This document shows, one piece after another, positions 1 to 64,000 of a stretch of DNA of 64,000 nt (the first letter of the stretch is position 1; each line of letters begins with the position of its first letter). Both the position numbers and the translations under genes were made by a program. The DNA is from Lachnospiraceae bacterium (GTDB taxonomy: Bacteria; Bacillota; Clostridia; Lachnospirales; Lachnospiraceae): assembly GCA_022793195.1 (NCBI GenBank), contig JAAWCJ010000038.1, positions 1 through 64,000 of the forward strand, in the 5' to 3' direction. The notes under the pieces were generated by a model, which saw only the letters and a program-made list of their open reading frames with translations, was not told the origin of the DNA and ran no database searches.

Positions 1-92
1 CCCCTTGAAGACGACGAGGTAGATAGGGCAGGAGTGGAAGTGCAGCAATGCATGGAGCTGACTGCTACTAATCGGTCGAGGGCTTATCCAGG
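1..92 (+). rRNA. 23S ribosomal RNA, 3' end (partial)
   Basis: The first bases match the conserved 3' end of bacterial 23S rRNA, including the segment around positions 55-80 that ends in the ACTAATCGGTCGAGGGCTT block. The 5' part lies outside the window. The mature 3' end is placed near 92 by eye, where similarity to the conserved end stops. A rho-independent terminator follows at about 253. Confidence 0.93.
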
Positions 93-252
93 TGGTGAGG
101 GTGTAAGGGTGTTGGTCAATGTGTAGTTTTGAAGGTATAGGCCTTCACGTACATAAGAGGTAAGAGAATACATAAGAATTTATAAAATACGAAAGTATAC
201 TTACAAAAGATATATACAAAAGATTAAAAAATGAAAATACAAAAGATAAAGT
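93..252 (+). other. rRNA operon 3' spacer, no 5S gene seen
   Basis: AT-rich spacer between the 23S 3' end and the terminator. I looked for the conserved 5S blocks (the CCCATCCCGAAC-type loop and GGAAGTTAAGC) here and in the next few hundred bases and found none. A short minus-strand reading frame crosses the spacer and terminator but has no ribosome binding site or recognisable product. Confidence 0.6.
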
Positions 253-282
253 AAAAGCTTCGGATTTTTCCGGAGCTTTTAT
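253..282 (+). terminator. Rho-independent terminator of the rRNA operon
   Basis: The stem AAAGCTtCGG / CCGgAGCTTT closes a short T-rich loop and is followed by TTTTATT. It is the first strong hairpin after the 23S end. Confidence 0.75.
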
Positions 283-422
283 TATGCGCACGGGGCAGAA
301 ATAAAGTTCGGCTTTCTTTTTCCAATCAGAAGTATTATAATTGTAGCGCGGATAACGGACAGACATGGCGGTGGACATACTGGCTATGGCAGAAAACCGG
401 ACGGGAGGAAAGGATAAAATCC

Positions 423-1073
423 ATGCATACAGATAAAAGACAGATAGTATGGGAACATCTGAAAAGGTTTATGGATGAAAGTGAATACATTCTGGTGGGT
501 ATCGGAGAAGAGTGGGAGTCAGAATCACCAGATATTTCTTTGAAAGAAGCATATGAAAAGTTGAAGCTTCTTGTCGGTGATAAAGACTATTTTTTGGTGA
601 CAACGGCTTTTGACGGTTTGATTCATGATATGGGGTTTGCGGCGGAGAGATTAGTGGCGCCTTGTGGTGACAGAAGCAGGCTGCAGTGTAGCGCTGCCTG
701 TACCGATCAGCTTTGGAGGCGGGGGAAGGAACCGTCAGACGGCCTTTGTCCTCATTGCAGAGCGCCGTTAACGGCCAATACAATAGAAACGAAACCCTAT
801 GTGGAGGCAGGCTATCTGCCTCAATGGGAAATTTACATGGGATGGCTGCAAAAAAGTGTCAACCGGAAACTTTTTATTCTGGAATTGGGTGTAGGTTTTC
901 GGACACCGACAGTGATACGCTGGCCCTTTGAAAAAACGGCATATCTGAATCAGAAATCTTCTTTTTGCCGGGTACATGAGAAACTGTCCCAGCTTCCCGA
1001 TAATTTGGGAGGGCGGGGAATATCTGTGGCAGAAAACAGTGTGGACTGGCTAATCAATGGAACTATTTTCTAA
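423..1073 (+). CDS. Sirtuin-like protein (SirTM-type fold, N-terminal NAD motif degenerate)
   Basis: 216 aa behind an AGGAAAGG ribosome binding site. The middle (VTTAFDG near 60, GDRSRLQCS near 83-91) and the C-terminal ELGVGFRTP near 156 resemble sirtuins of the macrodomain-linked SirTM type. Cysteines near 82, 90, 94 and the CPHC pair near 110-113 look like the zinc-binding set. The usual N-terminal GAGxS NAD-binding motif is not visible (VGIGEEW instead). The position of the catalytic His (Gln in SirTM) seems to be Cys. No macrodomain or lipoylation partner lies next to it. The family call is by recalled motif similarity; activity is uncertain. The stop is 10 nt before the MATE start, so the two genes are probably co-transcribed. 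Confidence 0.55.
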   Translation: MHTDKRQIVWEHLKRFMDESEYILVGIGEEWESESPDISLKEAYEKLKLLVGDKDYFLVTTAFDGLIHDMGFAAERLVAPCGDRSRLQCSAACTDQLWRRGKEPSDGLCPHCRAPLTANTIETKPYVEAGYLPQWEIYMGWLQKSVNRKLFILELGVGFRTPTVIRWPFEKTAYLNQKSSFCRVHEKLSQLPDNLGGRGISVAENSVDWLINGTIF

Positions 1074-1083
1074 AGGGGAAAAA

Positions 1084-2439
1084 ATGAAGAGATACGAAAT
1101 GGATATGTGCAGCGGCCCTCTGTTTGGAAAGTTGGTCCGCTTTTTGGTGCCGTTAATTTTATCAGGTGTGTTGCAGCTGGCTTTTAATGCGGCAGATATG
1201 ATTGTGGTGGGGCGTTTTACAGGCAGTGAGGCATTGGCTGCAGTGGGGGCCACTACCTTTTTGATCAATTTGCAGGTGAATTTGTTCATTGGGATTTCCG
1301 TGGGGGCTAATGTCATAGCTGCCAGGTATTTTGGAGCAAAAAGCGACAAAGATATTTTTGAAACTGTCCACACGGCAGTTTTAATGGCAGTCATCGGAGG
1401 CATACTGATGATTCTGGTGGGGAATCTTGTGGCAAAGCCGGTTCTCGGATGGATGGGGACCCCGGATGATGTCATTGAAGGTGCAGTGCTCTATATCAGA
1501 ATTTATTTTTGCGGGATGCCCGCCCTTATGCTATATAATTTTGGAGCGGCCCTTCTCAGGGCAGTGGGAGATACAAAAAGACCCTTATATTTTTTGACTT
1601 TTGCCGGTGTTGTCAATGTGTGTTTTAATTTGTTTTTTGTGGTTATTCTACATATGGGAGTGGCCGGCGTGGCTTTGGCAACTGTGATTTCCCAGGTGAT
1701 ATCAGCGGCTTTGGTGCTTTATTGCCTGTGTCGGAGTGAGGGCGTATACAGGCTTTATTTTCAAAAGTTACATATTTACACGGATAAATTATGGGCGATT
1801 TTAAAAGTAGGCTTGTCGGCAGGCTTTCAAAGTGTGCTTTTTAATGTTGCCAATATTATGGTGCAGTCATCGGTCAACACCTTTGGTTCCCTGGTAATGG
1901 CAGGAAATACGGCGGCCAACAATATTGAAGGGTTTGTCTATGTGACAATCAGTTCCACCAGCCAGGCTTCCATCAGTTTCATCAGTCAGAACATGGGTGC
2001 GAAACAGTATAAACGTGTTAAGACTGTTTTTAAAGAGTGTATTCTGATTACTGCCGTGGTGGCTGGAGGCTTGGGGACAGCAGCCTATGTGTTTTCCCCC
2101 TGGCTTCTGAGGCTCTATACTTCAGACCCGCGGGTAATTGCTTATGGTATTACCAGGTTGGGGGTAGTAGCACTTTCTTATGGACTCAATGGCGTCCAGG
2201 ATGTGATGGCTTCCAGCTTCCGGGGGATGGGCTCTCCGGTTATGCCTATGATAGTATCTCTGACAGGAATCTGTTTTACCAGGATTTTCTGGGTGCTTGT
2301 TGTTTTTCCCATTTGGCATACCAGGAGCGTACTTTATATGGCTTATCCTGTCTCCTGGGGGGTGACCATTATGATGAACCTGGTGTGTTATTTTGTTATT
2401 AAGAAAAAATGGCTGGATCCTTATATTGTCAAAGCTTAA
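1084..2439 (+). CDS. MATE family multidrug/sodium antiporter
   Basis: 451 aa from the ATG at 1084, chosen over an in-frame ATG at 1057 because AAAGGGGAAA lies just before it. The protein has twelve predicted membrane segments in two homologous halves and the MATE N-terminal pattern (PLILSGVLQLAFNAADMIVV, then GRFTGSEALAAVG). It exports cationic or organic substrates in exchange for Na+ or H+; the substrate cannot be read from sequence. It is a close paralog of the gene at 9161, sharing the MDMCSGP.FGK start and most of the body. Confidence 0.9.
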   Translation: MKRYEMDMCSGPLFGKLVRFLVPLILSGVLQLAFNAADMIVVGRFTGSEALAAVGATTFLINLQVNLFIGISVGANVIAARYFGAKSDKDIFETVHTAVLMAVIGGILMILVGNLVAKPVLGWMGTPDDVIEGAVLYIRIYFCGMPALMLYNFGAALLRAVGDTKRPLYFLTFAGVVNVCFNLFFVVILHMGVAGVALATVISQVISAALVLYCLCRSEGVYRLYFQKLHIYTDKLWAILKVGLSAGFQSVLFNVANIMVQSSVNTFGSLVMAGNTAANNIEGFVYVTISSTSQASISFISQNMGAKQYKRVKTVFKECILITAVVAGGLGTAAYVFSPWLLRLYTSDPRVIAYGITRLGVVALSYGLNGVQDVMASSFRGMGSPVMPMIVSLTGICFTRIFWVLVVFPIWHTRSVLYMAYPVSWGVTIMMNLVCYFVIKKKWLDPYIVKA

Positions 2440-2493
2440 AAAAATTCTGCTTAAAAAGCTCTTTTTTCTTAAGAAAATCGGCGGATTCTTCTA

Positions 2494-2522
2494 TTGTATG
2501 GTGAGACTGACTGTGATAAAAT
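2494..2522 (+). promoter_or_regulatory. Predicted sigma-A promoter of hisHF
   Basis: TTGTAT (2494-2499), a 17-bp spacer and TAAAAT (2517-2522), 43 bp before the hisH ATG. Predicted from sequence only. Confidence 0.5.
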
Positions 2523-2565
2523 AGTTCATAGCTTTGATATTTGAGAGGATACGGGGATAAAATTT

Positions 2566-3174
2566 ATGATAGCGATTATTGATTATGATGCGGGAAATTT
2601 AAAAAGTGTGGAAAAAGCGCTGGATTTCCTTGGAGAAAAAACCTGCATTACCAGAAACCCGGATGAAATCCTGGCGGCGGATAAAGTGATACTTCCCGGT
2701 GTGGGGAGTTTTGGAGATGCCATGGGAAAGCTTCATCAGTACGGGCTTTGTGAAGTGATTCATCAGGTGACGGACCGCCGGATTCCTTTTCTTGGAATCT
2801 GCCTGGGGTTACAGCTTCTTTTCGCAGGAAGTGAGGAGTCGCCCGGGGTTCCGGGTCTTGGAATTTTGCCGGGAGAAATCGTGCGGATTCCGGATGCCCC
2901 CGGCCTTAAAATCCCCCATATCGGCTGGAATTCCCTGGAGATAAAAGAGGGTACAAGGTTGTTTAAAGGAATTGGGGATGGCTCTTATGTATATTTTGTC
3001 CATTCGTATTATCTGAAGGCACAGGAAGCAGATATGGTGGCAGCCACGACGCAATATGGTACTTGCATCCATGCCGCCGTGGAGCGTGAAAATGTGTTTG
3101 CCTGCCAGTTTCACCCGGAAAAAAGCAGTAGCATAGGGCTTCAGATTCTTAAAAATTTTGCTGAGATTTCTTAG
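2566..3174 (+). CDS. hisH: Imidazole glycerol phosphate synthase, glutamine amidotransferase subunit
   Basis: 202 aa, the normal HisH length. It is a class I glutamine amidotransferase with the nucleophile Cys79 in [10 protein letters not shown], the oxyanion region GVGSFGD (45-51), and the catalytic pair His183/Glu185 in QFHPEKS. It supplies ammonia to HisF for the fifth step of histidine synthesis, which also yields AICAR. hisF follows 17 nt downstream. The other histidine genes are not adjacent; a HisA-type gene lies far away at 45390. Confidence 0.97.
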
Positions 3175-3191
3175 AGGACAGGAGGAGACAG

Positions 3192-3953
3192 ATGTTTACG
3201 AAACGAATTATCCCCTGTCTGGATGTCCATGGCGGACGGGTGGTCAAAGGGGTCAATTTTGTCAATTTAAGGGATGCGGGAGATCCTGTGGAAATTGCGG
3301 CTGCCTATGATAAGGCTGGGGCGGATGAAGTGGTTTTTCTTGATATTACAGCGTCTTCCGATGCCAGAAATACAGTGGTGGACATGGTACGCAGGGTGGC
3401 GGAAAAGGTATTTATCCCTTTCACTGTGGGCGGAGGGATCCGTACGGTGGAAGATTTTAAGGCGCTCCTCAGAGAGGGGGCTGATAAAATTTCCGTCAAT
3501 TCTGCCGCCATTGCGAACCCTTCCCTGATTTCCCAGGCGGCTGATAAGTTTGGAAGCCAGTGTGTGGTGGTTGCCATTGATGCAAAGCGCAGGGCGGATG
3601 GTTCCGGATGGAATATTTATAAAAACGGCGGTCGCATTGATACGGGAATTGATGCTGTCTGGTGGGCTATGGAAGCGGACAGGCTGGGGGCGGGTGAAAT
3701 CCTCCTTACCAGTATGGACTGCGATGGAACAAAGGCAGGTTATGACAATGAGCTGACAGCCATGGTGGCGGACAATGTTTCCATACCGGTGATTGCCTCA
3801 GGCGGAGCGGGACGTATGGAGCATTTTTATGATACCCTTACAAAAGGAAAAGCGGATGCGGCGCTGGCGGCGTCCCTGTTCCATTATAAGGAGATGGAAA
3901 TTAGGGAACTGAAAGATTATCTGGCAGGGCGGGGGATTTCCGTCCGGCTGTAA
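3192..3953 (+). CDS. hisF: Imidazole glycerol phosphate synthase, cyclase subunit
   Basis: 253 aa TIM barrel. The catalytic aspartates are visible in the first strand ([12 protein letters not shown], Asp11) and in VVAIDAK near residue 130, and phosphate-binding loops are seen at VGGGIR and ASGGAG. With HisH it forms the cyclase-amidotransferase complex converting PRFAR to imidazole glycerol phosphate and AICAR. A GGAGGAGA ribosome binding site precedes the ATG. ung starts 20 nt downstream, so transcription probably continues. Confidence 0.97.
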
Positions 3954-3973
3954 AAAGGACAAAAGGTGAGAGC

Positions 3974-4660
3974 ATGGGGGCTATTTCCAATGACTGGCTG
4001 GAGCCGCTTTCGGCGGAATTTAAAAAACCATATTATGCCAGGTTATATAAAACGGTAAAAGAGGAATATAATACTAGACAGATATTTCCAGAGGCGAAAG
4101 ATATATTTTCGGCATTTGAGCTGACGCCCCTCCATAAGGTAAAAGTGGTGATTCTGGGACAGGATCCTTATCATAATGTGGGGCAGGCCCATGGACTTTG
4201 TTTTTCGGTGAAGCCGGGAGTGGGAATTCCGCCGTCTCTTGTAAATATTTATCAGGAGCTTCATGACGACTTGGGCTGCTATATTCCCAATCATGGATAT
4301 TTGACAAAATGGGCGGAGCAGGGTGTGCTGCTCCTCAACACTGTGCTGACGGTGCGCGCCCATGCGGCCAATTCCCACCGGGGAATTGGCTGGGAGGAGT
4401 TTACGGATGCTGCTATAAAGGCACTTGATGAGCTGGATCATCCCATTGTCTTTATTTTATGGGGACGTCCTGCCCAGAGTAAGAAAGCGATGCTTCACAA
4501 CAGGAATCATCTGATCCTGGAAGCGCCTCATCCCAGCCCCCTTTCTGCATCCCGGGGTTTTTTTGGAAGTCGCCCTTTCAGCAAAGCCAATGAGTTCCTG
4601 AAGGCCCATGGCGTAGAGCCGGTGGATTGGCAGATTGAGGATATTGGGGAGGGAGTATGA
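3974..4660 (+). CDS. ung: Uracil-DNA glycosylase, family 1
   Basis: 228 aa. The water-activating motif GQDPYH lies near residue 63 and the DNA-intercalation motif HPSPLSA near 187. A uracil-pocket pattern (GLCFSV) also fits family 1. The enzyme removes uracil from DNA to start base-excision repair. Its stop overlaps the uppP start in an ATGA arrangement, which suggests translational coupling. The start is the ATG after AAAGGTGAGAG. Confidence 0.97.
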
Positions 4661-5493
4661 GCATTTTAGAGTTTATTAAGGTTCTTGTTTTCGGCATTGT
4701 GGAGGGAATTACAGAATGGCTTCCAATCAGCAGTACCGGGCACATGATACTTTTGGAGGATCTTCTTCCTCTCGATGTGACGCCGGAATTTATGGAGATG
4801 TTCCGGGTGGTGATTCAGCTTGGCGCTATTTTGGCGGTATGCCTGCTCTTTTTCCGAAAGCTGAACCCTTTTTCTCCCAAAAAGAATGTCCGCCAGAAGA
4901 GGCAGACATGGAAGCTTTGGGGGAAAGTGATTGTGGGCTGTATCCCGGCGGGAATTCTGGGGGTTTTGTTCAACGACTGGTTTGACGAAAATTTTTATAA
5001 CAGCTATGTGGTGGCGGCAACGCTGATTATTTATGGTATTTTGTTTATCCTTCTGGAATGGAGAAATAAGCGCCGATATTTTTCTGTGGAGCGCCTTCCT
5101 CAGCTTACCTATGGAGATGCATTGATTGTCGGACTTTTTCAGGTGCTTTCTCTGGTTCCGGGAACTTCCCGCTCAGGCTCGACCATTTTGGGAGCCATGC
5201 TCATCGGTATTTCAAGGCCCATTGCAGCGGAGTTTTCGTTTTTCATGTCCATTCCGGTTATGTTTGGGGCCAGTTTCCTGAAGCTTATTAAATTTGGTTT
5301 TGATTATACGGGGACAGAGGTGGCGGTGCTGCTTACCGGTATGATATCCGCTTTTTTAGTTTCTGTGTTTGCAATTCGATTCCTGATGGGATATATCAGG
5401 AAAAAAGATTTTACTGCTTTTGGTGTTTACCGGATCGTGCTTGGCGTCCTGGTGCTTTTGTACTTTTTTGTAAAGGGACAGATGGCAGCGTAA
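4657..5493 (+). CDS. uppP: Undecaprenyl-diphosphatase (UppP/BacA)
   Basis: 278 aa integral membrane protein with the two family signatures [14 protein letters not shown] (near 17-30) and PGTSRSGST (near 167-175), which carry the catalytic Glu, His and Arg residues. It recycles undecaprenyl pyrophosphate to the lipid carrier used for peptidoglycan and wall polymers, and gives bacitracin tolerance in other species. It overlaps ung by 4 nt, and an LTA-synthase-like gene follows 30 nt later. Confidence 0.96.
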
Positions 5494-5523
5494 TTTGTTG
5501 AGAAAGACTTAAGGAGTAATGTT

Positions 5524-7917
5524 ATGGCAGAAATCAGACAAAACCGGCGTAGGCCGGGAACGGGGGGATACAGGGAGCAAGAAGGGGCTTCGGCAGGCAA
5601 TGGGTACAAAAGGGCAGATAATGGTTCCTTACGGGGAAGTGGATATGAGCGGACCGGACAGTTTTCCAGGCAGACGGATTATTATAAAGATTTAGAAGAG
5701 GATACGATGCCCTGGAGTGAGTTCGATACGGACGAAGAAGAGTTTGTACAAAGGAGGAGGCCGAAGCGTAAGAAACAAAAAGGGGTTTTAGGGCTGCTTT
5801 CTGCTTTGGGGCCGATTCTTTATTTCCCAATGATGATTTTTTATCTGGAGTTTGCTTTCCACATTTATATGGGAGAGGGTATCCGATATCTTCCTGTATG
5901 GCTGTTTTTTTCAGTGTCCATGGGATTTTTTCTTTCTCTGTTTACCATCAATTTCAGCTTTCGGGCCAACCGGATCATCACGTACATTCTTACGTTCCTG
6001 GTGAGCCTGGTCTATATGATTGAGATGATGACAAAGAAGATTCTGGCCACCTATTATCAGTTGTTCAGCATTGCAAAAACGGCGGCAGGGAACAAACTGA
6101 CAGACTACATGGATTCCATCATTAAGGGAATCATGGGAAATCTGTTTGGGCTTCTTTTGATGCTTCTTCCTGTTATTTTTATTTTTACCGTTGGACGGAA
6201 TTTCTACAATTTTAAAAGGAAGTGGATTGGTCTTTCAGGCGTAGTGGCGGGAGCTGTGGTGGTGACACATTTGTTGGGGCTTTTGGTGGTTCATCTGCCC
6301 TGGAAGGGCGATTATACGCCAGGCGCGTTATACGGGATCGATACCAACGCAGATGACCAGGTAAAACAGCTGGGTGTTGCAACGATGCTGCGGCTGGATT
6401 TGAAACATACCATTTTTGGTGTCAAAGTGAAGCGGGATGATGATTTTACTAATCCTACTTTTGCGGCGGAAACAAATCCGGCGATGGAACCCACAGGGGA
6501 AAGCAGCGCCAATGTGAATGTGAATCTTCCGGATCAGCAGACGGGGCTTTTCACCAATACGGATACGTCCCCCAATGTGATGAATGTGGATCTGGAAACA
6601 CTGGCGGCCAATGCCCCCGATGAGGATCTGGCGTGGCTGTGTAAATATTTCAACAGCCAGACGCCCACCAATAAGAATCAATATACAGGGGCCTTCAAAG
6701 ATTATAATGTGATTTTTATCACAGCGGAGGGGTTGACAGGCTATGGAATCAGTGAAGAATTGACGCCGACTCTCTGGAAGCTGTCCCATGAGGGGTTTGT
6801 ATTCAATAATTTCTATACGGCTCTTCATTTTACCAGTACTGCCGGCGGGGAGTGCCAGAATATGCTGGGGCTTTATCCGAAAAATGGTGGCGAGATCATT
6901 ACTCAGGACAGCGGGGCAAAAGGGACCAACTGGTATTTCAACCTGGCCCAGCAGCTGAACCGGGCGGGGTACGTTTCCGCGGGCTACCATGCCAACGGGG
7001 ATATGTATAAGCGCCAGGCATGCCATACCAATATGGGGTACAAATGGAGCCAGGAGGAAAGCGGCTTTGAGCTGGAATGGGATGCTGCCCAAAACAAGGC
7101 CATGTGGCCCCAGTCGGATCTCTATACCATTGAGCAGACCATTGACCAGTATATAAACAGCGATAAACCCTTTAACGTTTATTATCTGACCATCAGCGGT
7201 CATATGCAGTATGGATTTGAAGGAAACGCCATGGCCAGAAAGAACCGGGATGCGGTCAGCAACACACCATATACGGAGCTTACCCAGGGATATCTGGCTA
7301 CCTGCATTGAGCTTGATAAATCAATGGAGTATCTGCTTAAACGGCTGGAGGAGGCAGGGATTGCCGACAAGACTCTGATCGTGCTGGCTCCTGACCACAT
7401 CCCCTATTTCAATATTGCCAATATAGAAGAACTGGCCGGAAAAAGTTTTGTGGACGGAGATACCGCTGCTTTGGCGGACGCCCTCAATGAGTCTATGATC
7501 AGTGATTATAATCTGTACAAGAATACGCTGATCATGTGGAGCGGCAGTATGAAGGAACCGGTGCAGGTAGACAAGGTATGCTGCCAGGTGGATATCCTTC
7601 CTACAGTGTCGAATCTTTTAGGCCTGGAATATGATTCCAGGATGTTGTCCGGCACAGATATTCTGTCGGATTCGGCAGGGCTGGTGGCTTTCAATTCCGG
7701 CTGCTGGCTCAGCGACGCGGGATATTATGACCGATATGAAGAGACCTTCACTCCTGCCGCAGGTGTATCCATGACGCCTCAGGAACAGGAGGATTATGTG
7801 GCGGCCATGCGCAAGCAAGTGGCCAACCGGAGGGCAATCGCGGAGATCTGCCTGAAGGACGATGCATATGAATATATTTTCCCGGGGACTAAAAACAGTT
7901 CCAGCTTTTCACCATAA
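5524..7917 (+). CDS. LTA synthase-like membrane sulfatase (phosphoglycerol transferase family)
   Basis: 797 aa. A charged cytoplasmic region (1-85) precedes about five membrane segments (85-270), an extracellular linker rich in Asn and Thr (270-370), and a sulfatase-fold domain (about 390-740). Metal and catalytic residues fit the LtaS type: Glu in ITAEG, a Thr in the FTSTAGGE region as nucleophile, and Asp-His in APDHIPYF. Such enzymes transfer glycerol phosphate from phosphatidylglycerol to a surface polymer. It follows uppP, so it belongs to an envelope group. The long acidic, basic-patched N-terminus is larger than in staphylococcal LtaS. The exact polymer is unknown. Confidence 0.85.
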   Translation: MAEIRQNRRRPGTGGYREQEGASAGNGYKRADNGSLRGSGYERTGQFSRQTDYYKDLEEDTMPWSEFDTDEEEFVQRRRPKRKKQKGVLGLLSALGPILYFPMMIFYLEFAFHIYMGEGIRYLPVWLFFSVSMGFFLSLFTINFSFRANRIITYILTFLVSLVYMIEMMTKKILATYYQLFSIAKTAAGNKLTDYMDSIIKGIMGNLFGLLLMLLPVIFIFTVGRNFYNFKRKWIGLSGVVAGAVVVTHLLGLLVVHLPWKGDYTPGALYGIDTNADDQVKQLGVATMLRLDLKHTIFGVKVKRDDDFTNPTFAAETNPAMEPTGESSANVNVNLPDQQTGLFTNTDTSPNVMNVDLETLAANAPDEDLAWLCKYFNSQTPTNKNQYTGAFKDYNVIFITAEGLTGYGISEELTPTLWKLSHEGFVFNNFYTALHFTSTAGGECQNMLGLYPKNGGEIITQDSGAKGTNWYFNLAQQLNRAGYVSAGYHANGDMYKRQACHTNMGYKWSQEESGFELEWDAAQNKAMWPQSDLYTIEQTIDQYINSDKPFNVYYLTISGHMQYGFEGNAMARKNRDAVSNTPYTELTQGYLATCIELDKSMEYLLKRLEEAGIADKTLIVLAPDHIPYFNIANIEELAGKSFVDGDTAALADALNESMISDYNLYKNTLIMWSGSMKEPVQVDKVCCQVDILPTVSNLLGLEYDSRMLSGTDILSDSAGLVAFNSGCWLSDAGYYDRYEETFTPAAGVSMTPQEQEDYVAAMRKQVANRRAIAEICLKDDAYEYIFPGTKNSSSFSP

Positions 7918-7921
7918 CAGA

Positions 7922-8002
7922 CAGGAAGCTCCTGGTGTTTTTTCCGTTTGAATACGTTTTCGTTCCGGAAAATGTACCGGAAAGAACGCCAGGAGCTTCC
8001 TG
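7922..8002. repeat. Long inverted repeat (about 25-bp stem), probable terminator
   Basis: CAGGAAGCTCCTGG (7922-7935) is exactly complementary to 7989-8002. With G-U pairs the stem extends to about 25 bp (7922-7946 with 7978-8002) around a 31-nt loop. It starts 5 bp after the sulfatase stop, so it probably ends that transcript or protects its 3' end. No strong T run follows the right arm. Confidence 0.7.
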
Positions 8003-8071
8003 CGCTGTTATACGTAAAGTACTCAACTAAAGATGCCGGGAGGGCGGCTTATCGTACAAAGGAGAAATTAT

Positions 8072-9065
8072 ATGAATGATCTGGGGGATGTGAGGGAAAG
8101 AATTCTGTGGGTTGATGCGGCAAAGGGAATTGGTATAGCGATGGTGGTCTTTTCCCATCTGACAGAACCGGGGCAAGGAAGCAGGACTTTTGTGTTTTCG
8201 TTCCATATGCCTCTTTTCTTTTTCCTGTCGGGTGTGGTGTTTTCCACAATAAACCCGGGGGGGGGTATTTTTAAAAAAGAGGCTGAAACGTCTCTATTTC
8301 CCATATCTTGTATTTCTTATGTTTGATTGCTTTCTGAGCCGTGTGATTCCACTGGGATTTAATATTCAGGCATGGAAAGCCGCCTTTTTTCTATTGTTAA
8401 AAAATAGCGTTGGTTTGAATTTAAAGGATTTGATTAATCAGCCCCTTTGGTTTTTGGGAACACTGTTTTTCATGGAAATCCTTTTTTATTTTGTTATAAA
8501 GCTGGGAAAAAGGCCTCTATATGCATTGATACCGTTATCAGTATTTTTTTCTGTTTTTATAAACAGGAATTCTATTTTTTGCTTGAGTTATATTGTTCAT
8601 GTGGCAGCCTTTTTTCTATCTGGTTATGTGCTGAAAGGGTTTATGAATAAAGAGGGGGTATTTCGTCATGTGAAAGTCGGTAGGGCGCTGGCGGTTATTG
8701 CCTGTATTTGCCTGGCTTTTAGTAGCGTCGGAAACGTCTGTGTCGATATACAGTGGTTTTACTATGGAAAACTTTGGCTTTATTACCTGAATGGTTTTTT
8801 GGGGATTTTTGTTATGATTTTTCTGGCGGAATTTTTATCCGAAAACCGCCTGTTGAGATATCTGGGGAGGCATACTATGCCGATTTTGTGTATACATTAT
8901 TTTATTACCAGGAAATGTTATCCTATGATTTTCCGTTCACTGGGGCTGGAGCGGTATCTTTACCGGATTGGGACAGAATTTGTGTTGACGTTGATTACGC
9001 TTTTGATTTTGTCTGGTCTGATTAAATTTGGCGCGCTCTTCTTCCAAAAATTTTGTGCAGTTTAG
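8072..9065 (+). pseudogene. Acyltransferase 3 family membrane protein, frameshifted at a G9 run (possibly phase-variable)
   Basis: The ATG at 8072 (after AAAGGAG) opens an acyltransferase-3-like N-terminus (RILWVDAAKGIGI, then SHLTEPG and FFFLSGVVFS) that shifts frame after 8265 and stops near 8326. The rest continues in the next frame to 9065 with several membrane helices. Deleting one G from the nine-G run at 8257-8265 joins the frames and gives a natural junction (KKRLKRLYFPYLVF), for about 330 aa, normal for O-acetyltransferases acting on surface glycans. It may be a broken gene, a phase-variable gene switched by the homopolymer, or a sequencing error. The catalytic His (FSHL) is present. 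Confidence 0.75.
8257..8265 (+). repeat. Homopolymer run of nine G inside the acyltransferase gene
   Basis: Nine consecutive G follow CCC within codons 62-65. The run sits exactly where the frame is lost. Eight (or eleven) G would restore one open frame. Such tracts change length by slipped-strand mispairing. Confidence 0.9.
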
Positions 9066-9068
9066 CGA

Positions 9069-9096
9069 TTGTATTTCCAAAGAAGGTTGCTATAAT
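9069..9096 (+). promoter_or_regulatory. Predicted promoter of the second MATE gene
   Basis: TTGTAT (9069-9074), 16-bp spacer, TATAAT (9091-9096). Located 65 bp before the MATE ATG. Confidence 0.55.
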
Positions 9097-9160
9097 AGAG
9101 AGGATGTAATTGAGGGTAGGAACAAAAATACGGTTGAAAAACCTTCTTTGTGAGGAGAAA

Positions 9161-10522
9161 ATGAAAAAGTCATACGAAATTGATATGTGCAGCGGCCCGG
9201 TATTCGGAAAAATTTTGCGATTTTCGGTGCCGCTTATTTTATCGGGAGTTTTACAGCTCCTTTTTAATGCAGCGGATATTATTGTGGTGGGACGGTTTAC
9301 AGGAAGTGATGCCCTGGCGGCGGTGGGGTCTACCAGCGCTTTGATTAATCTTCTGGTAAACCTTTTTATCGGTGTCTCTGTGGGTGCCAATGTAATGGTG
9401 GCCCGGTATTACGGTTCAGGCAGTGAAAAAGAGGTGTTTCAGACGGTTCATACGGCTGTTTTGACTGCGCTTGTGGGAGGCTGTTTCATGATTTTTGCCG
9501 GAATTTTGGCAGCCCGGCCTGTTCTGGAACTGATGGGGACGCCGGATGATGTATTGCCCCAGGCTGTTTTGTACATGAGGATTTATTTTATCGGTATGCC
9601 GGCTTTTATGGTATACAACTTCGGCGCAGCCATCCTGCGGGCCATTGGAGATACAAAGAGGCCGCTTTATTTTCTATCGGCGGCTGGGGTGATCAATGTG
9701 TTGCTTAACCTGCTGCTTGTCATTATATTCCATATGGGGGTGGAGGGTGTAGCCATTGCGACGGTGGTTTCCCAGGTGATTTCCGCTGTATTGGTTGTTT
9801 TCTGCCTCAGCCGGAGTGATGGCATATACCGGTTGGAACTTCATAAGCTACATATTCACAAGGATAAATTGGTGGCGATGTTGAAGATTGGCCTTCCTGC
9901 CGGATTTCAGGGCATGGTATTTAATATTTCCAACGTGTTGATTCAGTCCTCCGTCAATTCCTTCGGTTCCCTGGCCATGGCCGGGAATACGGCGGCAAGC
10001 AACATTGAGGGATTTGTTTATATATCCCTTAATTCCATTTACCAGACAGCATTAAGCTTTACCAGCCAAAATATAGGTGCCAGGCAGTTCAAGCGGGTGG
10101 ATAGGGTATTGACGGTCTGTATTTTGATCGTAACCGTACTTGGAACAGGGCTTGGTGTAGGTGCCTATCTTTTGGGAGACGTGCTGTTACATATTTATTC
10201 TTCGGATCCGCAGGTGATTGCTTACGGGGTATCGCGCCTGGCCGTCATATCCGTGCCTTATGCATTATGCGGAATTATGGATGTGCTGGCAGGAAGCTTA
10301 AGGGGCATGGGCTGCTCCATTACTCCGATGGTTACGTCCCTGACCGGCGCCTGCCTCCTTCGTGTCCTTTGGATATTTACCGTGTTTAAGATTTACCACA
10401 GCTTGTTTACCATCTATATCTCTTATCCCGTTTCATGGGCCTTGGTCATTCTTATGAATGTGGTTTCTTATGTGGTAATCAGAAAGCGGCGGTTTGGACC
10501 GCCGCGGGGAATACGGATTTAA
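9161..10522 (+). CDS. MATE family efflux transporter (paralog of the 1084 gene)
   Basis: 453 aa from the ATG at 9161, which has GAGGAGAAA directly before it. An in-frame ATG at 9110 has no such site and would add a 17-residue non-conserved leader. The two-halved twelve-helix MATE fold is seen, with PLILSGVLQLLFNAADIIVV and the repeated second half (PAGFQGMVFNISNV). Close similarity to the protein at 1084 along the whole length suggests a duplication, with four to seven genes now between the copies. The gene ends 28 bp before the convergent activase gene. Confidence 0.9.
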   Translation: MKKSYEIDMCSGPVFGKILRFSVPLILSGVLQLLFNAADIIVVGRFTGSDALAAVGSTSALINLLVNLFIGVSVGANVMVARYYGSGSEKEVFQTVHTAVLTALVGGCFMIFAGILAARPVLELMGTPDDVLPQAVLYMRIYFIGMPAFMVYNFGAAILRAIGDTKRPLYFLSAAGVINVLLNLLLVIIFHMGVEGVAIATVVSQVISAVLVVFCLSRSDGIYRLELHKLHIHKDKLVAMLKIGLPAGFQGMVFNISNVLIQSSVNSFGSLAMAGNTAASNIEGFVYISLNSIYQTALSFTSQNIGARQFKRVDRVLTVCILIVTVLGTGLGVGAYLLGDVLLHIYSSDPQVIAYGVSRLAVISVPYALCGIMDVLAGSLRGMGCSITPMVTSLTGACLLRVLWIFTVFKIYHSLFTIYISYPVSWALVILMNVVSYVVIRKRRFGPPRGIRI

Positions 10523-10550
10523 AACTGTCTGACAGGAGATACAAATTTTT

Positions 10551-13500
10551 TTATTTCTCCGCCTGTTTCAAATTCTTCTGTGCCGTTGCCAGCATCAACT
10601 TGATTCTGTTGAGCTGGTTTACTTCACTGGCGCCGGGGTCGTAGTCCACGGCGATGATGTTGGAGTCAGGATACTGTCTGCGGAGCTCTTTGATGACGCC
10701 CTTTCCCACCACATGGTTAGGCAGGCAGCCAAAAGGCTGGGTACAGACAATGTTGTTGGTTCCGGTATGGATTAGCTCCAGCATTTCTCCCGTTAAGAAC
10801 CAGCCTTCGCCGGTTTGGTTCCCCAGGGAAACAAAAGGAGAAGCCAGTTCTGCCAGTTTTTCAATTTTTGCCTGTGGCAGGAAATGACGGCTGGCATTGA
10901 GTTCTGCGCGGGCTGTCTTTCGGAGCCATTCCAACAGGGAGATTCCCATGTTGCACAGGCGGGCAGTGGACTTTTTGGAACCAAGGTGATCTGCTTTAAA
11001 ATTGGTATTGTAGAAACAGTACAGCAGGAAATCCATCAAATCCGGCATGACGGCTTCCGCACCTTCTGATTCCAGAAGCTCCACCAGGTTGTTGTTTGCC
11101 AAAGGAGAAAACTTCACAAGAATTTCTCCCACAATGCCGACTTTAGGCTTTCTTATATCCTCATGGATAGGAAGGCGGTCAAAATCCTGGATGATGGCAC
11201 GAATATTTTTCTTAAACCGACCCATGGAAGGGCGACGTCTGGTCAAATCCTGGATACAAAGCTGTTCCCATTTTTTGTGAAGCTCATTTGCGGAACCGGG
11301 AACCAGCTCATAAGGGCGCATGTGATAGAGTACCCGCATAAACACATCGCCATAGACGACAGCCTGCAAAGCTTTCATTAAAAGGGGCAGGGTAAAGGAA
11401 AAACCGGAGTTGGATTCCAATCCCTGGGCGCTCAGGGAGATCACGGGGATCTGAGGCATACCGGCCCTCTCCAGGGCGCGTCTGATGAAACCGATATAAT
11501 TGGAAGCACGGCAGCCCCCTCCCGTCTGGCTCATAAATACGGCAGTTTTATGTAAATCGTATTTACCGGAAAGGAGGGCCTCCATGATCTGTCCCACCAC
11601 AATGAGGGATGGATAACATGCGTCGTTGTTTACATATTTCAGTCCCACATCCACCGCGGATTTTGTGTGGTTCTGCAAAACCTCCACGTGGTAGCCGCAG
11701 GAAGAGAGGGCAGGTCCCAGCATATTGAAATGAATGGGACTCATCTGAGGGCAGAGAATGGTGTAATCCTTCCTCATTTCTTTTGTAAATTCCACGCGGC
11801 TATAGGCGGAAGAGACGATTTTCCGTTCAATATGTTTGCCTTCCCGGACGCGGAGAGCGGAAATCAAAGAACGGACACGGATTCTGGCAGCCCCCAGGTT
11901 GCTGACTTCGTCGATTTTTAACACGGTGTAGATTTTCCCGGAACCGGTTAAAATGTCGTTGACCTGATCGGTGGTTACGGCATCCAGGCCGCAGCCAAAA
12001 GAGTTGAGCTGGATCAGATCCAGGTTTTCCTTTGTCTTTACGAAATTGGCGGCCCGGTAAAGCCTGGAATGATACATCCACTGATCCATGACGATCAGAG
12101 GACGCTCCACCTGCCCCAGATGAGAAACAGAATCTTCCGTCAATACGGCAATGCCGTAGGAGGTGATCAGTTCCGGAATACCATGGTTGATTTCCGGATC
12201 CACATGATAAGGCCGACCGGCCAGGACGATACCTCTTCGTCCCGTTTCTTCCAGATAGCGGAGAGTTTCTTCTCCCTTTTTTTCTATATCTTCCCGGAAA
12301 TCTTTTAATTCCTTCCATGCGACCCGTGCCGCCTGTTCCACCTCTTCGGCACTAATGTTCCAGGTGTCCCCAAATTGTTCCATCATATATTCTGTCAGTG
12401 TTTTACATAAAGTATTTTCATCGGCAAAGGACAGAAACGGGTTTAAAAAGGAAATACCGGAATCCCGAAGTTCTTCTACGTTATTTTTAATGTTTTCTGC
12501 GTAGGAAGTGACAATGGGACAGTTGTAATGGTTCTGGGCATCCGGAGTTTCGTTGCGCTCATAAGGGATGCAGGGATAAAAGATAAAGTCCAGATCCTGC
12601 GTAAGGAGCCAGCTGACATGGCCGTGAACCAGCTTGGCAGGATAACATTCGGATTCGCTGGGGATGGATTCAATGCCCAGCTCATAAATCTTTTTCGAGG
12701 ACGCGGGGGATAAGACCACACGAACCTTGAGAAGTTCAAAAAATTTTGCCCAGAAAGGAAAGTTTTCATACATGTTGAGGACGCGGGGAATTCCGACGGT
12801 TCCCCGGAAAGCCTCATGCTGGGGCACAGGTTCATAGGCAAAAACCCTCTTATATTTGTACTCGAAAAGGTTGGGAATATTGTCTTTATTTTTTTCTTTT
12901 CCCAGCCCGCGCTCACAGCGGTTGCCGGAAACAAACTGGCGGCCGCCGGAAAAACGGTTGACCGTAAGGAGGCAACTGTTGGTGCAGCCTTTGCACCGGG
13001 CCATCCTGGTGTCAAAGGTGAGGGAAAGAATCTTTTCCATGGGAAGCATGGAGGTCTGTTTGCCGGGGGTATACCGTTCCCTGGCCACAAGGGCAGCGCC
13101 GAAAGCGCCCATGATGCCTGCGATATCGGGGCGGACGGCGTCACAGCCGGCAATCCGCTCAAAACTGCGCAAAACGGCGTCATTGTAGAAAGTTCCACCC
13201 TGTACCACCACCCGTTTTCCAAGATCCTGGGCGCTGGTGATCTTAATCACCTTGAACAGGGCATTTTTGATGACAGAGTAAGCCAGTCCGGCAGAAATAT
13301 CGGAAACTTCGGCGCCCTCCTTTTGAGCCTGTTTTACATTGGAATTCATAAATACCGTACAACGTGTACCGAGATCAATGGGATTTTTTGCAAACAAAGC
13401 TTCCTTTGCAAAATCCTGTACACTGTAGTTTAAAGATTTCGCAAAGGTTTCAATAAAGGAACCGCAGCCGGAGGAACATGCTTCATTTAACTGGACGCTG

Positions 13501-14807
13501 TCCACAGTCTGGTTTTTGATTTTGATGCACTTCATGTCCTGCCCGCCGATGTCCAGGATACAGTCCACTTCCGGGTCAAAGAAGGATGCGGCATAATAGT
13601 GGGATACCGTCTCCACTTCACCCTCGTCCAACATCAGGGCCGCCTTAATGAGGGCCTCCCCGTAACCGGTGGAGCAAGAGTATTTAATGGAAGCGCTGGG
13701 CGGCAGAAGTTCACTGATCTCTTTCATGGCCCGGATGGTGGTCTTTAAGGGGCTTCCATTGTTATTGGAATAGAAGGAATAGAGAAGAGAACCGTCTTCC
13801 CCCACCAGTGCTACTTTTGTGGTGGTGGAACCGGCGTCAATACCTAAGAAGCAATCGCCTTCGTATGTATCAAGCTCGGCTGTGGCCACATTATGGTGGT
13901 GGTGCCGTTCTAAAAATCGGTCATAGTCCTCCTGGTCTTTAAATAAAGGCTCCAGCCTCTTGACCTCAAATTCCATCCGGACGCCATGGAGCAGCTTTTC
14001 ACAGAGCGCCTCCAGAGAAGTATGGTTCTCCTCCCTGGGATTCATGGCAGCGCCGATGGCTGCAAAAAGGTGGGAATGTTCCGGCGCAATGATGGCGTCT
14101 CCGGTCAGATGGAGGGTACGGATAAAAGCCTCCTTCAGTTCGGAAAGGAAATGAAGGGGACCTCCAAGGAATGCCACATTCCCCCGAATCGGTTTTCCGC
14201 AGGCCAAACCGGAAATAGTCTGGTTGACCACAGCCTGAAAAATAGATGCAGATAAATCCTCTTTGGTGGCGCCTTCATTGATAAGAGGCTGGATATCTGA
14301 TTTTGCGAATACACCGCAGCGGGCGGCAATGGGATAAATAGCCTTATAATGTTTTGCATATTCGTTGAGGCCGGCAGCATCGGTCTGAAGCAGGGAAGCC
14401 ATCTGGTCAATGAAAGAACCGGTGCCGCCTGCACAGATGCCATTCATCCGCTGGTCAATGCCGCCCGAAAAATAAATGATTTTGGCGTCTTCGCCGCCAA
14501 GCTCAATGGCCACGTCCGTATGGGGTGCATAATCCTGTAAAGAAGTGGCTACAGCAACCACCTCCTGGACGAAAGGCACTTCCAGATGCCTGGAGATGGT
14601 AAGGCCTCCGGAACCGGTGATAACCGGGCAGACCTCCATAGCTCCCAACTTTTCGAGGCCTTGTTTTAAGAGGCTGGCGAGGGTTTCCTGTATGTTTGCG
14701 TAATGCCGCTCATAAGCGGAAAAAAGTACATGTTTTTCGGAATCAAGGATGGCTACCTTGACTGTGGTGGAGCCGATGTCGATTCCGAGAGTATTCCGTT
14801 TCATCAT
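10551..14807 (-). CDS. Acyl-CoA dehydratase activase-related protein: two ASKHA ATPase domains plus dehydratase-like domain
   Basis: 1418 aa from the ATG at 14807, which follows AAAAGGGTG. Upstream in-frame codons are excluded because the likely promoter puts the transcript start near 14917. Domains: BadF/HgdC-type ASKHA ATPase 1 ([10 protein letters not shown] at the start; CAGGTGSF near 125), ATPase 2 ([10 protein letters not shown] near 320; SSGCGSF near 450), a Cys-rich link (CKGCTNSC near 610), then DUF2229 and a 2-hydroxyglutaryl-CoA dehydratase-like region to the end. HgdC-type activases hydrolyse ATP to push an electron from a [4Fe-4S] cluster into a dehydratase. The fused protein is widespread in clostridia, but its substrate is not known. 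No dehydratase partner genes are adjacent. Confidence 0.85.
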
Positions 14808-14923
14808 AAAACACACCCTTTTCTCATATGATGGGTTAATTTCTGTTAAAAGCCGGTTTCTGTCAGTTCCTGCTGTCCTTTCAGGAAAGAATATGAAAGG
14901 CAGGCCAGACGAAACCACATGTT

Positions 14924-14952
14924 ATTATAGTATGTTCCACCGGGAAAAGCAA
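14924..14952 (-). promoter_or_regulatory. Predicted promoter of the activase gene
   Basis: On the minus strand TTGCTT (14952-14947), exactly 17 bp, TATAAT (14929-14924). The start point would be near 14917, leaving a leader of about 110 nt before the ATG. Confidence 0.6.
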
Positions 14953-15024
14953 GAACGGAGGGAAGTAAAATAATGTTAAAAAATGCTGAAAATTATAAAA
15001 AAAACAGAATGAGATTTCAGAGGT

Positions 15025-15053
15025 TTGACAAATGAGGGGTTTCTACCTATAAT
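15025..15053 (+). promoter_or_regulatory. Strong predicted promoter of the rhomboid-like gene
   Basis: TTGACA (15025-15030), 17-bp spacer, TATAAT (15048-15053): a perfect consensus pair, 54 bp upstream of the ATG at 15107. Confidence 0.75.
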
Positions 15054-15106
15054 AAAGAAGATAAAATCCTGTAAACCCTATATTTAAAGAACGGAGCTTT
15101 CTTTCT

Positions 15107-15940
15107 ATGAACTGGATGAATAAACTGGAACGGAAATTCGGCAAGTATGCCATCCGTAATCTGATGTTTTATATTATGATTCTGTACGGTGTGGGATTTG
15201 TGATCCTGAATGTGAATCCGGAGTTTTATTACCTGTATCTGTCCCTGGATGCCAGAGAGATCCTGAGAGGGCAGGTATGGAGAATCTTTACGTTCCTGAT
15301 CTATCCTCCGGCATACGATATTCTTTATTTTATGATTGCCATGTGGCTGTACTATTCTCTGGGAAACACGCTGGAACGTGTATGGGGAAGTTTCCGGTTT
15401 AATTTGTATTTCTTTACCGGGGTACTGGGGCACATTTTGGCGGCAATTCTCATTTATCTTATTTTTGGAGAAGTTTTCTGGTTGGGAACATCATATCTCA
15501 ACTGGTCGCTGTTTTTTGCTTTTGCTGCCACTTTCCCCGAAATGCAGTTTCTTCTGTTCTTTATCATTCCGGTGAAAGCCAAATGGTTGGGGATCCTCAA
15601 TGGTGTTTATTTTATTTATGAGCTGATTGTAGGCACCTGGGCCATCAGGACAGCCATCCTTTTGTCCGTTGCCAACTTCCTGCTTTTCTTCCTGGGAAGC
15701 AGAAATATGAGCCGGGTGAATCCAAAAGAGATTAAACGGAAAACCGTTTACGCCAGGCAGGTTCAGGCGGCAAAGACCGATGAAAAGCATCCCAGGCATC
15801 GTTGCGCCGTCTGCGGCAGGACTGAGTTTGACGGGGAAAACCTGGAATTTAGGTTCTGTTCCAAATGCGAGGGCAGTTACGAATACTGCCAGGAACATCT
15901 TTATACCCATAAACATGTGACGTCAAAAGAAGATAAATAA
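15107..15940 (+). CDS. Rhomboid-fold membrane protein without the protease motif, with C-terminal zinc ribbon
   Basis: 277 aa. Six hydrophobic segments span residues 20-205 and the layout fits the rhomboid/derlin superfamily: WRIFTFLIYP near 63, NTLERVWGS near 86 and a glycine-rich helix. The GxSG serine motif of active rhomboid proteases is missing; the matching helix reads GTSYLNWS. The C-terminus (225-270) has CxxC (CAVC), FCSKC and further Cys/His residues, a probable zinc ribbon. I infer a pseudoprotease that binds membrane clients rather than cutting them. It is transcribed alone from a consensus promoter and ends at a strong terminator. Confidence 0.7.
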   Translation: MNWMNKLERKFGKYAIRNLMFYIMILYGVGFVILNVNPEFYYLYLSLDAREILRGQVWRIFTFLIYPPAYDILYFMIAMWLYYSLGNTLERVWGSFRFNLYFFTGVLGHILAAILIYLIFGEVFWLGTSYLNWSLFFAFAATFPEMQFLLFFIIPVKAKWLGILNGVYFIYELIVGTWAIRTAILLSVANFLLFFLGSRNMSRVNPKEIKRKTVYARQVQAAKTDEKHPRHRCAVCGRTEFDGENLEFRFCSKCEGSYEYCQEHLYTHKHVTSKEDK

Positions 15941-15972
15941 AAAAGAATCCTGCCGGAGCAGGATTCTTTTTT
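15941..15972 (+). terminator. Rho-independent terminator
   Basis: AAAAGAATCCTGC, a 4-nt loop, GCAGGATTCTTTT and then a T run: a near-perfect hairpin directly after the rhomboid-like gene. It can also work on the minus strand. Confidence 0.9.
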
Positions 15973-15998
15973 ATTTTGGAAAAAACATCACAAAATAG

Positions 15999-16050
15999 TT
16001 GACAAACAATATTATATAATATATAGTATTAATCAAGAAACAATATTATA
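15999..16050 (+). promoter_or_regulatory. padR operon promoter with paired AT-rich repeats
   Basis: TTGACA (15999-16004), 17 bp, TATAGT (16022-16027). The 13-bp sequence AAACAATATTATA occurs twice, at 16004-16016 in the spacer and at 16038-16050 just after the likely start point, 34 bp apart. The placement suits an operator for the PadR protein encoded next, so autorepression is inferred. Confidence 0.6.
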
Positions 16051-16073
16051 GAAAAAGAATGGGAGTTGGTTGC

Positions 16074-16388
16074 ATGGTTTTTAATACGGGTGCGGCCCTC
16101 CTGGATGCCATCGTACTTTCTGTTGTTTCCAGAGATTTGGAAGGGACTTATGGGTATAAGATTACCCAGGAGGTTCGGGAAGCCATTGACATATCGGAAT
16201 CGACTCTTTATCCGGTACTCAGAAGGCTTCAAAAGGATGAGTGTCTGGAAGTTTACGATATGGAATACGGGGGCAGGAACCGCAGATATTATAAAGTGAC
16301 GTCCAAGGGGAACGCCCAGCTGGCCCTTTACCGGAGCGAGTGGCGGCAGTATTCCGGGAAGATATCCGCGATTCTTCAGGAGGTGTAA
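16074..16388 (+). CDS. PadR family transcriptional regulator
   Basis: 104 aa from the ATG at 16074. GGGAG lies 8 nt before it, whereas the in-frame ATG at 16059 overlaps that site. Winged-helix PadR-N domain with the typical LLDAIVLSVVSRDLEGTYGY opening and STLYPVLRRLQKDE in the recognition-helix region; short PadR-s2 type without the long C-terminal domain. It begins a four-gene envelope-stress-like operon, and the next gene starts 2 nt after its stop. Such regulators often repress their own operon and respond to drugs or membrane damage in relatives. Confidence 0.92.
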   Translation: MVFNTGAALLDAIVLSVVSRDLEGTYGYKITQEVREAIDISESTLYPVLRRLQKDECLEVYDMEYGGRNRRYYKVTSKGNAQLALYRSEWRQYSGKISAILQEV

Positions 16389-16390
16389 GT

Positions 16391-17422
16391 ATGAACAGGG
16401 CAGAATATATGAAAGAGCTGGCATATCTCCTGCAGGATGTACCTGACGGGGAGAAAGAGGAAGCTCTTCAATATTACGAAGATTATTTTGACGATGCGGG
16501 AACGGAAAACGAAGAACAGGTGATTGCAGAACTGGGAAGGCCGGAGCGTCTGGCTGCCATTATCCGGGAGGGGGCCAGAAACGGATATGAAAGCCTGGAG
16601 GCAGAATATACAGAAAATGGTTATCGGAATGAACGTTACCGCGGCCCTCAGTATGAAATTGTGCCTCCCGGACAGGTGAAGAAAAAAAGGCTGGGAGACG
16701 GGACGGCAGCCGGGAAAGAAGACGGAACATATGACTGGGATGAGGATTGGGAAAAGTCTTCCGAATATGAAAATGGAAGATACGCTGGCCAGGAAAATGA
16801 CTGGGTTGGGAAAGGCCGGGACTTATGCGACAAGTGGTGTCGGAAGATTTCAGACGGTATTGAAGAGGGCAGGCGCCGGATGGAGCAGAAACAAGAGGAG
16901 AGAAGGCAGAGCGGCAGCAGGGAAAATAGCAGGACTCAGACAGGAGAGGGCCAGAGTCAGGAGAATGAAACTTATGAAAATAAAAGCTATGAAGGACAGA
17001 CTTACAGCTCTTCCAATGTTCCGGCAAGACGGCGGCACAGTTTGTTTTTTTGGATGATTTTTCTTTTGGGGCTTATATTTTTGTTCCCGTTTTTATTGGG
17101 AGGGGCGGCATTGCTGTTTGGATTCACATTGGCAGTGGTCTGTGCAGCAGGGGGAATCGGTTTGGCAGTGATTATCATTGCGGCGGCCCTCCTGGTGACC
17201 GGCGTGGTGTTTTTCGGAGTCGGAATTGGGAAAGTGTTTCTTTTTCCACCGGCAGGGATTGCCTTTATGGGAGCCGGAATGATTCTTTTCGGGCTTGGCG
17301 CATTGTCAGTATGGGTTTCCATCACTCTCTGCGGGAAGATTATTCCCGGAGCAATCCATATGGTTGCTAATTTCTTCAGTTTTATTGGGAAGAAACTGCG
17401 GAGGGGAGGTACAGCAGCGTGA
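16391..17422 (+). CDS. DUF1700 (HAAS) domain membrane protein
   Basis: 343 aa, with AGGAGGT before the ATG. Residues 1-70 form the HAAS/DUF1700 helical domain (MNRAEYMKELAYLL, DYFDDAG, VIAELGRPE), the usual partner of PadR regulators. A long charged, low-complexity, probably disordered region runs from 75 to about 215 with repeated Glu, Arg, Gln and Asn. Four or so hydrophobic segments fill 215-330. Its role is unknown. By context it may be a membrane sensor or a PadR anti-regulator. The stop overlaps the GTG start of the next gene. Confidence 0.85.
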   Translation: MNRAEYMKELAYLLQDVPDGEKEEALQYYEDYFDDAGTENEEQVIAELGRPERLAAIIREGARNGYESLEAEYTENGYRNERYRGPQYEIVPPGQVKKKRLGDGTAAGKEDGTYDWDEDWEKSSEYENGRYAGQENDWVGKGRDLCDKWCRKISDGIEEGRRRMEQKQEERRQSGSRENSRTQTGEGQSQENETYENKSYEGQTYSSSNVPARRRHSLFFWMIFLLGLIFLFPFLLGGAALLFGFTLAVVCAAGGIGLAVIIIAAALLVTGVVFFGVGIGKVFLFPPAGIAFMGAGMILFGLGALSVWVSITLCGKIIPGAIHMVANFFSFIGKKLRRGGTAA

Positions 17423-18183
17423 GACGGTTTACTAAAGTATGTCTGTGGATTTTTGGCATTTGTCTGATTTTTGGTATTCTTTTACTTTCCATTAGCTGGG
17501 CGGTTGGATTCAGGGGATGGAGAGCGTTTCAAATCGGAAAAGGCAGACAGGAGGAAATTTACAGGGAGGTTGAAGGAGAGATCCACAGCCTGGAATTGAA
17601 TGTGAAAGCAGGAAGCATATTTGTGGAAGAAGGGGATGCTTTTGCCATCACAGAGATTACTTCCGGAAAGATGCCAAAGAGTGTTGTGGAAAACGGAACC
17701 TGGAGACTGGAAGCAGGTGAGGACGATTATGAGGATGGAGCCTCCATTGCCGGTTTTTATGTGGATAATGAGGGCATATACTGGAAAGGGAGCCTGGGTG
17801 AGGTTCATATTACGATTCCCAAAGGAACTGTTTTTGATCATGTGTCCATTGAAACGGGCGCCGGAAGTGTAGAGATTGGAGATCTTTCCTGCGATACGAT
17901 GGAGGTGGAACTGAAGGCCGGATATGTGGACTTTCACGCAGATGTGGAAAAGCGGCTGACAGTAATATGCCAGGCGGGGCATGTAAATGGCATGCTGGCG
18001 GGAGTCCAGGAGGATTTTAAACTGGATGTGGAATGTAGCGCCGGAAGCGTAAATGTGGGAGATTATGCCATGGCTGGCCTGATTGCCCATGATTATGGAG
18101 AAAGTGGAACGAAAGATAAGGAGCTGGAAATTTCCTGTGAGGCGGGAAGTATTGAATTGGGATTTTTTGAAAAGGAGGAATAG
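17419..18183 (+). CDS. DUF4097 beta-strand repeat surface protein
   Basis: 254 aa, GTG start overlapping the previous stop (GTGA) behind GGGGAGGT. One N-terminal membrane anchor (residues 7-30) is followed by an extracellular right-handed beta-helix-like region with repeated GAGSVEIGDLS / AGYVDFHADV / AGHVNGML / AGSVNVGDY / AGSIELGFF units, the DUF4097 pattern. It belongs to the padR-DUF1700 operon and is likely envelope associated. A LiaX-like role in cell-envelope stress defence is only an analogy. Confidence 0.85.
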   Translation: MRRFTKVCLWIFGICLIFGILLLSISWAVGFRGWRAFQIGKGRQEEIYREVEGEIHSLELNVKAGSIFVEEGDAFAITEITSGKMPKSVVENGTWRLEAGEDDYEDGASIAGFYVDNEGIYWKGSLGEVHITIPKGTVFDHVSIETGAGSVEIGDLSCDTMEVELKAGYVDFHADVEKRLTVICQAGHVNGMLAGVQEDFKLDVECSAGSVNVGDYAMAGLIAHDYGESGTKDKELEISCEAGSIELGFFEKEE

Positions 18184-18186
18184 AAT

Positions 18187-18378
18187 ATGGAACCGAGACG
18201 TTTATATCGTTCTGTAAGGGACAGGATGCTTTTGGGGGTGTGCGGAGGAATCGGAGAGTACTTTAATGTTGATCCGACCATTATCCGTGTTGTATGGGCA
18301 GTTTTTGGATGTACGGGTGCCGGAATTTTAGCGTATATCGTGGCTGCTGTCATCATGCCTCAAAATCCTGATGCATAA
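18187..18378 (+). CDS. PspC domain protein
   Basis: 63 aa, nearly all PspC domain: RLYRSVRDRMLLGVCGGIGEY then NVDPTIIRVVW and one hydrophobic helix (about 37-57). PspC proteins are small membrane parts of phage-shock or Lia-type envelope stress systems. It lies 3 nt after the DUF4097 gene, behind AAAGGAGG, and is the last gene of the operon. Confidence 0.93.
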   Translation: MEPRRLYRSVRDRMLLGVCGGIGEYFNVDPTIIRVVWAVFGCTGAGILAYIVAAVIMPQNPDA

Positions 18379-18409
18379 AAGGAAAACTGAATAATTTTAA
18401 GAAAAACGG

Positions 18410-18454
18410 CGATGCTCTAAGTAGCCCTGCATGAAGGGGGAGAAAGGAGCATCG
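18410..18454 (+). repeat. Inverted repeat around the spore-protein ribosome binding site
   Basis: CGATGCTC (18410-18417) is complementary to GAGCATCG (18447-18454), with 29 nt between. The right arm includes the 3' part of AAAGGAG, the ribosome binding site of the gene at 18461, so the fold would hide it. This could be a translational switch, or a weak terminator for the pspC operon since TTT follows. Confidence 0.5.
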
Positions 18455-18460
18455 TTTGCT

Positions 18461-18667
18461 ATGGGAAAGAAAAAGGACAAGCCAATTGATTTAAACAACC
18501 TGACGCCGGAAGAGAAACTCAAATTGGAGATTGCTGAGGAAATCGGGGTATATGATAAGGTCATAAAGAACGGGTGGCGTTCCCTCTCCGCGAAAGAATC
18601 AGGCAGGATAGGCGGAATGATGACCAGAAAAAAACGGGAACTTTTTAAAAATGAAACAAACTCTTAA
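18461..18667 (+). CDS. Alpha/beta-type small acid-soluble spore protein
   Basis: 68 aa from the ATG at 18461. AAAGGAG ends 11 nt before it; an upstream in-frame ATG at 18431 would overlap that site. Both family signatures are recognisable: KLEIAEEIGV with VYDKV after it, and a C-terminal SAKESGRIGG with KK following. These proteins coat spore DNA, force A-like geometry and protect it from UV and hydrolysis; the GPR protease cuts them on germination, normally at the Glu in the EIA segment seen here. It differs from the most abundant types and is Lys-rich at both ends, so it may be a minor or early SASP. Confidence 0.82.
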   Translation: MGKKKDKPIDLNNLTPEEKLKLEIAEEIGVYDKVIKNGWRSLSAKESGRIGGMMTRKKRELFKNETNS

Positions 18668-18757
18668 GCTTTTCTAAAATTCACGGGAATCGCTGGAATG
18701 TCAGGAAAAAATATGGTAACATGTCCCTGGAAGCCATAAGCCAAAAAGGAGAAAACC

Positions 18758-19159
18758 ATGAACATATTATTTTTCCTGACACCCAAAAGCGAGGTGGAGT
18801 TTGTTTATGAGGATTATTCCCTCAGGCAGACCATAGAGAAGATGGAGTACCACCGGTATTCGGAAGTCCCGGTTATTAACCGGGAGGGTAAATATGTGGG
18901 AACAATCACGGAGGGGGACCTTCTGTGGTACATAAAGGCAAATTGTGACCTGAACCTGAAAGAGGCGGAGAATGTAAAACTTGCGGGGATTAGGAGGAAA
19001 AGACAGACAGTGGCAGTGTCCGTGAATGCAAAGATAGAAGATTTGATGGAGCGGGTACTGAACCAGAATTTTGTCCCGGTGGTGGATGACAATGAAATCT
19101 TCATCGGGCTTGTAAAACGTAAGGACATTTTGCATTACTGTTATCAACACATGGCATAA
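18758..19159 (+). CDS. CBS-domain pair protein
   Basis: 133 aa, made almost entirely of two CBS motifs: residues about 8-60 (SEVPVINREGKYVGTITEGDLL) and 80-130 (NFVPVVDDNEIFIGLVKRKDIL). Such stand-alone pairs bind adenine nucleotides or c-di-AMP and act as sensors. It has a good AAAGGAG site and no co-transcribed partner, so its target is unknown. Confidence 0.85.
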   Translation: MNILFFLTPKSEVEFVYEDYSLRQTIEKMEYHRYSEVPVINREGKYVGTITEGDLLWYIKANCDLNLKEAENVKLAGIRRKRQTVAVSVNAKIEDLMERVLNQNFVPVVDDNEIFIGLVKRKDILHYCYQHMA

Positions 19160-19189
19160 CCGACGGTATACATGATGGATATGGAACCG

Positions 19190-19218
19190 TTGACTTTTTA
19201 GAAGGAAAATGATAAGAT
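19190..19218 (+). promoter_or_regulatory. Predicted tRNA-Leu promoter
   Basis: TTGACT (19190-19195), 17-bp spacer, TAAGAT (19213-19218), about 30 bp before the tRNA. Confidence 0.6.
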
Positions 19219-19248
19219 GATACCGCACTATCTTATTATAATTCTTTA

Positions 19249-19328
19249 GCGGATATGGCGGAATTGGCAGACGCGCCAGATTTAGGTTCTGGTGGGAGAC
19301 CGTGCAGGTTCGAGTCCTGTTATCCGCA
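19249..19328 (+). tRNA. tRNA-Leu (anticodon UAG)
   Basis: The acceptor stem GCGGATA pairs with TATCCGC (19249-19255 / 19321-19327), discriminator A. The anticodon stem CCAGA/TCTGG encloses TTTAGGT, giving TAG. A class II variable arm (TGGGAGACCGT) and the T arm GCAGG-TTCGAGT-CCTGT are present. CCA is not encoded. Confidence 0.95.
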
Positions 19329-19340
19329 GGAAATCATGAT

Positions 19341-19378
19341 AATCCGAACCCGGTTAGCGGGGACGGCTTCGGATTTTT
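19341..19378 (+). terminator. Terminator of tRNA-Leu
   Basis: AATCCGAA (19341-19348) pairs with TTCGGATT (19368-19375), followed by TTT. Confidence 0.75.
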
Positions 19379-19400
19379 AGTATATCTTCTGTGTAAAGCA

Positions 19401-19434
19401 AAAGCGGCGGTATCGTGAGTGATGCCGCCGCTTT
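19401..19434 (-). terminator. Terminator of the cupin gene (possibly bidirectional)
   Basis: AAAGCGGCGG / CCGCCGCTTT is a 10-bp GC-rich stem with flanking A and T runs. It lies 42 bp beyond the cupin stop on the minus strand. Confidence 0.8.
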
Positions 19435-19475
19435 CTTTGTTGGATTTGGAATTTACCAGATGATTATTTGATTTA

Positions 19476-19910
19476 TCAGTGCTCTTCCATATCGGCAATG
19501 GCTTTTGTAGCCTGGACAGTGCCATGAGGGTGATGCGGCGGAGCATATATGGTATAGATTTTGAGCGGACAGTTTCCGGTATTTACAATGTTGTGCCATG
19601 TTCCTGCAGGAACAAAAACAGCATAACCATCAGAAACAGGTTTTTGATAGTTCAGCCTGTTTTCAGCAGGTCCCATCAGAGCCATGCCATTGCCGCTTTC
19701 AATCCGTAAAAATTGATCGGTGTCCGGATGCATTTCTAAACCAATCTCTCCGCAAACGGGTATACTCATTAAAGTAAGCTGTAAATGTTGACCTGTCCAT
19801 AATGCTGTGCGGTAATTTGGATTTTGCCGGGTAGCGTTATCTATATTTGTAATAAAGGGTTCAGGCCCATAATCGCTCGTGTGCATACGAAAACAACAGT
19901 TTCGATTCAT
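19476..19910 (-). CDS. Cupin domain protein
   Basis: 144 aa single-domain cupin. Motif 1 (GEIGLEMHPDTDQFLRIESG, about 54-74) and motif 2 (VPAGTWHNIVNTG, about 100-112) give possible metal ligands His61, Asp/Gln near 64-66, Glu and His106. The N-terminus is Cys- and Met-rich. Small cupins of this kind in clostridia are usually metal-binding isomerases or dioxygenase-like proteins; no substrate can be assigned. AAGGAGGGATG precedes the start, and the gene stands alone. Confidence 0.8.
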   Translation of the reverse strand: MNRNCCFRMHTSDYGPEPFITNIDNATRQNPNYRTALWTGQHLQLTLMSIPVCGEIGLEMHPDTDQFLRIESGNGMALMGPAENRLNYQKPVSDGYAVFVPAGTWHNIVNTGNCPLKIYTIYAPPHHPHGTVQATKAIADMEEH

Positions 19911-20121
19911 AATGTCTCATCCCTCCTTTTTCATAATATGAAAATCACTGTTTAACTGTGCGAATAAAAGAAAGACATTTTGTTTTTACGGATTTTTTAT
20001 AGAGGGTTCAATCCTTTCATACATGAATGAAGATATCTGACAAGAACATACACGCTTCAGTCAACCGACATAAAATGGGAATTACAAGTGAAATTTGATA
20101 TAAGATAGACAGGAGGAAACT

Positions 20122-20877
20122 ATGGAACTGATAAAAATAACACAAGACAATTTGGAGCAGGAACATATCTGTTGTGCCATATCCAACAGCAGGGATGTTC
20201 AGGTTATATCGAAAAAAGCGTGGTTGAAGGAACGGATTGATGAGGGACTCGTATTTTTAAAAGGGAATGTGCGGGGGAAATGCTTTATTGAGTATATTCC
20301 CGCCGAATATGCGTGGCTCCCGATTAAAGCGGACGGCTATATGTATATTGACTGTTTATGGGTATCGGGGCAGTATAAAGGCCATGGTTATTCTAATTTG
20401 TTGCTAGATAGCTGCATGGAGGACAGCCGGGCGAAGGGGAAAAGAGGGCTTGTGATTTTATCTTCCGGGAAGAAAATGGGCTTTCTTTCAGATCCTAAAT
20501 ATATGCGCTACAAAGGATTCGAGGTCGCCGATACGGCCGCACCATATTTTGAACTGTTATACCTGCCTTTTGATAAAGATGCGGACAAGCCCTGTTTTAG
20601 CCAGGCGGTGAAAGGGCAGAGGGCTTCGGATCAGGGGTTTACCTTGTATTATACAAGCCAATGCCCTTTCACGGCAAAGTATGTCCCGCTGTTGGAAAAG
20701 ATGGCAAAGGGACGGAATATTTCTTTTAAGACAGTACATATCCAGACAAGAGAAGAAGCCCAAAATGCGCCGACGCCTTTTACGACATTTTCTCTCTTTT
20801 ACAATGGTGAATTGGTAACCCATGAAATCTTATCTGAAAAGAAATTTGAAAAGATTTTGGAAAACAGGGGGCTGTAA
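20122..20877 (+). CDS. GNAT N-acetyltransferase with C-terminal YoaP thioredoxin-like domain
   Basis: 251 aa, YoaP-like. The GNAT fold covers about 1-160, with the acetyl-CoA loop near QYKGHGYSNLLLDSC (88-102). A thioredoxin-like C-terminal part (about 175-250) has the sequence YYTSQCPFTAKY in the redox-motif position, a single Cys instead of CxxC. The two-domain fusion is known from Bacillus YoaP, whose substrate is not established. It is likely monocistronic and convergent with the YyaL-type gene, 33 bp away. Confidence 0.85.
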   Translation: MELIKITQDNLEQEHICCAISNSRDVQVISKKAWLKERIDEGLVFLKGNVRGKCFIEYIPAEYAWLPIKADGYMYIDCLWVSGQYKGHGYSNLLLDSCMEDSRAKGKRGLVILSSGKKMGFLSDPKYMRYKGFEVADTAAPYFELLYLPFDKDADKPCFSQAVKGQRASDQGFTLYYTSQCPFTAKYVPLLEKMAKGRNISFKTVHIQTREEAQNAPTPFTTFSLFYNGELVTHEILSEKKFEKILENRGL

Positions 20878-20910
20878 TCTTCCATGAAAGGGGCAAAGCC
20901 GTACTTATTA

Positions 20911-22908
20911 TTAATCAAGTGCCAAATCCAATTTCTCAAAATCTCTCTGGGGCGCATGGCAAGCTCCGTTTTCGCAGAGATACCACACGGGATGTTCCGA
21001 CACAGGATAAGAGATTGTAAACGGCGCGATTTCGGACAGCGTTTTTTTGTTTTCCGGTGAGAGAAAAAGGATATTCAAATTGTGGGCCGGATGTTCCCGG
21101 AGACAGGACAGAAGTTCCGTGGGGAGCGCTGCGCCGGTGCAGACCAGTTCTTTATGGGGATACAGCGCTTTTGCCATTGCCGTCAGGGAAAAACTGTGGG
21201 CGGAGGGATAGGCGTCGGCCTGTCCTGCCATAAACTTGTGCTGGCGGTTCGCCGCCGCTGAAAAGAGCGTCTCCCCTGTAAAGTCCGCAAGTTCCTGAAG
21301 CACTGCCTGGGCGACAGAATTACCGGAGGGAATAGCTCCGTCATAAGTTTCCTTTGGCCGCATGATCAATGGTTCGGAATCGTGGGCGGTCAGGTAATAT
21401 CCCCCCTTTTCCCTGTCTTCAAACAAGCCTGCCATCTGTTTTGCCCGGAATACGGCCTCCTGTAAATAGTCAGAGCCGAAGGTGGAGCGGTATAACTCAA
21501 TGAGGGCGAGGGCGTATCCGGCGTAATCGTCAAGCTGTCCGGCTCCGGCCGCCTCCCCGTCGCAGTAGCGGAGAAAAAGCCGGTTCTTTTTGTCTGTCAT
21601 TTTTTCACGGATGAAGGTTTGCGTCTTTAACGCTGCCTCCGTATAACGGGAATCCTTGAGAACTAGCCCGGCTCTCGCCATGGCGATGATGGCCCAGGTA
21701 TTCCATGACAGAAGGATTTTTTTGTCGAGGTGAAGGTGTGCGCGCTTTTTCCTGAAGTCGTAAAGGCGTTTTAAACGCGGATCCTCTGCATCCCATTCCC
21801 TTTCGTCGTGTCCGATTTGATTGGGGATATTTTTTCCTTCAAAATTTCCACATTCCGTGATGCCGTATGTCCGGCAAAATTCCATGCCGTCCGGTTTCCC
21901 CAAAACCTGTATGATTTCATCGGGGGTGAACACATAATATTTTCCCTCAACGCCGTCGCTGTCCGCATCCTGGCCACAGTAGAATCCGCCCTCCGGGGCA
22001 GCCAGTTCCCTCAACATATAGTCGGCAGTCCGTTTCGCGACATGGGAATAAAACGGATTTTTGGTCAGCTGAAATGCTTCCAGATAAGCCAAAACCAACA
22101 GGGCGTTGTCGTAGAGCATTTTTTCAAAATGGGGAACCAGCCATTTTTGGTCCGTGGAATAGCGGGAGAATCCTCCGCCGATGTGGTCGAAGATTCCTCC
22201 GTCGGCCATTGCTTTCAATGTGGTTTCCGCCATGTGCAAAGCTTCAGGTATTTTTTCGGACTCATACATCCTCATTAAAAAGAGCAGGTTATGGGGAGAC
22301 GGGAATTTTGGCGCCTTGCCAAAGCCGCCCCAATCGGGGTCGAAAGCCTGTAAAAGCAGTCGATAGCCCTGGTGTAACAATGCCCTGCTACATTCACCGG
22401 ATTCTTCTGAATCTTCCCGCTGCAAAGTCAATATAATTTTTCTTGCTGTATCGAGCAGCATTTCGCGGTTTTCCCTCCAAAGCTTTGAGATCTGGCGGAG
22501 CAGGTCTGCCAGTCCCTGATGGCCGTACTGGCTTCTTTTTGGGAAATAGGTGCCTGCAAAAAAGGGTTTTTGTTTTGGCGTCATAAAAATCGTCAGCGGC
22601 CATCCTCCGCTTCCGGTCAGCGCCTGGCAGACGGACATATAGACAGAGTCAATGTCCGGCCGCTCCTCACGGTCAACTTTGATACAGACGTACTCATCTA
22701 ACAGTGCGGCAATTTCCTTATCCTCAAAAGATTCGTGGGCCATGACATGACACCAGTGGCAGGTGGAATACCCGATACTGAGAAAAACGGGTTTATCCTC
22801 TGCCTGTGCCTTGTCAAAAGCCTCTTTGCACCAGGGATACCAGTTTACCGGATTGTCTTTGTGCTGCTGCAGATAGGGGGATTTTTCATTTACAAGTCGG
22901 TTAGCCAT
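20911..22908 (-). CDS. Thioredoxin-domain protein of the YyaL / SSP411 family
   Basis: 665 aa. The N-terminal DUF255 thioredoxin-like domain contains [10 protein letters not shown] (CxxC near 49-52). It is followed by a large (alpha/alpha)6-barrel region typical of glycan-processing folds ([17 protein letters not shown] near 235; CGQDADSDG near 312). The family is conserved from bacteria to animals (SPATA20) and its reaction is not firmly known; a thioredoxin-linked epimerase or hydrolase role is guessed from the fold. Full length compared with the family. No operon partner. Confidence 0.92.
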
Positions 22909-23005
22909 CCAAACACCTCGTTTTGTCCGTTGTCAACATATATTTTTTGACAGAAGTGAAGGATATATTCTCATATTAATGCTTTTTCCTGGCAGAAGCT
23001 TTTTC

Positions 23006-23034
23006 TTGCGAAAGTAATAGAGTTTCAGTATAAT
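23006..23034 (+). promoter_or_regulatory. Predicted promoter of the first DeoR gene
   Basis: TTGCGA (23006-23011), 17-bp spacer, TATAAT (23029-23034). Confidence 0.6.
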
Positions 23035-23078
23035 AAAAGGTATCTATGGAATAAAAAGGGATGAAAGAAGGTATCTTT

Positions 23079-23828
23079 GTGCTGAGAGACAACCGCCGCC
23101 AACAGATTTATGAGTTACTGCAGAAATCAGGAGAAGTGCAGACGACAGAACTATGCCGGGTGTTCCAGGTGTCGGATATGACCATTCGGAGGGATTTGCA
23201 ATCCCTGGAGCAGGAGAGGAAAATTATCAGGACCCACGGCGGCGCGATTCTTCCGGCGGAAAAGATGTCTGGGGTGGGCGATGAGTTGGAGACGGCAAAA
23301 GAAAAAATTGCAAAAAAAGGCCTGGGATTAGTCCAGGGCCTTCAAAAAATATTTATCGACTCAGGAACCACCACCAGTTACGTGGCGGCCAATCTTCCGG
23401 AAGGGAAGGAGAGTATTGTAGTGACAAATAATCTCCGCATTGTGAAGGAGGTTTCATCGAATCCTTTCGCCTCTGTCCTGATCATCGGCGGAGCCATGCG
23501 GAAAGAGACGCTGTCCTGCTATGGGACCCAGGCGGAAGAACAGATCCGGCGTTACCGGGTGGATGTGGCTTTTCTGGGAGCCGCTGCCGTGGGGCGGGAC
23601 GGCTATATCTACGACGGCTATGCGCCGGAGGAGGGTGTGAAAAAGAGCATCATCCAGTCGGCGGCCAGGACATATGTATTGGTGGATTCCAGCAAATTCG
23701 GCCATTACGGCCTCATTACCTACAGCCATGTGAACGGGGTGGAGGGAGTCATCACAGACAGCGGGATTGATCCTGAAATCCTGAAACGGCTCCGCGACAT
23801 GGGGGCAAACGTGATTATTGCCGAGTGA
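23079..23828 (+). CDS. DeoR/GlpR family transcriptional regulator 1
   Basis: 249 aa from the GTG at 23079, which has AGAAGG 7 nt before it. An in-frame ATG at 23061 has the purine run directly against it and gives an atypical leader. The N-terminal DeoR helix-turn-helix (RQQIYELLQKSGEVQTTEL, then SDMTIRRDL) is followed by a sugar-phosphate-sensing domain (IFIDSGTTTSYVAANLP; VDVAFLGAAAV; YVLVDSSKFG). It probably senses a phosphorylated intermediate of the sugar cluster that follows. It ends at a strong terminator. Confidence 0.9.
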   Translation: MLRDNRRQQIYELLQKSGEVQTTELCRVFQVSDMTIRRDLQSLEQERKIIRTHGGAILPAEKMSGVGDELETAKEKIAKKGLGLVQGLQKIFIDSGTTTSYVAANLPEGKESIVVTNNLRIVKEVSSNPFASVLIIGGAMRKETLSCYGTQAEEQIRRYRVDVAFLGAAAVGRDGYIYDGYAPEEGVKKSIIQSAARTYVLVDSSKFGHYGLITYSHVNGVEGVITDSGIDPEILKRLRDMGANVIIAE

Positions 23829-23864
23829 ACGGTTTTTTGGAAAAGTGAATTTTTTGGAGAGGAA

Positions 23865-23905
23865 GAAAGCCCTGACCGCGTTTGCGGCCTCAGGGCTTTC
23901 TTTTT
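23865..23905 (+). terminator. Terminator between deoR1 and the convergent aldolase
   Basis: GAAAGCCCTGA (23865-23875) pairs with TCAGGGCTTTC (23890-23900), followed by five T. It is flanked by A-rich sequence, so it may also end the minus-strand aldolase transcript. Confidence 0.88.
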
Positions 23906-23995
23906 ATCGTATAGGAAACTTCGTTCCCCATACGACAAAAAGCCCTCCGGGGGAAGCGCAGTTCGCGGAAAGGAAATTAGCCTTTCAGGCACCGC

Positions 23996-24640
23996 TCACG
24001 CGCGGCAGGATTCTTTTTTACCCAGCCTCTCCATATTTAGAAATTCCAGCTCTTCTTCGCTGAGCGTGCGCTCTTTTCCGATGATTCTGGAGAGGAAGAG
24101 GGTTTTTGTGATGGCTTCGGCAGCCTCCACCCGGTTCATGGCGTCAAAGACAGTTTTTCCGATGGCCAGTACCCCGTGGTTGCCCAGAAGGCAGATATCG
24201 CTGTGTTCAAAAATCGGTATTGCGCTTTCCAGTATTTTTTCCGTTCCCGGCCTCCCGTAAGGGGCCACTTCAAAGACGCCGAAATTGCCGATCATTTCCG
24301 GGTAGGCGTTGGTCTCCACCGGAAGATTGCAGATGGCATGGGCGGTCAGAAAGGCGGGGTGACAGTGGATGGCGCCGCCGGCGTCGGGGCGGATTTTATA
24401 AATATTTCGGTGCATGGTAAGCTCTGAAGTGGGTTTGCAGGAACCTCCGATCTGAGTCCCGTCGCCGTCAATCACAGCGATCATTTCTTCTGTGAGAAAA
24501 GCCTTGTTTTTTCCTGTGGGCGTAATATAAATAAGCCCCTTTTTCCTGGCGGAGATATTCCCCTCATAAGCGTTTACAAGGTTTTTTTCATCCAGCCGTC
24601 TGGCGGCGGCCAGCACTTCTTTTATGACGCCAATGTCCAT
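23996..24640 (-). CDS. Class II aldolase/adducin family protein (FucA/AraD type)
   Basis: 214 aa, the normal size for L-fuculose-phosphate aldolase or L-ribulose-5-phosphate 4-epimerase. Zinc ligands are visible in HCHPAFLTAHA (near 96-106) and GNHGVL (near 155), with a phosphate-site NISARK near 28. The family uses zinc to stabilise an enediolate from a ketose phosphate. Placed divergently from deoR2 in the sugar region, it could act on the L-xylulose/L-ribulose phosphate line made by the genes at 35242 and 36777. Aldolase and epimerase cannot be told apart here. Confidence 0.82.
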   Translation of the reverse strand: MDIGVIKEVLAAARRLDEKNLVNAYEGNISARKKGLIYITPTGKNKAFLTEEMIAVIDGDGTQIGGSCKPTSELTMHRNIYKIRPDAGGAIHCHPAFLTAHAICNLPVETNAYPEMIGNFGVFEVAPYGRPGTEKILESAIPIFEHSDICLLGNHGVLAIGKTVFDAMNRVEAAEAITKTLFLSRIIGKERTLSEEELEFLNMERLGKKESCRA

Positions 24641-24721
24641 ATTATATCCTCCTTCGACAAATAAGACGTGTTTTTGTTACCTTAAAAGTAACAAGTTTCC
24701 AGAACAATGTCAACAATGAAA

Positions 24722-24791
24722 ATGTTTGATTGTGATTGATTATTTACAAAATATGCGATATAATAAGCGAAAAACAAATACAATCGAACAT
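24722..24791 (+). promoter_or_regulatory. deoR2 promoter with candidate DeoR operators
   Basis: Promoter TTGATT (24736-24741), 17 bp, TATAAT (24759-24764). ATGTTTGATTG (24722-24732) and CAATCGAACAT (24781-24791) are inverted copies of one sequence with a single difference, flanking the promoter. The 11-bp CAATCGAACAT recurs exactly at 25612-25622. This fits autoregulation by DeoR2 and control of the divergent aldolase; inferred. Confidence 0.6.
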
Positions 24792-24831
24792 AAAAGTGAT
24801 TGTTTAAACATGAAAAACGGAGGAACGGAAT

Positions 24832-25584
24832 GTGAAAACAGAAGAGAGGCGTGAGAAAATATATCATACTTTAAAAACAAATAAAGAAATCCAGGTCTCA
24901 GTGCTGGCAAAACGTTTTGGCGTATCGGCCATGACAATCCGGCGGGACCTGACATTTATGGAGGAGACAGGACTGATCGACAGGAGCTATGGGAAGGCCC
25001 GCATTGTGGACGCAAGCCGCAGGGAATTTTCTTTTGGGCAGAGAAGCCAGACAAACCGGGAGCTGAAAGAAAAAATCGCCAGGACCATGCTGGGGTATAT
25101 GGGGGACATTTCTTCGTTTTATGTGGACGGAAGTACAACGGCCATAGAAATCTTACGGATTTTGCCGTCGGGCCGTCCTTATACGGTATTTACCGACAGT
25201 TTTGAGGCGCTGAAACTGTTAAGCGGAATGTCCTGGATACGTACTTATGTGATGGGAGGATTTCTCAACATGGAAAGCAGCAGCTTTGATGACGATATGA
25301 CGGACACGGTTAAAAGGATTTATGTGGACGCAACCATCATATCCTGCAGCGGATTTTCCCGGAACGGGGTTTTTAACGATGGGATCACCGGGATTCAGGC
25401 GAAACGGATTATGTTGGGCCATTCGGCAAAGAATTTTATTCTGGCAGACCATACAAAAGCAGACTCCCAGGGGCTTTTTTTGTTGAGTTCCTGGGAACAG
25501 CTGCATTATCTCGTCACGGATTGCCGGCCGGACAAGAAAATGATGGAAGATTTGACTAAAAACGGGGTCCAGGTGGTGTGGTGA
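24832..25584 (+). CDS. DeoR/GlpR family transcriptional regulator 2
   Basis: 250 aa, GTG start with GGAGG 8 nt upstream. DeoR helix-turn-helix (REKIYHTLKTNKEIQVSVL, then AMTIRRDL) and sensor domain (FYVDGSTTAIEIL; YVDATIISCSG; NFILADHTK). It lies between the divergent aldolase and the large ABC/sugar operon, and the same 11-bp sequence occurs at both its own promoter and the operon promoter. It is the likely local repressor, with induction by a sugar phosphate. Confidence 0.9.
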   Translation: MKTEERREKIYHTLKTNKEIQVSVLAKRFGVSAMTIRRDLTFMEETGLIDRSYGKARIVDASRREFSFGQRSQTNRELKEKIARTMLGYMGDISSFYVDGSTTAIEILRILPSGRPYTVFTDSFEALKLLSGMSWIRTYVMGGFLNMESSSFDDDMTDTVKRIYVDATIISCSGFSRNGVFNDGITGIQAKRIMLGHSAKNFILADHTKADSQGLFLLSSWEQLHYLVTDCRPDKKMMEDLTKNGVQVVW

Positions 25585-25597
25585 AAAAACAGGCTGA

Positions 25598-25622
25598 TGT
25601 TTGATAACGCACAATCGAACAT
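25598..25622 (+). promoter_or_regulatory. Candidate DeoR operator upstream of the ABC operon
   Basis: ATGTTTGAT (25598-25606) and ATCGAACAT (25614-25622) form an inverted repeat with one mismatch. The right half is the 11-bp sequence also found at 24781. Confidence 0.55.
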
Positions 25623-25649
25623 TGAATTTATACAAATGATTATTTTTTT

Positions 25650-25679
25650 TCGACACGAATGTTGAAAAATGTTTATAAT
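25650..25679 (+). promoter_or_regulatory. Predicted promoter of the sugar ABC operon
   Basis: TCGACA (25650-25655), 18-bp spacer, TATAAT (25674-25679), 120 bp before the binding-protein ATG and just downstream of the operator candidate. Confidence 0.5.
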
Positions 25680-25798
25680 TGTGTTAATATGTGTTTGACA
25701 AGGCAGAAAAACAGGGAAATATGGAAAAAATAAGGTTCAAATCAAACAATACCCTGTTTATTCTGAGGCTTATTATCACATATGAAGGAGGATGTTTT

Positions 25799-26866
25799 AT
25801 GAAGCGGAAAATGTGGTGTGTGCTGTTGGCGGCAGTTCTGGCGCTGAGTTTGATTGCCGGCTGCGGCAAGGGCGGTTCCGAGGAGACGAAGGCGGAGACC
25901 AAAAAAACAGAGGAGACAAAAAAGGCTGAAGAGACAAAGAAAGCCGAGGAGACGAAGAAGGCAGAGGAAACCGGAAAGGAAGAGGCAAAAGAAGGACAGG
26001 CAGAAGGCGGCGTCTACGGTGTGGCGGTGCCCAATGTGACCAGCAGCCCTTTTTATAACGCATGTGTGACCGGCGTTTCGGAGGGGATTGAGCAGTTTGA
26101 TCCCACGGCCACTACGATCCTCTGCGATGCGGGCGGCGATTCCCAGAAGCAGCTGGACCAGATCGAGGATTTGATTCAGCAGGGCGTGAAAGCGCTGATT
26201 TTGATTCCCATCGATTCCGTTTCCATTTCAACGGCCATCCAGAGTGCGAAAGAAGCGGGTATCCCTGTATTCCTGATGGATACCAGCGCGGCGGACGACA
26301 CGGATGTGGTGTCCACCGTGGTTTCCAACAATTATTCCGCGGGGGAGATCGCCGCGAAAGCCCTGGTGGAAAAGATGGGTGAAAAGGGAAAAATCATCAC
26401 CATGCATACCACGGGAAGCCAGGTCATCGTGGAGAGGATGCAGGCTTTGGAGGACGTGTTAAAAGATTATCCTGAAATTGAGATTGTCCAGGACCAGATC
26501 ATCAACAACGGAACCATTGAGGAGTCCGTGACTTTGATGGAAAACTCTCTGCAGAGTATTCCTGACCTGGCGGGAGTATTCACGACAGGCGATACCTTTG
26601 CCATCGGAATCGCTTCCGCGCTGGAAGCAAACGGATATAAACCCGGCGACGTGACGGTGGTATCCGTGGACGGGACAAAAGAGGGCTGCGATCTGGTGGA
26701 ACAGGGATGGGTTTACTGCACAGCCGCGCAGCTGGCAAAACAGATGGGCGTACAGAGCGTGGAATCCGCTGTGAAATATTTCAAAGGGGAATCCGTAGAG
26801 AAATTTATCGAACTGGACTGCCTCAGGGTGACAGAAGAAGAATTAAGTACATACGAAGCTTATTAA
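25799..26866 (+). CDS. Sugar ABC transporter substrate-binding lipoprotein (RbsB-like)
   Basis: 355 aa from the ATG at 25799 behind GAAGGAGG; the longer in-frame start would bury the signal peptide. Lipoprotein signal with the lipobox LIAGC (Cys22). Residues 25-65 are a Lys/Glu linker with several repeats of the hexamer KKAEET. The type 1 periplasmic-binding fold starts at YGVAVPNVTSSPFYN (near 70) and continues with QLDQIEDLIQQGVKALILIP, matching the ribose/allose/galactose group. It captures a sugar for the ATPase and permease that follow. The substrate is not assigned. Confidence 0.92.
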   Translation: MKRKMWCVLLAAVLALSLIAGCGKGGSEETKAETKKTEETKKAEETKKAEETKKAEETGKEEAKEGQAEGGVYGVAVPNVTSSPFYNACVTGVSEGIEQFDPTATTILCDAGGDSQKQLDQIEDLIQQGVKALILIPIDSVSISTAIQSAKEAGIPVFLMDTSAADDTDVVSTVVSNNYSAGEIAAKALVEKMGEKGKIITMHTTGSQVIVERMQALEDVLKDYPEIEIVQDQIINNGTIEESVTLMENSLQSIPDLAGVFTTGDTFAIGIASALEANGYKPGDVTVVSVDGTKEGCDLVEQGWVYCTAAQLAKQMGVQSVESAVKYFKGESVEKFIELDCLRVTEEELSTYEAY

Positions 26867-26895
26867 GGACGGCGTCTTAAAAAAGGGGGCTGGGC

Positions 26896-26967
26896 CGCTG
26901 TAAAAGAGCCGGATTTATATATGCCCGGCGCCCCGCCGGGCAGACATAAATACCAGATTTTACAGCG
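26896..26967 (+). repeat. Intra-operon hairpin after the binding-protein gene
   Basis: CGCTGTAAAA (26896-26905) pairs with TTTTACAGCG (26958-26967). The inner part ATTTATATATGCCCGGCG pairs imperfectly with CGCCGGGCAGACATAAAT. Sited between binding protein and ATPase, it likely sets higher expression of the first gene by partial termination or 3'-end protection. The TGCCCGGC and GTAAAAT motifs resemble the outer arms of the foldback element at 37673. Confidence 0.7.
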
Positions 26968-27003
26968 CTCCCGTCTCCTCTGCAATAAGCAAAGAGGGGG
27001 AAA

Positions 27004-28500
27004 ATGATGGAAGAAAATTATGTCTTGAAAATGGAGAATGTGAGTAAAATTTTCCCTGGTGTCCGGGCGCTGGACGGCGTCCGGCTTGAGGTGCGAAGAG
27101 GAGAAATCCATGCTCTGATCGGTGAAAACGGGGCTGGAAAATCCACACTGATTAAAATATTGTCGGGGATATACCATCCTGACGGGGGTGAAATCTATAT
27201 TGACGGAAACAAGGTTGAGATGAGCGACGTGCGGACAGCCAGGGAACACGGGATTGCGGTGATTCATCAGGAGCTGAGCCTGGCTGAGAATATGACGGTC
27301 GCGGAAAATATTTTTCTGGGGAGGATGCCTGGGAAACGGAATGGTTTCGTGGACGATAAACTCATGGAGGAAAAGGCGCGGGAGTTTTTGGACGCCATCG
27401 GCCTGACCTCTGTGGATCCGTCGACCAAGGTGAAAAAACTCAGTGTGGCGAGACAGCAGATGGTGGAGATCTGCAGGGCGCTTTCCCAGGAAATCAAAAT
27501 TCTGGTGATGGATGAACCGACGGCTTCCCTGGCAAACAGAGAAACGGAAACTTTGCTGGAACTTATGCGGAGTTTAAAACAGAAAGGCGTTTCCATTATT
27601 TTTGTCTCCCATAAATTAAATGAAGTTTATCAGGTGTGCGACAGGATCACCGTGCTTCGGGACGGGGTCTATATCGGGACGGGAACCGTGGAGGAGATCG
27701 TGTACGACAAGCTGATCTCCATGATGGTGGGAAGGAAAATTGAAAGCGTTTTCCCGGCCCATGAAACCCGGCCGGGGGAGACGTTTTTTGAGGCCCGTGA
27801 CATCTGTTCCAGCCGGGTGAAAAACGTGAGTTTTTATCTGAGAAAAGGGGAGGTGCTGGGGTTTTACGGGCTGGTCGGTTCCGGGCGGACGGAAACCATG
27901 AGGGCGCTTTTAGGTATCGACCGGAACACAAAGGGAGATGTGACTTTGAACGGGAAAAAGATCCGGTTGAACAGCCCGGTGGACGCGGTCAATGCAGGCA
28001 TCGTCCTGGCGCCGGAGGACAGGAAACTGGAAGGGCTGATTTTAAAACAAACCCTGGATTTTAATATCACGGTGACGATACTCAAAAAAATCATCAAGGG
28101 ATTGAGGCTTAACCGGAAAAAGAGTAATGAAGCCGTTGAAAATATAGGGGCCAGGCTGAGGATCAAAACGCCTTCCTATGAGACAAAGGCGGTTAATTTG
28201 TCGGGGGGCAACCAGCAGAAAGTGGTCCTGGCAAAATGGCTTGTGACGGAGCCGGTGATTTTAATCCTGGATGAGCCGACGCGGGGAATCGACGTGGGGG
28301 CGAAACAGGAAATCTATAACCTGATTTATGAGATTGTGAAAATGGGCGTCAGCGTCATTTTGATTTCTTCTGAAATGCCGGAAGTGATTCACCTGTGCGA
28401 CCGGGTCTATATTATGCGGGAGGGGGAAATGGTCGCAGCCCTCGACAGAGAAGAACTGACAGAAGAGGCCATCATGAGAAATGCCATAGGAGGATGTTAA
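27004..28500 (+). CDS. Sugar ABC transporter ATP-binding protein (RbsA/MglA type)
   Basis: 498 aa with two fused ATPase domains. Domain 1: Walker A GENGAGKST near 37, weak signature LSVARQQ near 145, Walker B ILVMDEPTA. Domain 2: a degenerate P-loop region (GLVGSGRTE near 285) and intact signature LSGGNQQK near 400 with Walker B LILDEPTRG. This asymmetry is typical of the ribose/galactose importer class. It energises import with the permease encoded 2 nt downstream. A GAGGGGG site precedes the start. Confidence 0.95.
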   Translation: MMEENYVLKMENVSKIFPGVRALDGVRLEVRRGEIHALIGENGAGKSTLIKILSGIYHPDGGEIYIDGNKVEMSDVRTAREHGIAVIHQELSLAENMTVAENIFLGRMPGKRNGFVDDKLMEEKAREFLDAIGLTSVDPSTKVKKLSVARQQMVEICRALSQEIKILVMDEPTASLANRETETLLELMRSLKQKGVSIIFVSHKLNEVYQVCDRITVLRDGVYIGTGTVEEIVYDKLISMMVGRKIESVFPAHETRPGETFFEARDICSSRVKNVSFYLRKGEVLGFYGLVGSGRTETMRALLGIDRNTKGDVTLNGKKIRLNSPVDAVNAGIVLAPEDRKLEGLILKQTLDFNITVTILKKIIKGLRLNRKKSNEAVENIGARLRIKTPSYETKAVNLSGGNQQKVVLAKWLVTEPVILILDEPTRGIDVGAKQEIYNLIYEIVKMGVSVILISSEMPEVIHLCDRVYIMREGEMVAALDREELTEEAIMRNAIGGC

Positions 28501-28502
28501 AT

Positions 28503-29495
28503 ATGGAAGAAAAACGCACTCAGGTGAAACGGCGTCATGGATTTCAGGAGTTTTTAAAAGATAATCTGGGGATTTTGGTGGGGCTTTTTGTGATCTGCGT
28601 GGCCATTGCCGTGATTCAGCCCAACTTTATCGCCACAAAAAATATTTTCAATATCCTGAGATCTATTTCCACGACAGGGATTATCGGGTTTGGCATGACG
28701 CTTTGTATCATCATCAACGGAATCGACCTGTCCCAGGGGTCTGTCATCGGGTTTTCATCCTGCTTCTGCGCCTGGCTGCTTTTGACTTTCCAGGCGCCTT
28801 TCTGGGTGGGAATTGTGGGCGGAATTTTGATCGGGCTTGTATGCGGGCTGTTCAACGGATTTTTACTGGCCTACACGCCGATGCCGCCCTTTATCGTCAC
28901 TCTGGCTTCCCAGCTGGTGGCCAGGGGCGCCTGCTATGTCATCACAAAGGGAAACCTGATTTATGTGGACGACGCTTTCGGAAAAATCGGAAACGGGTAT
29001 CTCTTTGGGTTCATTCCCTATCCGGTCCTTTATCTGCTGGTGATTTTTATTCTCATGTTCCTGCTTCTCTCCAAGACAAAATTCGGAAGATGTGTCTATG
29101 CCATCGGGGGAAACAGGGAAGCGGCGCGTTTTTCGGGCATTGATATAAGAAAAGTGACCTTGAGGGTCTACGCGATTTCCGGGGCGTTGGCCGGTGTCTG
29201 CGGTATTGTGGCCTGCTCCAGGATCACGCAGGGTTCCCCGGTGACCGGAAACGCCCTGGAATTTGACGCCGTAGCCGCGTGCTACCTGGGCGGAATCAGT
29301 TACCTGGGAGGAGAAGGGAAAATCGAGAGCACATTGATCGGGGCCATTGTGCTGGGGGTGATCGCCAACGGGATGAGTATGCTTTTAATTCCCTGGTATG
29401 TCCAGAATATTGTGAAAGGCGCCATCATTCTGATTGCGGTTTATTTCGATGTGACGAGAAAGAACAGGGAAGCGAAAGCTTTTACAAAAGCCTGA
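28503..29495 (+). CDS. Sugar ABC transporter permease (RbsC-like)
   Basis: 330 aa from the ATG at 28503, with AGGAGG 8 nt upstream. Eight to ten membrane segments and the RbsC-family pattern (INGIDLSQGSVIGFSS near 77; GGNREAARFSGI near 205; AISGALAGVCGIV near 225; the C-terminal VQNIVKGAIIL). A single permease gene implies a homodimeric channel. Start and stop almost touch the ATPase gene. Confidence 0.94.
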   Translation: MEEKRTQVKRRHGFQEFLKDNLGILVGLFVICVAIAVIQPNFIATKNIFNILRSISTTGIIGFGMTLCIIINGIDLSQGSVIGFSSCFCAWLLLTFQAPFWVGIVGGILIGLVCGLFNGFLLAYTPMPPFIVTLASQLVARGACYVITKGNLIYVDDAFGKIGNGYLFGFIPYPVLYLLVIFILMFLLLSKTKFGRCVYAIGGNREAARFSGIDIRKVTLRVYAISGALAGVCGIVACSRITQGSPVTGNALEFDAVAACYLGGISYLGGEGKIESTLIGAIVLGVIANGMSMLLIPWYVQNIVKGAIILIAVYFDVTRKNREAKAFTKA

Positions 29496-29510
29496 CAAGG
29501 AGGAAAATCT

Positions 29511-30698
29511 ATGAGTACAGCCATTGAAAAAGTATTTGAAGAGGGGAAGGGGATCCTTCTGATGACTCCCAACTGGATTCCGCGGCCTCTTTTGGCGCCG
29601 GGGAAGCGCTTGAGGCTTCACCCCGACGACTACCGCTGCCTGGGATTAAAGCGGGGAGCCATCTGTGAGCGTTGGTTTTCAGCCACGAAAAACGCGGAGA
29701 CAGGGCCGGACGCCCCAAAAGACGAGGGGTTGAGCTATGTGAAAGCCGGGGAGGGACGGATTTTATTCCGGGATTTTGTGGAAGAACTGGGGGAACGCCT
29801 GGTGGGAAAAGAGATTTGGGAAAAGTACCACGGATGGCCCATGTTTTCCAAATTTTATGACTACAAATGCGAATCCTTCCATCATTTACACCACATGGAA
29901 AAGGATGCAGAACTGGTGGGCGTACCCAGCAAGCCGGAGGCTTATTATTTCCCGGTGGAGATGAACCTATCCCATGACGCGGCCCCTGTTACATATTTCG
30001 GTTTTGACCCGTCGGTGACAAAAGGGGAGATCATGGAACGGCTGGAAAAGTTTGAGACGAAGGAGAACAACCTGACGGAGCTGTCCCGCGGGTTCCGCCT
30101 GGAGCTGGGGACGGGATGGTATACAAAGCCGGGGGTGCTCCACGCCTGCGGTTCCCTGTGTACTTATGAACCTCAGTGGATGAGCGAAACATGTTCCCTC
30201 TGGGAAAATTATACGCCGGGGAGCAGGATTGCGCCTTATGAAGAATTTGCCGGCAAGGTGCCGGAAGAGAAAAAGCGGGATCTCAAATATCTTTACGGGC
30301 TGATGGACGAGGAAGCCAACTTTGACCAAGATTACAGAAAGCATTATTTCAGGCGGCCGGTTGTCGAGACGGAGAACGGGCAGTACACGCAGAAGTGGAT
30401 TACTTACGGGAACCCTTACATCGGGGCAAAAGAGCTTCGGATCCGCCCGGGGCAGACGGTGACGGTGAAAGATCAGGCGGCTTACGGCTGTATCCTGATT
30501 CAGGGGCATGGGAAGTTCGGCGTCCATCAGGCGGAAGCCCCTGTGGTCATCCGCTATGGGGAACAGACCTATGATGAATTTTTTGTCAGCGAAGACGCGG
30601 CAAAAGCGGGGGTTGTCATCGAAAACCATTCCGGGCAGGAATGGGTGATGTTGAAACATTTCTGCCATAACTGCGGTATGCCGGACGCCGCCCGGTGA
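29511..30698 (+). CDS. Cupin-fold protein resembling phosphomannose-isomerase-type sugar isomerases
   Basis: 395 aa. The metal-ligand-like cluster HHLHHMEKDAE (near 123-133) and the later LGTGWYTKPGVLHACGS segment (near 201-217) suit class I PMI-type isomerases, which bind zinc through a Gln/His/Glu/His set; a second cupin-like half follows (IRPGQTVTVKD, ILIQGHGKFGV). In an operon with importer, RpiB-type isomerase, aldolase and kinase, an aldose-ketose isomerase acting on the imported sugar is the natural guess. Family similarity is distant and the substrate is unknown. Confidence 0.6.
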   Translation: MSTAIEKVFEEGKGILLMTPNWIPRPLLAPGKRLRLHPDDYRCLGLKRGAICERWFSATKNAETGPDAPKDEGLSYVKAGEGRILFRDFVEELGERLVGKEIWEKYHGWPMFSKFYDYKCESFHHLHHMEKDAELVGVPSKPEAYYFPVEMNLSHDAAPVTYFGFDPSVTKGEIMERLEKFETKENNLTELSRGFRLELGTGWYTKPGVLHACGSLCTYEPQWMSETCSLWENYTPGSRIAPYEEFAGKVPEEKKRDLKYLYGLMDEEANFDQDYRKHYFRRPVVETENGQYTQKWITYGNPYIGAKELRIRPGQTVTVKDQAAYGCILIQGHGKFGVHQAEAPVVIRYGEQTYDEFFVSEDAAKAGVVIENHSGQEWVMLKHFCHNCGMPDAAR

Positions 30699-30748
30699 CG
30701 GGACGTATGTGGCCGGACAGAGGTATAAAAGAAAAGGAGGATTTACTT

Positions 30749-31213
30749 ATGAAGGTTGCAATGGGAGCGGACGGGGCAGGATTTGCGCTGAAAGAAGCCA
30801 TAAAAGAGGATTTATTGAAAAAAGGATATGAAGTGATCGACACAAACCCGGATGAGCCGGTACTTTACCAGTTTGCGGCGCGGGCAGTGGCCGGAATGGT
30901 ACAGAGAAAGGAAGCGGACCGGGGAATCATCATGTGCGGCACCGGAATGGGGCTCAGCATCATCGCCAACAAACACCGCGGGGTGTATGCGGCCCTCTGT
31001 GAGAGTGTCTACACGGCCAGGAGGGCAAAGGTGGTGAACAATACCAACGTGCTCTGTATGGGCGGATTCGTGGTGGGAAATGTCCTGGGAATCGAGATGG
31101 CAAACGCGTGGCTGGAGGCAGAACATCTGGTGGGGCTGGATGAGAAAACCAGGGCGGTTGTGGAAAAAGAGTTTGACCATATTGTGGAATATGAAGAAGA
31201 GGCATATCGCTGA
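30749..31213 (+). CDS. RpiB/LacA/LacB family sugar-phosphate isomerase
   Basis: 154 aa from the ATG at 30749 behind AAAGGAGG; a longer frame upstream has no site and no similarity. The family loop GIIMCGTGMGLSI (near 69-81) includes the catalytic Cys, and ANKHRGVYAALCESVYTARRA follows as expected. Members interconvert aldose and ketose phosphates: ribose-5-P, allose-6-P, galactose-6-P or erythrose-4-P. The operon does not single out one of these. It could work on the product of the FGGY kinase at 32130. Confidence 0.88.
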   Translation: MKVAMGADGAGFALKEAIKEDLLKKGYEVIDTNPDEPVLYQFAARAVAGMVQRKEADRGIIMCGTGMGLSIIANKHRGVYAALCESVYTARRAKVVNNTNVLCMGGFVVGNVLGIEMANAWLEAEHLVGLDEKTRAVVEKEFDHIVEYEEEAYR

Positions 31214-31269
31214 CATAAAAATATAAGGACAGAAGGGGCTGCCGGACGCTGGCAGAGAGGAAAAAGAAA

Positions 31270-32115
31270 ATGGCACTTTCTAATTATGTGGAGCTCCTGA
31301 ACTATGCAAAAGAACATAAAATCACCGTCGGGGCATTTAACGCATTGAATATGGAGATTCTGCAGGCGCTTGTATCCGCCGCGGACAAAATGGACGCGCC
31401 GGTCATTGTGCAGACATACCATCGGCATGTGGATTTCGCGGGAGCGGATTATATGAAAGCCATTGCGGAGGTGGCTTCCGGACATTCCGGCGTGAAAATT
31501 GCCATGGGGTTGGACCACGGGCGTTCCTACGACCAGGCGAAGCTCTGTATAGACGCCGGGTACAGCGGGGTGATGATTGACCTGGCTTCGGAAGATTATG
31601 ATTATAATGTAAAAGAGACCCGCCGCGTGGTGGAGCTGGCCCACGGAAAGGGAGTATCTGTGGAAGCGGAGCTGGGAACCATTGTGGACGCGGACCGTAC
31701 GCCGGATGAGATTGCGCGAGGCTATACCGACCCGGAAGTGGCGGGGCGTTTTGTGAGAGATACGGGGATAGACTGCCTGGCGGTGTCCGTCGGGACTGCC
31801 CACGGCACCTATAAATACACCCCCGAAATCAATTTTGGGCTGCTGGGGGAACTTCTGGATACGGTGCAGTGCCCCATTGTGGTTCACGGAGGCTCCGGGA
31901 CCCCGGATGAGGATGTGGAAAAAATGGTCCGTATGGGAATCGCGAAACTGAATGTGGGAACAGATTTTTTTAACGCTTATAATGATGCGCTTTACAGTTT
32001 TTATACGGAACATACACCCCACTGTGATATTGCGGAGGCGCTCTCGTCCGCCCGCAGCGCGGTGGAACAGGTGGCGCTCAGGAAGTTTCATATCCTGACG
32101 CGATTTCGGATATAA
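31270..32115 (+). CDS. Class II ketose-bisphosphate aldolase (FbaA/GatY/KbaY family)
   Basis: 281 aa, full length. Zinc and catalytic residues: Asp-His in GLDHGRS near 81, Glu in VEAELGTI near 137, His in GTAHGTYK near 179, His in VVHGGSG near 207. It splits a ketose 1,6-bisphosphate, or a related 1-phosphate, into dihydroxyacetone phosphate and an aldehyde. In this operon it may cleave the phosphorylated product of the FGGY kinase. The C-terminus (LRKFHILTRFRI) is short. Confidence 0.9.
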   Translation: MALSNYVELLNYAKEHKITVGAFNALNMEILQALVSAADKMDAPVIVQTYHRHVDFAGADYMKAIAEVASGHSGVKIAMGLDHGRSYDQAKLCIDAGYSGVMIDLASEDYDYNVKETRRVVELAHGKGVSVEAELGTIVDADRTPDEIARGYTDPEVAGRFVRDTGIDCLAVSVGTAHGTYKYTPEINFGLLGELLDTVQCPIVVHGGSGTPDEDVEKMVRMGIAKLNVGTDFFNAYNDALYSFYTEHTPHCDIAEALSSARSAVEQVALRKFHILTRFRI

Positions 32116-32129
32116 GATGGGAGACAGAT

Positions 32130-33626
32130 ATGAAAGCAGCGTATATCGGGCTTGATGTGGGGACTTCCGGCTGCAAGGCGGCGGTCATGGACGAGAGGGG
32201 CAGACTTTATATGTCTGCCCGCAGGGAGTATGGATTTGAGATGCCGGAACCTGGAATGGTGGAATTAAATCCGCAGACTGTCTGGGAGGCAGTCTGCAAA
32301 GCGCTTTCCGAAGTGGCCGGAAAATGCTGCGGCATGGAGCTTAAGATGATGGCCGTCTCTTCCATAGGAGAAGCGGTGGTAATGACGGACCGGGAGGGAA
32401 ATATTCTGCGAAACGGGATCACTTACCTGGACGGCAGGGGGGCGTGGACAAGCTCTTATATCAGGGAAAAGGCGGATGAGAAGTGGCTCCACAGCCATAC
32501 GGGAGTGCCGGTAAATCCCATGTATACCTTAAACCGCCATCTCTGGCTCAGAAAGCATCAGCCTGACCTCCTGGAAAAAACGGAACATTATTTTCTGTTC
32601 GGGGATTTCATCACATGGAAACTGACCGGGGAGAGGGTGATCGACCCCTCCAGCGCGTCGCGGACCATGCTTTTTGACGCGGGGAAGCTTTCCTGGTCAA
32701 AAGAGGTGGGCAGCCGGTTTGAAATCCCGGTGGAACGTTTTTCACAGGTGGAAAAAACCGGTACGGTGGTGGGAAGTCTGTGTCCGGAGGCGGCAGGGCG
32801 GACAGGGTTTCCGGAAACTTTGAAGGTAGTCCTGGGATGCCACGACCAGTGCAGCGCGCTTCTGGGGGCGGGGGCCGTTTCGCCGGGAGATATTATGGCG
32901 GGGGAGGGCTCCACGGAAAGTATCAACCTCATTGTCCGAAAAGAAGACTTTTGTGAAAATTTGTATGAAAAGCAGCTCTGCTTTGAACCTTATGTGATTC
33001 CGGGACAGTACATTGTGCCGGTGGGGCAGCTGTCCCACGGAACCAGTATCCGCTGGTTTGTAGAGAATATATGGCGCAGGGAAGCGGAGGCGGAAAAATA
33101 TGGGAAGGGGATTTATGAGCTGGCGGAGGAGGAATGTGCGCCTGATTCGGGAGAGGTATATTTCCTCCCCTATCTTTCCAGGGTGAAAAGCATGGATAAT
33201 TTAAATCAGGCGCTCGGCGTATTTTTGGGGCTGGATGTGGGCACGAAGGCGCCGCAGATGTATCGGGCGCTTTTGGAGGGGCTTTGTTTTGAGTCCCGGA
33301 AGAACTTTGAGATTTTCCGGGAGCTTAAGTTTCCCATCCGCCGTATCGCGGCTTCCGGAGGGTGTTCCAGATCTGCTCTCTTTATGCAGATGAAAGCGGA
33401 CGTGCTGGATTGCCCGGTGAGGGTTCTGAAAAATCCGGATGCGGGGACCCTGGGACTCGCCATGATCTGCGCGGTGGCCGACGGGGTTTACAGGGATTAC
33501 GGCGAGGCGGCAGAGGCGTCTGTGCAGTTTGGAGGGGAGTACAGACCCCGGAGGGATTACAGGGAAAAATACGGGCGGTATCTTGCCATCAGCCAGGCGG
33601 TAAAAGACTTATACAAAAATTTATAG
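32130..33626 (+). CDS. FGGY-family carbohydrate kinase 1
   Basis: 498 aa with the ASKHA fold: GLDVGTSGCKAAV at the start, YLDGRGAWTS near 98, and ASGGCSRSALFMQ near 408 in the adenosine region. XylB-like overall. It ATP-phosphorylates a ketose or polyol. As the last gene of the ABC operon, 15 nt behind the aldolase, it likely activates the imported sugar or its isomer. Substrate specificity inside FGGY cannot be read by eye. Confidence 0.9.
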   Translation: MKAAYIGLDVGTSGCKAAVMDERGRLYMSARREYGFEMPEPGMVELNPQTVWEAVCKALSEVAGKCCGMELKMMAVSSIGEAVVMTDREGNILRNGITYLDGRGAWTSSYIREKADEKWLHSHTGVPVNPMYTLNRHLWLRKHQPDLLEKTEHYFLFGDFITWKLTGERVIDPSSASRTMLFDAGKLSWSKEVGSRFEIPVERFSQVEKTGTVVGSLCPEAAGRTGFPETLKVVLGCHDQCSALLGAGAVSPGDIMAGEGSTESINLIVRKEDFCENLYEKQLCFEPYVIPGQYIVPVGQLSHGTSIRWFVENIWRREAEAEKYGKGIYELAEEECAPDSGEVYFLPYLSRVKSMDNLNQALGVFLGLDVGTKAPQMYRALLEGLCFESRKNFEIFRELKFPIRRIAASGGCSRSALFMQMKADVLDCPVRVLKNPDAGTLGLAMICAVADGVYRDYGEAAEASVQFGGEYRPRRDYREKYGRYLAISQAVKDLYKNL

Positions 33627-33665
33627 TTTTAAGAAAATACCGTAAAATTTAAAGGGAGAAACCGG

Positions 33666-33694
33666 TTGTAAAATCCACATGACGGTGCTACAAT
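33666..33694 (+). promoter_or_regulatory. Predicted promoter of the third MATE gene
   Basis: TTGTAA (33666-33671), 17-bp spacer, TACAAT (33689-33694), 44 bp before the ATG. Confidence 0.6.
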
Positions 33695-33737
33695 CAAAGC
33701 GGACTCGAGTAAATACGACAGAAACCGAGGAGATTGT

Positions 33738-35087
33738 ATGTTATTTTCAGGCCGCGATTTGCGGAGACTTTTGATACCGCTGATTATTGAGCAGTTTCTG
33801 GCTGTTCTGGTGGGTATGATTGATGTGGTGATGGTTGCGGAAGTGGGGGAGGCCGCCGTGTCGGGCGTATCCCTGGTGGACGCCATCAACCTGCTATTGA
33901 TTCAGCTTTTGGCTGCCATGGCAACGGGAGGCGCCGTGGTGGCAGGGCAGCTTCTCGGATGTAAAAATACGGAGAGGGCCTGCCACGCCGCCAATCAGCT
34001 CCTCCTGGTGACTACGGTGTTTTCCGGCGGCATTATGGCCTTTTCGCTGTTGGGAAACAAGGTGATTTTGGGCGCCCTCTTCGGAAAAATTGAAGCGGAC
34101 GTCATGTCCAATGCCAGGCTTTATTTTTATATCACGTCCCTGTCGTTCCCCTTTCTGGCCGTTTATAATTCCTGCGCCGCCCTTTACCGGGTCATGGGAA
34201 ATTCCAAGGTTTCCATGGAGACGTCCCTGGTGATGAACGGGCTCAACATTGCCGGCAACGCGCTGGGGGTCTATGTGCTCCGGGCGGGGGTGGCCGGCGT
34301 GGCGGTTCCCACCCTGATCTCACGGATGGCTGCCGCGGCGATTATGCTCTATATTATCCGCAATGAAAAAAATATCATCCATGTGGACCGTCGCCTGCGC
34401 CTGGGCTATGAGCCGGCCATGATTCGGAAGATTTTAAAAATCGGAATCCCCAGCGGTATGGAAAACGGGATGTTCCAGTTTGGGAAAATCATGCTGCAGA
34501 GCCTTGTCTCCACCATGGGGACCACGGCCATCGCCGGCTATGCCGTGGCCGGGAACATGGCCACTTTGGAATATCTTCCCGGTACGGCCCTGGGTATGGG
34601 TATGGTGACGGTGGTATCCCAGTGCGTCGGCGCAAAAGAATTCGGACAGGTAAAGTATTATGTGAAAAGGCTTGTACTGTTGAATTATGGGATTCTTCTG
34701 GGGATTGTTTTGGTGATCGGCCTGATTCATAAACCTGTCATCGGCATTTATCAGTTGTCGCCGGAGTCGGCGGCCGTGGCGGCGGGGCTGATTTTGTTCC
34801 ATGGCTTTGCCATGTCCGTCTGGCCACTGGCGTTTCTCCTCCCCCACGCCCTGCGGGCGGCTTCGGATGTGACCTTTACCATGGTAATCTCCGTGTCATC
34901 CATGTGGGTTTTCCGTATCGGCATGGCGTATCTGCTGGTGCGGGTGTTCCACGCTTCCGTCATGGGAGTCTGGATTGCCATGAGCATCGACTGGATTTTC
35001 CGGGCCATTGTTTTCACGGGAAGGATGCTTAAGGGTAAATGGATGCGCCACGGGTCTCAGGAGCAGTTAAAGAAAAGAGAAATTTAA
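33738..35087 (+). CDS. MATE family efflux transporter 3
   Basis: 449 aa, twelve membrane segments, MATE pattern PLIIEQFLAVLVGMIDVVMV and EAAVSGVSLVDAI near the N-terminus with a second-half repeat (GIPSGMENGMFQFGK). It is clearly separate from the two paralogs at 1084 and 9161. It has its own promoter and terminator inside the sugar region, so a link to sugar use is only positional. Confidence 0.9.
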   Translation: MLFSGRDLRRLLIPLIIEQFLAVLVGMIDVVMVAEVGEAAVSGVSLVDAINLLLIQLLAAMATGGAVVAGQLLGCKNTERACHAANQLLLVTTVFSGGIMAFSLLGNKVILGALFGKIEADVMSNARLYFYITSLSFPFLAVYNSCAALYRVMGNSKVSMETSLVMNGLNIAGNALGVYVLRAGVAGVAVPTLISRMAAAAIMLYIIRNEKNIIHVDRRLRLGYEPAMIRKILKIGIPSGMENGMFQFGKIMLQSLVSTMGTTAIAGYAVAGNMATLEYLPGTALGMGMVTVVSQCVGAKEFGQVKYYVKRLVLLNYGILLGIVLVIGLIHKPVIGIYQLSPESAAVAAGLILFHGFAMSVWPLAFLLPHALRAASDVTFTMVISVSSMWVFRIGMAYLLVRVFHASVMGVWIAMSIDWIFRAIVFTGRMLKGKWMRHGSQEQLKKREI

Positions 35088-35094
35088 GAAAGTT

Positions 35095-35133
35095 AAATTC
35101 CCCGTTTGTGAAACGGGGAATTTGTAGTATACT
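35095..35133 (+). terminator. Terminator of MATE 3, overlapping a promoter for the kinase genes
   Basis: AAATTCCCCGTTT / AAACGGGGAATTT is a perfect 13-bp stem with a 3-nt loop (35095-35123). The right side overlaps a predicted promoter, TTGTGA (35106-35111), 16 bp, TATACT (35128-35133), which would drive the kinase gene at 35242. Confidence 0.75.
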
Positions 35134-35241
35134 GGAGGTAATGCAGAAAAGAACGGAGAGGGGGAATGGAACTTCACCGGGGAGAGAAGTTTGCAGTTAT
35201 CCAAACACGAGTAAATAATAAGGAAGGAATGGAGAAAAACA

Positions 35242-36762
35242 GTGAAATATTTAATGGGAATCGACAATGGCGGGACTTTTGTAAAAGCAGGTCTCGTGGA
35301 TGAAAACGGAAAGCTGGCGGCGGTGGCCAGGGAACCCATCCAGAACCAGACGCCCCAGCCTGGTTTTACGGAGCGGGATATGGATGCCCTCTGGGAACAA
35401 AACGCGAAAGTTATAAAATCGGCCATGGAAAAAAGCGGTATCCGCCCGGAAGATGTGGCCGGGGTTTCTTTTTCCGGCCACGGAAAAGGGCTTTACCTGG
35501 TGGGGGAGGACGGCGCTCCTTCTTACCCCGGAATCCTTTCCACGGATACCAGGGCCTGGAGCTATGTGAAAAAGTGGAAAGAGGACGGCACGGCGGAAAA
35601 AGTATATGAAAAGACGTTCCAGGATATCTTAGCCTGCCAGCCTGTGAGCCTCTTGGCCTGGTTAAGGGATCACGCGGAGGGAGTGCTGGAGCGGACCAAG
35701 TATATTTTCTCCATCAATGATTACATCCGTTTCTGCCTGACAGACGTGGCCAATGGGGAATATACCAATTTTTCCGGGGCAAACCTGGTGAATCTCACGA
35801 CAGCTGCTTATGACAGGGAGCTTCTCGCATACTTCGGCCTGGAGATGGTTTACGATAAACTTCCGCCCCTCAAGTTTTCAGCGGACATCTGCGGGACGGT
35901 GACGGAGAAGGCGGCCCAAAAGACGGGGCTTGCGGCAGGGACGCCGGTGATGGCCGGGATGTTTGATGTGGATGCCTGTGGAATTGCTTCCGGTATCTAT
36001 GATGAAGACCCCATGTGTATGATTGCAGGGACATGGAGCATCAATGAGTACATCACAAAGGCGCCTATCACAAACGGCACGGTGGCTTTAAATTCCATGT
36101 TCTGTATTCCCGGCTATTTCCTCATTGAGGAGAGCAGCCCCACCTCCGCAGGGAATATGCAGTGGTTCATCGATGAGCTTTTGGCGGAGAAAAAGGCGGA
36201 GTTGAAAGCAGAGGGAAAAAGTATTTACGATTTCACCAACGAAGCGGTGGCGTCCGTCGAGCCGGGGGACAGCAATGTGATTTTCCTTCCGTTTTTAAAC
36301 GGCTCCAATGAAGACGCCCTGGCCAGGGGCAGTTTCATCGGGCTGACGGATTTCCACGGAAGGGCCCATATGCTGCGGGCAGTATATGAGGGAATCGTAT
36401 TTTCCCATCTGACCCATGTGAAACGGCTTTTAGCCAACAGGGAAGCGCCGGAAGCCATCCGCCTGGCAGGAGGTGCCGCCAATTCGGAAGTCTGGGTACA
36501 GATTTTTGCCGACGTGCTGCAGATTCCCATCGAGACGGTGGCCTGCGACGAGCAGGGAATCATGGGGGCGGCCATGGCCGCCGGAATCGGCGCGGGAATT
36601 TTTGAAAGCTATGCGGAGGCGGCCGCCAGACTGGTCCATGTGTCGAAGAAGATCTTTCCGCGAAAGGAATATGCGGCAGTCTACGAAAAGAAATATCAGC
36701 TCTACCGGAAGGTCATCGACGCGTTGTCAGGCGTCTGGGAAAGCCTGAATGATTCGGAATAG
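35242..36762 (+). CDS. FGGY-family carbohydrate kinase 2, L-xylulose kinase-like
   Basis: 506 aa, GTG start with GGAG 9 nt upstream. Motifs GIDNGGTFVKAGLVD at the start, SFSGHGKGLYLV near 76, STDTRAW near 96, and LAGGAANSEVWVQIFAD near 410. It resembles LyxK-type kinases, and the next gene is a UlaE/SgbU-type 3-epimerase. Together they fit L-xylulose to L-xylulose-5-phosphate to L-ribulose-5-phosphate. The pairing supports the assignment; sequence alone would not. Confidence 0.82.
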   Translation: MKYLMGIDNGGTFVKAGLVDENGKLAAVAREPIQNQTPQPGFTERDMDALWEQNAKVIKSAMEKSGIRPEDVAGVSFSGHGKGLYLVGEDGAPSYPGILSTDTRAWSYVKKWKEDGTAEKVYEKTFQDILACQPVSLLAWLRDHAEGVLERTKYIFSINDYIRFCLTDVANGEYTNFSGANLVNLTTAAYDRELLAYFGLEMVYDKLPPLKFSADICGTVTEKAAQKTGLAAGTPVMAGMFDVDACGIASGIYDEDPMCMIAGTWSINEYITKAPITNGTVALNSMFCIPGYFLIEESSPTSAGNMQWFIDELLAEKKAELKAEGKSIYDFTNEAVASVEPGDSNVIFLPFLNGSNEDALARGSFIGLTDFHGRAHMLRAVYEGIVFSHLTHVKRLLANREAPEAIRLAGGAANSEVWVQIFADVLQIPIETVACDEQGIMGAAMAAGIGAGIFESYAEAAARLVHVSKKIFPRKEYAAVYEKKYQLYRKVIDALSGVWESLNDSE

Positions 36763-36776
36763 GGGAGGAAAAGACA

Positions 36777-37646
36777 ATGTACAGTTTACATAAAACACCC
36801 ATAGGAATTTATGAAAAAGCTTTGCCAAATGCATTTACCTGGAAGGAGAAAATGCTGGCGGCGAAGGAAGCGGGCTTTGATTTCATCGAAATATCGGTGG
36901 ATGAGTCGGATGAGCGCCTGGCCCGCCTGGACTGGGACAGGGAGACCATACGGGAAATGCGGGATTTGATGGATGAGACGGGAATCACTTTCCCCAGCAT
37001 GTGCCTCAGCGCCCACAGAAGGTTTCCTTTCGGAAGCAAAAACCCGGAAACCAGGAAGAAGGCTTATGAAGTCATGGAAAAGGGGATTCTTCTGGCCAGG
37101 GCCCTCGGTGTAGGCTGTATCCAGCTGGCCACTTATGACGTGTACTATGAAGAGTCTGACGAGGAGACAAAGGCGCTTTTCCTCCAGGGGATGAAGGATT
37201 CCGTAAAGATGGCGGCGAAAGCGGGGGTAATCCTGGCAATGGAGATCATGGACACGGCCTTCGTGGGTACGATTCTCCGCTCCACCCACTATCTGAGGGA
37301 AATTCCGTCCCCCTACTTTAAAATCTATCCCGATATGGGGAACCTGACCCGGTTTTCCGCCGACCCGGAAAGCGAATTTGAGCTGGGTCTTCCTGAGATC
37401 GCGGCTATCCATGTGAAAGAGACAAAGCCGGGAGTATTCAAATGCGTCCCTTTCGGGACCGGTACGGTCCGGTTTGCGGACTTGTTTAGAAAGCTCCATG
37501 AGATCGGTTATGCCGGGCGGTTCATGGTGGAGATGTGGGCGGACACTACCCGCACTTATACCATGGAGGAGGCAGTGGCGGAAATCAGGACAGCCAGGGA
37601 GTTTGTCCTCCAGAAGATGGCAGAGGGGGGTTATACCTTAGAGTAG
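36777..37646 (+). CDS. ulaE: L-ribulose-5-phosphate 3-epimerase (UlaE/SgbU family)
   Basis: 289 aa TIM barrel that follows E. coli SgbU/UlaE nearly block by block: GIYEKALP near 10, FIEISVDESDERLARLDW, PSMCLSAHRRFPFGS, IQLATYDVYYEE, MEIMDTAF, then AAIHVKET and MVEMWAD. The conserved Glu and His residues bind the metal and do the proton transfer at C3. It converts L-xylulose-5-P to L-ribulose-5-P. It lies 14 nt after the kinase. The 4-epimerase step to D-xylulose-5-P might use the class II aldolase-family protein at 23996. Confidence 0.93.
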   Translation: MYSLHKTPIGIYEKALPNAFTWKEKMLAAKEAGFDFIEISVDESDERLARLDWDRETIREMRDLMDETGITFPSMCLSAHRRFPFGSKNPETRKKAYEVMEKGILLARALGVGCIQLATYDVYYEESDEETKALFLQGMKDSVKMAAKAGVILAMEIMDTAFVGTILRSTHYLREIPSPYFKIYPDMGNLTRFSADPESEFELGLPEIAAIHVKETKPGVFKCVPFGTGTVRFADLFRKLHEIGYAGRFMVEMWADTTRTYTMEEAVAEIRTAREFVLQKMAEGGYTLE

Positions 37647-37672
37647 GGAATATTTTATATTTTTCGGGAAGA

Positions 37673-37942
37673 AGATACAGGGGGGCTGTTGCAAAATATC
37701 AGAATTTGTATGTGCCCGGCCCCCTTCCTGTCTTCGTGTTTGTCCGATAGGCAGATTTTGCAGGTTTTGTGAGTCTAGCGGCGCCAGTCCCGCTGACGGG
37801 CTTCTATGGAAGCGGCGGCTGGCGGCAATAGGTGGCGAAACAAAACCCAAAAATCAACGTGGACGAAAGCGAAAACAGGAAGGGGGCCGGGCACATATAA
37901 ATATCAGGATATTTTATATTTTGCAACAGCCCCCCTGTATCT
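37673..37942 (+). repeat. Foldback element A (270 nt), candidate structured RNA
   Basis: The ends are complementary over two long blocks: 37673-37699 with 37916-37942, and 37709-37736 with 37870-37898, together over 50 bp. The inside (about 37743-37876) holds further pairings, e.g. GGTTTTGT with ACAAAACC and GCGCCAG with CTGGCGGC. The core is about 90 percent identical, in the same orientation, to element B at 39993, but the outer stem sequence differs. No open reading frame fits. I do not recognise the family; it may be a structured non-coding RNA or a non-autonomous mobile element. Confidence 0.8.
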
Positions 37943-37952
37943 GAATTCCTAC

Positions 37953-37992
37953 AGATACAAATATCAGATTTATGTGCTGTAACAGCCCCCTT
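37953..37992 (+). repeat. Partial arm related to element A
   Basis: The stretch AAATATCAGATTTATGTGCTGTAACAGCCCCC repeats, with changes, the right outer arm of element A (AAATATCAGG ... GCAACAGCCCCC), and is followed by TTTTAT. It looks like a leftover arm of a second copy, or a terminator derived from one. It may itself end transcription ahead of the ibrA-like gene. Confidence 0.5.
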
Positions 37993-38122
37993 TTATCGTA
38001 TCCAGTCGAAAAATATAACAAATTTTGTCATATTTGGTTGAATTTGGAAATTTTATGTGATAGATTAACATACAAAAGCGTTTCCATAAACAGGTAATTT
38101 TGACTGGCGTAGGTGATTGGAT

Positions 38123-39454
38123 ATGGTACGAGAATATGTGGAGCAGAATGTGTATGAGGCTTTGCAGGAGCGTTTGAAATTTGTCTTTGATGAATTCGAG
38201 AACATTTACCTGTCTTTTTCAGGAGGGAAAGACAGCGGGCTGCTTTTAAATTTGGTGCTGGACTTTCAGAAGAAATATTATCCGGACAGGAAAATTGGCG
38301 TATTTCACCAGGATTTTGAGGCTCAATATACGGTGACGACGGAGTATGTGGAGCGGACTTTTGAGCGGATAAAGAATGATGTGGAACCTTACTGGGTATG
38401 CCTGCCCATGGCCACCAGGACGGCTTTAAGCAGCTATGAAATGTATTGGTATCCATGGGATGATACAAAAAAAGAAATCTGGGTCAGAAATATGCCGGAT
38501 AAGGAATATGTGATCAATCTGGAAAACAATCCCATGACCACTTACCGCTACCGGATGCATCAGGAGGATTTGGCCAAGCAGTTTGGAAGGTGGTACTGCC
38601 AGAGCCATGGAGAAAAAAAGACAGTTTGCCTTTTGGGGATGAGGGCTGACGAATCCCTGCAAAGGTACAGTGGATTTTTAAACAAGAAATATGGATATAA
38701 AGGGGAGTGCTGGATCAGCAGGCAGCATAAGGAGGTTTGGTGTGCCTCACCGATGTTTGACTGGTCGGCGGAAGATATCTGGCATGCCAATTACCTGTTT
38801 GAATATGATTATAACCGTCTTTATGACCTCTATTATATGGCGGGGTTAAAGGTCTCCCAGATGAGGGTGGCCTCCCCCTTCAATGATTATTCCAAGGATT
38901 CCCTCAATCTGTACCGCGTCATTGACCCGGAAATTTGGGTGAAGCTGGTGGGGAGAGTGCAGGGGGCCAATTTTGCCTGCATTTATGGCAGGACAAAAGC
39001 TATGGGTTATCGGAATATTTCTCTTCCGGAGGGGCATACCTGGAAATCTTATACCATGTTTCTTCTGGATACGCTCCCGGTGCGCCTGCGGAATAATTAT
39101 GCAAAAAAATTCAATGCCTCTATTGAATTCTGGCATAAAACCGGGGGAGGCCTGGATGAAGAAACCATCCGGGAATTGGAGGAGAGGGGCTACAAAATCC
39201 GTAGAAACGGCATTTCTAATTATACCCTCAGCAAGAAATCCAGAATCATTTTCCTTGAAAAAATTCCTGATGACACAGATGATATCAAATCTACAAAGGA
39301 CATTCCAAGCTGGAAAAGAATGTGTTACTGTATTTTGAAAAATGACCATATCTGCCGTTTTATGGGCTTTGGAATGACGAGGCAGCAGCAGAAACGGATT
39401 GATGCGATCAGAAGGAAATACAAAAGTGTGGAGGGGATGGAGAATGGAGTATAA
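38123..39454 (+). CDS. PAPS-reductase/PP-loop family protein with DUF3440 (IbrA-like)
   Basis: 443 aa from the ATG at 38123, AGGTG 7 nt upstream. The PP-loop SFSGGKDSGLLLNLVLD (near 34-50) and MRADESLQRY (near 172) place it in the PAPS reductase/sulfurtransferase superfamily of DndC and IbrA; the C-terminal half fits DUF3440. Such proteins adenylate a substrate to move sulfur or make another modification. It overlaps an IbrB-like ParB gene by 11 nt. In E. coli the IbrAB pair regulates immunoglobulin-binding proteins and sits in phage-derived islands. Its true reaction is unknown. Confidence 0.85.
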   Translation: MVREYVEQNVYEALQERLKFVFDEFENIYLSFSGGKDSGLLLNLVLDFQKKYYPDRKIGVFHQDFEAQYTVTTEYVERTFERIKNDVEPYWVCLPMATRTALSSYEMYWYPWDDTKKEIWVRNMPDKEYVINLENNPMTTYRYRMHQEDLAKQFGRWYCQSHGEKKTVCLLGMRADESLQRYSGFLNKKYGYKGECWISRQHKEVWCASPMFDWSAEDIWHANYLFEYDYNRLYDLYYMAGLKVSQMRVASPFNDYSKDSLNLYRVIDPEIWVKLVGRVQGANFACIYGRTKAMGYRNISLPEGHTWKSYTMFLLDTLPVRLRNNYAKKFNASIEFWHKTGGGLDEETIRELEERGYKIRRNGISNYTLSKKSRIIFLEKIPDDTDDIKSTKDIPSWKRMCYCILKNDHICRFMGFGMTRQQQKRIDAIRRKYKSVEGMENGV

Positions 39455-39980
39455 AAGCCCTGTTTATCATGTGATTTCAGTTCCCATTGACCGGATAAAA
39501 CCAAATACTTATAATCCCAATACCGTGGCGCCGCCGGAGATGCGGCTGCTCTATGAAAGTATCAAAGCCGACGGCTATACGATGCCCATTGTCTGTTATT
39601 ATAACCAGGCGGCGGAAACGTATATCATTGTTGACGGGTTCCACCGCTACCGGATTATGCTGGAGCATCCGGACATTTATGAGAGGGAGCAGGGGATGCT
39701 GCCGGTTTCGGTCATCAATAAACCCATTGACCAGAGGATGGCCAGCACTATCCGCCACAACCGTGCCAGGGGAAACCATGATGTAGATTTGATGAGTAAT
39801 ATTGTGAAAGAGCTTCATGAGCTGGGGCGTTCCGATGCCTGGATTTCCAAACATTTGGGGATGGACCGGGATGAAATTCTGCGCCTGAAGCAGATTACGG
39901 GCCTGGCGGCTCTATTTAAAGATGTGAAGTTTGGAAAAGCCTGGAGGCCGGCGGACGGTACAGAAGAGGAAGATTTATGA
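39444..39980 (+). CDS. ParB/Srx-domain protein (IbrB-like)
   Basis: 178 aa from the ATG at 39444, GAGGGG 7 nt upstream; the overlap with the previous gene suggests coupled translation. ParB N-terminal fold with NTYNPNTVAPPEM near 20, then YESIKADGYTMPIV and VDGFHRYRIM (near 62-71), followed by RHNRARGNHD. ParB-fold enzymes of this type bind CTP or hydrolyse ATP. The helix-turn-helix-like tail (DAWISKHLGMDRDEILRLKQITGL) could bind DNA. It functions with the PP-loop partner by all known contexts; the role is not established. Confidence 0.85.
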   Translation: MEYKSPVYHVISVPIDRIKPNTYNPNTVAPPEMRLLYESIKADGYTMPIVCYYNQAAETYIIVDGFHRYRIMLEHPDIYEREQGMLPVSVINKPIDQRMASTIRHNRARGNHDVDLMSNIVKELHELGRSDAWISKHLGMDRDEILRLKQITGLAALFKDVKFGKAWRPADGTEEEDL

Positions 39981-39992
39981 CAACATATTCCA

Positions 39993-40244
39993 TAGTGGGA
40001 TTGTTGTAGATATTCGGAGTTGTACCTGACCGGAGTCCCTGCCTGTCTTCGTTTTCGTCCGATAGGCAGATTTTGCAGGTTTTGTGAGGCTAGCGGCGCC
40101 AGTCTCTCTGACCGGATTCTATGGAAGCGGTGGCTGGCGGCAATAAGCGGCGAAACAAAACCTAAAAATCAACGTGGATGAAAGCGAAGACAGGCAGGGA
40201 CTCCGGGCAGATACAATTCCGGATATTTTACAACAGTCCCACTA
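39993..40244 (+). repeat. Foldback element B (252 nt), second copy of element A core
   Basis: The left arm (39993-40056) is complementary to the right arm (about 40184-40244) along almost its whole length, with differences mainly of G-U or compensated type. The core (40058-40191) matches element A in the same orientation, including the blocks GATAGGCAGATTTTGCAGG and AAAATCAACGTGGA. It begins 12 nt after the ibrB-like stop. With element A it brackets the ibrAB pair as direct copies. It also separates ibrB from the convergent asrC. Confidence 0.8.
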
Positions 40245-40266
40245 TAGGCATAGGGGGTTAAAAGAC

Positions 40267-41238
40267 TCAGTCGTAACGGATACCATCCCAGTAAATACAC
40301 TCATTTACAATGGTTTCCGGGAGAAGCTCGACGCCGTCAAGGGCCCATTTTTTGTATTCGGCAAACCCTGTCCGGTCGATGATATAGCCGATATGCTCTT
40401 TGCCGCCGGGGGCGGACGGGTCAATGTATTCCTTGACAAAGCGGTAAGTGTTGAGGATAATTTTTACAATACTGTCTTCATCGGCCCAGACAAGGAAATC
40501 TTTTCCCAGGCGGGGGTTGCGCTTTCCCGTTCGTCCCATGATGGACAGGCGGTAATATTTCTTTTCACTTCTGGTAAAAGCCCTGGTGGGGCATTTTGTG
40601 ATGCAGACGCCGCAGCCAATGCATTTTTCCGCATCGCGGACAATTTTATAGTTTTCCATGCGAAGGGCATCCACGGAGAGGCCTTTGCAGCCTTTGATGC
40701 AGGCTTTGCAGGCCACACAGCGGGACGGGTCATATTGGGGCATGGTCATGCCGATGATTCCGAAATCGTGGAGACGGACTTTGGCGCAATCATTGGGACA
40801 GCCGGTGAGGGCGATTTTAAAATGGAGGTCATTGGGAAAAATTTCTTTTTCAATCCGCTTGGCGAATTTTGCCGTATTGTAATTGGCAAAAGGGCAGACA
40901 TTGTTTCCAATACAGGCGCTCACATTCCTTGTGCCGGAAGCGGGGTATCCGCCGCCTTTTTCCGTCTGGTTGATGTCCAGAAGTTCGATGATAGGCTGGA
41001 GCATCTCATTGATGGCGTCCATGTCTTCCAGGCGTATCCCCTCGATTTCAAAACCCTGCCTGGTGGTCAGGTGGACAATGCCGTTTCCGTAGGTTTCAGC
41101 GATTTTTTGTACCATACCGAGGATTTCCGCTTTCAGATAGCCGCCGGGCACACGGATACGGGAAGCTCCGATTCCTCTTTCCTTGCTGATTCTGTATGCA
41201 TTTTTCTTGGCTTTTTTCGTATTAATATCTAAACTCAC
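40267..41238 (-). CDS. asrC: Anaerobic sulfite reductase subunit C
   Basis: 323 aa. Siroheme/[4Fe-4S] ligands in CIGNNVCPF (near 108-116) and TGCPNDCAK (near 143-151), then two ferredoxin-type clusters (CVACKACIKGC near 171; CIGCGVCITKC near 198). It is the catalytic subunit that reduces sulfite to sulfide with NADH-derived electrons from AsrA and AsrB. It lies 11 nt behind asrB and is the last gene of the operon. Confidence 0.96.
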   Translation of the reverse strand: MSLDINTKKAKKNAYRISKERGIGASRIRVPGGYLKAEILGMVQKIAETYGNGIVHLTTRQGFEIEGIRLEDMDAINEMLQPIIELLDINQTEKGGGYPASGTRNVSACIGNNVCPFANYNTAKFAKRIEKEIFPNDLHFKIALTGCPNDCAKVRLHDFGIIGMTMPQYDPSRCVACKACIKGCKGLSVDALRMENYKIVRDAEKCIGCGVCITKCPTRAFTRSEKKYYRLSIMGRTGKRNPRLGKDFLVWADEDSIVKIILNTYRFVKEYIDPSAPGGKEHIGYIIDRTGFAEYKKWALDGVELLPETIVNECIYWDGIRYD

Positions 41239-41249
41239 AGATACACCTC

Positions 41250-42041
41250 CTAATCAACCAGATATTTGCCTTTGGAATAATTGAATACGGGGCCGTCCAG
41301 GCAGATATAGGTGGAATTCATCCGGCAGTGGCCACATTTGCCGAGGCCGCAGCACATTTTCCGTTCCTGTGAAATCCAGATATTTTTCTCCGGGACATTC
41401 AGCTTCAAAACCTCCGCTACAGCGAATTTCATCATTACAGGAGGACCGACAATGAGAAAAGCCGAGCGTTCTTTGTCGGAGATGGGAAGCTGTGGGATGT
41501 ATTTTGTCACCAGTCCGACAGGGCCTTCGTACCCTTCCGGTGCAAAATCCACAGTGCGGATGACAGTCATAGTTTTCTCCCAACGGCCGAAATCTTCACA
41601 AAAAAGAATATCGGAAGGAGATTTGAACCCGGCGATCAGAGTCATGTTCTGTACCTTTTCAGGATGGTCGGAAAAATAATCAACGACTCCTTTTACCGGG
41701 GAGAGCCCCGTTCCTCCGGCAATGACAAATACTTCTTTTCCTATGTAATCTTCTGTCCGGAAACCATTGCCGTAGGGACCGCGCATGAGAAGCGTACTTC
41801 CTTTATAATGTTCAAAAATTTGGTTTGTGACAGTTCCCACCCGGCGGATGGTCAAGTCCACCGTATCTTGTCCGATTCCGCTGACAGAAATGGGGGCTTC
41901 GCCAAATTTCGGGATGGAAACCTCGAAAAACTGCCCGGGCCTTACTTGCCCGGAAAAGCTCATACGGAAAGTATATTCAATATCCGTATGGCGGATGATT
42001 TCTTTCACCTGGGAGGGAAAAGGAAGATATACATTGTTCAT
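41250..42041 (-). CDS. asrB: Anaerobic sulfite reductase subunit B
   Basis: 263 aa ferredoxin-reductase-like flavoprotein. The FAD-binding barrel (1-95) includes DLTIRRVGTVT, the NAD-binding half contains VFVIAGGTGLSPV (near 105), and a [2Fe-2S] C-terminal motif is present (CCGLGKCGHC near 228, with a further Cys after it). It passes electrons from NADH to AsrA and AsrC. The start directly follows the asrA stop. Confidence 0.96.
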   Translation of the reverse strand: MNNVYLPFPSQVKEIIRHTDIEYTFRMSFSGQVRPGQFFEVSIPKFGEAPISVSGIGQDTVDLTIRRVGTVTNQIFEHYKGSTLLMRGPYGNGFRTEDYIGKEVFVIAGGTGLSPVKGVVDYFSDHPEKVQNMTLIAGFKSPSDILFCEDFGRWEKTMTVIRTVDFAPEGYEGPVGLVTKYIPQLPISDKERSAFLIVGPPVMMKFAVAEVLKLNVPEKNIWISQERKMCCGLGKCGHCRMNSTYICLDGPVFNYSKGKYLVD

Positions 42042-43070
42042 TTAGCTTTCCTCCTTTGCAAGTGTATTGATGATGTTGATATAGGAAATGTATTCCGGGC
42101 AGACGGCTTCGCAGCGCCCGCAGCCGACACACATGGGGTAATCGAATCGCTTTTCAAAATCACGGATTTTATGGAGCACTTTGAAGCGCAGCCTGTCGCC
42201 CTGGGATTTTCGGAAACTGTTTCCCCCGGCAATATCCGTATATCCGTCCACCTGACAGGAGGCCCAGACTCTTCTCCTTTCCCCTGCTTTTTCATTGTCC
42301 CGGTAATGGATGTCCTGCATGGAAAAACAGGTACAGGTGGGGCAGGCAAAATTGCAGCGCCCACATCCAATGCAGCGGTTTCCATAGGCTTCCCAGATGG
42401 GGTGGGATAAAATATTATCGGAGAAAGCGGTAGGCAGAGTAACGGATTCTTTATTGAATTTGGGAAACTCCGGTTCTACCTGGCAGCAGGAGGCCGACTT
42501 TGTTGTTTCCGTATCACATTCTTCTAAAAGCCCGATAAAGAAAGGTGCAAGCTCTTTTGACTTGCAGTCTGCCCATACAAAAGTATTGGAAACTTTCAGA
42601 TACAGGTCATAAGCGTCGCTTTTGTCAGTTCCCATGGAGACACAGAAACCAGTATCACAAGTTTCCGGGCAGCCCATCAGCACAAAGAGGCTGCGCTCCC
42701 GGCGTCTCTTATAATAGAAATCTTCGGGGCCGTTTTCCAGATAGATGGTATCCAGCCGCCTTAAAGCGTGGAGGTCGCAGCTGCGAAGGAAAATCAACCG
42801 TTTTTTCTCTTCACCAGCCGGGACAGAGGCCGTCTCCTCCGTAAAATAAAGACAGGTTTCATTGACAGGAAGCAGGACTTCCTTGAAAGAATAGTCGGAC
42901 TTTTTTTCAAATTCGATTTCGGCCAGGGTACGGACAGTTCCGTAACGGATGATATCCGTATCGGAAAAACATCCTTCCCCGGAAAAAACCTTTGGCGCAA
43001 AAATGTCATAATGTTCTCCCAGCCGTTTAAAAAGATTGTCGGCGGCTTCTCTAGGAATCTGGTATCCCAT
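42042..43070 (-). CDS. asrA: Anaerobic sulfite reductase subunit A
   Basis: 342 aa ferredoxin-like subunit. Two [4Fe-4S] motifs are visible: CIGCGRCNFACPTCTCF (near 235-251) and CVGCGRCEAVCPEY (near 312-325). It carries electrons between the AsrB flavoprotein and the AsrC siroheme subunit. First gene of the asr operon, with GGAAAGGAG before the ATG. A Crp-type palindrome lies about 55-80 bp upstream and a Crp/Fnr gene just beyond it on the same strand. Confidence 0.96.
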   Translation of the reverse strand: MGYQIPREAADNLFKRLGEHYDIFAPKVFSGEGCFSDTDIIRYGTVRTLAEIEFEKKSDYSFKEVLLPVNETCLYFTEETASVPAGEEKKRLIFLRSCDLHALRRLDTIYLENGPEDFYYKRRRERSLFVLMGCPETCDTGFCVSMGTDKSDAYDLYLKVSNTFVWADCKSKELAPFFIGLLEECDTETTKSASCCQVEPEFPKFNKESVTLPTAFSDNILSHPIWEAYGNRCIGCGRCNFACPTCTCFSMQDIHYRDNEKAGERRRVWASCQVDGYTDIAGGNSFRKSQGDRLRFKVLHKIRDFEKRFDYPMCVGCGRCEAVCPEYISYINIINTLAKEES

Positions 43071-43115
43071 GACAGTCTCCTTTCCAAAATAGTATTATTT
43101 TAAGTTTACATGGAA

Positions 43116-43149
43116 ATAAAAAAGAATTCCGTGACAGATATCACGGAAT
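43116..43149 (-). promoter_or_regulatory. Crp-type palindrome between the regulator gene and asrA; also a terminator stem
   Basis: ATTCCGTGA-N6-TCACGGAAT (43126-43149) is a perfect 9-bp palindrome with the GTGA-N6-TCAC core of Crp-family sites. On the minus strand it is followed by TTCTTTTTTA, so it can also end the regulator transcript. If the start point lies near 43096, the site is centred around -41, the class II activator position. TAAACT at 43108-43103 is a possible -10 element. The dual role is inferred. Confidence 0.65.
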
Positions 43150-43159
43150 GAAAAAATTT

Positions 43160-43837
43160 TTAAGTGTTCCATAACTTCAGTTTTTCGGTATCGGGAATGG
43201 TAATCCTTTTTTTGTCCATGAGGATGAGTCCAAAGCGGCAGAATTTCCGGCAGGTCCTGGAAGTGTTTTCCCTGGGGACTCCCAGGAGGTCGGCGAGAAA
43301 AGTGACGGAAAGCTCCATGTCAATGAGAGTACCTTGTGGGGTGGAAACGCCGAAATCCCGGGCCAGTTTCCAGAGCTTGGAGGCCAGTTTCCGCTCCAGA
43401 TAGACATTTCCGACTGTATTTTTAAGCTGGTATTCCAGTCTGCGGATTTTTTGTTCCTGATGGCGAAGCAAGGAACTTGTCAGGGAAAAATCATTTTCCA
43501 TCATTGATAAAAAATCACGCCTGGGGACTTTTAAGAAACGGCAGGGCTCCAGGGTTTCACAAAAGATGCTGTTGTAATTCTGAGTTACACTTTCATTGGC
43601 CAGATTGCCGCGGCCTAAAATAAACAGGATTTTCCGCCCGCCGGTTTTCGTCAGGTTGTAAATGATAACCTTGCCGTCCAGAATGAAAAACAGGCTGTGA
43701 TTATCTTCCCCGGCCCGCAGGCACAGACTGCCCTTGGAATACAGGACAGCTTTTCCACAGGCTGTGAGGCTTTTTCTGGTTTCCGGTCGGCAGTCCTTAA
43801 AAATCGGGATTACATCAAGGTCAAATGGGCTGTTCAT
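43160..43837 (-). CDS. Crp/Fnr family transcriptional regulator, probable asr activator
   Basis: 225 aa: cyclic-nucleotide-binding fold (about 15-120), dimer helix (125-145) and winged helix (about 150-220). The recognition helix reads PRENTSRTCRKF, keeping the R-E-x-x-x-R spacing that E. coli Crp (Arg180, Glu181, Arg185) uses to read TGTGA. No Fnr-type N-terminal four-Cys cluster is present, though several Cys occur. The sensed signal is unknown. A GTGA-N6-TCAC palindrome lies right after the gene, in front of asrA, so it probably controls sulfite reduction. Confidence 0.87.
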   Translation of the reverse strand: MNSPFDLDVIPIFKDCRPETRKSLTACGKAVLYSKGSLCLRAGEDNHSLFFILDGKVIIYNLTKTGGRKILFILGRGNLANESVTQNYNSIFCETLEPCRFLKVPRRDFLSMMENDFSLTSSLLRHQEQKIRRLEYQLKNTVGNVYLERKLASKLWKLARDFGVSTPQGTLIDMELSVTFLADLLGVPRENTSRTCRKFCRFGLILMDKKRITIPDTEKLKLWNT

Positions 43838-43860
43838 AGGACTCCCCCTTTTTGTATCCG

Positions 43861-44037
43861 CATAAAGATGCGAAGCTCTTTAACCATATCACAATTTAAA
43901 TGCAAAGTCTACCGTCGGTTGACAAGGCCACTTTCGCTCCAGATGTGAATTGAGATTTTAACACTTCTATTGAAAAGCTCTAAACTTTCACAAACAATCT
44001 GACAAAGAACTCATACTCTGTAAAATATATAAAATCC
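43861..44037. other. AT-rich intergenic DNA between the divergent crp-type gene and the riboswitch
   Basis: About 180 bp without a reading frame. A possible minus-strand pair TTGTCA (43925-43920), 17 bp, CATTTA is weak. A TGTGAA occurs near 43944 but has no facing half-site at Crp spacing. Nothing else stands out. Confidence 0.4.
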
Positions 44038-44066
44038 TTGATTTTTGTATTTATTAGTTTTATAAT
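44038..44066 (+). promoter_or_regulatory. Predicted promoter of the riboswitch-ribU transcript
   Basis: TTGATT (44038-44043), 17-bp spacer, TATAAT (44061-44066). The RNA would start about 25 nt before the FMN aptamer. Confidence 0.65.
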
Positions 44067-44096
44067 AAATACCGACAGTAATATAAAATAAAAAAA

Positions 44097-44209
44097 GTTC
44101 TTCGGGGCGGGGTGAGAGTCCCCACCGGCGGTATAGTCCGCGAACTGCTTTTTGCAGCTGACCCGGTTGGATTCCGGGACCGACAGTATAGTCTGGATGA
44201 GAGAAGAAT
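44097..44209 (+). promoter_or_regulatory. FMN riboswitch (RFN element)
   Basis: The conserved RFN blocks are all present: TTCGGGGCGGGGTGAGAGTC, CCCACCGGCGGTAT, AGTCCGCGA, TGACCCGGTT.GATTCCGGGACCGACAG, AGTCTGGATGAGAGAAG. The closing P1 stem pairs the TTCTT and AAGAA ends. It binds FMN and turns off the downstream riboflavin transporter by termination. It ends 213 nt before the ribU start. Confidence 0.97.
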
Positions 44210-44279
44210 TTGTGCCTGTGCAGCTTGTACCGGTGTTCCCCGCGCGGGGGGAACCGGGACAGCGGCGGTATATGGGAGC

Positions 44280-44311
44280 CCCGGATACGATTAAGGTATT
44301 CGGGTTTTTTT
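44280..44311 (+). terminator. Riboswitch expression-platform terminator
   Basis: CCCGGATAC (44280-44288) pairs with GTATTCGGG (44296-44304), followed by seven T. A second GC hairpin (GTTCCCC ... GGGGGAAC, around 44234-44254) lies between aptamer and terminator and may be part of the switching structure. The ribU start is 112 nt further on. Confidence 0.85.
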
Positions 44312-44422
44312 GTTATATAGATCTCGAACCCTATATGATAAAAACTTCTCCAGGGTACAGAACACAAATCCTCTAGGTGCTCCAAATTTCGGGGCAGCCA
44401 GGAAGAACGGTCAGGAGGAAAA

Positions 44423-45244
44423 ATGAAACGAGAAAAATTGCTTACTGTGAAAAACCTTGTCACCATAGCGGTACTGGCGGCAGTGGCCGCGGTGCTTATG
44501 TATCTGGAATTCCCGCTATGGTTCGCACCGCCTTTTTACGAGCTGGATTTCAGTGAAATTCCTGTGCTGGTGGGAGCATTTTCCATGGGGCCGGCTGCCG
44601 GCTTTGTGATTGAGGTTTTAAAGGTGGTTATCAAGCTTCTTCTGAAAGGCTCCACCACCATGGGAGTGGGCGACTGGGCAAACCTTTTGATTGGCTGTTC
44701 CCTGGTGATTCCGGCAGCCATGATTTATACGAAAAACCGTACCAGAAAAGGGGCAATTATCGGCCTTGTGGTGGGAACCCTCACCATGGCCTTTGTGGGG
44801 TGCTTCCTGAATGGCTACGTGCTTCTTCCTACATATGCCCAGGCCTTTGAGGGGGCATGGCAGGGGTTTTTAGTCATGGGGGCTTTTACGGCAGCGGTAG
44901 CCTTTCCTGTATTTTTCTTTTATGGCAGGGAGAAAGGGGAACATCCGATTCTGATTGGGATGGTGGTGGAGATTTTGATTCTTGCAGCGGCCATTGTCCT
45001 GATGAATGTACTGAAACTTTTTTCTGGCGACAGCCTGGCCGGATTAATCAGTATGGGAACAGCTGTGAACCCTGCCATTACGGGAATTTGGAGTTTTGTA
45101 CTGCTGGCTGTACTGCCCTTTAATCTGTTAAAAGGGACAATAGTTTCTCTAATTACTGTTTTGATTTATAAACGGATTCGAGTTATAATAAAACAGGCTG
45201 GTGATTCCGGGAGAGTGTCCGGAAATAGTTTTGAGAAGCTTTGA
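44423..45244 (+). CDS. ribU: ECF-type riboflavin transporter substrate-binding protein (RibU)
   Basis: 273 aa with six membrane segments. The N-terminal LMYLEFPLWFAPPFYELDFSEIPVL segment and the GDWANLLIG region are typical of RibU S-components. Control by the FMN riboswitch makes riboflavin the clear substrate. The ECF energising module is encoded elsewhere. GGAGG precedes the ATG. The charged C-terminal tail (245-273) is longer than usual. A strong terminator follows. Confidence 0.93.
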   Translation: MKREKLLTVKNLVTIAVLAAVAAVLMYLEFPLWFAPPFYELDFSEIPVLVGAFSMGPAAGFVIEVLKVVIKLLLKGSTTMGVGDWANLLIGCSLVIPAAMIYTKNRTRKGAIIGLVVGTLTMAFVGCFLNGYVLLPTYAQAFEGAWQGFLVMGAFTAAVAFPVFFFYGREKGEHPILIGMVVEILILAAAIVLMNVLKLFSGDSLAGLISMGTAVNPAITGIWSFVLLAVLPFNLLKGTIVSLITVLIYKRIRVIIKQAGDSGRVSGNSFEKL

Positions 45245-45312
45245 GGTTTTTCAGGACTGTGGAACATGGGCTTTAGGAGCTTTAACAGGAGTTTTTTGTC
45301 ACGGAAATCAGG

Positions 45313-45345
45313 CCGGAGATGCATGTGCTGCATCTCCGGATTTTA
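45313..45345 (+). terminator. Terminator of ribU
   Basis: CCGGAGATGCA (45313-45323) pairs with TGCATCTCCGG (45329-45339), followed by ATTTTATT. Confidence 0.85.
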
Positions 45346-45389
45346 TTGTGGTACAGGATTTTTGAATGATAATCCAGGAGGTAGTGACC

Positions 45390-46163
45390 ATGAAATTCAG
45401 GCCCTGTATTGATATCCATAACGGAAAAGTAAAACAGATCGTAGGGGGAAGCCTGCAGGATGCGGGCAGTGTGGCGGAAGAGAATTTTGTATCGGGCCAG
45501 GATGCTGCTTTTTATGCGGAATTTTATAAAAAAGACGGTCTTTCGGGAGGACATGTGATCTTATTGAACCCGGAAGGCTCGGAATACTATCAGGCCACAA
45601 AAGAGCAGGCGGCGAAGGCCCTGGCAGCATATCCGGGAGGCCTCCAGGTGGGCGGCGGTATCCATGAAAAAAATGCGGCGGGATTTTTGGATATGGGCGC
45701 CACCCATGTGATTGTCACTTCTTACGTATTCCGGGACGGGCAGTTTAGGGCGGAAAATTTAAAAAAGCTTGTGAAAGCAGTGGGAAAGGAACGGCTGGTG
45801 CTGGATTTGAGTTGCCGTAAGAGAGATGGTGTTTATTATATTGTCACTAATCGCTGGCAGACATTCACAAAAGTCCCGGTGAACAGAGAAACTCTTTTAC
45901 GGCTGTCGGATCATTGCAGTGAATTTTTGATTCATGCCGTAGATGTGGAAGGGAAAGCTTCCGGGGTGGAAAAAGAGCTCCTTGGGCTTTTGGGGGATTT
46001 TGTAGAAATCCCTGTGACGTATGCTGGCGGTGTGGGAAGTTTTGCGGATCTGGAGACAGTGAGGCAGTTGGGGAAAGGCAGAGTGGACGTGACCGTGGGG
46101 AGTGCGCTGGATCTCTTCGGCGGAAATATGGAATACCGAAAAGTTCTTGAATTCATGGGATAA
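45390..46163 (+). CDS. hisA: ProFAR isomerase of eukaryotic type (HisA / yeast His6-like)
   Basis: 257 aa from the ATG at 45390 behind CAGGAGG. It follows the yeast His6 pattern, not the usual bacterial HisA: CIDIHNGKVKQIVGGSL near the start, ENFVSGQDAAFYAEFYKKD, GGLQVGGGIHEKNA, VIVTSYVF, VLDLSCRKRDG, NRWQTFT, EFLIHAVDVEG, DVTVGSALDLFGGN. The catalytic Asp pair appears as Asp near 9 and Asp in VLDLSC. It performs the fourth histidine step. It is isolated from hisHF (2.5-4 kb) and sits 14 nt before a ROK gene. Eukaryotic-type HisA in bacteria is unusual and suggests ancient transfer. Confidence 0.9.
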   Translation: MKFRPCIDIHNGKVKQIVGGSLQDAGSVAEENFVSGQDAAFYAEFYKKDGLSGGHVILLNPEGSEYYQATKEQAAKALAAYPGGLQVGGGIHEKNAAGFLDMGATHVIVTSYVFRDGQFRAENLKKLVKAVGKERLVLDLSCRKRDGVYYIVTNRWQTFTKVPVNRETLLRLSDHCSEFLIHAVDVEGKASGVEKELLGLLGDFVEIPVTYAGGVGSFADLETVRQLGKGRVDVTVGSALDLFGGNMEYRKVLEFMG

Positions 46164-46177
46164 AAGAGGAGACATAA

Positions 46178-47299
46178 ATGGAACAGAAGGGAAATAACGC
46201 CGAGACAAAGAGGTTGAATAAAACTAAAATTGCAAAATATATTTATCATCATGGGGAAGCATCCAAACAGGAAATCGCTGCAGCGCTGAACCTTTCCATG
46301 CCTACTGTTTTGCAGCGGGTGAAAGAACTTCTGCAGGAAGGGATTATTACAGAAGCAGGGGAGTATGAATCGACCGGAGGGAGAAAGGCGAAAGTCCTGT
46401 CTGTGGCGGCAAAGGTCCGGTATGCGGTGGGCCTGGATATTACGGGAAACCATGTCAGTTTTGTGCTTCTGGATGTCAGTGGAAAGGTTCTTGAAAAAAA
46501 GAGGATCCGGTGCGCTTTTGAGGACAATGAGGAGTATTATCAAAATCTGGGGGAGATGTTAAATATCTTTCTGGATAAATATAAGGTGGACAGAGAGCGG
46601 ATTTTAGGGGTTGGAATCTCCATTCCCGGTATTGTGGATGAAGAGAAGAGGAGAATGTCCCAGTCCCATGCATTGAAGCTTGAAAACTTTCAGCTGGATA
46701 AGATTTCCAGCCATATTCCCTGGCGGACCTGCTTTCGGAATGATGCCAACAGCGCCGCTTACGCAGAACTTCGTGGCAACAGCCGGGATACGGTTTATCT
46801 ATCCTTAAGCAATACGGTGGGCGGGGCCATTTATATGGGCGGGATGATTTATAAAGGCGCCCATTTTCGGAGCGCTGAGTTTGGCCATATGATTCTGGTG
46901 CCGGGGGGGAGGCCCTGCTACTGCGGACGAAAAGGCTGTATGGATTCTTACTGTTCTGCAGGAGTGCTGGCCAGGTGGGCCGGAGATGACCTGGACAGTT
47001 TTTTTAAAGGGCTTGAGGAAGAAAATCCGGTATACCAGACAGTATGGCGGGAGTATCTGAATGACCTGGCCATTGCCATTACCAACCTTCGGATGGCCTT
47101 TGACTGTGATGTGGTTTTGGGAGGATATGTGGGAGGATACATGGACCGGTATATGGGGGCGTTGGAAGATAAGATTGCCGAGTACCGGATTTTCGACTTA
47201 AACCAGAATTATATCAGGACAGGAAAATATAAACATGAAGCAGCAGCCATTGGGGCAGGAATCCGATTTGTGGAAGAATATTTTGATGGAATTTCGTAA
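46178..47299 (+). CDS. ROK family transcriptional regulator (NagC/XylR type)
   Basis: 373 aa. The N-terminal winged helix-turn-helix (KIAKYIYHHGEASKQEIAAAL, then MPTVLQRVKELL) is fused to a ROK sugar-kinase-like domain: VGLDITGNHVSF near 86, GVGISIPGIVDEE near 146, and the zinc motif CYCGRKGCMDSYC (near 247-259). These proteins bind a sugar and release DNA. The next genes encode two polyol-type dehydrogenases behind their own promoter, the likely target. Confidence 0.92.
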   Translation: MEQKGNNAETKRLNKTKIAKYIYHHGEASKQEIAAALNLSMPTVLQRVKELLQEGIITEAGEYESTGGRKAKVLSVAAKVRYAVGLDITGNHVSFVLLDVSGKVLEKKRIRCAFEDNEEYYQNLGEMLNIFLDKYKVDRERILGVGISIPGIVDEEKRRMSQSHALKLENFQLDKISSHIPWRTCFRNDANSAAYAELRGNSRDTVYLSLSNTVGGAIYMGGMIYKGAHFRSAEFGHMILVPGGRPCYCGRKGCMDSYCSAGVLARWAGDDLDSFFKGLEEENPVYQTVWREYLNDLAIAITNLRMAFDCDVVLGGYVGGYMDRYMGALEDKIAEYRIFDLNQNYIRTGKYKHEAAAIGAGIRFVEEYFDGIS

Positions 47300-47339
47300 A
47301 AAAATTATGGAAATTTTTGTGAAATCCGCTTATAAGGTA

Positions 47340-47368
47340 TTGACATTTCCAAGGCACCATGGGATAAT
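47340..47368 (+). promoter_or_regulatory. Predicted promoter of the dehydrogenase pair
   Basis: TTGACA (47340-47345), 17-bp spacer, GATAAT (47363-47368), 85 bp before the ATG at 47453. AT-rich sequence just downstream (around 47371-47395) is where a ROK operator would be expected, but no clear palindrome is visible. Confidence 0.6.
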
Positions 47369-47452
47369 GGAATTACTTAAATAAAGCATTTTATAAAAGT
47401 CGAAACAAGTAAAAACAGTTGTCTGCAGGATGTCATTGAGGAGGGTAAGGCC

Positions 47453-48508
47453 ATGGAAGGCAAAATGAAAATAGCAGTCATGGAAGGAATCGGGAAAATG
47501 GGGTTCACGGAAAGGGATATTCCGGTTCCGAAAGCCAATGAAGTGTTGGTGAAACTGGATTACGTGGGAATCTGCGGTTCCGATATTCATTATTATGAGA
47601 CGGGGCGCATTGGGGATTATATTGTGGAGCCGCCTTTTGTGCTGGGCCATGAACCTGGCGGCGTTGTGGTGGAAGTGGGTGCGGATGTAAAGCATCTGAA
47701 GGTGGGGGACAAGGTAGCCCTGGAGCCGGGGAAGACCTGTGGCCACTGTGAGTTTTGCCGGGAGGGAAAATATAACCTGTGTCCCGACGTGGTATTTTTT
47801 GCGACGCCTCCTGTGGACGGGGTATTCCAGGAATATGTGGCTCACGAGGCGGATCTTTGTTTCAAGCTTCCTGAAAATGTAAGCACCCTGGAGGGCGCCC
47901 TTATAGAACCTTTGGCGGTGGGATTCCATGCAGCAAGACAGGGCAATGCCCAGGCGGGGATGACGGCTGTTGTCACCGGTTCCGGATGCATTGGCCTGGT
48001 ATCCATGATGGCCTGTAAAGCCATGGGCGTGTCGAAGGTGTATGTGGTCGATATTATGGAAAAGCGTCTGGAAAAAGCCATGGAGCTTGGCGCCACCGGC
48101 GTGATCAACAGTAAAAACGTGGATATGGTGGAGGAAGTGATGCGCCTTACAGAAGGAAGAGGCGCGGATTTGGTCATCGAGACTGCCGGAACGGAAATTA
48201 CCACCAGACAGGCCATTCATTGTACAAGGAAGGGCGCTACCATCGTGTTGGTGGGCTATTCCAAGAGTGGGGAGTTGACGCTTCCCATCAGCCTGGCCCT
48301 TGACAAGGAGCTGACTTTTAAGACCGTATTCCGTTACCGCCATATTTATCCCATGGCCATTGAAGCAGTGGCTGCCGGAAAGGTCAACCTGAAAGGAATC
48401 GTCACGGATATTTTTGATCTGGATGATGCCCAGAGGGCGATGGATGACAGTATCAATAAAAAGGCAGAGATTGTAAAAGGTGTCATTAAAGTCAATAAAG
48501 ACGCCTGA
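47453..48508 (+). CDS. Zinc-dependent medium-chain polyol dehydrogenase (sorbitol/xylitol dehydrogenase-like)
   Basis: 351 aa. Catalytic zinc site [14 protein letters not shown] (Cys near 42, His near 47) and GHEPGG (near 68), structural zinc cysteines [15 protein letters not shown] (near 98-112), and a Rossmann motif (VTGSGCIGL near 175). It resembles L-iditol/xylitol dehydrogenases, which oxidise a polyol to a ketose with NAD+. It shares an operon with an SDR 52 nt downstream. Start at the ATG following GAGGAGGG. Confidence 0.9.
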
Positions 48509-48560
48509 TAAAACATTTCAAAGGAAAAAAACTGTTAATAAAGAGAAAAGGAGAAGAATT

Positions 48561-49328
48561 ATGAGCTATTTGGATGAAGTATTTGGGTTGTCAGGAAAAG
48601 TTGCAATCGTAACAGGCGGCGGACGCGGAATCGGACAGGTGGTAGCCATGGGCCTTGCCAAAGCGGGGGCTGAGGTTGTCATCATTGCCAGAAGCAATGC
48701 GGACGAAACCATTGAAAAAATCACGGCTGAAGGCGGAAAATGCTATTTTGTGAGAGCAGACGTGACAAAAGAGGCAGATGTGGATGCCGCCCTGGCAGAA
48801 ATCATGAAGAAGTCCGGCCATATTGATGTGGTATTCAACAATGCCGGTATCTGCAAGCATCAGGGAACATTTGAAGCAAGCATTGAAGACTGGAGAGAGG
48901 TTGTGGACGTAAACCTGACCGGTGAGTATATCATGGCCCGTGCAGTTGCAAAAATCATGGTGGATAACAAGATCCATGGCAGTATCATCAACATGGCTTC
49001 CATGTCGGGAACCATCGCAAACATTCCCCAGTGGCAGTGCTCCTACAATGCCTCCAAGGCAGGTGTCATCCATATGACCCGCTCTCTGGCCCTGGAATGG
49101 GCGGAATACGGTATCCGTGTCAACAGCTTGAGCCCTGGATATATCGCAACACCCATGTCTGTGGATACACCCCAGGAGCTTAAGGATGCATGGCTTCCTC
49201 TGATGCCTATGCACCGCATGGGTAAGCCCGAAGAGCTGATTCCCGCCGTGCTTTACCTGGCCAGCGATGCTTCCGGTTATACCACCGGTAGCGATACCAT
49301 CGTGGACGGCGCATATACCTGCTTCTAA
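48561..49328 (+). CDS. Short-chain dehydrogenase/reductase
   Basis: 255 aa from the ATG at 48561, AAAGGAG upstream; a longer frame would overlap the previous gene without similarity. Classical SDR: cofactor motif GGGRGIG near 17, NNAGI near 92, and the catalytic Ser-Tyr-Lys set as MASMSG near 147 and YNASKAG near 162. Asp or Ala specificity residues (IARSN) leave NAD versus NADP open. With the medium-chain enzyme it may interconvert polyols and ketoses. It is followed by non-coding foldback DNA. Confidence 0.9.
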   Translation: MSYLDEVFGLSGKVAIVTGGGRGIGQVVAMGLAKAGAEVVIIARSNADETIEKITAEGGKCYFVRADVTKEADVDAALAEIMKKSGHIDVVFNNAGICKHQGTFEASIEDWREVVDVNLTGEYIMARAVAKIMVDNKIHGSIINMASMSGTIANIPQWQCSYNASKAGVIHMTRSLALEWAEYGIRVNSLSPGYIATPMSVDTPQELKDAWLPLMPMHRMGKPEELIPAVLYLASDASGYTTGSDTIVDGAYTCF

Positions 49329-49339
49329 AAATATATACC

Positions 49340-49600
49340 TTTATAAAACCGCTGTCAAATTTTGCGGGAAGGTTCGTTTCCGGTACTGGCGCCATGAATC
49401 TTGAAGTTCTAAAATGTTCTGATTTAGATACCGGTTCCCCTGCAACCGGCTTATGATCCGCCGTCCATGGCGTCATAAGCCTTTTCCGGACTTCCTGTCC
49501 GGAAATTGCAGTATTTTTGCAGAACATTAAGAACTTCTAAGATTCGCGGCGATGTACCGGACACGAAACCTCCCGCAAAATTTGACGAGACTTTTATAAA
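49340..49600. repeat. Foldback element C (261 bp), multi-branched, unknown family
   Basis: Terminal arms of about 75 bp are complementary with few mismatches. The left arm starts TTTATAAAA, then GTCAAATTTTGCGGGA and later CTTGAAGTTCT.AAATGTTCTG; the right arm mirrors it and ends at 49600. Inside are two clean hairpins (49448-49481, GGCTTATGA...TCATAAGCC; 49483-49505, TTCCGGA...TCCGGAA) plus a TGCAA/TTGCA pairing, so a transcript would form a branched cloverleaf-like fold. No coding frame. Unrelated in sequence to elements A and B. Confidence 0.8.
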
Positions 49601-49823
49601 TCTGCCTCTTTCAGGAAAAACCCGGCTCTGTCCAGGGAAAAACCGTTCAAAAACCGCCGGTACTTGAAATTTTCAAGTGTTAATGCAGAAAATTTCTTAG
49701 TACCGCTACGAGGTTTTGAGGTGCTGAGTGCCAGTGGTACTCGTTTAGTACGGACCGAAGCGGAGCGGAGACCGGAAACGTGTTTTGACCGGACAGAGCC
49801 GGGTTTTTCCCGAAAAGGTAGAC
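49601..49823. repeat. Foldback element D (about 220 bp), abutting element C
   Basis: GAAAAACCCGGCTCTGTCC (49615-49633) pairs exactly with 49791-49809, and the arms extend imperfectly on both sides. An internal hairpin joins GGTACTTGAAATTTT with AAAATTTCTTAGTACC. It begins at the base where element C ends. Function unknown; a non-autonomous mobile element or structured RNA are the options. Confidence 0.7.
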
Positions 49824-49834
49824 CTTTTTTAGAA

Positions 49835-49889
49835 AATACCCTTGCCAATATCTGTTTGTAAACGCAGATATTTTGGTGGGGGTATTTTT
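49835..49889. terminator. Long hairpin, probable terminator
   Basis: AATACCC ... CCAATATCTG pairs in steps with CAGATATTTTGG ... GGGTATTTTT (49835-49889). It ends the non-coding block and carries a T run on the plus strand. Confidence 0.65.
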
Positions 49890-50034
49890 GTATGTTTTTT
49901 AAGTGATTGTTGAAAGACGACATTTTATTTATGTGGAAAAAATTCAGAAAACATGATAAAATAATAGTACTTAATTAAAATAAACTGTCGCAAAAAAGTA
50001 TTCAAGAGATAAGTGTATGAATCAGGAGGGACTT

Positions 50035-50751
50035 ATGATAATAAAAATAATTTTTTCCGTTATTGCAGCGCTTGTTCCCATGTTTGTGAGCGAAAGAATA
50101 AAAATTCTATTTGGTGAAAAAGCAGATCTTATAATCCTTGTACTTTCGGGATTCATTTCTTTTGTAGTGCTTTTTGTGGCACAGCTTTTTCTGGATAAAC
50201 TGGGAAGAAGATTCAATCAGATGAATAAGTATCGTGGACAGTGGATAGAAGAAATGACGTGTTACCATAATAACGAGCCTGTGGAGCGTTTTATTGGAAT
50301 CGGCGTAATTCGATATGACCGGAAAATAGATGAATATATTTTTGTAGGAAAAACCTATGCGTTAAATGGCATGGAGAAATATTCATGGTCTATTGATTAT
50401 TTTCATCCAAACCGCGACGATTCCATGGAATATGTATGCAGCGTTGACATTCCCGGAGAACGTTCCATTGGGCAGATTACTTTTTACAACGCCAATGAAT
50501 GTACAGGGAATATTTGGGTTATGAATGGTGATTGGTATAGATTTGATGCCCATCGCATGAAAAGAGAGGAGCTGTATAAATTCCAGGTCAGCCCAACGAC
50601 AAAACCAAGATGGAGAAAAAATTCCGATTATGGAGTGGTTGCCAGTTATCAGGATTGCCCGGAATTTGTGCGCAATTACAGTCAGGAAAAATTTCCACCG
50701 ATTTTTCCTGACTCTGTGGAATTGGATAAAGAAAGTAGTGAGTCGGACTGA
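50035..50751 (+). CDS. Two-TM protein with beta-rich C-terminal domain (Cap15/S-2TM-beta-like, unproven)
   Basis: 238 aa from the ATG at 50035, since AGGAGGG lies inside the longer frame that starts at 50017. Two membrane helices (about 2-19 and 30-54) are followed by a soluble domain whose YRGQWIEE, GIGVIRYD, EYIFVGKTYAL, YSWSIDYF and GQITFYNANECTGNIWVM segments look like a beta barrel. This layout resembles the two-helix beta-barrel effectors of anti-phage systems such as Cap15, but I see no CD-NTase beside it. Low-GC, with a restriction-modification gene next. Function unknown. Confidence 0.5.
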   Translation: MIIKIIFSVIAALVPMFVSERIKILFGEKADLIILVLSGFISFVVLFVAQLFLDKLGRRFNQMNKYRGQWIEEMTCYHNNEPVERFIGIGVIRYDRKIDEYIFVGKTYALNGMEKYSWSIDYFHPNRDDSMEYVCSVDIPGERSIGQITFYNANECTGNIWVMNGDWYRFDAHRMKREELYKFQVSPTTKPRWRKNSDYGVVASYQDCPEFVRNYSQEKFPPIFPDSVELDKESSESD

Positions 50752-50895
50752 CAGGTGAAGTGGTTTCAGCTAATAACGAGGGCTCCCATAAGGAGAGAAT
50801 AATACATTATCATACAAAACACTTGTTCTAAAAGAAGAACTGTGGTAAAGTAATTGATATCAACGCGATGTATAGGGCCGGAAAGAGGGAGAGGA

Positions 50896-53205
50896 ATGGC
50901 GAAAGGGAAACGGGCGGAATCAAGATGTAGATACCTGGTCAGAAAAATTGCTTCTGAGAAGGGGTGGGATATCAGGCATCCCCACAAAGGGGGCGATTTT
51001 CTTGAGGAGCAGGAGATTGAAGATTTTTTGCCTGGCTGCGGCCTGGACGGGGCAAAGCCGGATTTCCTGGTATGCAAAAGAATGGTTCCCATTGCAGTGG
51101 CGGAAGCTAAAAATGACAGGAAAAAGATCGGCCAGGCGTTGACAGAAGCGATGGAGTACGCCACTGCGATCAACAGAAGGGGAAAATATGAGATCAGGAT
51201 TGCCATTGGCGTTGCAGGGGAAGAAGATCACGGATATCTGTTTCAGACAGCATACTGGGACGGGAAAAAGTGGACGGGCCTAAAGTCAAGGGGATTTGAA
51301 TTGACCGGTTTTCCAAGTGTCTCGGAAGTGGAAGGAGCTTTACTTACCAACAATGGCACCACAGAAGTGACGATACCGGATATTTCAGATTATATCAATA
51401 CTGCGATAGAGTTGTCGTCGATTCTGCGTTCGGCAAAAATAGAGCCGTCCTTAAGGCCAAAAGTACTGGGCGCGGTTATCACCGCACTATACTGGGGTGA
51501 GATCAATTTAGAAAAAGGGAAAGAACTTGTATCCATCAATGAACTGGTTGCAGGAGCGATCACATCGGCGGAACATTTTGACAGTGAGAAAAAGCAGCAG
51601 TTGATAGAAGCTCTGAGATTAAACCTGGGAGAGTACAACAGGTTGGCAGAGCAAATATGTAAAATTGTTTTCCTGTTAAAAAAATTAAATATAAAATCCG
51701 TCCTTCAGACAGATACGGATTTTTTGGGATTATTATATGAAGCATTTATCAGATATGGTTATGATAATAATTCTCTTGGAATTGTCTTTACACCCAGGCA
51801 TATTACAAAATATTGTGCAGATTTGATTGATGTGACGGCGAAAGATAAGGTAATTGATATTGCCTGTGGTTCCGGAGGCTTTTTAGTGGCGTCTTTTGAC
51901 AGGATGATGTCAACGTCGAAAGAACTGGGGATTCCGGCAGAAATTATCCGGGAATCGCTTTATGGCTTTGATACCAATCCGACCGTATGGTCGCTGGCGG
52001 CATTAAATATGTTTTTCAGAGGAGATGGCAAGAGCCACATAGAAAATGTCAGCTGTTTTGAGGCAAAGAGCAGCGAGCGTGTAAAGAACCAGTTTACAAA
52101 AGCCTTACTAAACCCTCCGTTTTCACAGGAAGAGGAACCGGAGCGGGATTTTATTTCCACAGCCATGGAAGCCCTCCAGACAATGGGGCTAATGGCTGTG
52201 GTCGTGAAATCCGGCATTTTCGCCGATGATGATAACGCAACATGGAGAAACCGGTTTTTGAAAAAACATTCTGTTTTAGGCTTGATCAGCCTGCCGGGAG
52301 ATTTGTTTTATCCGACAGCTGTTGATACGACGATTATGATAGCTCAGGCCCATCGTCCACAAAAGAATACGGATAACGTGTTTATGGCGAAAATATGGAA
52401 TGACGGATATAAAAAATTAAAGGGAAAAAGAGTGGAGGCAGAAGGCTCCCAGCTGTCAGAAGTACTGGAGGAATTCAGAAGGTTCAGAAAGGGGCAAGAG
52501 ATAGAAGGCCATCTGGCTACGGTGATCAGAGCGGAAAAAATTGTGGAAAACGGAGCGGAGTTTTCGCCGGAACAATATTTGCCGCAGCCTGTATTCCCGG
52601 AATATGAACAGGAGAGATACCGGGAAAATGTAACAAAATCTATTTTGACAACAGCGGTGTGCATCGCAGATATTGCAGATGAAGTGTTACCGGATTTTCC
52701 TGAAAAATCCGGCCTCCCGGACTTACCTTACGGGACGAAAAAAAGTATGGAAGAATTTTTTGATGTCCGCGTGGGAAAATCGAAGGGAGAAAGTAATTAT
52801 TTTGATGGTTCATGCCCTTACATTTCTTCTGGAGATCCGCAAAACAGTGTTGTGAGACTGGTGGCGGACGTGGAAGGAGAGGTCTTTGAAAAAGGGGGGA
52901 TTACTGTCACGTGTTTTGGCCAGGCATATGTACAGCCATGGAGGTTTATGGCCAGGGGAAACGGCGGAAGCGCGGTCAGAGTCCTGATCCCCAAATATCA
53001 TATGACGTATTCGGAGCTTGTATGGTTTGCGGCTCAGATTAATATGCAAAGATGGAGGTTTTTTTATGGGAGGATGGCCATTCTAAAACGGTTAAAACAA
53101 TTAGAACTTTGTGCGCCGGATAGAAAACTCCCTGATGGCAGGAGCAGTATTGCCAATAAGATTAGTGAACTTTCCGGTAAAGTTTCTGATATCATGAAAG
53201 AATAA
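50896..53205 (+). CDS. Single-chain restriction-modification enzyme (nuclease, N6-adenine methylase, specificity domains)
   Basis: 769 aa from the ATG at 50896. Residues 1-110 carry a PD-(D/E)xK-like nuclease pattern (KPDFLV ... AVAEAK, near 53-73) of the HsdR-N type. An HsdM-like methylase core covers about 220-520 with FTPRHITKYCADL, motif I DIACGSGGFL and motif IV NPPF. The C-terminal 150 residues (KSMEEFFDVRVGKSKGES, then YISSGDPQNSVVR) look like one target-recognition domain. Together R-M-S in one chain suggests a type IIG or type I-like enzyme that cuts and methylates one asymmetric site. No separate hsdS or hsdR is present. Confidence 0.8.
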   Translation: MAKGKRAESRCRYLVRKIASEKGWDIRHPHKGGDFLEEQEIEDFLPGCGLDGAKPDFLVCKRMVPIAVAEAKNDRKKIGQALTEAMEYATAINRRGKYEIRIAIGVAGEEDHGYLFQTAYWDGKKWTGLKSRGFELTGFPSVSEVEGALLTNNGTTEVTIPDISDYINTAIELSSILRSAKIEPSLRPKVLGAVITALYWGEINLEKGKELVSINELVAGAITSAEHFDSEKKQQLIEALRLNLGEYNRLAEQICKIVFLLKKLNIKSVLQTDTDFLGLLYEAFIRYGYDNNSLGIVFTPRHITKYCADLIDVTAKDKVIDIACGSGGFLVASFDRMMSTSKELGIPAEIIRESLYGFDTNPTVWSLAALNMFFRGDGKSHIENVSCFEAKSSERVKNQFTKALLNPPFSQEEEPERDFISTAMEALQTMGLMAVVVKSGIFADDDNATWRNRFLKKHSVLGLISLPGDLFYPTAVDTTIMIAQAHRPQKNTDNVFMAKIWNDGYKKLKGKRVEAEGSQLSEVLEEFRRFRKGQEIEGHLATVIRAEKIVENGAEFSPEQYLPQPVFPEYEQERYRENVTKSILTTAVCIADIADEVLPDFPEKSGLPDLPYGTKKSMEEFFDVRVGKSKGESNYFDGSCPYISSGDPQNSVVRLVADVEGEVFEKGGITVTCFGQAYVQPWRFMARGNGGSAVRVLIPKYHMTYSELVWFAAQINMQRWRFFYGRMAILKRLKQLELCAPDRKLPDGRSSIANKISELSGKVSDIMKE

Positions 53206-53353
53206 CATATCAGTCCTTTAATTATAAGCTATAAAACATCCATGCTACGGAGCGTTGCCTTTATGAAAATGAGCGTTTCTTGTAATAGAGTATTGTGGAA
53301 ATTATCATTGAGGAGGCAGCGAAAAGCTGACTTAATTTTCGGAGGACTATAAA

Positions 53354-53998
53354 ATGGTAAAAAATGATGAAAAAAAGACATTAGGCGAAAAATTAAAGTC
53401 TGCACGGAAAAGCGCAGGACTTACACAGGAGCAGTTGGCAGAAAAGCTTTTAGTGTCACGGCAGGCAATTACGAAATGGGAAGCCGACAAAGGAATGCCC
53501 GATATAGAAAACCTGAAACAGCTTTCTAAACTCCTTGATATCAGTATTGATTATCTTCTTGATAGCGGAGAAAATATTGATTTGTCTGTTATGAGAGAAG
53601 AAATAAATCTTGATGATTATACTTATACTCGGAAATTTAAGGGGAGATGGAGCAAAAAGTCAGGTAAAAAGGATATGGTTGTGTTACAAAAGTACCCAAA
53701 TGCTGAAATACATGGTCTCTTAGGTAAGCAGATACTCACCAAAGGAGAGAAAATCATAGATAATGCAATAGGCTTTTTAACAAATGCACCATTTGGAATA
53801 CCAGAATTACTTAATGGCATCAAAAATACAGATAAAGAATTTTATCTTGTCAATCAATCGGACAAACAATTTTTTGTAATCGTGACCGATGAATTTATGG
53901 AAAGCAGACAGCTTGCTGAAAAAATTGCGGATAAGAAATTTTCGATTGGAAATTTTTCATTTGTTGATTGTGGTATCATTTCCACACAGTATCTTTAA
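53354..53998 (+). CDS. XRE-family helix-turn-helix protein with unknown C-terminal domain
   Basis: 214 aa. The N-terminal HTH_3 domain covers about 9-68 (GEKLKSARKSAGLTQEQLAE, SRQAITKWEADKGMP, DISIDYLLD). The rest (80-214) is a separate mixed alpha/beta domain (KFKGRWSKKSGKKDMVVLQKYPNAEI) that I cannot name. It follows the RM gene by 149 bp but has its own AGGAGG-like site; it might regulate it. Its 3' end overlaps the convergent AGCS gene by 23 bp. Confidence 0.8.
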   Translation: MVKNDEKKTLGEKLKSARKSAGLTQEQLAEKLLVSRQAITKWEADKGMPDIENLKQLSKLLDISIDYLLDSGENIDLSVMREEINLDDYTYTRKFKGRWSKKSGKKDMVVLQKYPNAEIHGLLGKQILTKGEKIIDNAIGFLTNAPFGIPELLNGIKNTDKEFYLVNQSDKQFFVIVTDEFMESRQLAEKIADKKFSIGNFSFVDCGIISTQYL

Positions 53999-55376
53999 TA
54001 CCGATATCTTCTCCGCGGAACGTGACAGGGCCGCCTTTTTTCTTTTGCTGTTCATAGTGGCGGAGCGCTTTTACGGCAATATTTCCCAGGAGGAAAATGA
54101 CGACGATATTGATGATGGCCATGAATCCCATGGTGATATCGGCCAGGTTCCACATCAGGGAAAAGTCTGCCTGCGCCCCCAGGAAAATAGCGATAATGCA
54201 GGTGACGCGGAAAATATTTAAGAGAATTTTGTTGTCCTTAATGAACAGGATGTTGGATTCTGCATAAAAATAGTTGCCAATCAGGCTGCTGAAGGCGAAA
54301 GCAAAGATGGAAAATGTAATAAAATGGATTCCCCAGCTTCCCACATTTGCACTGATGGCTGCCTGGACATAAGGGATGCCATCCATAACGCCGCTTTCGC
54401 CCTGGATACCGGAGACTAAAAGCATCATGGCAGTGCTGGAACAGATTAAAAGGGTGTCGATAAATACGGAAATGACTTGCACAAGCCCCTGTTTTACGGG
54501 ATGGTCCACTTCGGCGGAAGCGGAGGCGTTGGGTGCACTGCCCATACCGGCTTCGTTGGAAAACAGGCCTCGTTTGATACCAATGACAACGGCGCTGCCG
54601 GCCATGCCGCCAGCCATTGCCCGAAAATCAAAGGCATTTTTAAAAATAACGGCAAACACATGGGGAAGTTCCCCGATATGTGTAAGCATCGTAAAAAGTC
54701 CGATCAGAATATAAATAACGGCCATCACCGGAACCAACACGGATGTGATGAATCCGATGCGGTGGACGCCGCCCCAGATGACGGCGGCTGTCGCGGCAGC
54801 TAAAATGATACCGACCACCATCGGGAAATCGGTAGAGCTGTAATTGGGGATGTAATATTCAAGGGAAGAGGACATGTTAAAAGACTGCAACCCGTTGAAA
54901 CCATAGGCAAAACAGATGATCAGGGCAATGGAAAACAGAATTCCCAGCCATCGTTTGCCGAGGGCTTTCTGCATATAGTAGGACGGCCCGCCGCGAAAGT
55001 GGCCTCCGTCTTTCACCTTGTAAATTTGGGCCAGAGTACTTTCAATAAATGCCGAGGCGCCTCCGATGACGGCCATCAGCCACATCCAGAATACGGCGCC
55101 GGGTCCGCCGGCGGCAATGGCTGTCGCGATGCCTGCGATGTTTCCTGTGCCGACCCGGGAAGCTGTGGAGATCATCAGCGCCTGAAAAGAGGATACTTTC
55201 TTTTCTCCGTTTTTTCCTTCCGGGGCTTTCTCAAGCATGGAACGGATTCCGTCTTTTAAGAGGCGAATTTGTACCCCTTTTGTGCGGACGGTAAAATAGA
55301 TACCGACCCCCACCAGAAGAATCAGCAGAATATAGGTATACATGGCGTCGTTGATTGCAGTCAAAAAATCATTCAT
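53976..55376 (-). CDS. Sodium:alanine/glycine symporter, AGCS family
   Basis: 466 aa with about eleven membrane segments. AGCS features: ISTASRVGTGNIAGIATAIAAGGPGAVFWMW near 69-99 with the conserved Gly-rich loop, then GGPSYYMQKALG and GIKRGLFSNEAGMGSAPNASA near 265. It imports alanine or glycine with Na+. AAAGGAG precedes the ATG. It is convergent with the XRE gene, overlapping its end. Confidence 0.94.
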   Translation of the reverse strand: MNDFLTAINDAMYTYILLILLVGVGIYFTVRTKGVQIRLLKDGIRSMLEKAPEGKNGEKKVSSFQALMISTASRVGTGNIAGIATAIAAGGPGAVFWMWLMAVIGGASAFIESTLAQIYKVKDGGHFRGGPSYYMQKALGKRWLGILFSIALIICFAYGFNGLQSFNMSSSLEYYIPNYSSTDFPMVVGIILAAATAAVIWGGVHRIGFITSVLVPVMAVIYILIGLFTMLTHIGELPHVFAVIFKNAFDFRAMAGGMAGSAVVIGIKRGLFSNEAGMGSAPNASASAEVDHPVKQGLVQVISVFIDTLLICSSTAMMLLVSGIQGESGVMDGIPYVQAAISANVGSWGIHFITFSIFAFAFSSLIGNYFYAESNILFIKDNKILLNIFRVTCIIAIFLGAQADFSLMWNLADITMGFMAIINIVVIFLLGNIAVKALRHYEQQKKKGGPVTFRGEDIGIKDTVWK

Positions 55377-55474
55377 AGGATGTCTCCTTTCGATCTCTTC
55401 CCAAATAGTCTTTATTTATTGTAGCATGAAGAAAGCAAAAGGAGCAAGAAATATTGTTTGCCATTTGACGCTGA

Positions 55475-55879
55475 TTAAGTTTTTGCTGTACACCGTTCAA
55501 AAAACAACCCCAGGGCGAACCAGAAAGGCGCGAAGTCCAGACGGATCAGGCCGTCCACATTGAGTTTTGCCTGGCTGTAGTCCCAGGGGCAGCGCCCGGC
55601 CTTCCTGAGAAGCCATCCGGTACAGTATTCCGTAAAAAAAATCAGGCCCGTGTAAATACCACCGCGGCAGAAAGCGCTTTTTTGTAAAACCGGACTGTGG
55701 GCACAAAGAACTTGTTTAATGGGACCGATGGCGGCTGCCATGCCGTAAATGGGAAACATATACAGGGAGGTCTGTCCCATAAGCCGTTTATCATGATTTT
55801 TTGTACGTGCGATCAGGCTGCTGTAACACAGTTCGGCGGACCAACCTGCCAGTCCGCACTTGATAAAATTATTTTCCAT
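55475..55879 (-). CDS. Small CmpB/DUF1113-type membrane protein
   Basis: 134 aa, about four membrane segments. The C-terminal block EYCTGWLLRKAGRCPWDYS, then NVDGLIRLDFAPFWFALGL is the hallmark of the family annotated as putative ABC transporter permease (CmpB-like). The N-terminus GLAGWSAELCY and MFPIYG also fit. The start codon lacks a strong ribosome binding site, so the N-terminus is uncertain. No ABC partner nearby; function not known. Confidence 0.8.
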   Translation of the reverse strand: MENNFIKCGLAGWSAELCYSSLIARTKNHDKRLMGQTSLYMFPIYGMAAAIGPIKQVLCAHSPVLQKSAFCRGGIYTGLIFFTEYCTGWLLRKAGRCPWDYSQAKLNVDGLIRLDFAPFWFALGLFFERCTAKT

Positions 55880-55986
55880 GATACCAGTATGGGAAGCTTT
55901 CGGGAAAAATATGCTGCATACGACTCAGCCCTCAGGGATATTTTTAGCCGGAAGGAGAATTTTAATGGAATTGCAGGGCCGATTGT

Positions 55987-55994
55987 GCTATAAT
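55987..55994 (+). promoter_or_regulatory. Extended -10 element before the DUF3784 gene
   Basis: TGCTATAAT carries a consensus -10 at 55989-55994 with the TGn extension. No good -35 lies at 17 bp (only TGGAAT). Confidence 0.45.
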
Positions 55995-56037
55995 AATGCC
56001 GTTATCTGAGGGAATATGCGTTTCAGGGAGAGCTAAA

Positions 56038-56373
56038 ATGAAACTTTGCGACATACAGTACGGCCCTCAATGGGTCATATGGGTGGGTTTAGGAGTTTGC
56101 CTCTTAATGACAGTCCTGTTTTTTTCCGGAAAAGGCAGTGGTTTGATAGCCGGATTTAATACGATGCCGGAAAAAGAGAAAGCAAAATATGACCAAAAGA
56201 AATTATGCCGCGTTTATGGATTCGGCTTTGCTTTTCTGGACATTTTGATTTTAGTTATGGCATTGGGAGAAAATGTGCTTCCCGCATGGTTTGTCTATGT
56301 TGCGCTTGTGATGATTCTTGTGGATGTTGCCGGTATGATTTTTGTGGGAAGCGTAAAATGTAAAAGGCGGTAA
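56038..56373 (+). CDS. DUF3784 family small membrane protein
   Basis: 111 aa from the ATG at 56038, AGGGAGAG upstream. Three hydrophobic segments (about 13-32, 60-78, 83-102). The pattern GSGLIAGFNTMPEKEKAKYDQKKL after the first helix is the family signature (IAGYNTMPxxEKxxYD). Probably a membrane protein of unknown role, common in clostridia. Confidence 0.85.
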   Translation: MKLCDIQYGPQWVIWVGLGVCLLMTVLFFSGKGSGLIAGFNTMPEKEKAKYDQKKLCRVYGFGFAFLDILILVMALGENVLPAWFVYVALVMILVDVAGMIFVGSVKCKRR

Positions 56374-56479
56374 CCGTTGCGGCGGAAAGAGCGGAAACCT
56401 GACTCGGCCCATGACGAATGATGCAGACGAAAGAGAGCGTGTCTTTGTCAACCGGCGGGAAAAACGGAGAGGATAAAAC

Positions 56480-57790
56480 ATGAATTTTACAGAAGCGACG
56501 GATTATATCCATGAAATTACACAGACAAAAAAGATTTCCCTGGGGCTTTCCACCATGAAAGAACTATTATGCAGATTGGGAAATCCTCAGGATTCTTTGT
56601 CTTTTATCCATATCGCGGGAACCAATGGAAAGGGATCGACCCTGGCTTTTATCGCGTCGGTGTGTGCGGCGGCCGGATACCGGGTGGGACGGTACAATTC
56701 CCCGTCGGTTTTTTCTTATTGTGAAAAAATCCAGGTAAACGGAATTCCCATATCGGAAGAAGATGCCGCCAGGCTGATTACCAGAGTGAGGAAATCCGGC
56801 GAAGAGATGGAGGGGGAAGGATTATCCCATCCTACGGCTTTTGAAATGGAAACAGCCGTTTCTTTTTTGTATTTCAAGGAAAAAGGATGTGATCTGGTGG
56901 CCCTGGAGACGGGGATGGGAGGAGAGGGCGATGCTACCAATGTGGTGACGACAACGGTGTGCAGCGTTATTGCTTCCATCAGTATGGACCATATGCAGTT
57001 TTTAGGGAATACCCTGGAGGAAATCGCCAGAGTCAAGGGAGGGATTATTAAGGAAGGCCGCCCTACTGTTCTTTGCGGGCAAGGGGAAACAGTGACGGAG
57101 GTGATAAAAGAAATCTGTATGGAAAAACATTCTCCTCTTTGTGTGTCCTGTCCGGGGGAGGCCAAAGTCCTGGAGACAGGGATGGAAGGAACGGTATTTC
57201 ATTACGGACGGTTCCGGGAAATTAAAATTCCCCTGGCAGGGAAATATCAGATTATAAACGCCTGTACGGCCCTTGAAGTAGTTGAAATTCTCCGGGATTT
57301 GGGCTATGATATTGAAGAGAATGTAGTTTATGAGGGAATGGCTTCAGTGAAGTGGCCGGGCCGGTTTGAAAAGCTTTTGGACAAGCCGGTATTTGTCATT
57401 GACGGGGCACACAATCCGGAGGCGGCAAAACGGCTTCGGGACTCCCTGGAACTGTATTTTACAAATAAAAGAATGATTTATATAATGGGAATATTGGCAG
57501 ACAAGGATTACCGGAAAATCGTGGAACTCACAGCGCCCCTGGCGCAGTGGATTTATACGGTGACGCCGGAAAATCCCAGAGCGCTTTCAGGGGAAAAGCT
57601 TTCGGCCTGTATTGACGGACAGGCCGGTCGGATTGGATTTAAAGGAACTGTAGAAGCAAAAGAAAGCGTATCGGAGGCAGTGAGGGAAGCCCTTGTCCGG
57701 GCCGGGGAAGACGGCGTTATCGTAGCCTTCGGCTCCCTCTCTTATCTGGGAGGATTGTCAAAAGCCTTAAAGGAGAGTATCCATGATTGA
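56480..57790 (+). CDS. folC: Bifunctional dihydrofolate synthase / folylpolyglutamate synthase
   Basis: 436 aa Mur-ligase fold: ATP P-loop [10 protein letters not shown] (near 42-51), GRYNSPSV near 74, [12 protein letters not shown] near 144-155, and a C-terminal domain with DGAHNPEA near 311. It adds glutamate to dihydropteroate and then to folates. First gene of the folate operon; its end overlaps the folE start by 8 nt. Confidence 0.95.
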
Positions 57791-58337
57791 CAGAGCAAAG
57801 ATTGAAGCGGCTGTGCGCCTTATGCTGGAGGGAATCGGTGAGGATGTAAACAGGGAAGGGCTGATTGGGACCCCTGACAGGATTGCCAGGATGTGTGAGG
57901 AGATTTACGGAGGGACAGACGAAGAGGTGGCCGTACATCTTTCCAAAACATTTCCGGCTTCAGGCAATGAGATTGTGCTGGAAAAAGACATTGCCCTTTA
58001 TTCTATGTGTGAGCATCATTTGCTTCCGTTTTATGGAAAAGCCCATGTGGCTTATGTGCCCGATGGCCGGGTTGTGGGACTGAGCAAACTGGCCCGTACC
58101 GTAGAGGCGTTTGCCAGGCGCCCCCAGATTCAGGAGCAGCTTACAGCCCAGGTGGCAGATGCGCTGATGGAGCATTTGAACCCGAAGGGTTCCATGGTTG
58201 TCATTGAAGCAGAGCATATGTGTATGACTATGCGGGGAATCCGAAAACCGGGGGCGAAGACCATGACCTATGCCTGTCGCGGTGTATTTAAAGAAGACCC
58301 TATACTGTGTGAAAGAGTGTTTGCCATGATTCACTGA
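57783..58337 (+). CDS. folE: GTP cyclohydrolase I
   Basis: 184 aa. Zinc and active-site motifs: [13 protein letters not shown] (Cys and His near 74-78), [14 protein letters not shown] near 93, then [17 protein letters not shown] near 139-155 with the third ligand Cys and a conserved His. It turns GTP into dihydroneopterin triphosphate, the first folate step. It overlaps folC by 8 nt, so the two are translationally linked. Confidence 0.96.
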
Positions 58338-58374
58338 AAATTGAAGAAAGAGTTGGCCTCAGAACTTTCCGGAG

Positions 58375-58399
58375 GGGCTGTTGTATTTTGCAGCAGTCC
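58375..58399 (+). repeat. Short hairpin between folE and the HD gene
   Basis: GGGCTGTTGTA pairs with TGCAGCAGTCC through G-U pairs. It resembles the outermost arms of foldback element A (GGGCTGTTGCA / TGCAACAGCCC) and is followed by TTATTTTAT. It may reduce read-through into the rest of the operon. Confidence 0.5.
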
Positions 58400-58434
58400 T
58401 TATTTTATGGTATAGAAAATTGGAGGATGTATTT

Positions 58435-58917
58435 ATGAAGAGGGTGAATCAGATTATCCAGCATGAAGTATTTATCCGGGAGCTTAAGAAGCTTAACCGC
58501 CTGGAACGGGACCGGATGTATTGCCGCCATGATATTGAACATCTTTTGAGTGTGGCGCGGCTGGCTTATATCACGGCGCTGGAGGAAGGCCTTCCCCTGA
58601 AAAAAGATGTGATTTATGGGGCGGCATTGCTTCATGATATTGGGAGGGCCAGCCAGTATGAGACGGGGATTCCCCATGACCAGGCGGGGGCGCTCATTGC
58701 AGAAACAGTCCTTATGGATTGCGGGTTTGATGAAACGGAATGTGCGGAGATTTTAGGGGCCATAGGCCGCCACCGTTCCAAGGCTGCGGCAGAGGAGGAG
58801 ATTTTGGCAAAAGTCCTGTATCAGGCGGATAAGGCTTCCAGGGCATGTTTTGCCTGCAAAGCGCAGTCTGCCTGTGACTGGCCGGCGGAAAAAAAGAATT
58901 ACAGTGTGAAACGTTAG
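58435..58917 (+). CDS. HD-domain hydrolase in the folate operon
   Basis: 160 aa from the ATG at 58435, TGGAGGATG upstream. HD metal motif: RHDIEHLLSVARLA (His near 30-35) and LLHDIGR (His-Asp near 71-72), and a later Asp near 133 (YQADKAS), the normal HD set. Such phosphohydrolases act on nucleotides or phosphate esters. Its place between folE and folP suggests removing phosphate from dihydroneopterin triphosphate, a step with no other enzyme in this operon. The archaeal MptB, also HD, acts on a related pterin. A proposal from context. Confidence 0.75.
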   Translation: MKRVNQIIQHEVFIRELKKLNRLERDRMYCRHDIEHLLSVARLAYITALEEGLPLKKDVIYGAALLHDIGRASQYETGIPHDQAGALIAETVLMDCGFDETECAEILGAIGRHRSKAAAEEEILAKVLYQADKASRACFACKAQSACDWPAEKKNYSVKR

Positions 58918-58930
58918 ATGGAGGAATGGC

Positions 58931-59740
58931 ATGAGAATAGGAGACCGGGAGTTTCAAACAGGGACACACACTTACATTATGGGGATTCTCAATGTGACGC
59001 CGGATTCTTTTTCCGACGGCGGAAAATGGAACAATCTGGATGCGGCGCTTTTCCATGCGGAAGAGATGATAAGGGATGGGGCGGATATTATTGATATCGG
59101 AGGGGAGTCCACCAGGCCGGGTTATGGTTCCATCCTGCCGGATGGAGATGAAATCGCCAGGGTGCTGCCGGTCATTGAGGCGGTGAAGAGGCGGTTTGAT
59201 GTGCCCATTTCCATTGATACTTATAAAAGCGGCGTAGCAAAAGCGGCAGTAAAAGCCGGGGCCAGCCTGGTCAATGATATTTGGGGATGTAAATATGACC
59301 GGAGGATGGCAAAGGTAATTGCAGAGTCAGGGGTAGCCTGTTGTCTCATGCATAACCGGAAAGAGCCCCTTTACGAAAATTATCTGGAAGAAGTGAAGAC
59401 AGACCTTTTGGAGTCTGTGGACATTGTGAAAAAAGCAGGGGTGGCAGAGGACAAGATCATTTTGGATCCCGGTATGGGTTTTGGGAAGACTTATGAGCAC
59501 AACCTGTGCCTCATGAACCATCTGGAGATTTTAAAAGACCTTGGTTATCCGGTACTTTTAGGCACTTCTAGAAAGTCCATGATCGGCCTGACTTTAGACC
59601 TTCCGGCCACGGACAGGATGGAGGGAACCCTGGTGACTACTGTGATGGGAATTATGAAAGGCTGTGGATTTGTGCGGGTTCATGATGTGAAAGAAAATGC
59701 CAGGGCCATAAAAATGACAGAAGCGATTTTGCAGGCATAG
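58931..59740 (+). CDS. folP: Dihydropteroate synthase
   Basis: 269 aa TIM barrel. Signature 1 GILNVTPDSFSDGG (near 18-31), DIGGESTRPG (near 56-65), DTYKSGVAKAA near 97, NDIWG near 116, GMGFGKT near 180, GTSRKSMIG near 214 and RVHDV near 251. It joins dihydropterin pyrophosphate to p-aminobenzoate and is the sulfonamide target. Thirteen nt after the HD gene; a GGAGG site is present. Confidence 0.97.
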   Translation: MRIGDREFQTGTHTYIMGILNVTPDSFSDGGKWNNLDAALFHAEEMIRDGADIIDIGGESTRPGYGSILPDGDEIARVLPVIEAVKRRFDVPISIDTYKSGVAKAAVKAGASLVNDIWGCKYDRRMAKVIAESGVACCLMHNRKEPLYENYLEEVKTDLLESVDIVKKAGVAEDKIILDPGMGFGKTYEHNLCLMNHLEILKDLGYPVLLGTSRKSMIGLTLDLPATDRMEGTLVTTVMGIMKGCGFVRVHDVKENARAIKMTEAILQA

Positions 59741-59770
59741 CCATTGTCTGCGGAAACGGAAGGGGACGCA

Positions 59771-60601
59771 ATGGATAAAATTATCATTCGGAATCTGGAA
59801 GTATTCGCCAATCACGGTGTATTTCCGGAAGAAAACAAACTGGGGCAAAAATTTCTGGTGAGCGCAGAGCTTCTGTGCGATACGGAGAAGGCAGGACGGA
59901 CGGACGAACTGGCTTATTCCATTCATTATGGGCTGGTGGCGGAGGAGATTACCTCCTATATGAAAGCCCACACAAAAAAGCTCATTGAAGCGGCGGCGGA
60001 GGAAGTGGCGGAGCATCTGCTTCTTATGTTTCCGCTGATGAGGGGGATTATTCTGGAAGTACAGAAGCCCTGGGCGCCGGTGGGCCTTCCCCTGGAAACC
60101 GTTTCCGTGAAAATTGAGCGGGGATGGCATAAGGCTTATGTGGCTTTTGGCTCCAATATGGGGGACAAAAAGGGCCATATTGAAGCGGGAATCCAGGCTC
60201 TCAGAGAAGACAGGCGGATTCGTATGGGAAAAATCTCCGATATGATCGTCACAAAACCTTACGGTGGCGTGGAGCAGGATGATTTTCTGAATGGCTGCCT
60301 GGAGTTGGATACCCTCCTTTCCCCCTATGAACTTCTGGAAGTGCTTCATAGGGTGGAGCAGCAGGAAAAGCGGGAACGGCTGGTCCACTGGGGGCCGCGG
60401 ACGCTGGATTTGGATCTTCTTTTTTATGAGAATGAGATTTTGGAGTCGAAGGAACTGGCAGTGCCCCATCCGGAGCTGGAAAAACGGTTATTTGTCCTGG
60501 AACCGCTGTCACAGATTGCACCTTACAAGGTTCATCCTGTGGTTGGAAAGCGGGTAAAGACGCTTCTGGAGGAGCTTTTGGAAAAAACGACGGAGGATTA
60601 A
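59771..60601 (+). CDS. folBK: Fused dihydroneopterin aldolase and HPPK (FolB-FolK)
   Basis: 276 aa from the ATG at 59771 (AAGGGGAC upstream). Residues 1-120: FolB aldolase (NLEVFANHGVFPEENKLGQ, then the conserved Tyr region and KPWAPVG). Residues about 125-276: FolK (YVAFGSNMGDKKGHI near 129, NGCLELDT, WGPRTLDLDLLFY near 210-222 with the Mg2+-binding Asp pair). One protein would make 6-hydroxymethyl-dihydropterin and its pyrophosphate, feeding FolP directly upstream. Confidence 0.95.
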   Translation: MDKIIIRNLEVFANHGVFPEENKLGQKFLVSAELLCDTEKAGRTDELAYSIHYGLVAEEITSYMKAHTKKLIEAAAEEVAEHLLLMFPLMRGIILEVQKPWAPVGLPLETVSVKIERGWHKAYVAFGSNMGDKKGHIEAGIQALREDRRIRMGKISDMIVTKPYGGVEQDDFLNGCLELDTLLSPYELLEVLHRVEQQEKRERLVHWGPRTLDLDLLFYENEILESKELAVPHPELEKRLFVLEPLSQIAPYKVHPVVGKRVKTLLEELLEKTTED

Positions 60602-60609
60602 GGCTGGGA

Positions 60610-61773
60610 ATGGATTTAAATGAGATCAGAAAAGAAATCGACGGAATTGACAGGGAACTGGTGCAGAAATTTGAAAAACGCATGGAACTGTGCCGGGAAG
60701 TGGCGGAGTATAAAATAAAAACAGGGATGCAGGTCCTTGACAGGAAGAGGGAGACAGAAAAGCTTGCTGCCATTTCCGAAATGGCCGGCTCAGAGCTTGG
60801 CCGCTATGGGGTCCGTGAGCTTTTTACACAGATCATGTCCATCAGCAGAAAGCTTCAGTATCAGCTTTTAGCCGATAAAGGCGTGATCACCGGGCTTCCT
60901 TTTGAGATGGTGCCCAATCTTCAGAAATCCCGGGCAAAGGTGGTATATCAGGGGGTGGAAGGGGCTTACAGCCACGCGGCGGCTCTTCAGTTTTTTGGTG
61001 AGCGGGCAAAGCTTTTCCATGCGAAAACCTGGGACGATGCCATGAAAGCCATCTGCGCCGGAACCGCAGATTTCGCGGTGCTGCCCATTGAGAATTCTTC
61101 GGCAGGGAGTGTGTCGGATGTTTACGACCTGCTTGTGAAATTTGACAATTATATTGTGGGAGAAACTTATGTGAAGGTGGATCATGTGCTTCTTGGGCTT
61201 CCTGAGGCGGAGATTTCAGATGTTAAGCTGGTTTATTCCCATCCCCAGGGACTGATGCAGTGCAGCACTTATCTGGATGAGCATAAAGACTGGGCAAAGC
61301 ACAGCACAGACAATACGGCCCTTTCCGCCAGCCAGGTGCGGGAGGCCGGGGATAAGGCCTGTGCGGCCATTGCCAGTGAGATGGCGGGGCAGCTTTATGG
61401 CCTTAAAGTCCTTGACAGGAACGTGATGAACCACAGGGGAAATACCACCAGGTTTATTGTGGTGGCCAGCAGGAAACTTTATGAGGCTTCCTCCAATAAA
61501 ATCAGTATCTGTTTTGAAACAAGGCATGAAAACGCGGCTCTTTATAATATGCTGTCCCATCTGACCTATAATGGGCTTAATATGCTGAAGTTAGAGTCCA
61601 GGCCCATCATGGGAAGGCCCTGGGAATTTCGGTTTTTTGTGGATTTTGAGGGAAACCTGGGGGATGCGGGAGTAAAGAATGCACTGAGGGGAATTCTGGA
61701 AGAAGCCAATTATTTCAGAATCCTGGGAAATTATTATACAGACAAGGGAAGGAATGTCAATGAAAATCAATGA
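60610..61773 (+). CDS. pheA: Bifunctional chorismate mutase / prephenate dehydratase
   Basis: 387 aa: AroQ-type chorismate mutase (1-85, EIRKEIDGIDRELVQKFEKR), prephenate dehydratase (about 112-290, VVYQGVEGAYSHAAA and the catalytic TRF in GNTTRFIVV near 277), and C-terminal ACT domain (about 300-375) with ESRPIMGRPWEF, the Phe-binding ESRP motif. It makes phenylpyruvate and is feedback-inhibited by Phe in relatives. It is 9 nt after folBK and overlaps the next gene by 14 nt. Confidence 0.95.
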   Translation: MDLNEIRKEIDGIDRELVQKFEKRMELCREVAEYKIKTGMQVLDRKRETEKLAAISEMAGSELGRYGVRELFTQIMSISRKLQYQLLADKGVITGLPFEMVPNLQKSRAKVVYQGVEGAYSHAAALQFFGERAKLFHAKTWDDAMKAICAGTADFAVLPIENSSAGSVSDVYDLLVKFDNYIVGETYVKVDHVLLGLPEAEISDVKLVYSHPQGLMQCSTYLDEHKDWAKHSTDNTALSASQVREAGDKACAAIASEMAGQLYGLKVLDRNVMNHRGNTTRFIVVASRKLYEASSNKISICFETRHENAALYNMLSHLTYNGLNMLKLESRPIMGRPWEFRFFVDFEGNLGDAGVKNALRGILEEANYFRILGNYYTDKGRNVNENQ

Positions 61774-63028
61774 GCTTATTCTATACAGGGAGCCTGGGCA
61801 TAAAGATATACTGGAAGGAATGACGGCCCTGATAGAGCCGGAGAAAGGGTATATGCCGAATCCTTATGAAGTGGCGGGGGCCTTGGCGGAGTTTTCTGCA
61901 GCCCATGGCTTCAAAGGGAATCTGTGGCACAGCTTTTTAGCCTATGTGCTGGCCACAAATGAAAACGCCTTCAGTATGGCCTGTGAAATCCGGGGGGCGG
62001 TGGAGGGGACGGTCAATGCCCTGGCTCTCCATGATTTTGCTATTTTTAAGAGATGGTTTGATTGTGACCTGGCGTCCCTTGACGACCTTCTTGGAATCCA
62101 TGTGTTTTCTTTTCTTGGAAAGTATGAAAGTACCGGAACCCACAGTACGGTCTTTAACCGCCGTATCCGGGATAATATCCAGGCCCTTTCGGAGGAGCTT
62201 TCCAAAGCAGAGACAGAGAGCCAGTGGCATTTGATTATGACGGAATTTTACCGCCGGTTCGGTGTGGGGAAATTCGGCCTTCATAAAGCATTTCGCATTG
62301 AACATAAGGAACGGCCCGTTATCGTGCCCATAAAAAACATTGAGCATGTATATCTGGACGACCTGGTAGGCTATGAGAGCCAGAAGAAAAAGCTTATAGA
62401 AAATACGGAGGCCTTTGTGGAGGGGCGGGAAGCCAACAACTGCCTGTTGTTTGGGGACAGCGGCACGGGAAAATCTTCCAGTATTAAAGCGATCCTTCAT
62501 AAATACTATGATCAGGGCCTTCGGATGATTGAGATATATAAACATCAATTTCAGGATTTGTCGGATGTCATTGGCCAGATCAAGAACAGGAATTATAAAT
62601 TTATCATTTACATGGATGACTTGTCCTTTGAAGAATTTGAGGTGGATTATAAATACCTGAAGGCGATCATTGAAGGGGGGCTGGAGGTGAAGCCGGGGAA
62701 CGTGCTGATTTATGCCACATCCAACAGGCGCCACCTGATTCGGGAGAACTTCAGCGACAAAGAGGAAGTGCGGGAGGATATGCATAGGTCCGATACGGTT
62801 CAGGAGAAACTGTCCTTATCTTCCCGGTTTGGTGTCACCATTTATTTTGGAAGGCCGGAACCGAAGGAATTTAAACAAATCGTGGTAACTCTTGCAAAGC
62901 GGGCCGGGATTGACATGGAGGAGGAGGAGCTGCTCCTTCTGGCCAATAAATGGGAGTTGTCCCACGGCGGTATTTCCGGGCGGACGGCGGTACAGTTTAT
63001 TACTTATTTAAAAGGCACAAGAAAATAG
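61760..63028 (+). CDS. DUF815 family AAA+ ATPase
   Basis: 422 aa from the ATG at 61760, chosen over 61754 because AAGGGAAGG stands 7 nt before it. Residues 1-190 are a helical N-terminal part. The AAA core has Walker A FGDSGTGKSS near 235, Walker B FIIYMDDLSFEEFE near 285-298, and ATSNRRHLI near 327 as sensor 1. DUF815 ATPases are common and their partner is not known. It overlaps the end of pheA. A Ppx gene follows at 58 nt. Confidence 0.9.
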   Translation: MKINELILYREPGHKDILEGMTALIEPEKGYMPNPYEVAGALAEFSAAHGFKGNLWHSFLAYVLATNENAFSMACEIRGAVEGTVNALALHDFAIFKRWFDCDLASLDDLLGIHVFSFLGKYESTGTHSTVFNRRIRDNIQALSEELSKAETESQWHLIMTEFYRRFGVGKFGLHKAFRIEHKERPVIVPIKNIEHVYLDDLVGYESQKKKLIENTEAFVEGREANNCLLFGDSGTGKSSSIKAILHKYYDQGLRMIEIYKHQFQDLSDVIGQIKNRNYKFIIYMDDLSFEEFEVDYKYLKAIIEGGLEVKPGNVLIYATSNRRHLIRENFSDKEEVREDMHRSDTVQEKLSLSSRFGVTIYFGRPEPKEFKQIVVTLAKRAGIDMEEEELLLLANKWELSHGGISGRTAVQFITYLKGTRK

Positions 63029-63085
63029 AAAGGCAGAAAGAAATAAAAGAGAAAATGAGAAGGAAGTAAGGCAGGGGGTGGAAGT

Positions 63086-64000
63086 ATGGCATCTGTTACG
63101 ACATTTGCGGCGATTGACGTGGGTTCTTATGAGTTGGAGCTGACCATTTACGAGATTTCACCGAAGAAGGGAATTGTCCAGCTGGAACGCCTGAGAAAGG
63201 TCATCGGCCTGGGACGGGATACTTACGGCCAGGGGATGATCAGCTATGACCGGGTGGATGAAATGTGCCGGCTTTTGCACAGATTCCAGGGAGTTATGGC
63301 GGAATACCAGGTGGAGAATTACCGGGCTTATGGGACCAGCGCCATCAGGGAGGCGGAAAACAGGGAGGTGGTGCTGGACCAGATCAAGGTGCGTACCGGC
63401 ATTGAGATTGACGTCTTAAGCAATTCGGAGCAGAGGTTTCTCTGTTATAAAGCCATTGCAGCCAAGGAAAATGAATTCAACAATATTATCCAGAAGGGTA
63501 CAGCCATTGTGGAAGTGGGATCCGGCAGTACACAGATTTCCCTGTTTGATAAAGATGCGCTGGTGACGACACAGAACTTAAAGCTGGGCGCCCTCAGGAT
63601 CCATGAGATTTTAGCCAGGATCGGCGGTATGGCGGAAGACCGTAAAAAGCTGGCCCAGGAGCTGATTGACAATGATATTGCCACCTTCAAAAAGTTGTTC
63701 CTGAAAGAGAGGAACGTGAAAAATATCATTGCCACCGGTGTATGCGCCATGTATCTGGGGAGGGGCGCCCATGCAGACAAGCAGCGGATAAGCGCTCAGG
63801 AGTTCATGGAATTTTATGAGGATCTGCGGAATATGGGCGAGGAGCAGATTGCCGATAAATATGATATTCCAGGGGAGTTTGTGTCTCTTGTGGTGCCTGG
63901 CGCCATGGTTTATAAACGGCTGATTGACGCCACGGAGGCAGAGATGGTGTGGCTGCCCGGGGTACGCCTGGGGGACGGAATCGTAGCAGAATTTGCGGAG
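63086..64000 (+). CDS. Ppx/GppA family phosphatase, 3' end outside the window
   Basis: At least 305 residues are read from the ATG at 63086 (GGGGGTGG upstream) and the frame is still open at the window edge. ASKHA fold: AAIDVGSYELELTIYE near 8, YGTSAIREAENREVV near 82, VEVGSGSTQISLF near 144 (Ser-Thr phosphate loop) and ATGVCAMYLG near 215. It hydrolyses polyphosphate or pppGpp from the end. In many clostridia it pairs with a polyphosphate kinase, which would lie beyond 64000 if present. Confidence 0.88.
   Translation, partial: MASVTTFAAIDVGSYELELTIYEISPKKGIVQLERLRKVIGLGRDTYGQGMISYDRVDEMCRLLHRFQGVMAEYQVENYRAYGTSAIREAENREVVLDQIKVRTGIEIDVLSNSEQRFLCYKAIAAKENEFNNIIQKGTAIVEVGSGSTQISLFDKDALVTTQNLKLGALRIHEILARIGGMAEDRKKLAQELIDNDIATFKKLFLKERNVKNIIATGVCAMYLGRGAHADKQRISAQEFMEFYEDLRNMGEEQIADKYDIPGEFVSLVVPGAMVYKRLIDATEAEMVWLPGVRLGDGIVAEFAE

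Follow-up and report, generated by a model that had tools for sequence, protein, structure and literature searches.

A dispersed foldback element of Lachnospiraceae with a conserved folded core that may represent a new class of structured RNA

Introduction

HEARO, the omega RNA of the IscB-IsrB systems, is a structured RNA of large size that is associated with mobile DNA. Hairpins are also used by enzymes that act on one strand of DNA, integron attC sites and REP sequences being substrates of this kind. Among repeats, the closest kind that we found to the elements described here is the set bcr1-bcr18 of the Bacillus cereus group; by the partial account drawn on here, bcr1-bcr3 are MITE-like and bcr10 and bcr18 have a conserved secondary structure (PMC3446304), and the mobility and copy number of the repeats of this group are treated in PMC6542083. 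A survey of stem-loop repeats, as excerpted, lists 92 families (PMC2267715), and the REPs are given a size of 20-40 bp in the relevant excerpt of PMC3733652. As to how such hairpins arise, template switching during DNA replication was proposed to create and to keep them, according to the portion of PMC8794818 used here.

We analysed a stretch of 64,000 nt from a Lachnospiraceae bacterium (assembly GCA_022793195.1, contig JAAWCJ010000038.1, positions 1 to 64,000), referred to below as the window. An earlier note, made from the letters of the window, had pointed to two similar foldback elements, called A and B in this work, and had read them as an RNA structure under selection that belongs to no known family and invites comparison with HEARO/IsrB omega RNAs.

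The family of A and B resembles bcr1-bcr18, as far as these are described, in being intergenic, multi-copy and restricted to a group. In comparison with the same descriptions it joins a mobile-type dispersal with a deeply conserved single-strand core, is matched in 17 genera and has private, fast-changing foldback arms. With REP/BIME and the stem-loop repeat families, as portrayed in the excerpts cited above, it shares the dispersed intergenic hairpins, but the full elements measure about 250-340 nt and have a structured core, in contrast with the 20-40 bp of REPs. Like bacterial MITEs, the elements are short, non-coding, present in many copies and bordered by inverted repeats, and one 9-bp target repeat was found; unlike MITEs, they conserve their middle and not their ends, which vary by copy and by species, and no parent transposase was found at the loci read around the end-motif matches listed.

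The likeness to HEARO and the IscB-IsrB omega RNA lies in a large structured RNA with a link to mobile DNA. It did not hold further: the HEARO/omega RNA model matches neither A nor B, and no IscB-, IsrB- or TnpB-like or other nuclease-like gene adjoins them, their four neighbours belonging to other families (DUF3440, ParB_N, TIM-barrel and sulfite reductase); of ten proteins at six loci of other genera, nine are of families other than IscB/IsrB/TnpB and one has no match. As the earlier note had supposed, no known family accounts for A and B, since a comparison with the covariance models of Rfam 15 gave no match at the gathering cut-off, only sub-threshold matches to eukaryotic miRNAs. The same comparison with 17 loci, from relatives and from further copies of the source genome, also gave no match at this cut-off. 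In the literature covered, which left preprints and most subscription journals outside, we recognised no description of the family.

Results

Two foldback elements in the window

The two copies had been described as lying in the same orientation about 2.3 kb apart with cores about 90% identical, and this was borne out by a direct repeat of 163 nt (37722-37884 and 40037-40199) with 91% identity, the same orientation and a spacing of 2315 nt. Element A, as a full foldback with arms and core, extends over 37673..37942 (+) and starts 27 nt 3' of a stop codon. Element B (39990..40248, +) sits between convergent genes, about 10 nt past the stop of the ParB-like gene and about 20 nt short of the end of the opposing gene. 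The inverted arms of A are 88% complementary (37704-37745/37861-37902) and, further out, 83% complementary (37654-37699/37916-37961); the corresponding values for B are 88% (40010-40060/40176-40226) and 94% (39992-40008/40229-40245). In agreement with the earlier note, the two elements thus have different arm sequences that are nevertheless complementary within each element. Element A folds with a minimum free energy of -168.3 kcal/mol (z -16.3) and element B with one of -160.8 kcal/mol (z -16.9); in both cases none of 200 dinucleotide shuffles reached so low a value.

Within A, the conserved core GATAGG...ACGTG occupies 37746..37861 (+); its mean column identity is 87% in an alignment of 40 copies, and its helices covary in relatives. 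It is closed by a proximal stem delimited by the copy alignment and the arm mismatch counts, with a 5' side at 37731..37745 (+), the zone of one-strand G-U bias described below, and a 3' side at 37862..37877 (+). Exact matches place the outer arm motif GGGGCTGTTGCAAAATAT at 37682..37699 (+) and its inverted counterpart at 37916..37933 (-). Two direct repeats were read in the sequence of A, ATATCAGAAT on the left (37696..37705, +) and ATATCAGGAT on the right (37901..37910, +). The core of B lies at 40061..40176 (+), as judged from the sequence, the A/B repeat and the copy alignment. Covariance model R1, presented below, matches A at 37731-37879 with 167.3 bits and B at 40046-40194 with 165.2 bits.

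The absence of a reading frame inside the elements, also claimed before, was upheld in that none is convincing: the ORF at 40174-41232 (+) that overlaps B is the antisense of the sulfite-reductase-like gene at 40267-41238 (-). The ORF caller also reports an ORF of at least 70 codons spanning the core in 23 of 67 copies of the source genome, and these are tentatively taken as chance occurrences.

A dispersed family matched in 17 genera

Forty of the 41 distinct copies went into model R1; L032 was left out because it lies at a contig edge. In the source genome of 2.69 Mb, R1 gives 69 matches, two of which are antisense to others, so that A and B are members of a family with at least 67 loci; the count is a lower bound, since scoring covered 150 of the 1736 candidates. 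That the elements are a dispersed repeat with evidence of mobility goes beyond what the earlier note had proposed. By nucleotide similarity, with 40 of 82 candidates scored, the same assembly has at least 51 matches, which include antisense and partial ones. Four further copies are 95-97% identical to A across 250-255 nt, and this near-identity makes the expansion of the family look partly recent.

Six of the ten other genomes of the genus contain R1 matches (seven of 11 with the source genome), with 33 listed in G004, 26 in G010, 14 in G006, 12 each in G007 and G009 and five in G005; G001, G002, G003 and G008 have no R1 match. Of the 102 matches listed in these relatives, the analysis took in 57 copies. 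In a sample of 299 Lachnospiraceae genomes, with ten candidates scored per genome, 17 match R1: the source genome and 16 more, each from a different further genus. Several copies are present in some of the distant genomes (at least eight in G307 and at least four in G267, among the matches listed). For ten of the 16 genera the sequence was inspected, and the other six (G149, G151, G198, G207, G255 and G314) are assigned on the model score alone, with E values of 1e-6 to 1e-9. A restriction of the family to one genus, considered initially, was overturned by the R1 search; the pattern behind it, which gave 24 matches including one in Shapirobacteria that was left aside (L059), was not permissive enough for the divergent subfamily. 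Element A had no match in plasmid and phage collections, and one strict pattern of the family had none in viral contigs.

The core is conserved as a folded single strand

The R1 structure has 47 base pairs, and its covariation was tested with 500 shuffles and with controls in which the structure was slid along the alignment. In relatives of the genus, 95.0% of pair cells are standard against 73.4% in shuffles, with two-sided changes at 43 of the 47 pairs; in other genera the figures are 93.5% against 65.7%, with two-sided changes at 42 of the 47 pairs, all in alignments that were fitted to the model, hence lean toward the R1 structure, and contain related, non-independent rows. None of the 500 shuffles reached the observed values, either in the relatives or in the other genera, and the slid controls were only 38-48% paired. 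The selection on structure and the covariation in homologs of related genomes that the earlier note had anticipated are both supported.

Mismatches in the core prefer G-U over A-C. Counted by hand in a plain MAFFT alignment they number 63 G-U and seven A-C, with 36 of the 63 G-U coming from two pairs (27:7 without those two). In the model-fitted alignments the ratios are 110:30 for the source genome and 84:12 for the relatives of the genus. Antisense rows were kept in alignments A2 and A3, which works against the strand bias. All tallies in this work are per copy and do not represent independent changes on a tree. Because the mismatches favour G-U, the strand that bears the bias is the one that folds and is under selection. 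In distant genera the core has 15 G-U and six A-C for 641 Watson-Crick pairs, fewer G-U than expected of an RNA.

Unpaired motifs of the core, around GATAGGCAG, GAGCATAGCG, ATAGGCGGCG and AACGTG, are found again in other genera in slightly altered form; in the alignment of distant genera, only a part of their bases is conserved at 90% or more. Taken together, the core of about 116 nt and about 15 bp of proximal stem keep the fold of a single strand, always of the same polarity, in different species and genera.

Complementary outer arms with no clear strand bias

We aligned the two arms of each copy with all mismatches scored alike (G-U the same as A-C) and with a filter for local pairing. Seventeen of 124 copies were skipped since their core ends were not both anchored, which left 58 copies of the source genome and 49 of relatives. 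Selection on one RNA strand should favour G-U intermediates. Within 15 bp of the core the ratio of G-U to A-C is 46:13 in the source genome (p 2e-5) and 35:13 in relatives (p 0.002). More than 15 bp from the core it is 104:120 and 56:44, respectively, and the long outer stems, on which the earlier note had based its argument for RNA selection, thus lose that role: near parity beyond about 15 bp means that folding of one RNA strand does not explain the outer arms. The 15-30 bp bin in relatives gives 26:13 (p 0.053), and the outer arms of distant genera, whose starts are roughly placed, give 31:27. Over whole filtered arms of relatives G-U is favoured 91:57 (p 0.006), a value carried by the part near the core, and whole arms without the local-pairing filter give 194:177 in the source genome and 142:121 in relatives. 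Template switching, which can re-match two arms in a single step, fits the parity of the outer arms better. So does a role for both strands: a two-way terminator or a cruciform would also yield about equal numbers of G-U and A-C.

Several copies have nearly perfect arms (46 of 48 pairs in L158, 61 of 64 in L160, 50 of 51 in L161, 47 of 50 in L164 and 52 of 55 in L137 of the source genome). At one site common to the source genome (G000) and G004, where identity is 83-88% in the flanks and 81% in the core, nine of 24 arm pairs have two-sided changes and stay Watson-Crick, 13 are unchanged, and there is no single change to G-U or A-C. Across four cross-species copy pairs, 58 of 96 arm pairs are unchanged, 16 changed on both sides, five changed singly to G-U and four singly to A-C; the rest are ten single changes of other kinds, a class inflated by an indel in the L171/L188 pair, and three otherwise. 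The idea that the arms were perfect at each birth of a copy was rejected for the subfamily of A, where near-identical copies, compared by eye, share arm mismatches and an asymmetric bulge.

Insertion and history at individual sites

One copy of the source genome (G000:C38:22350) is absent from G007 and G006, whose sequence crosses the site uninterrupted, and in the source genome it is flanked on both sides by the 9-bp repeat AAAAATATG. Among 12 sites compared with relatives this was the sole clean insertion; none of the other 11 combined a clean empty site and a target repeat, and the comparison around L004, which ended at a contig break, gave no result. Over all copies, 9-bp flanking repeats were not enriched (one of 58, against 0.99 in controls).

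In place of full elements, G007 carries a short hairpin remnant at the site of A, a different short hairpin at that of B, one or other of such hairpins at the first copy of L136, a shortened version of the outer hairpin at L028 and at the second copy of L014, and a degraded copy at the second copy of L136. No element was recognisable in G007 at the second copy of L031, the two copies of L151, L002 and L011, and no related element was present in either G007 or G006 at the first copy of L031, L002 and L011. The source genome contains many short hairpins with the outer-arm motif only, often of 47 bp. Deletion between ATATCAGAAT and ATATCAGGAT would produce such 47-bp solo hairpins; the reverse order, with an element inserted into a pre-existing solo hairpin, is possible.

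Four copy pairs link different species with 79-84% identity across 564-951 nt, the G000/G004 pair aligning at both flanks and the other three at the right flank only. Three more pairs (G010/G004 twice and G009/G005) are 96-99.9% identical. Some copies are thus old and common to several species, which equally fits a settled function.

As to a mobiliser, ten loci among the end-motif matches listed, together with L148, showed no gene-sized pair of ends, apart from a weak pair in L148, with a sensor-kinase-like ORF inside it. A composite transposon with the DUF3440/ParB-like gene pair as cargo between A and B was also considered, and it was rejected because G007 keeps the gene order and the pair without either full element. 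DNA matching this pair is present as well in G001, G003 and G008, which have no match to the family.

Gene context and interpretation

The copies are scattered, occupy intergenic sites that in the source genome are mostly at gene 3' ends, and include at least one insertion that two relatives lack. With a probability of about 0.55, we take A and B to be copies of a mobile foldback element that is non-autonomous and carries a new class of structured RNA. The core would be transcribed, and its fold recognised in trans by the machinery that spreads or maintains the element. The palindrome may be re-matched repeatedly by replication template switching, which would keep the outer arms complementary; the outer hairpin could be tolerated at gene ends or used there as a transcription terminator, and internal deletion would often leave this hairpin alone. 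A tentative extension of this proposal, to which we give clearly less weight, concerns the whole family, whose members might be selfish elements with the folded core, as RNA or single-stranded DNA, serving as the handle for propagation, and with template switching rewriting the arms into private, near-perfect foldbacks.

Gene context was taken from an ORF caller and not from annotation, and some genes are misplaced, for example the downstream neighbour of B. With this reservation, the 67 copies of the source genome comprise 34 between convergent genes, two between divergent genes, 14 in tandem on the same strand, 15 in tandem on the opposite strand and two unclassed. As convergent and divergent gaps on a chromosome are expected to be about equally common, the 34 to two indicate a strong preference for 3' ends in this genome. 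The preference is weaker in relatives (17 convergent, six divergent, 16 tandem same-strand, 12 tandem opposite-strand and six unclassed) and in distant genera (six convergent, one divergent, eight and nine tandem, three unclassed).

Such positions would also suit a host function, in which a domesticated 3'-end RNA or a two-way terminator has a core that tunes the decay or termination of neighbouring mRNAs. We consider this unlikely, though the strongest of the competing explanations. Seventeen of 58 copies of the source genome (control 5.7%) and seven of 48 of relatives (control 3.9%) have a T-run after the 3' arm, outer hairpins without a core exist and stand alone at some sites of G007, and copies are kept at the same site across species. 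On the other hand, a terminator requires neither a conserved core nor arms of at least 50 bp. A-runs before the 5' arm, which a two-way terminator would call for, show no enrichment in the source genome (six of 58, control 6.7%), but relatives do have an excess (11 of 48, control 5.5%). The strand of the element shows no bias relative to tandem genes in the source genome (14 against 15), and the lack of any related element in both G007 and G006 at the three sites named above also argues against this function. The neighbours are unrelated genes, with no fixed neighbour among the loci inspected; at six loci of distant genera, nine of the ten proteins belong to ordinary families and one has no family match, the neighbours including ribosomal protein L9, DnaB, a pyrophosphatase, an ABC transporter, a flavoprotein, an amidohydrolase, an aldolase, a MutS-like protein and an exporter.

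A slightly poorer candidate, in our opinion, is that the folded strand is single-stranded DNA, whose core hairpin would be the substrate of a one-strand recombinase or of an HUH-type transposase. The strand bias was seen without any evidence of transcription, and this, the missing orientation bias relative to genes, the low G-U of the core in distant relatives and the complementarity of the arms on both strands are all compatible with such a substrate. However, the 9-bp repeat at the one clear insertion suggests a DDE-type cut in duplex DNA. That A and B are an ordinary MITE-like DNA repeat without single-strand function, their apparent covariation coming purely from correction of the palindrome by template switching, is very improbable in spite of the near parity of G-U and A-C in the outer arms and of the proposed part of template switching in creating and keeping hairpins (PMC8794818), as the core is not a simple palindrome, its unpaired motifs recur across genera and its mismatches prefer G-U.

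The mobile foldback element with a structured RNA, our preferred reading, thus retains from the earlier note the selected structure, the covariation and the lack of a known family, and drops the argument from the long outer stems and the comparison with HEARO/IsrB. It brings in a multi-copy structured element that Rfam 15 lacks and that is matched in 17 genera within a major family of gut bacteria, and the recurring unpaired motifs of the core predict a specific partner. The family can also serve as a test bed for the share of covariation that comes from RNA selection or from DNA template switching, because the same element has a strand-specific G-U signature in its core and none in its outer arms, and because paired arm changes occurred in place at sites common to different species.

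In the window region, a terminator scan, the loop limit of which shuts out structures of the A/B type, gave one site against 2.6 in shuffles. A promoter scan of the same region gave nine promoter-like sites against 5.3 in shuffles, and one of the nine lies within B, on the minus strand.

Copies, variants and solo hairpins of the element

We observed nine copies of the element, with AT-rich arms, in the single-contig genome G307, which belongs to another genus (loci L276-L283). The arms of these copies vary from one copy to another, yet they pair closely inside each of them, and G307 is a possible model genome for testing the element.

A variant of the element contains an additional hairpin of ~45-95 nt (GTTATGAGCACTT...), inserted at a single point of the core. 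It was found in the genome under study at L143, L144, L141, L146, L032, L142 and L145, and in relatives at L046 and L130.

The outer-arm motif GGGGCTGTTGCAAAATAT, present in both outer arms of copy A (left, 37682-37699; right and inverted, 37916-37933), also forms on its own many short solo hairpins, often of 47 bp, for example at L242-L247 in the same genome and at L203-L209 in G007, a relative of the same genus. At L004, L013 and L244 (two copies of the element and a solo hairpin), the outermost flanking DNA has another inverted sequence in common, resembling TTGAGTTTCC.TATTTT; it is as if larger hairpins enclosed smaller ones.

A second dispersed repeat, of ~120-150 bp, is scattered through G007 in at least 10 places, and in the genome under study it adjoins one copy of the element (L151:11379-11512).

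Neighbouring genes and other structured RNAs

Between copies A (37673-37942) and B (39990-40248), the forward strand carries genes for a PAPS-reductase/DUF3440 protein (38123-39454) and a ParB_N-like protein (39447-39980; Pfam score slightly below the cut-off), a pair (38123-39980) that resembles IbrA/IbrB of E. coli. DNA matching this pair is also present in relatives in which no element was found.

The window also contains an FMN riboswitch (44094-44212, forward strand), located 5' of a membrane-protein-like ORF (44423-45244), and a TwoAYGGAY RNA on the reverse strand (49389-49552), which scores 87.9 bits where the cut-off is 43.
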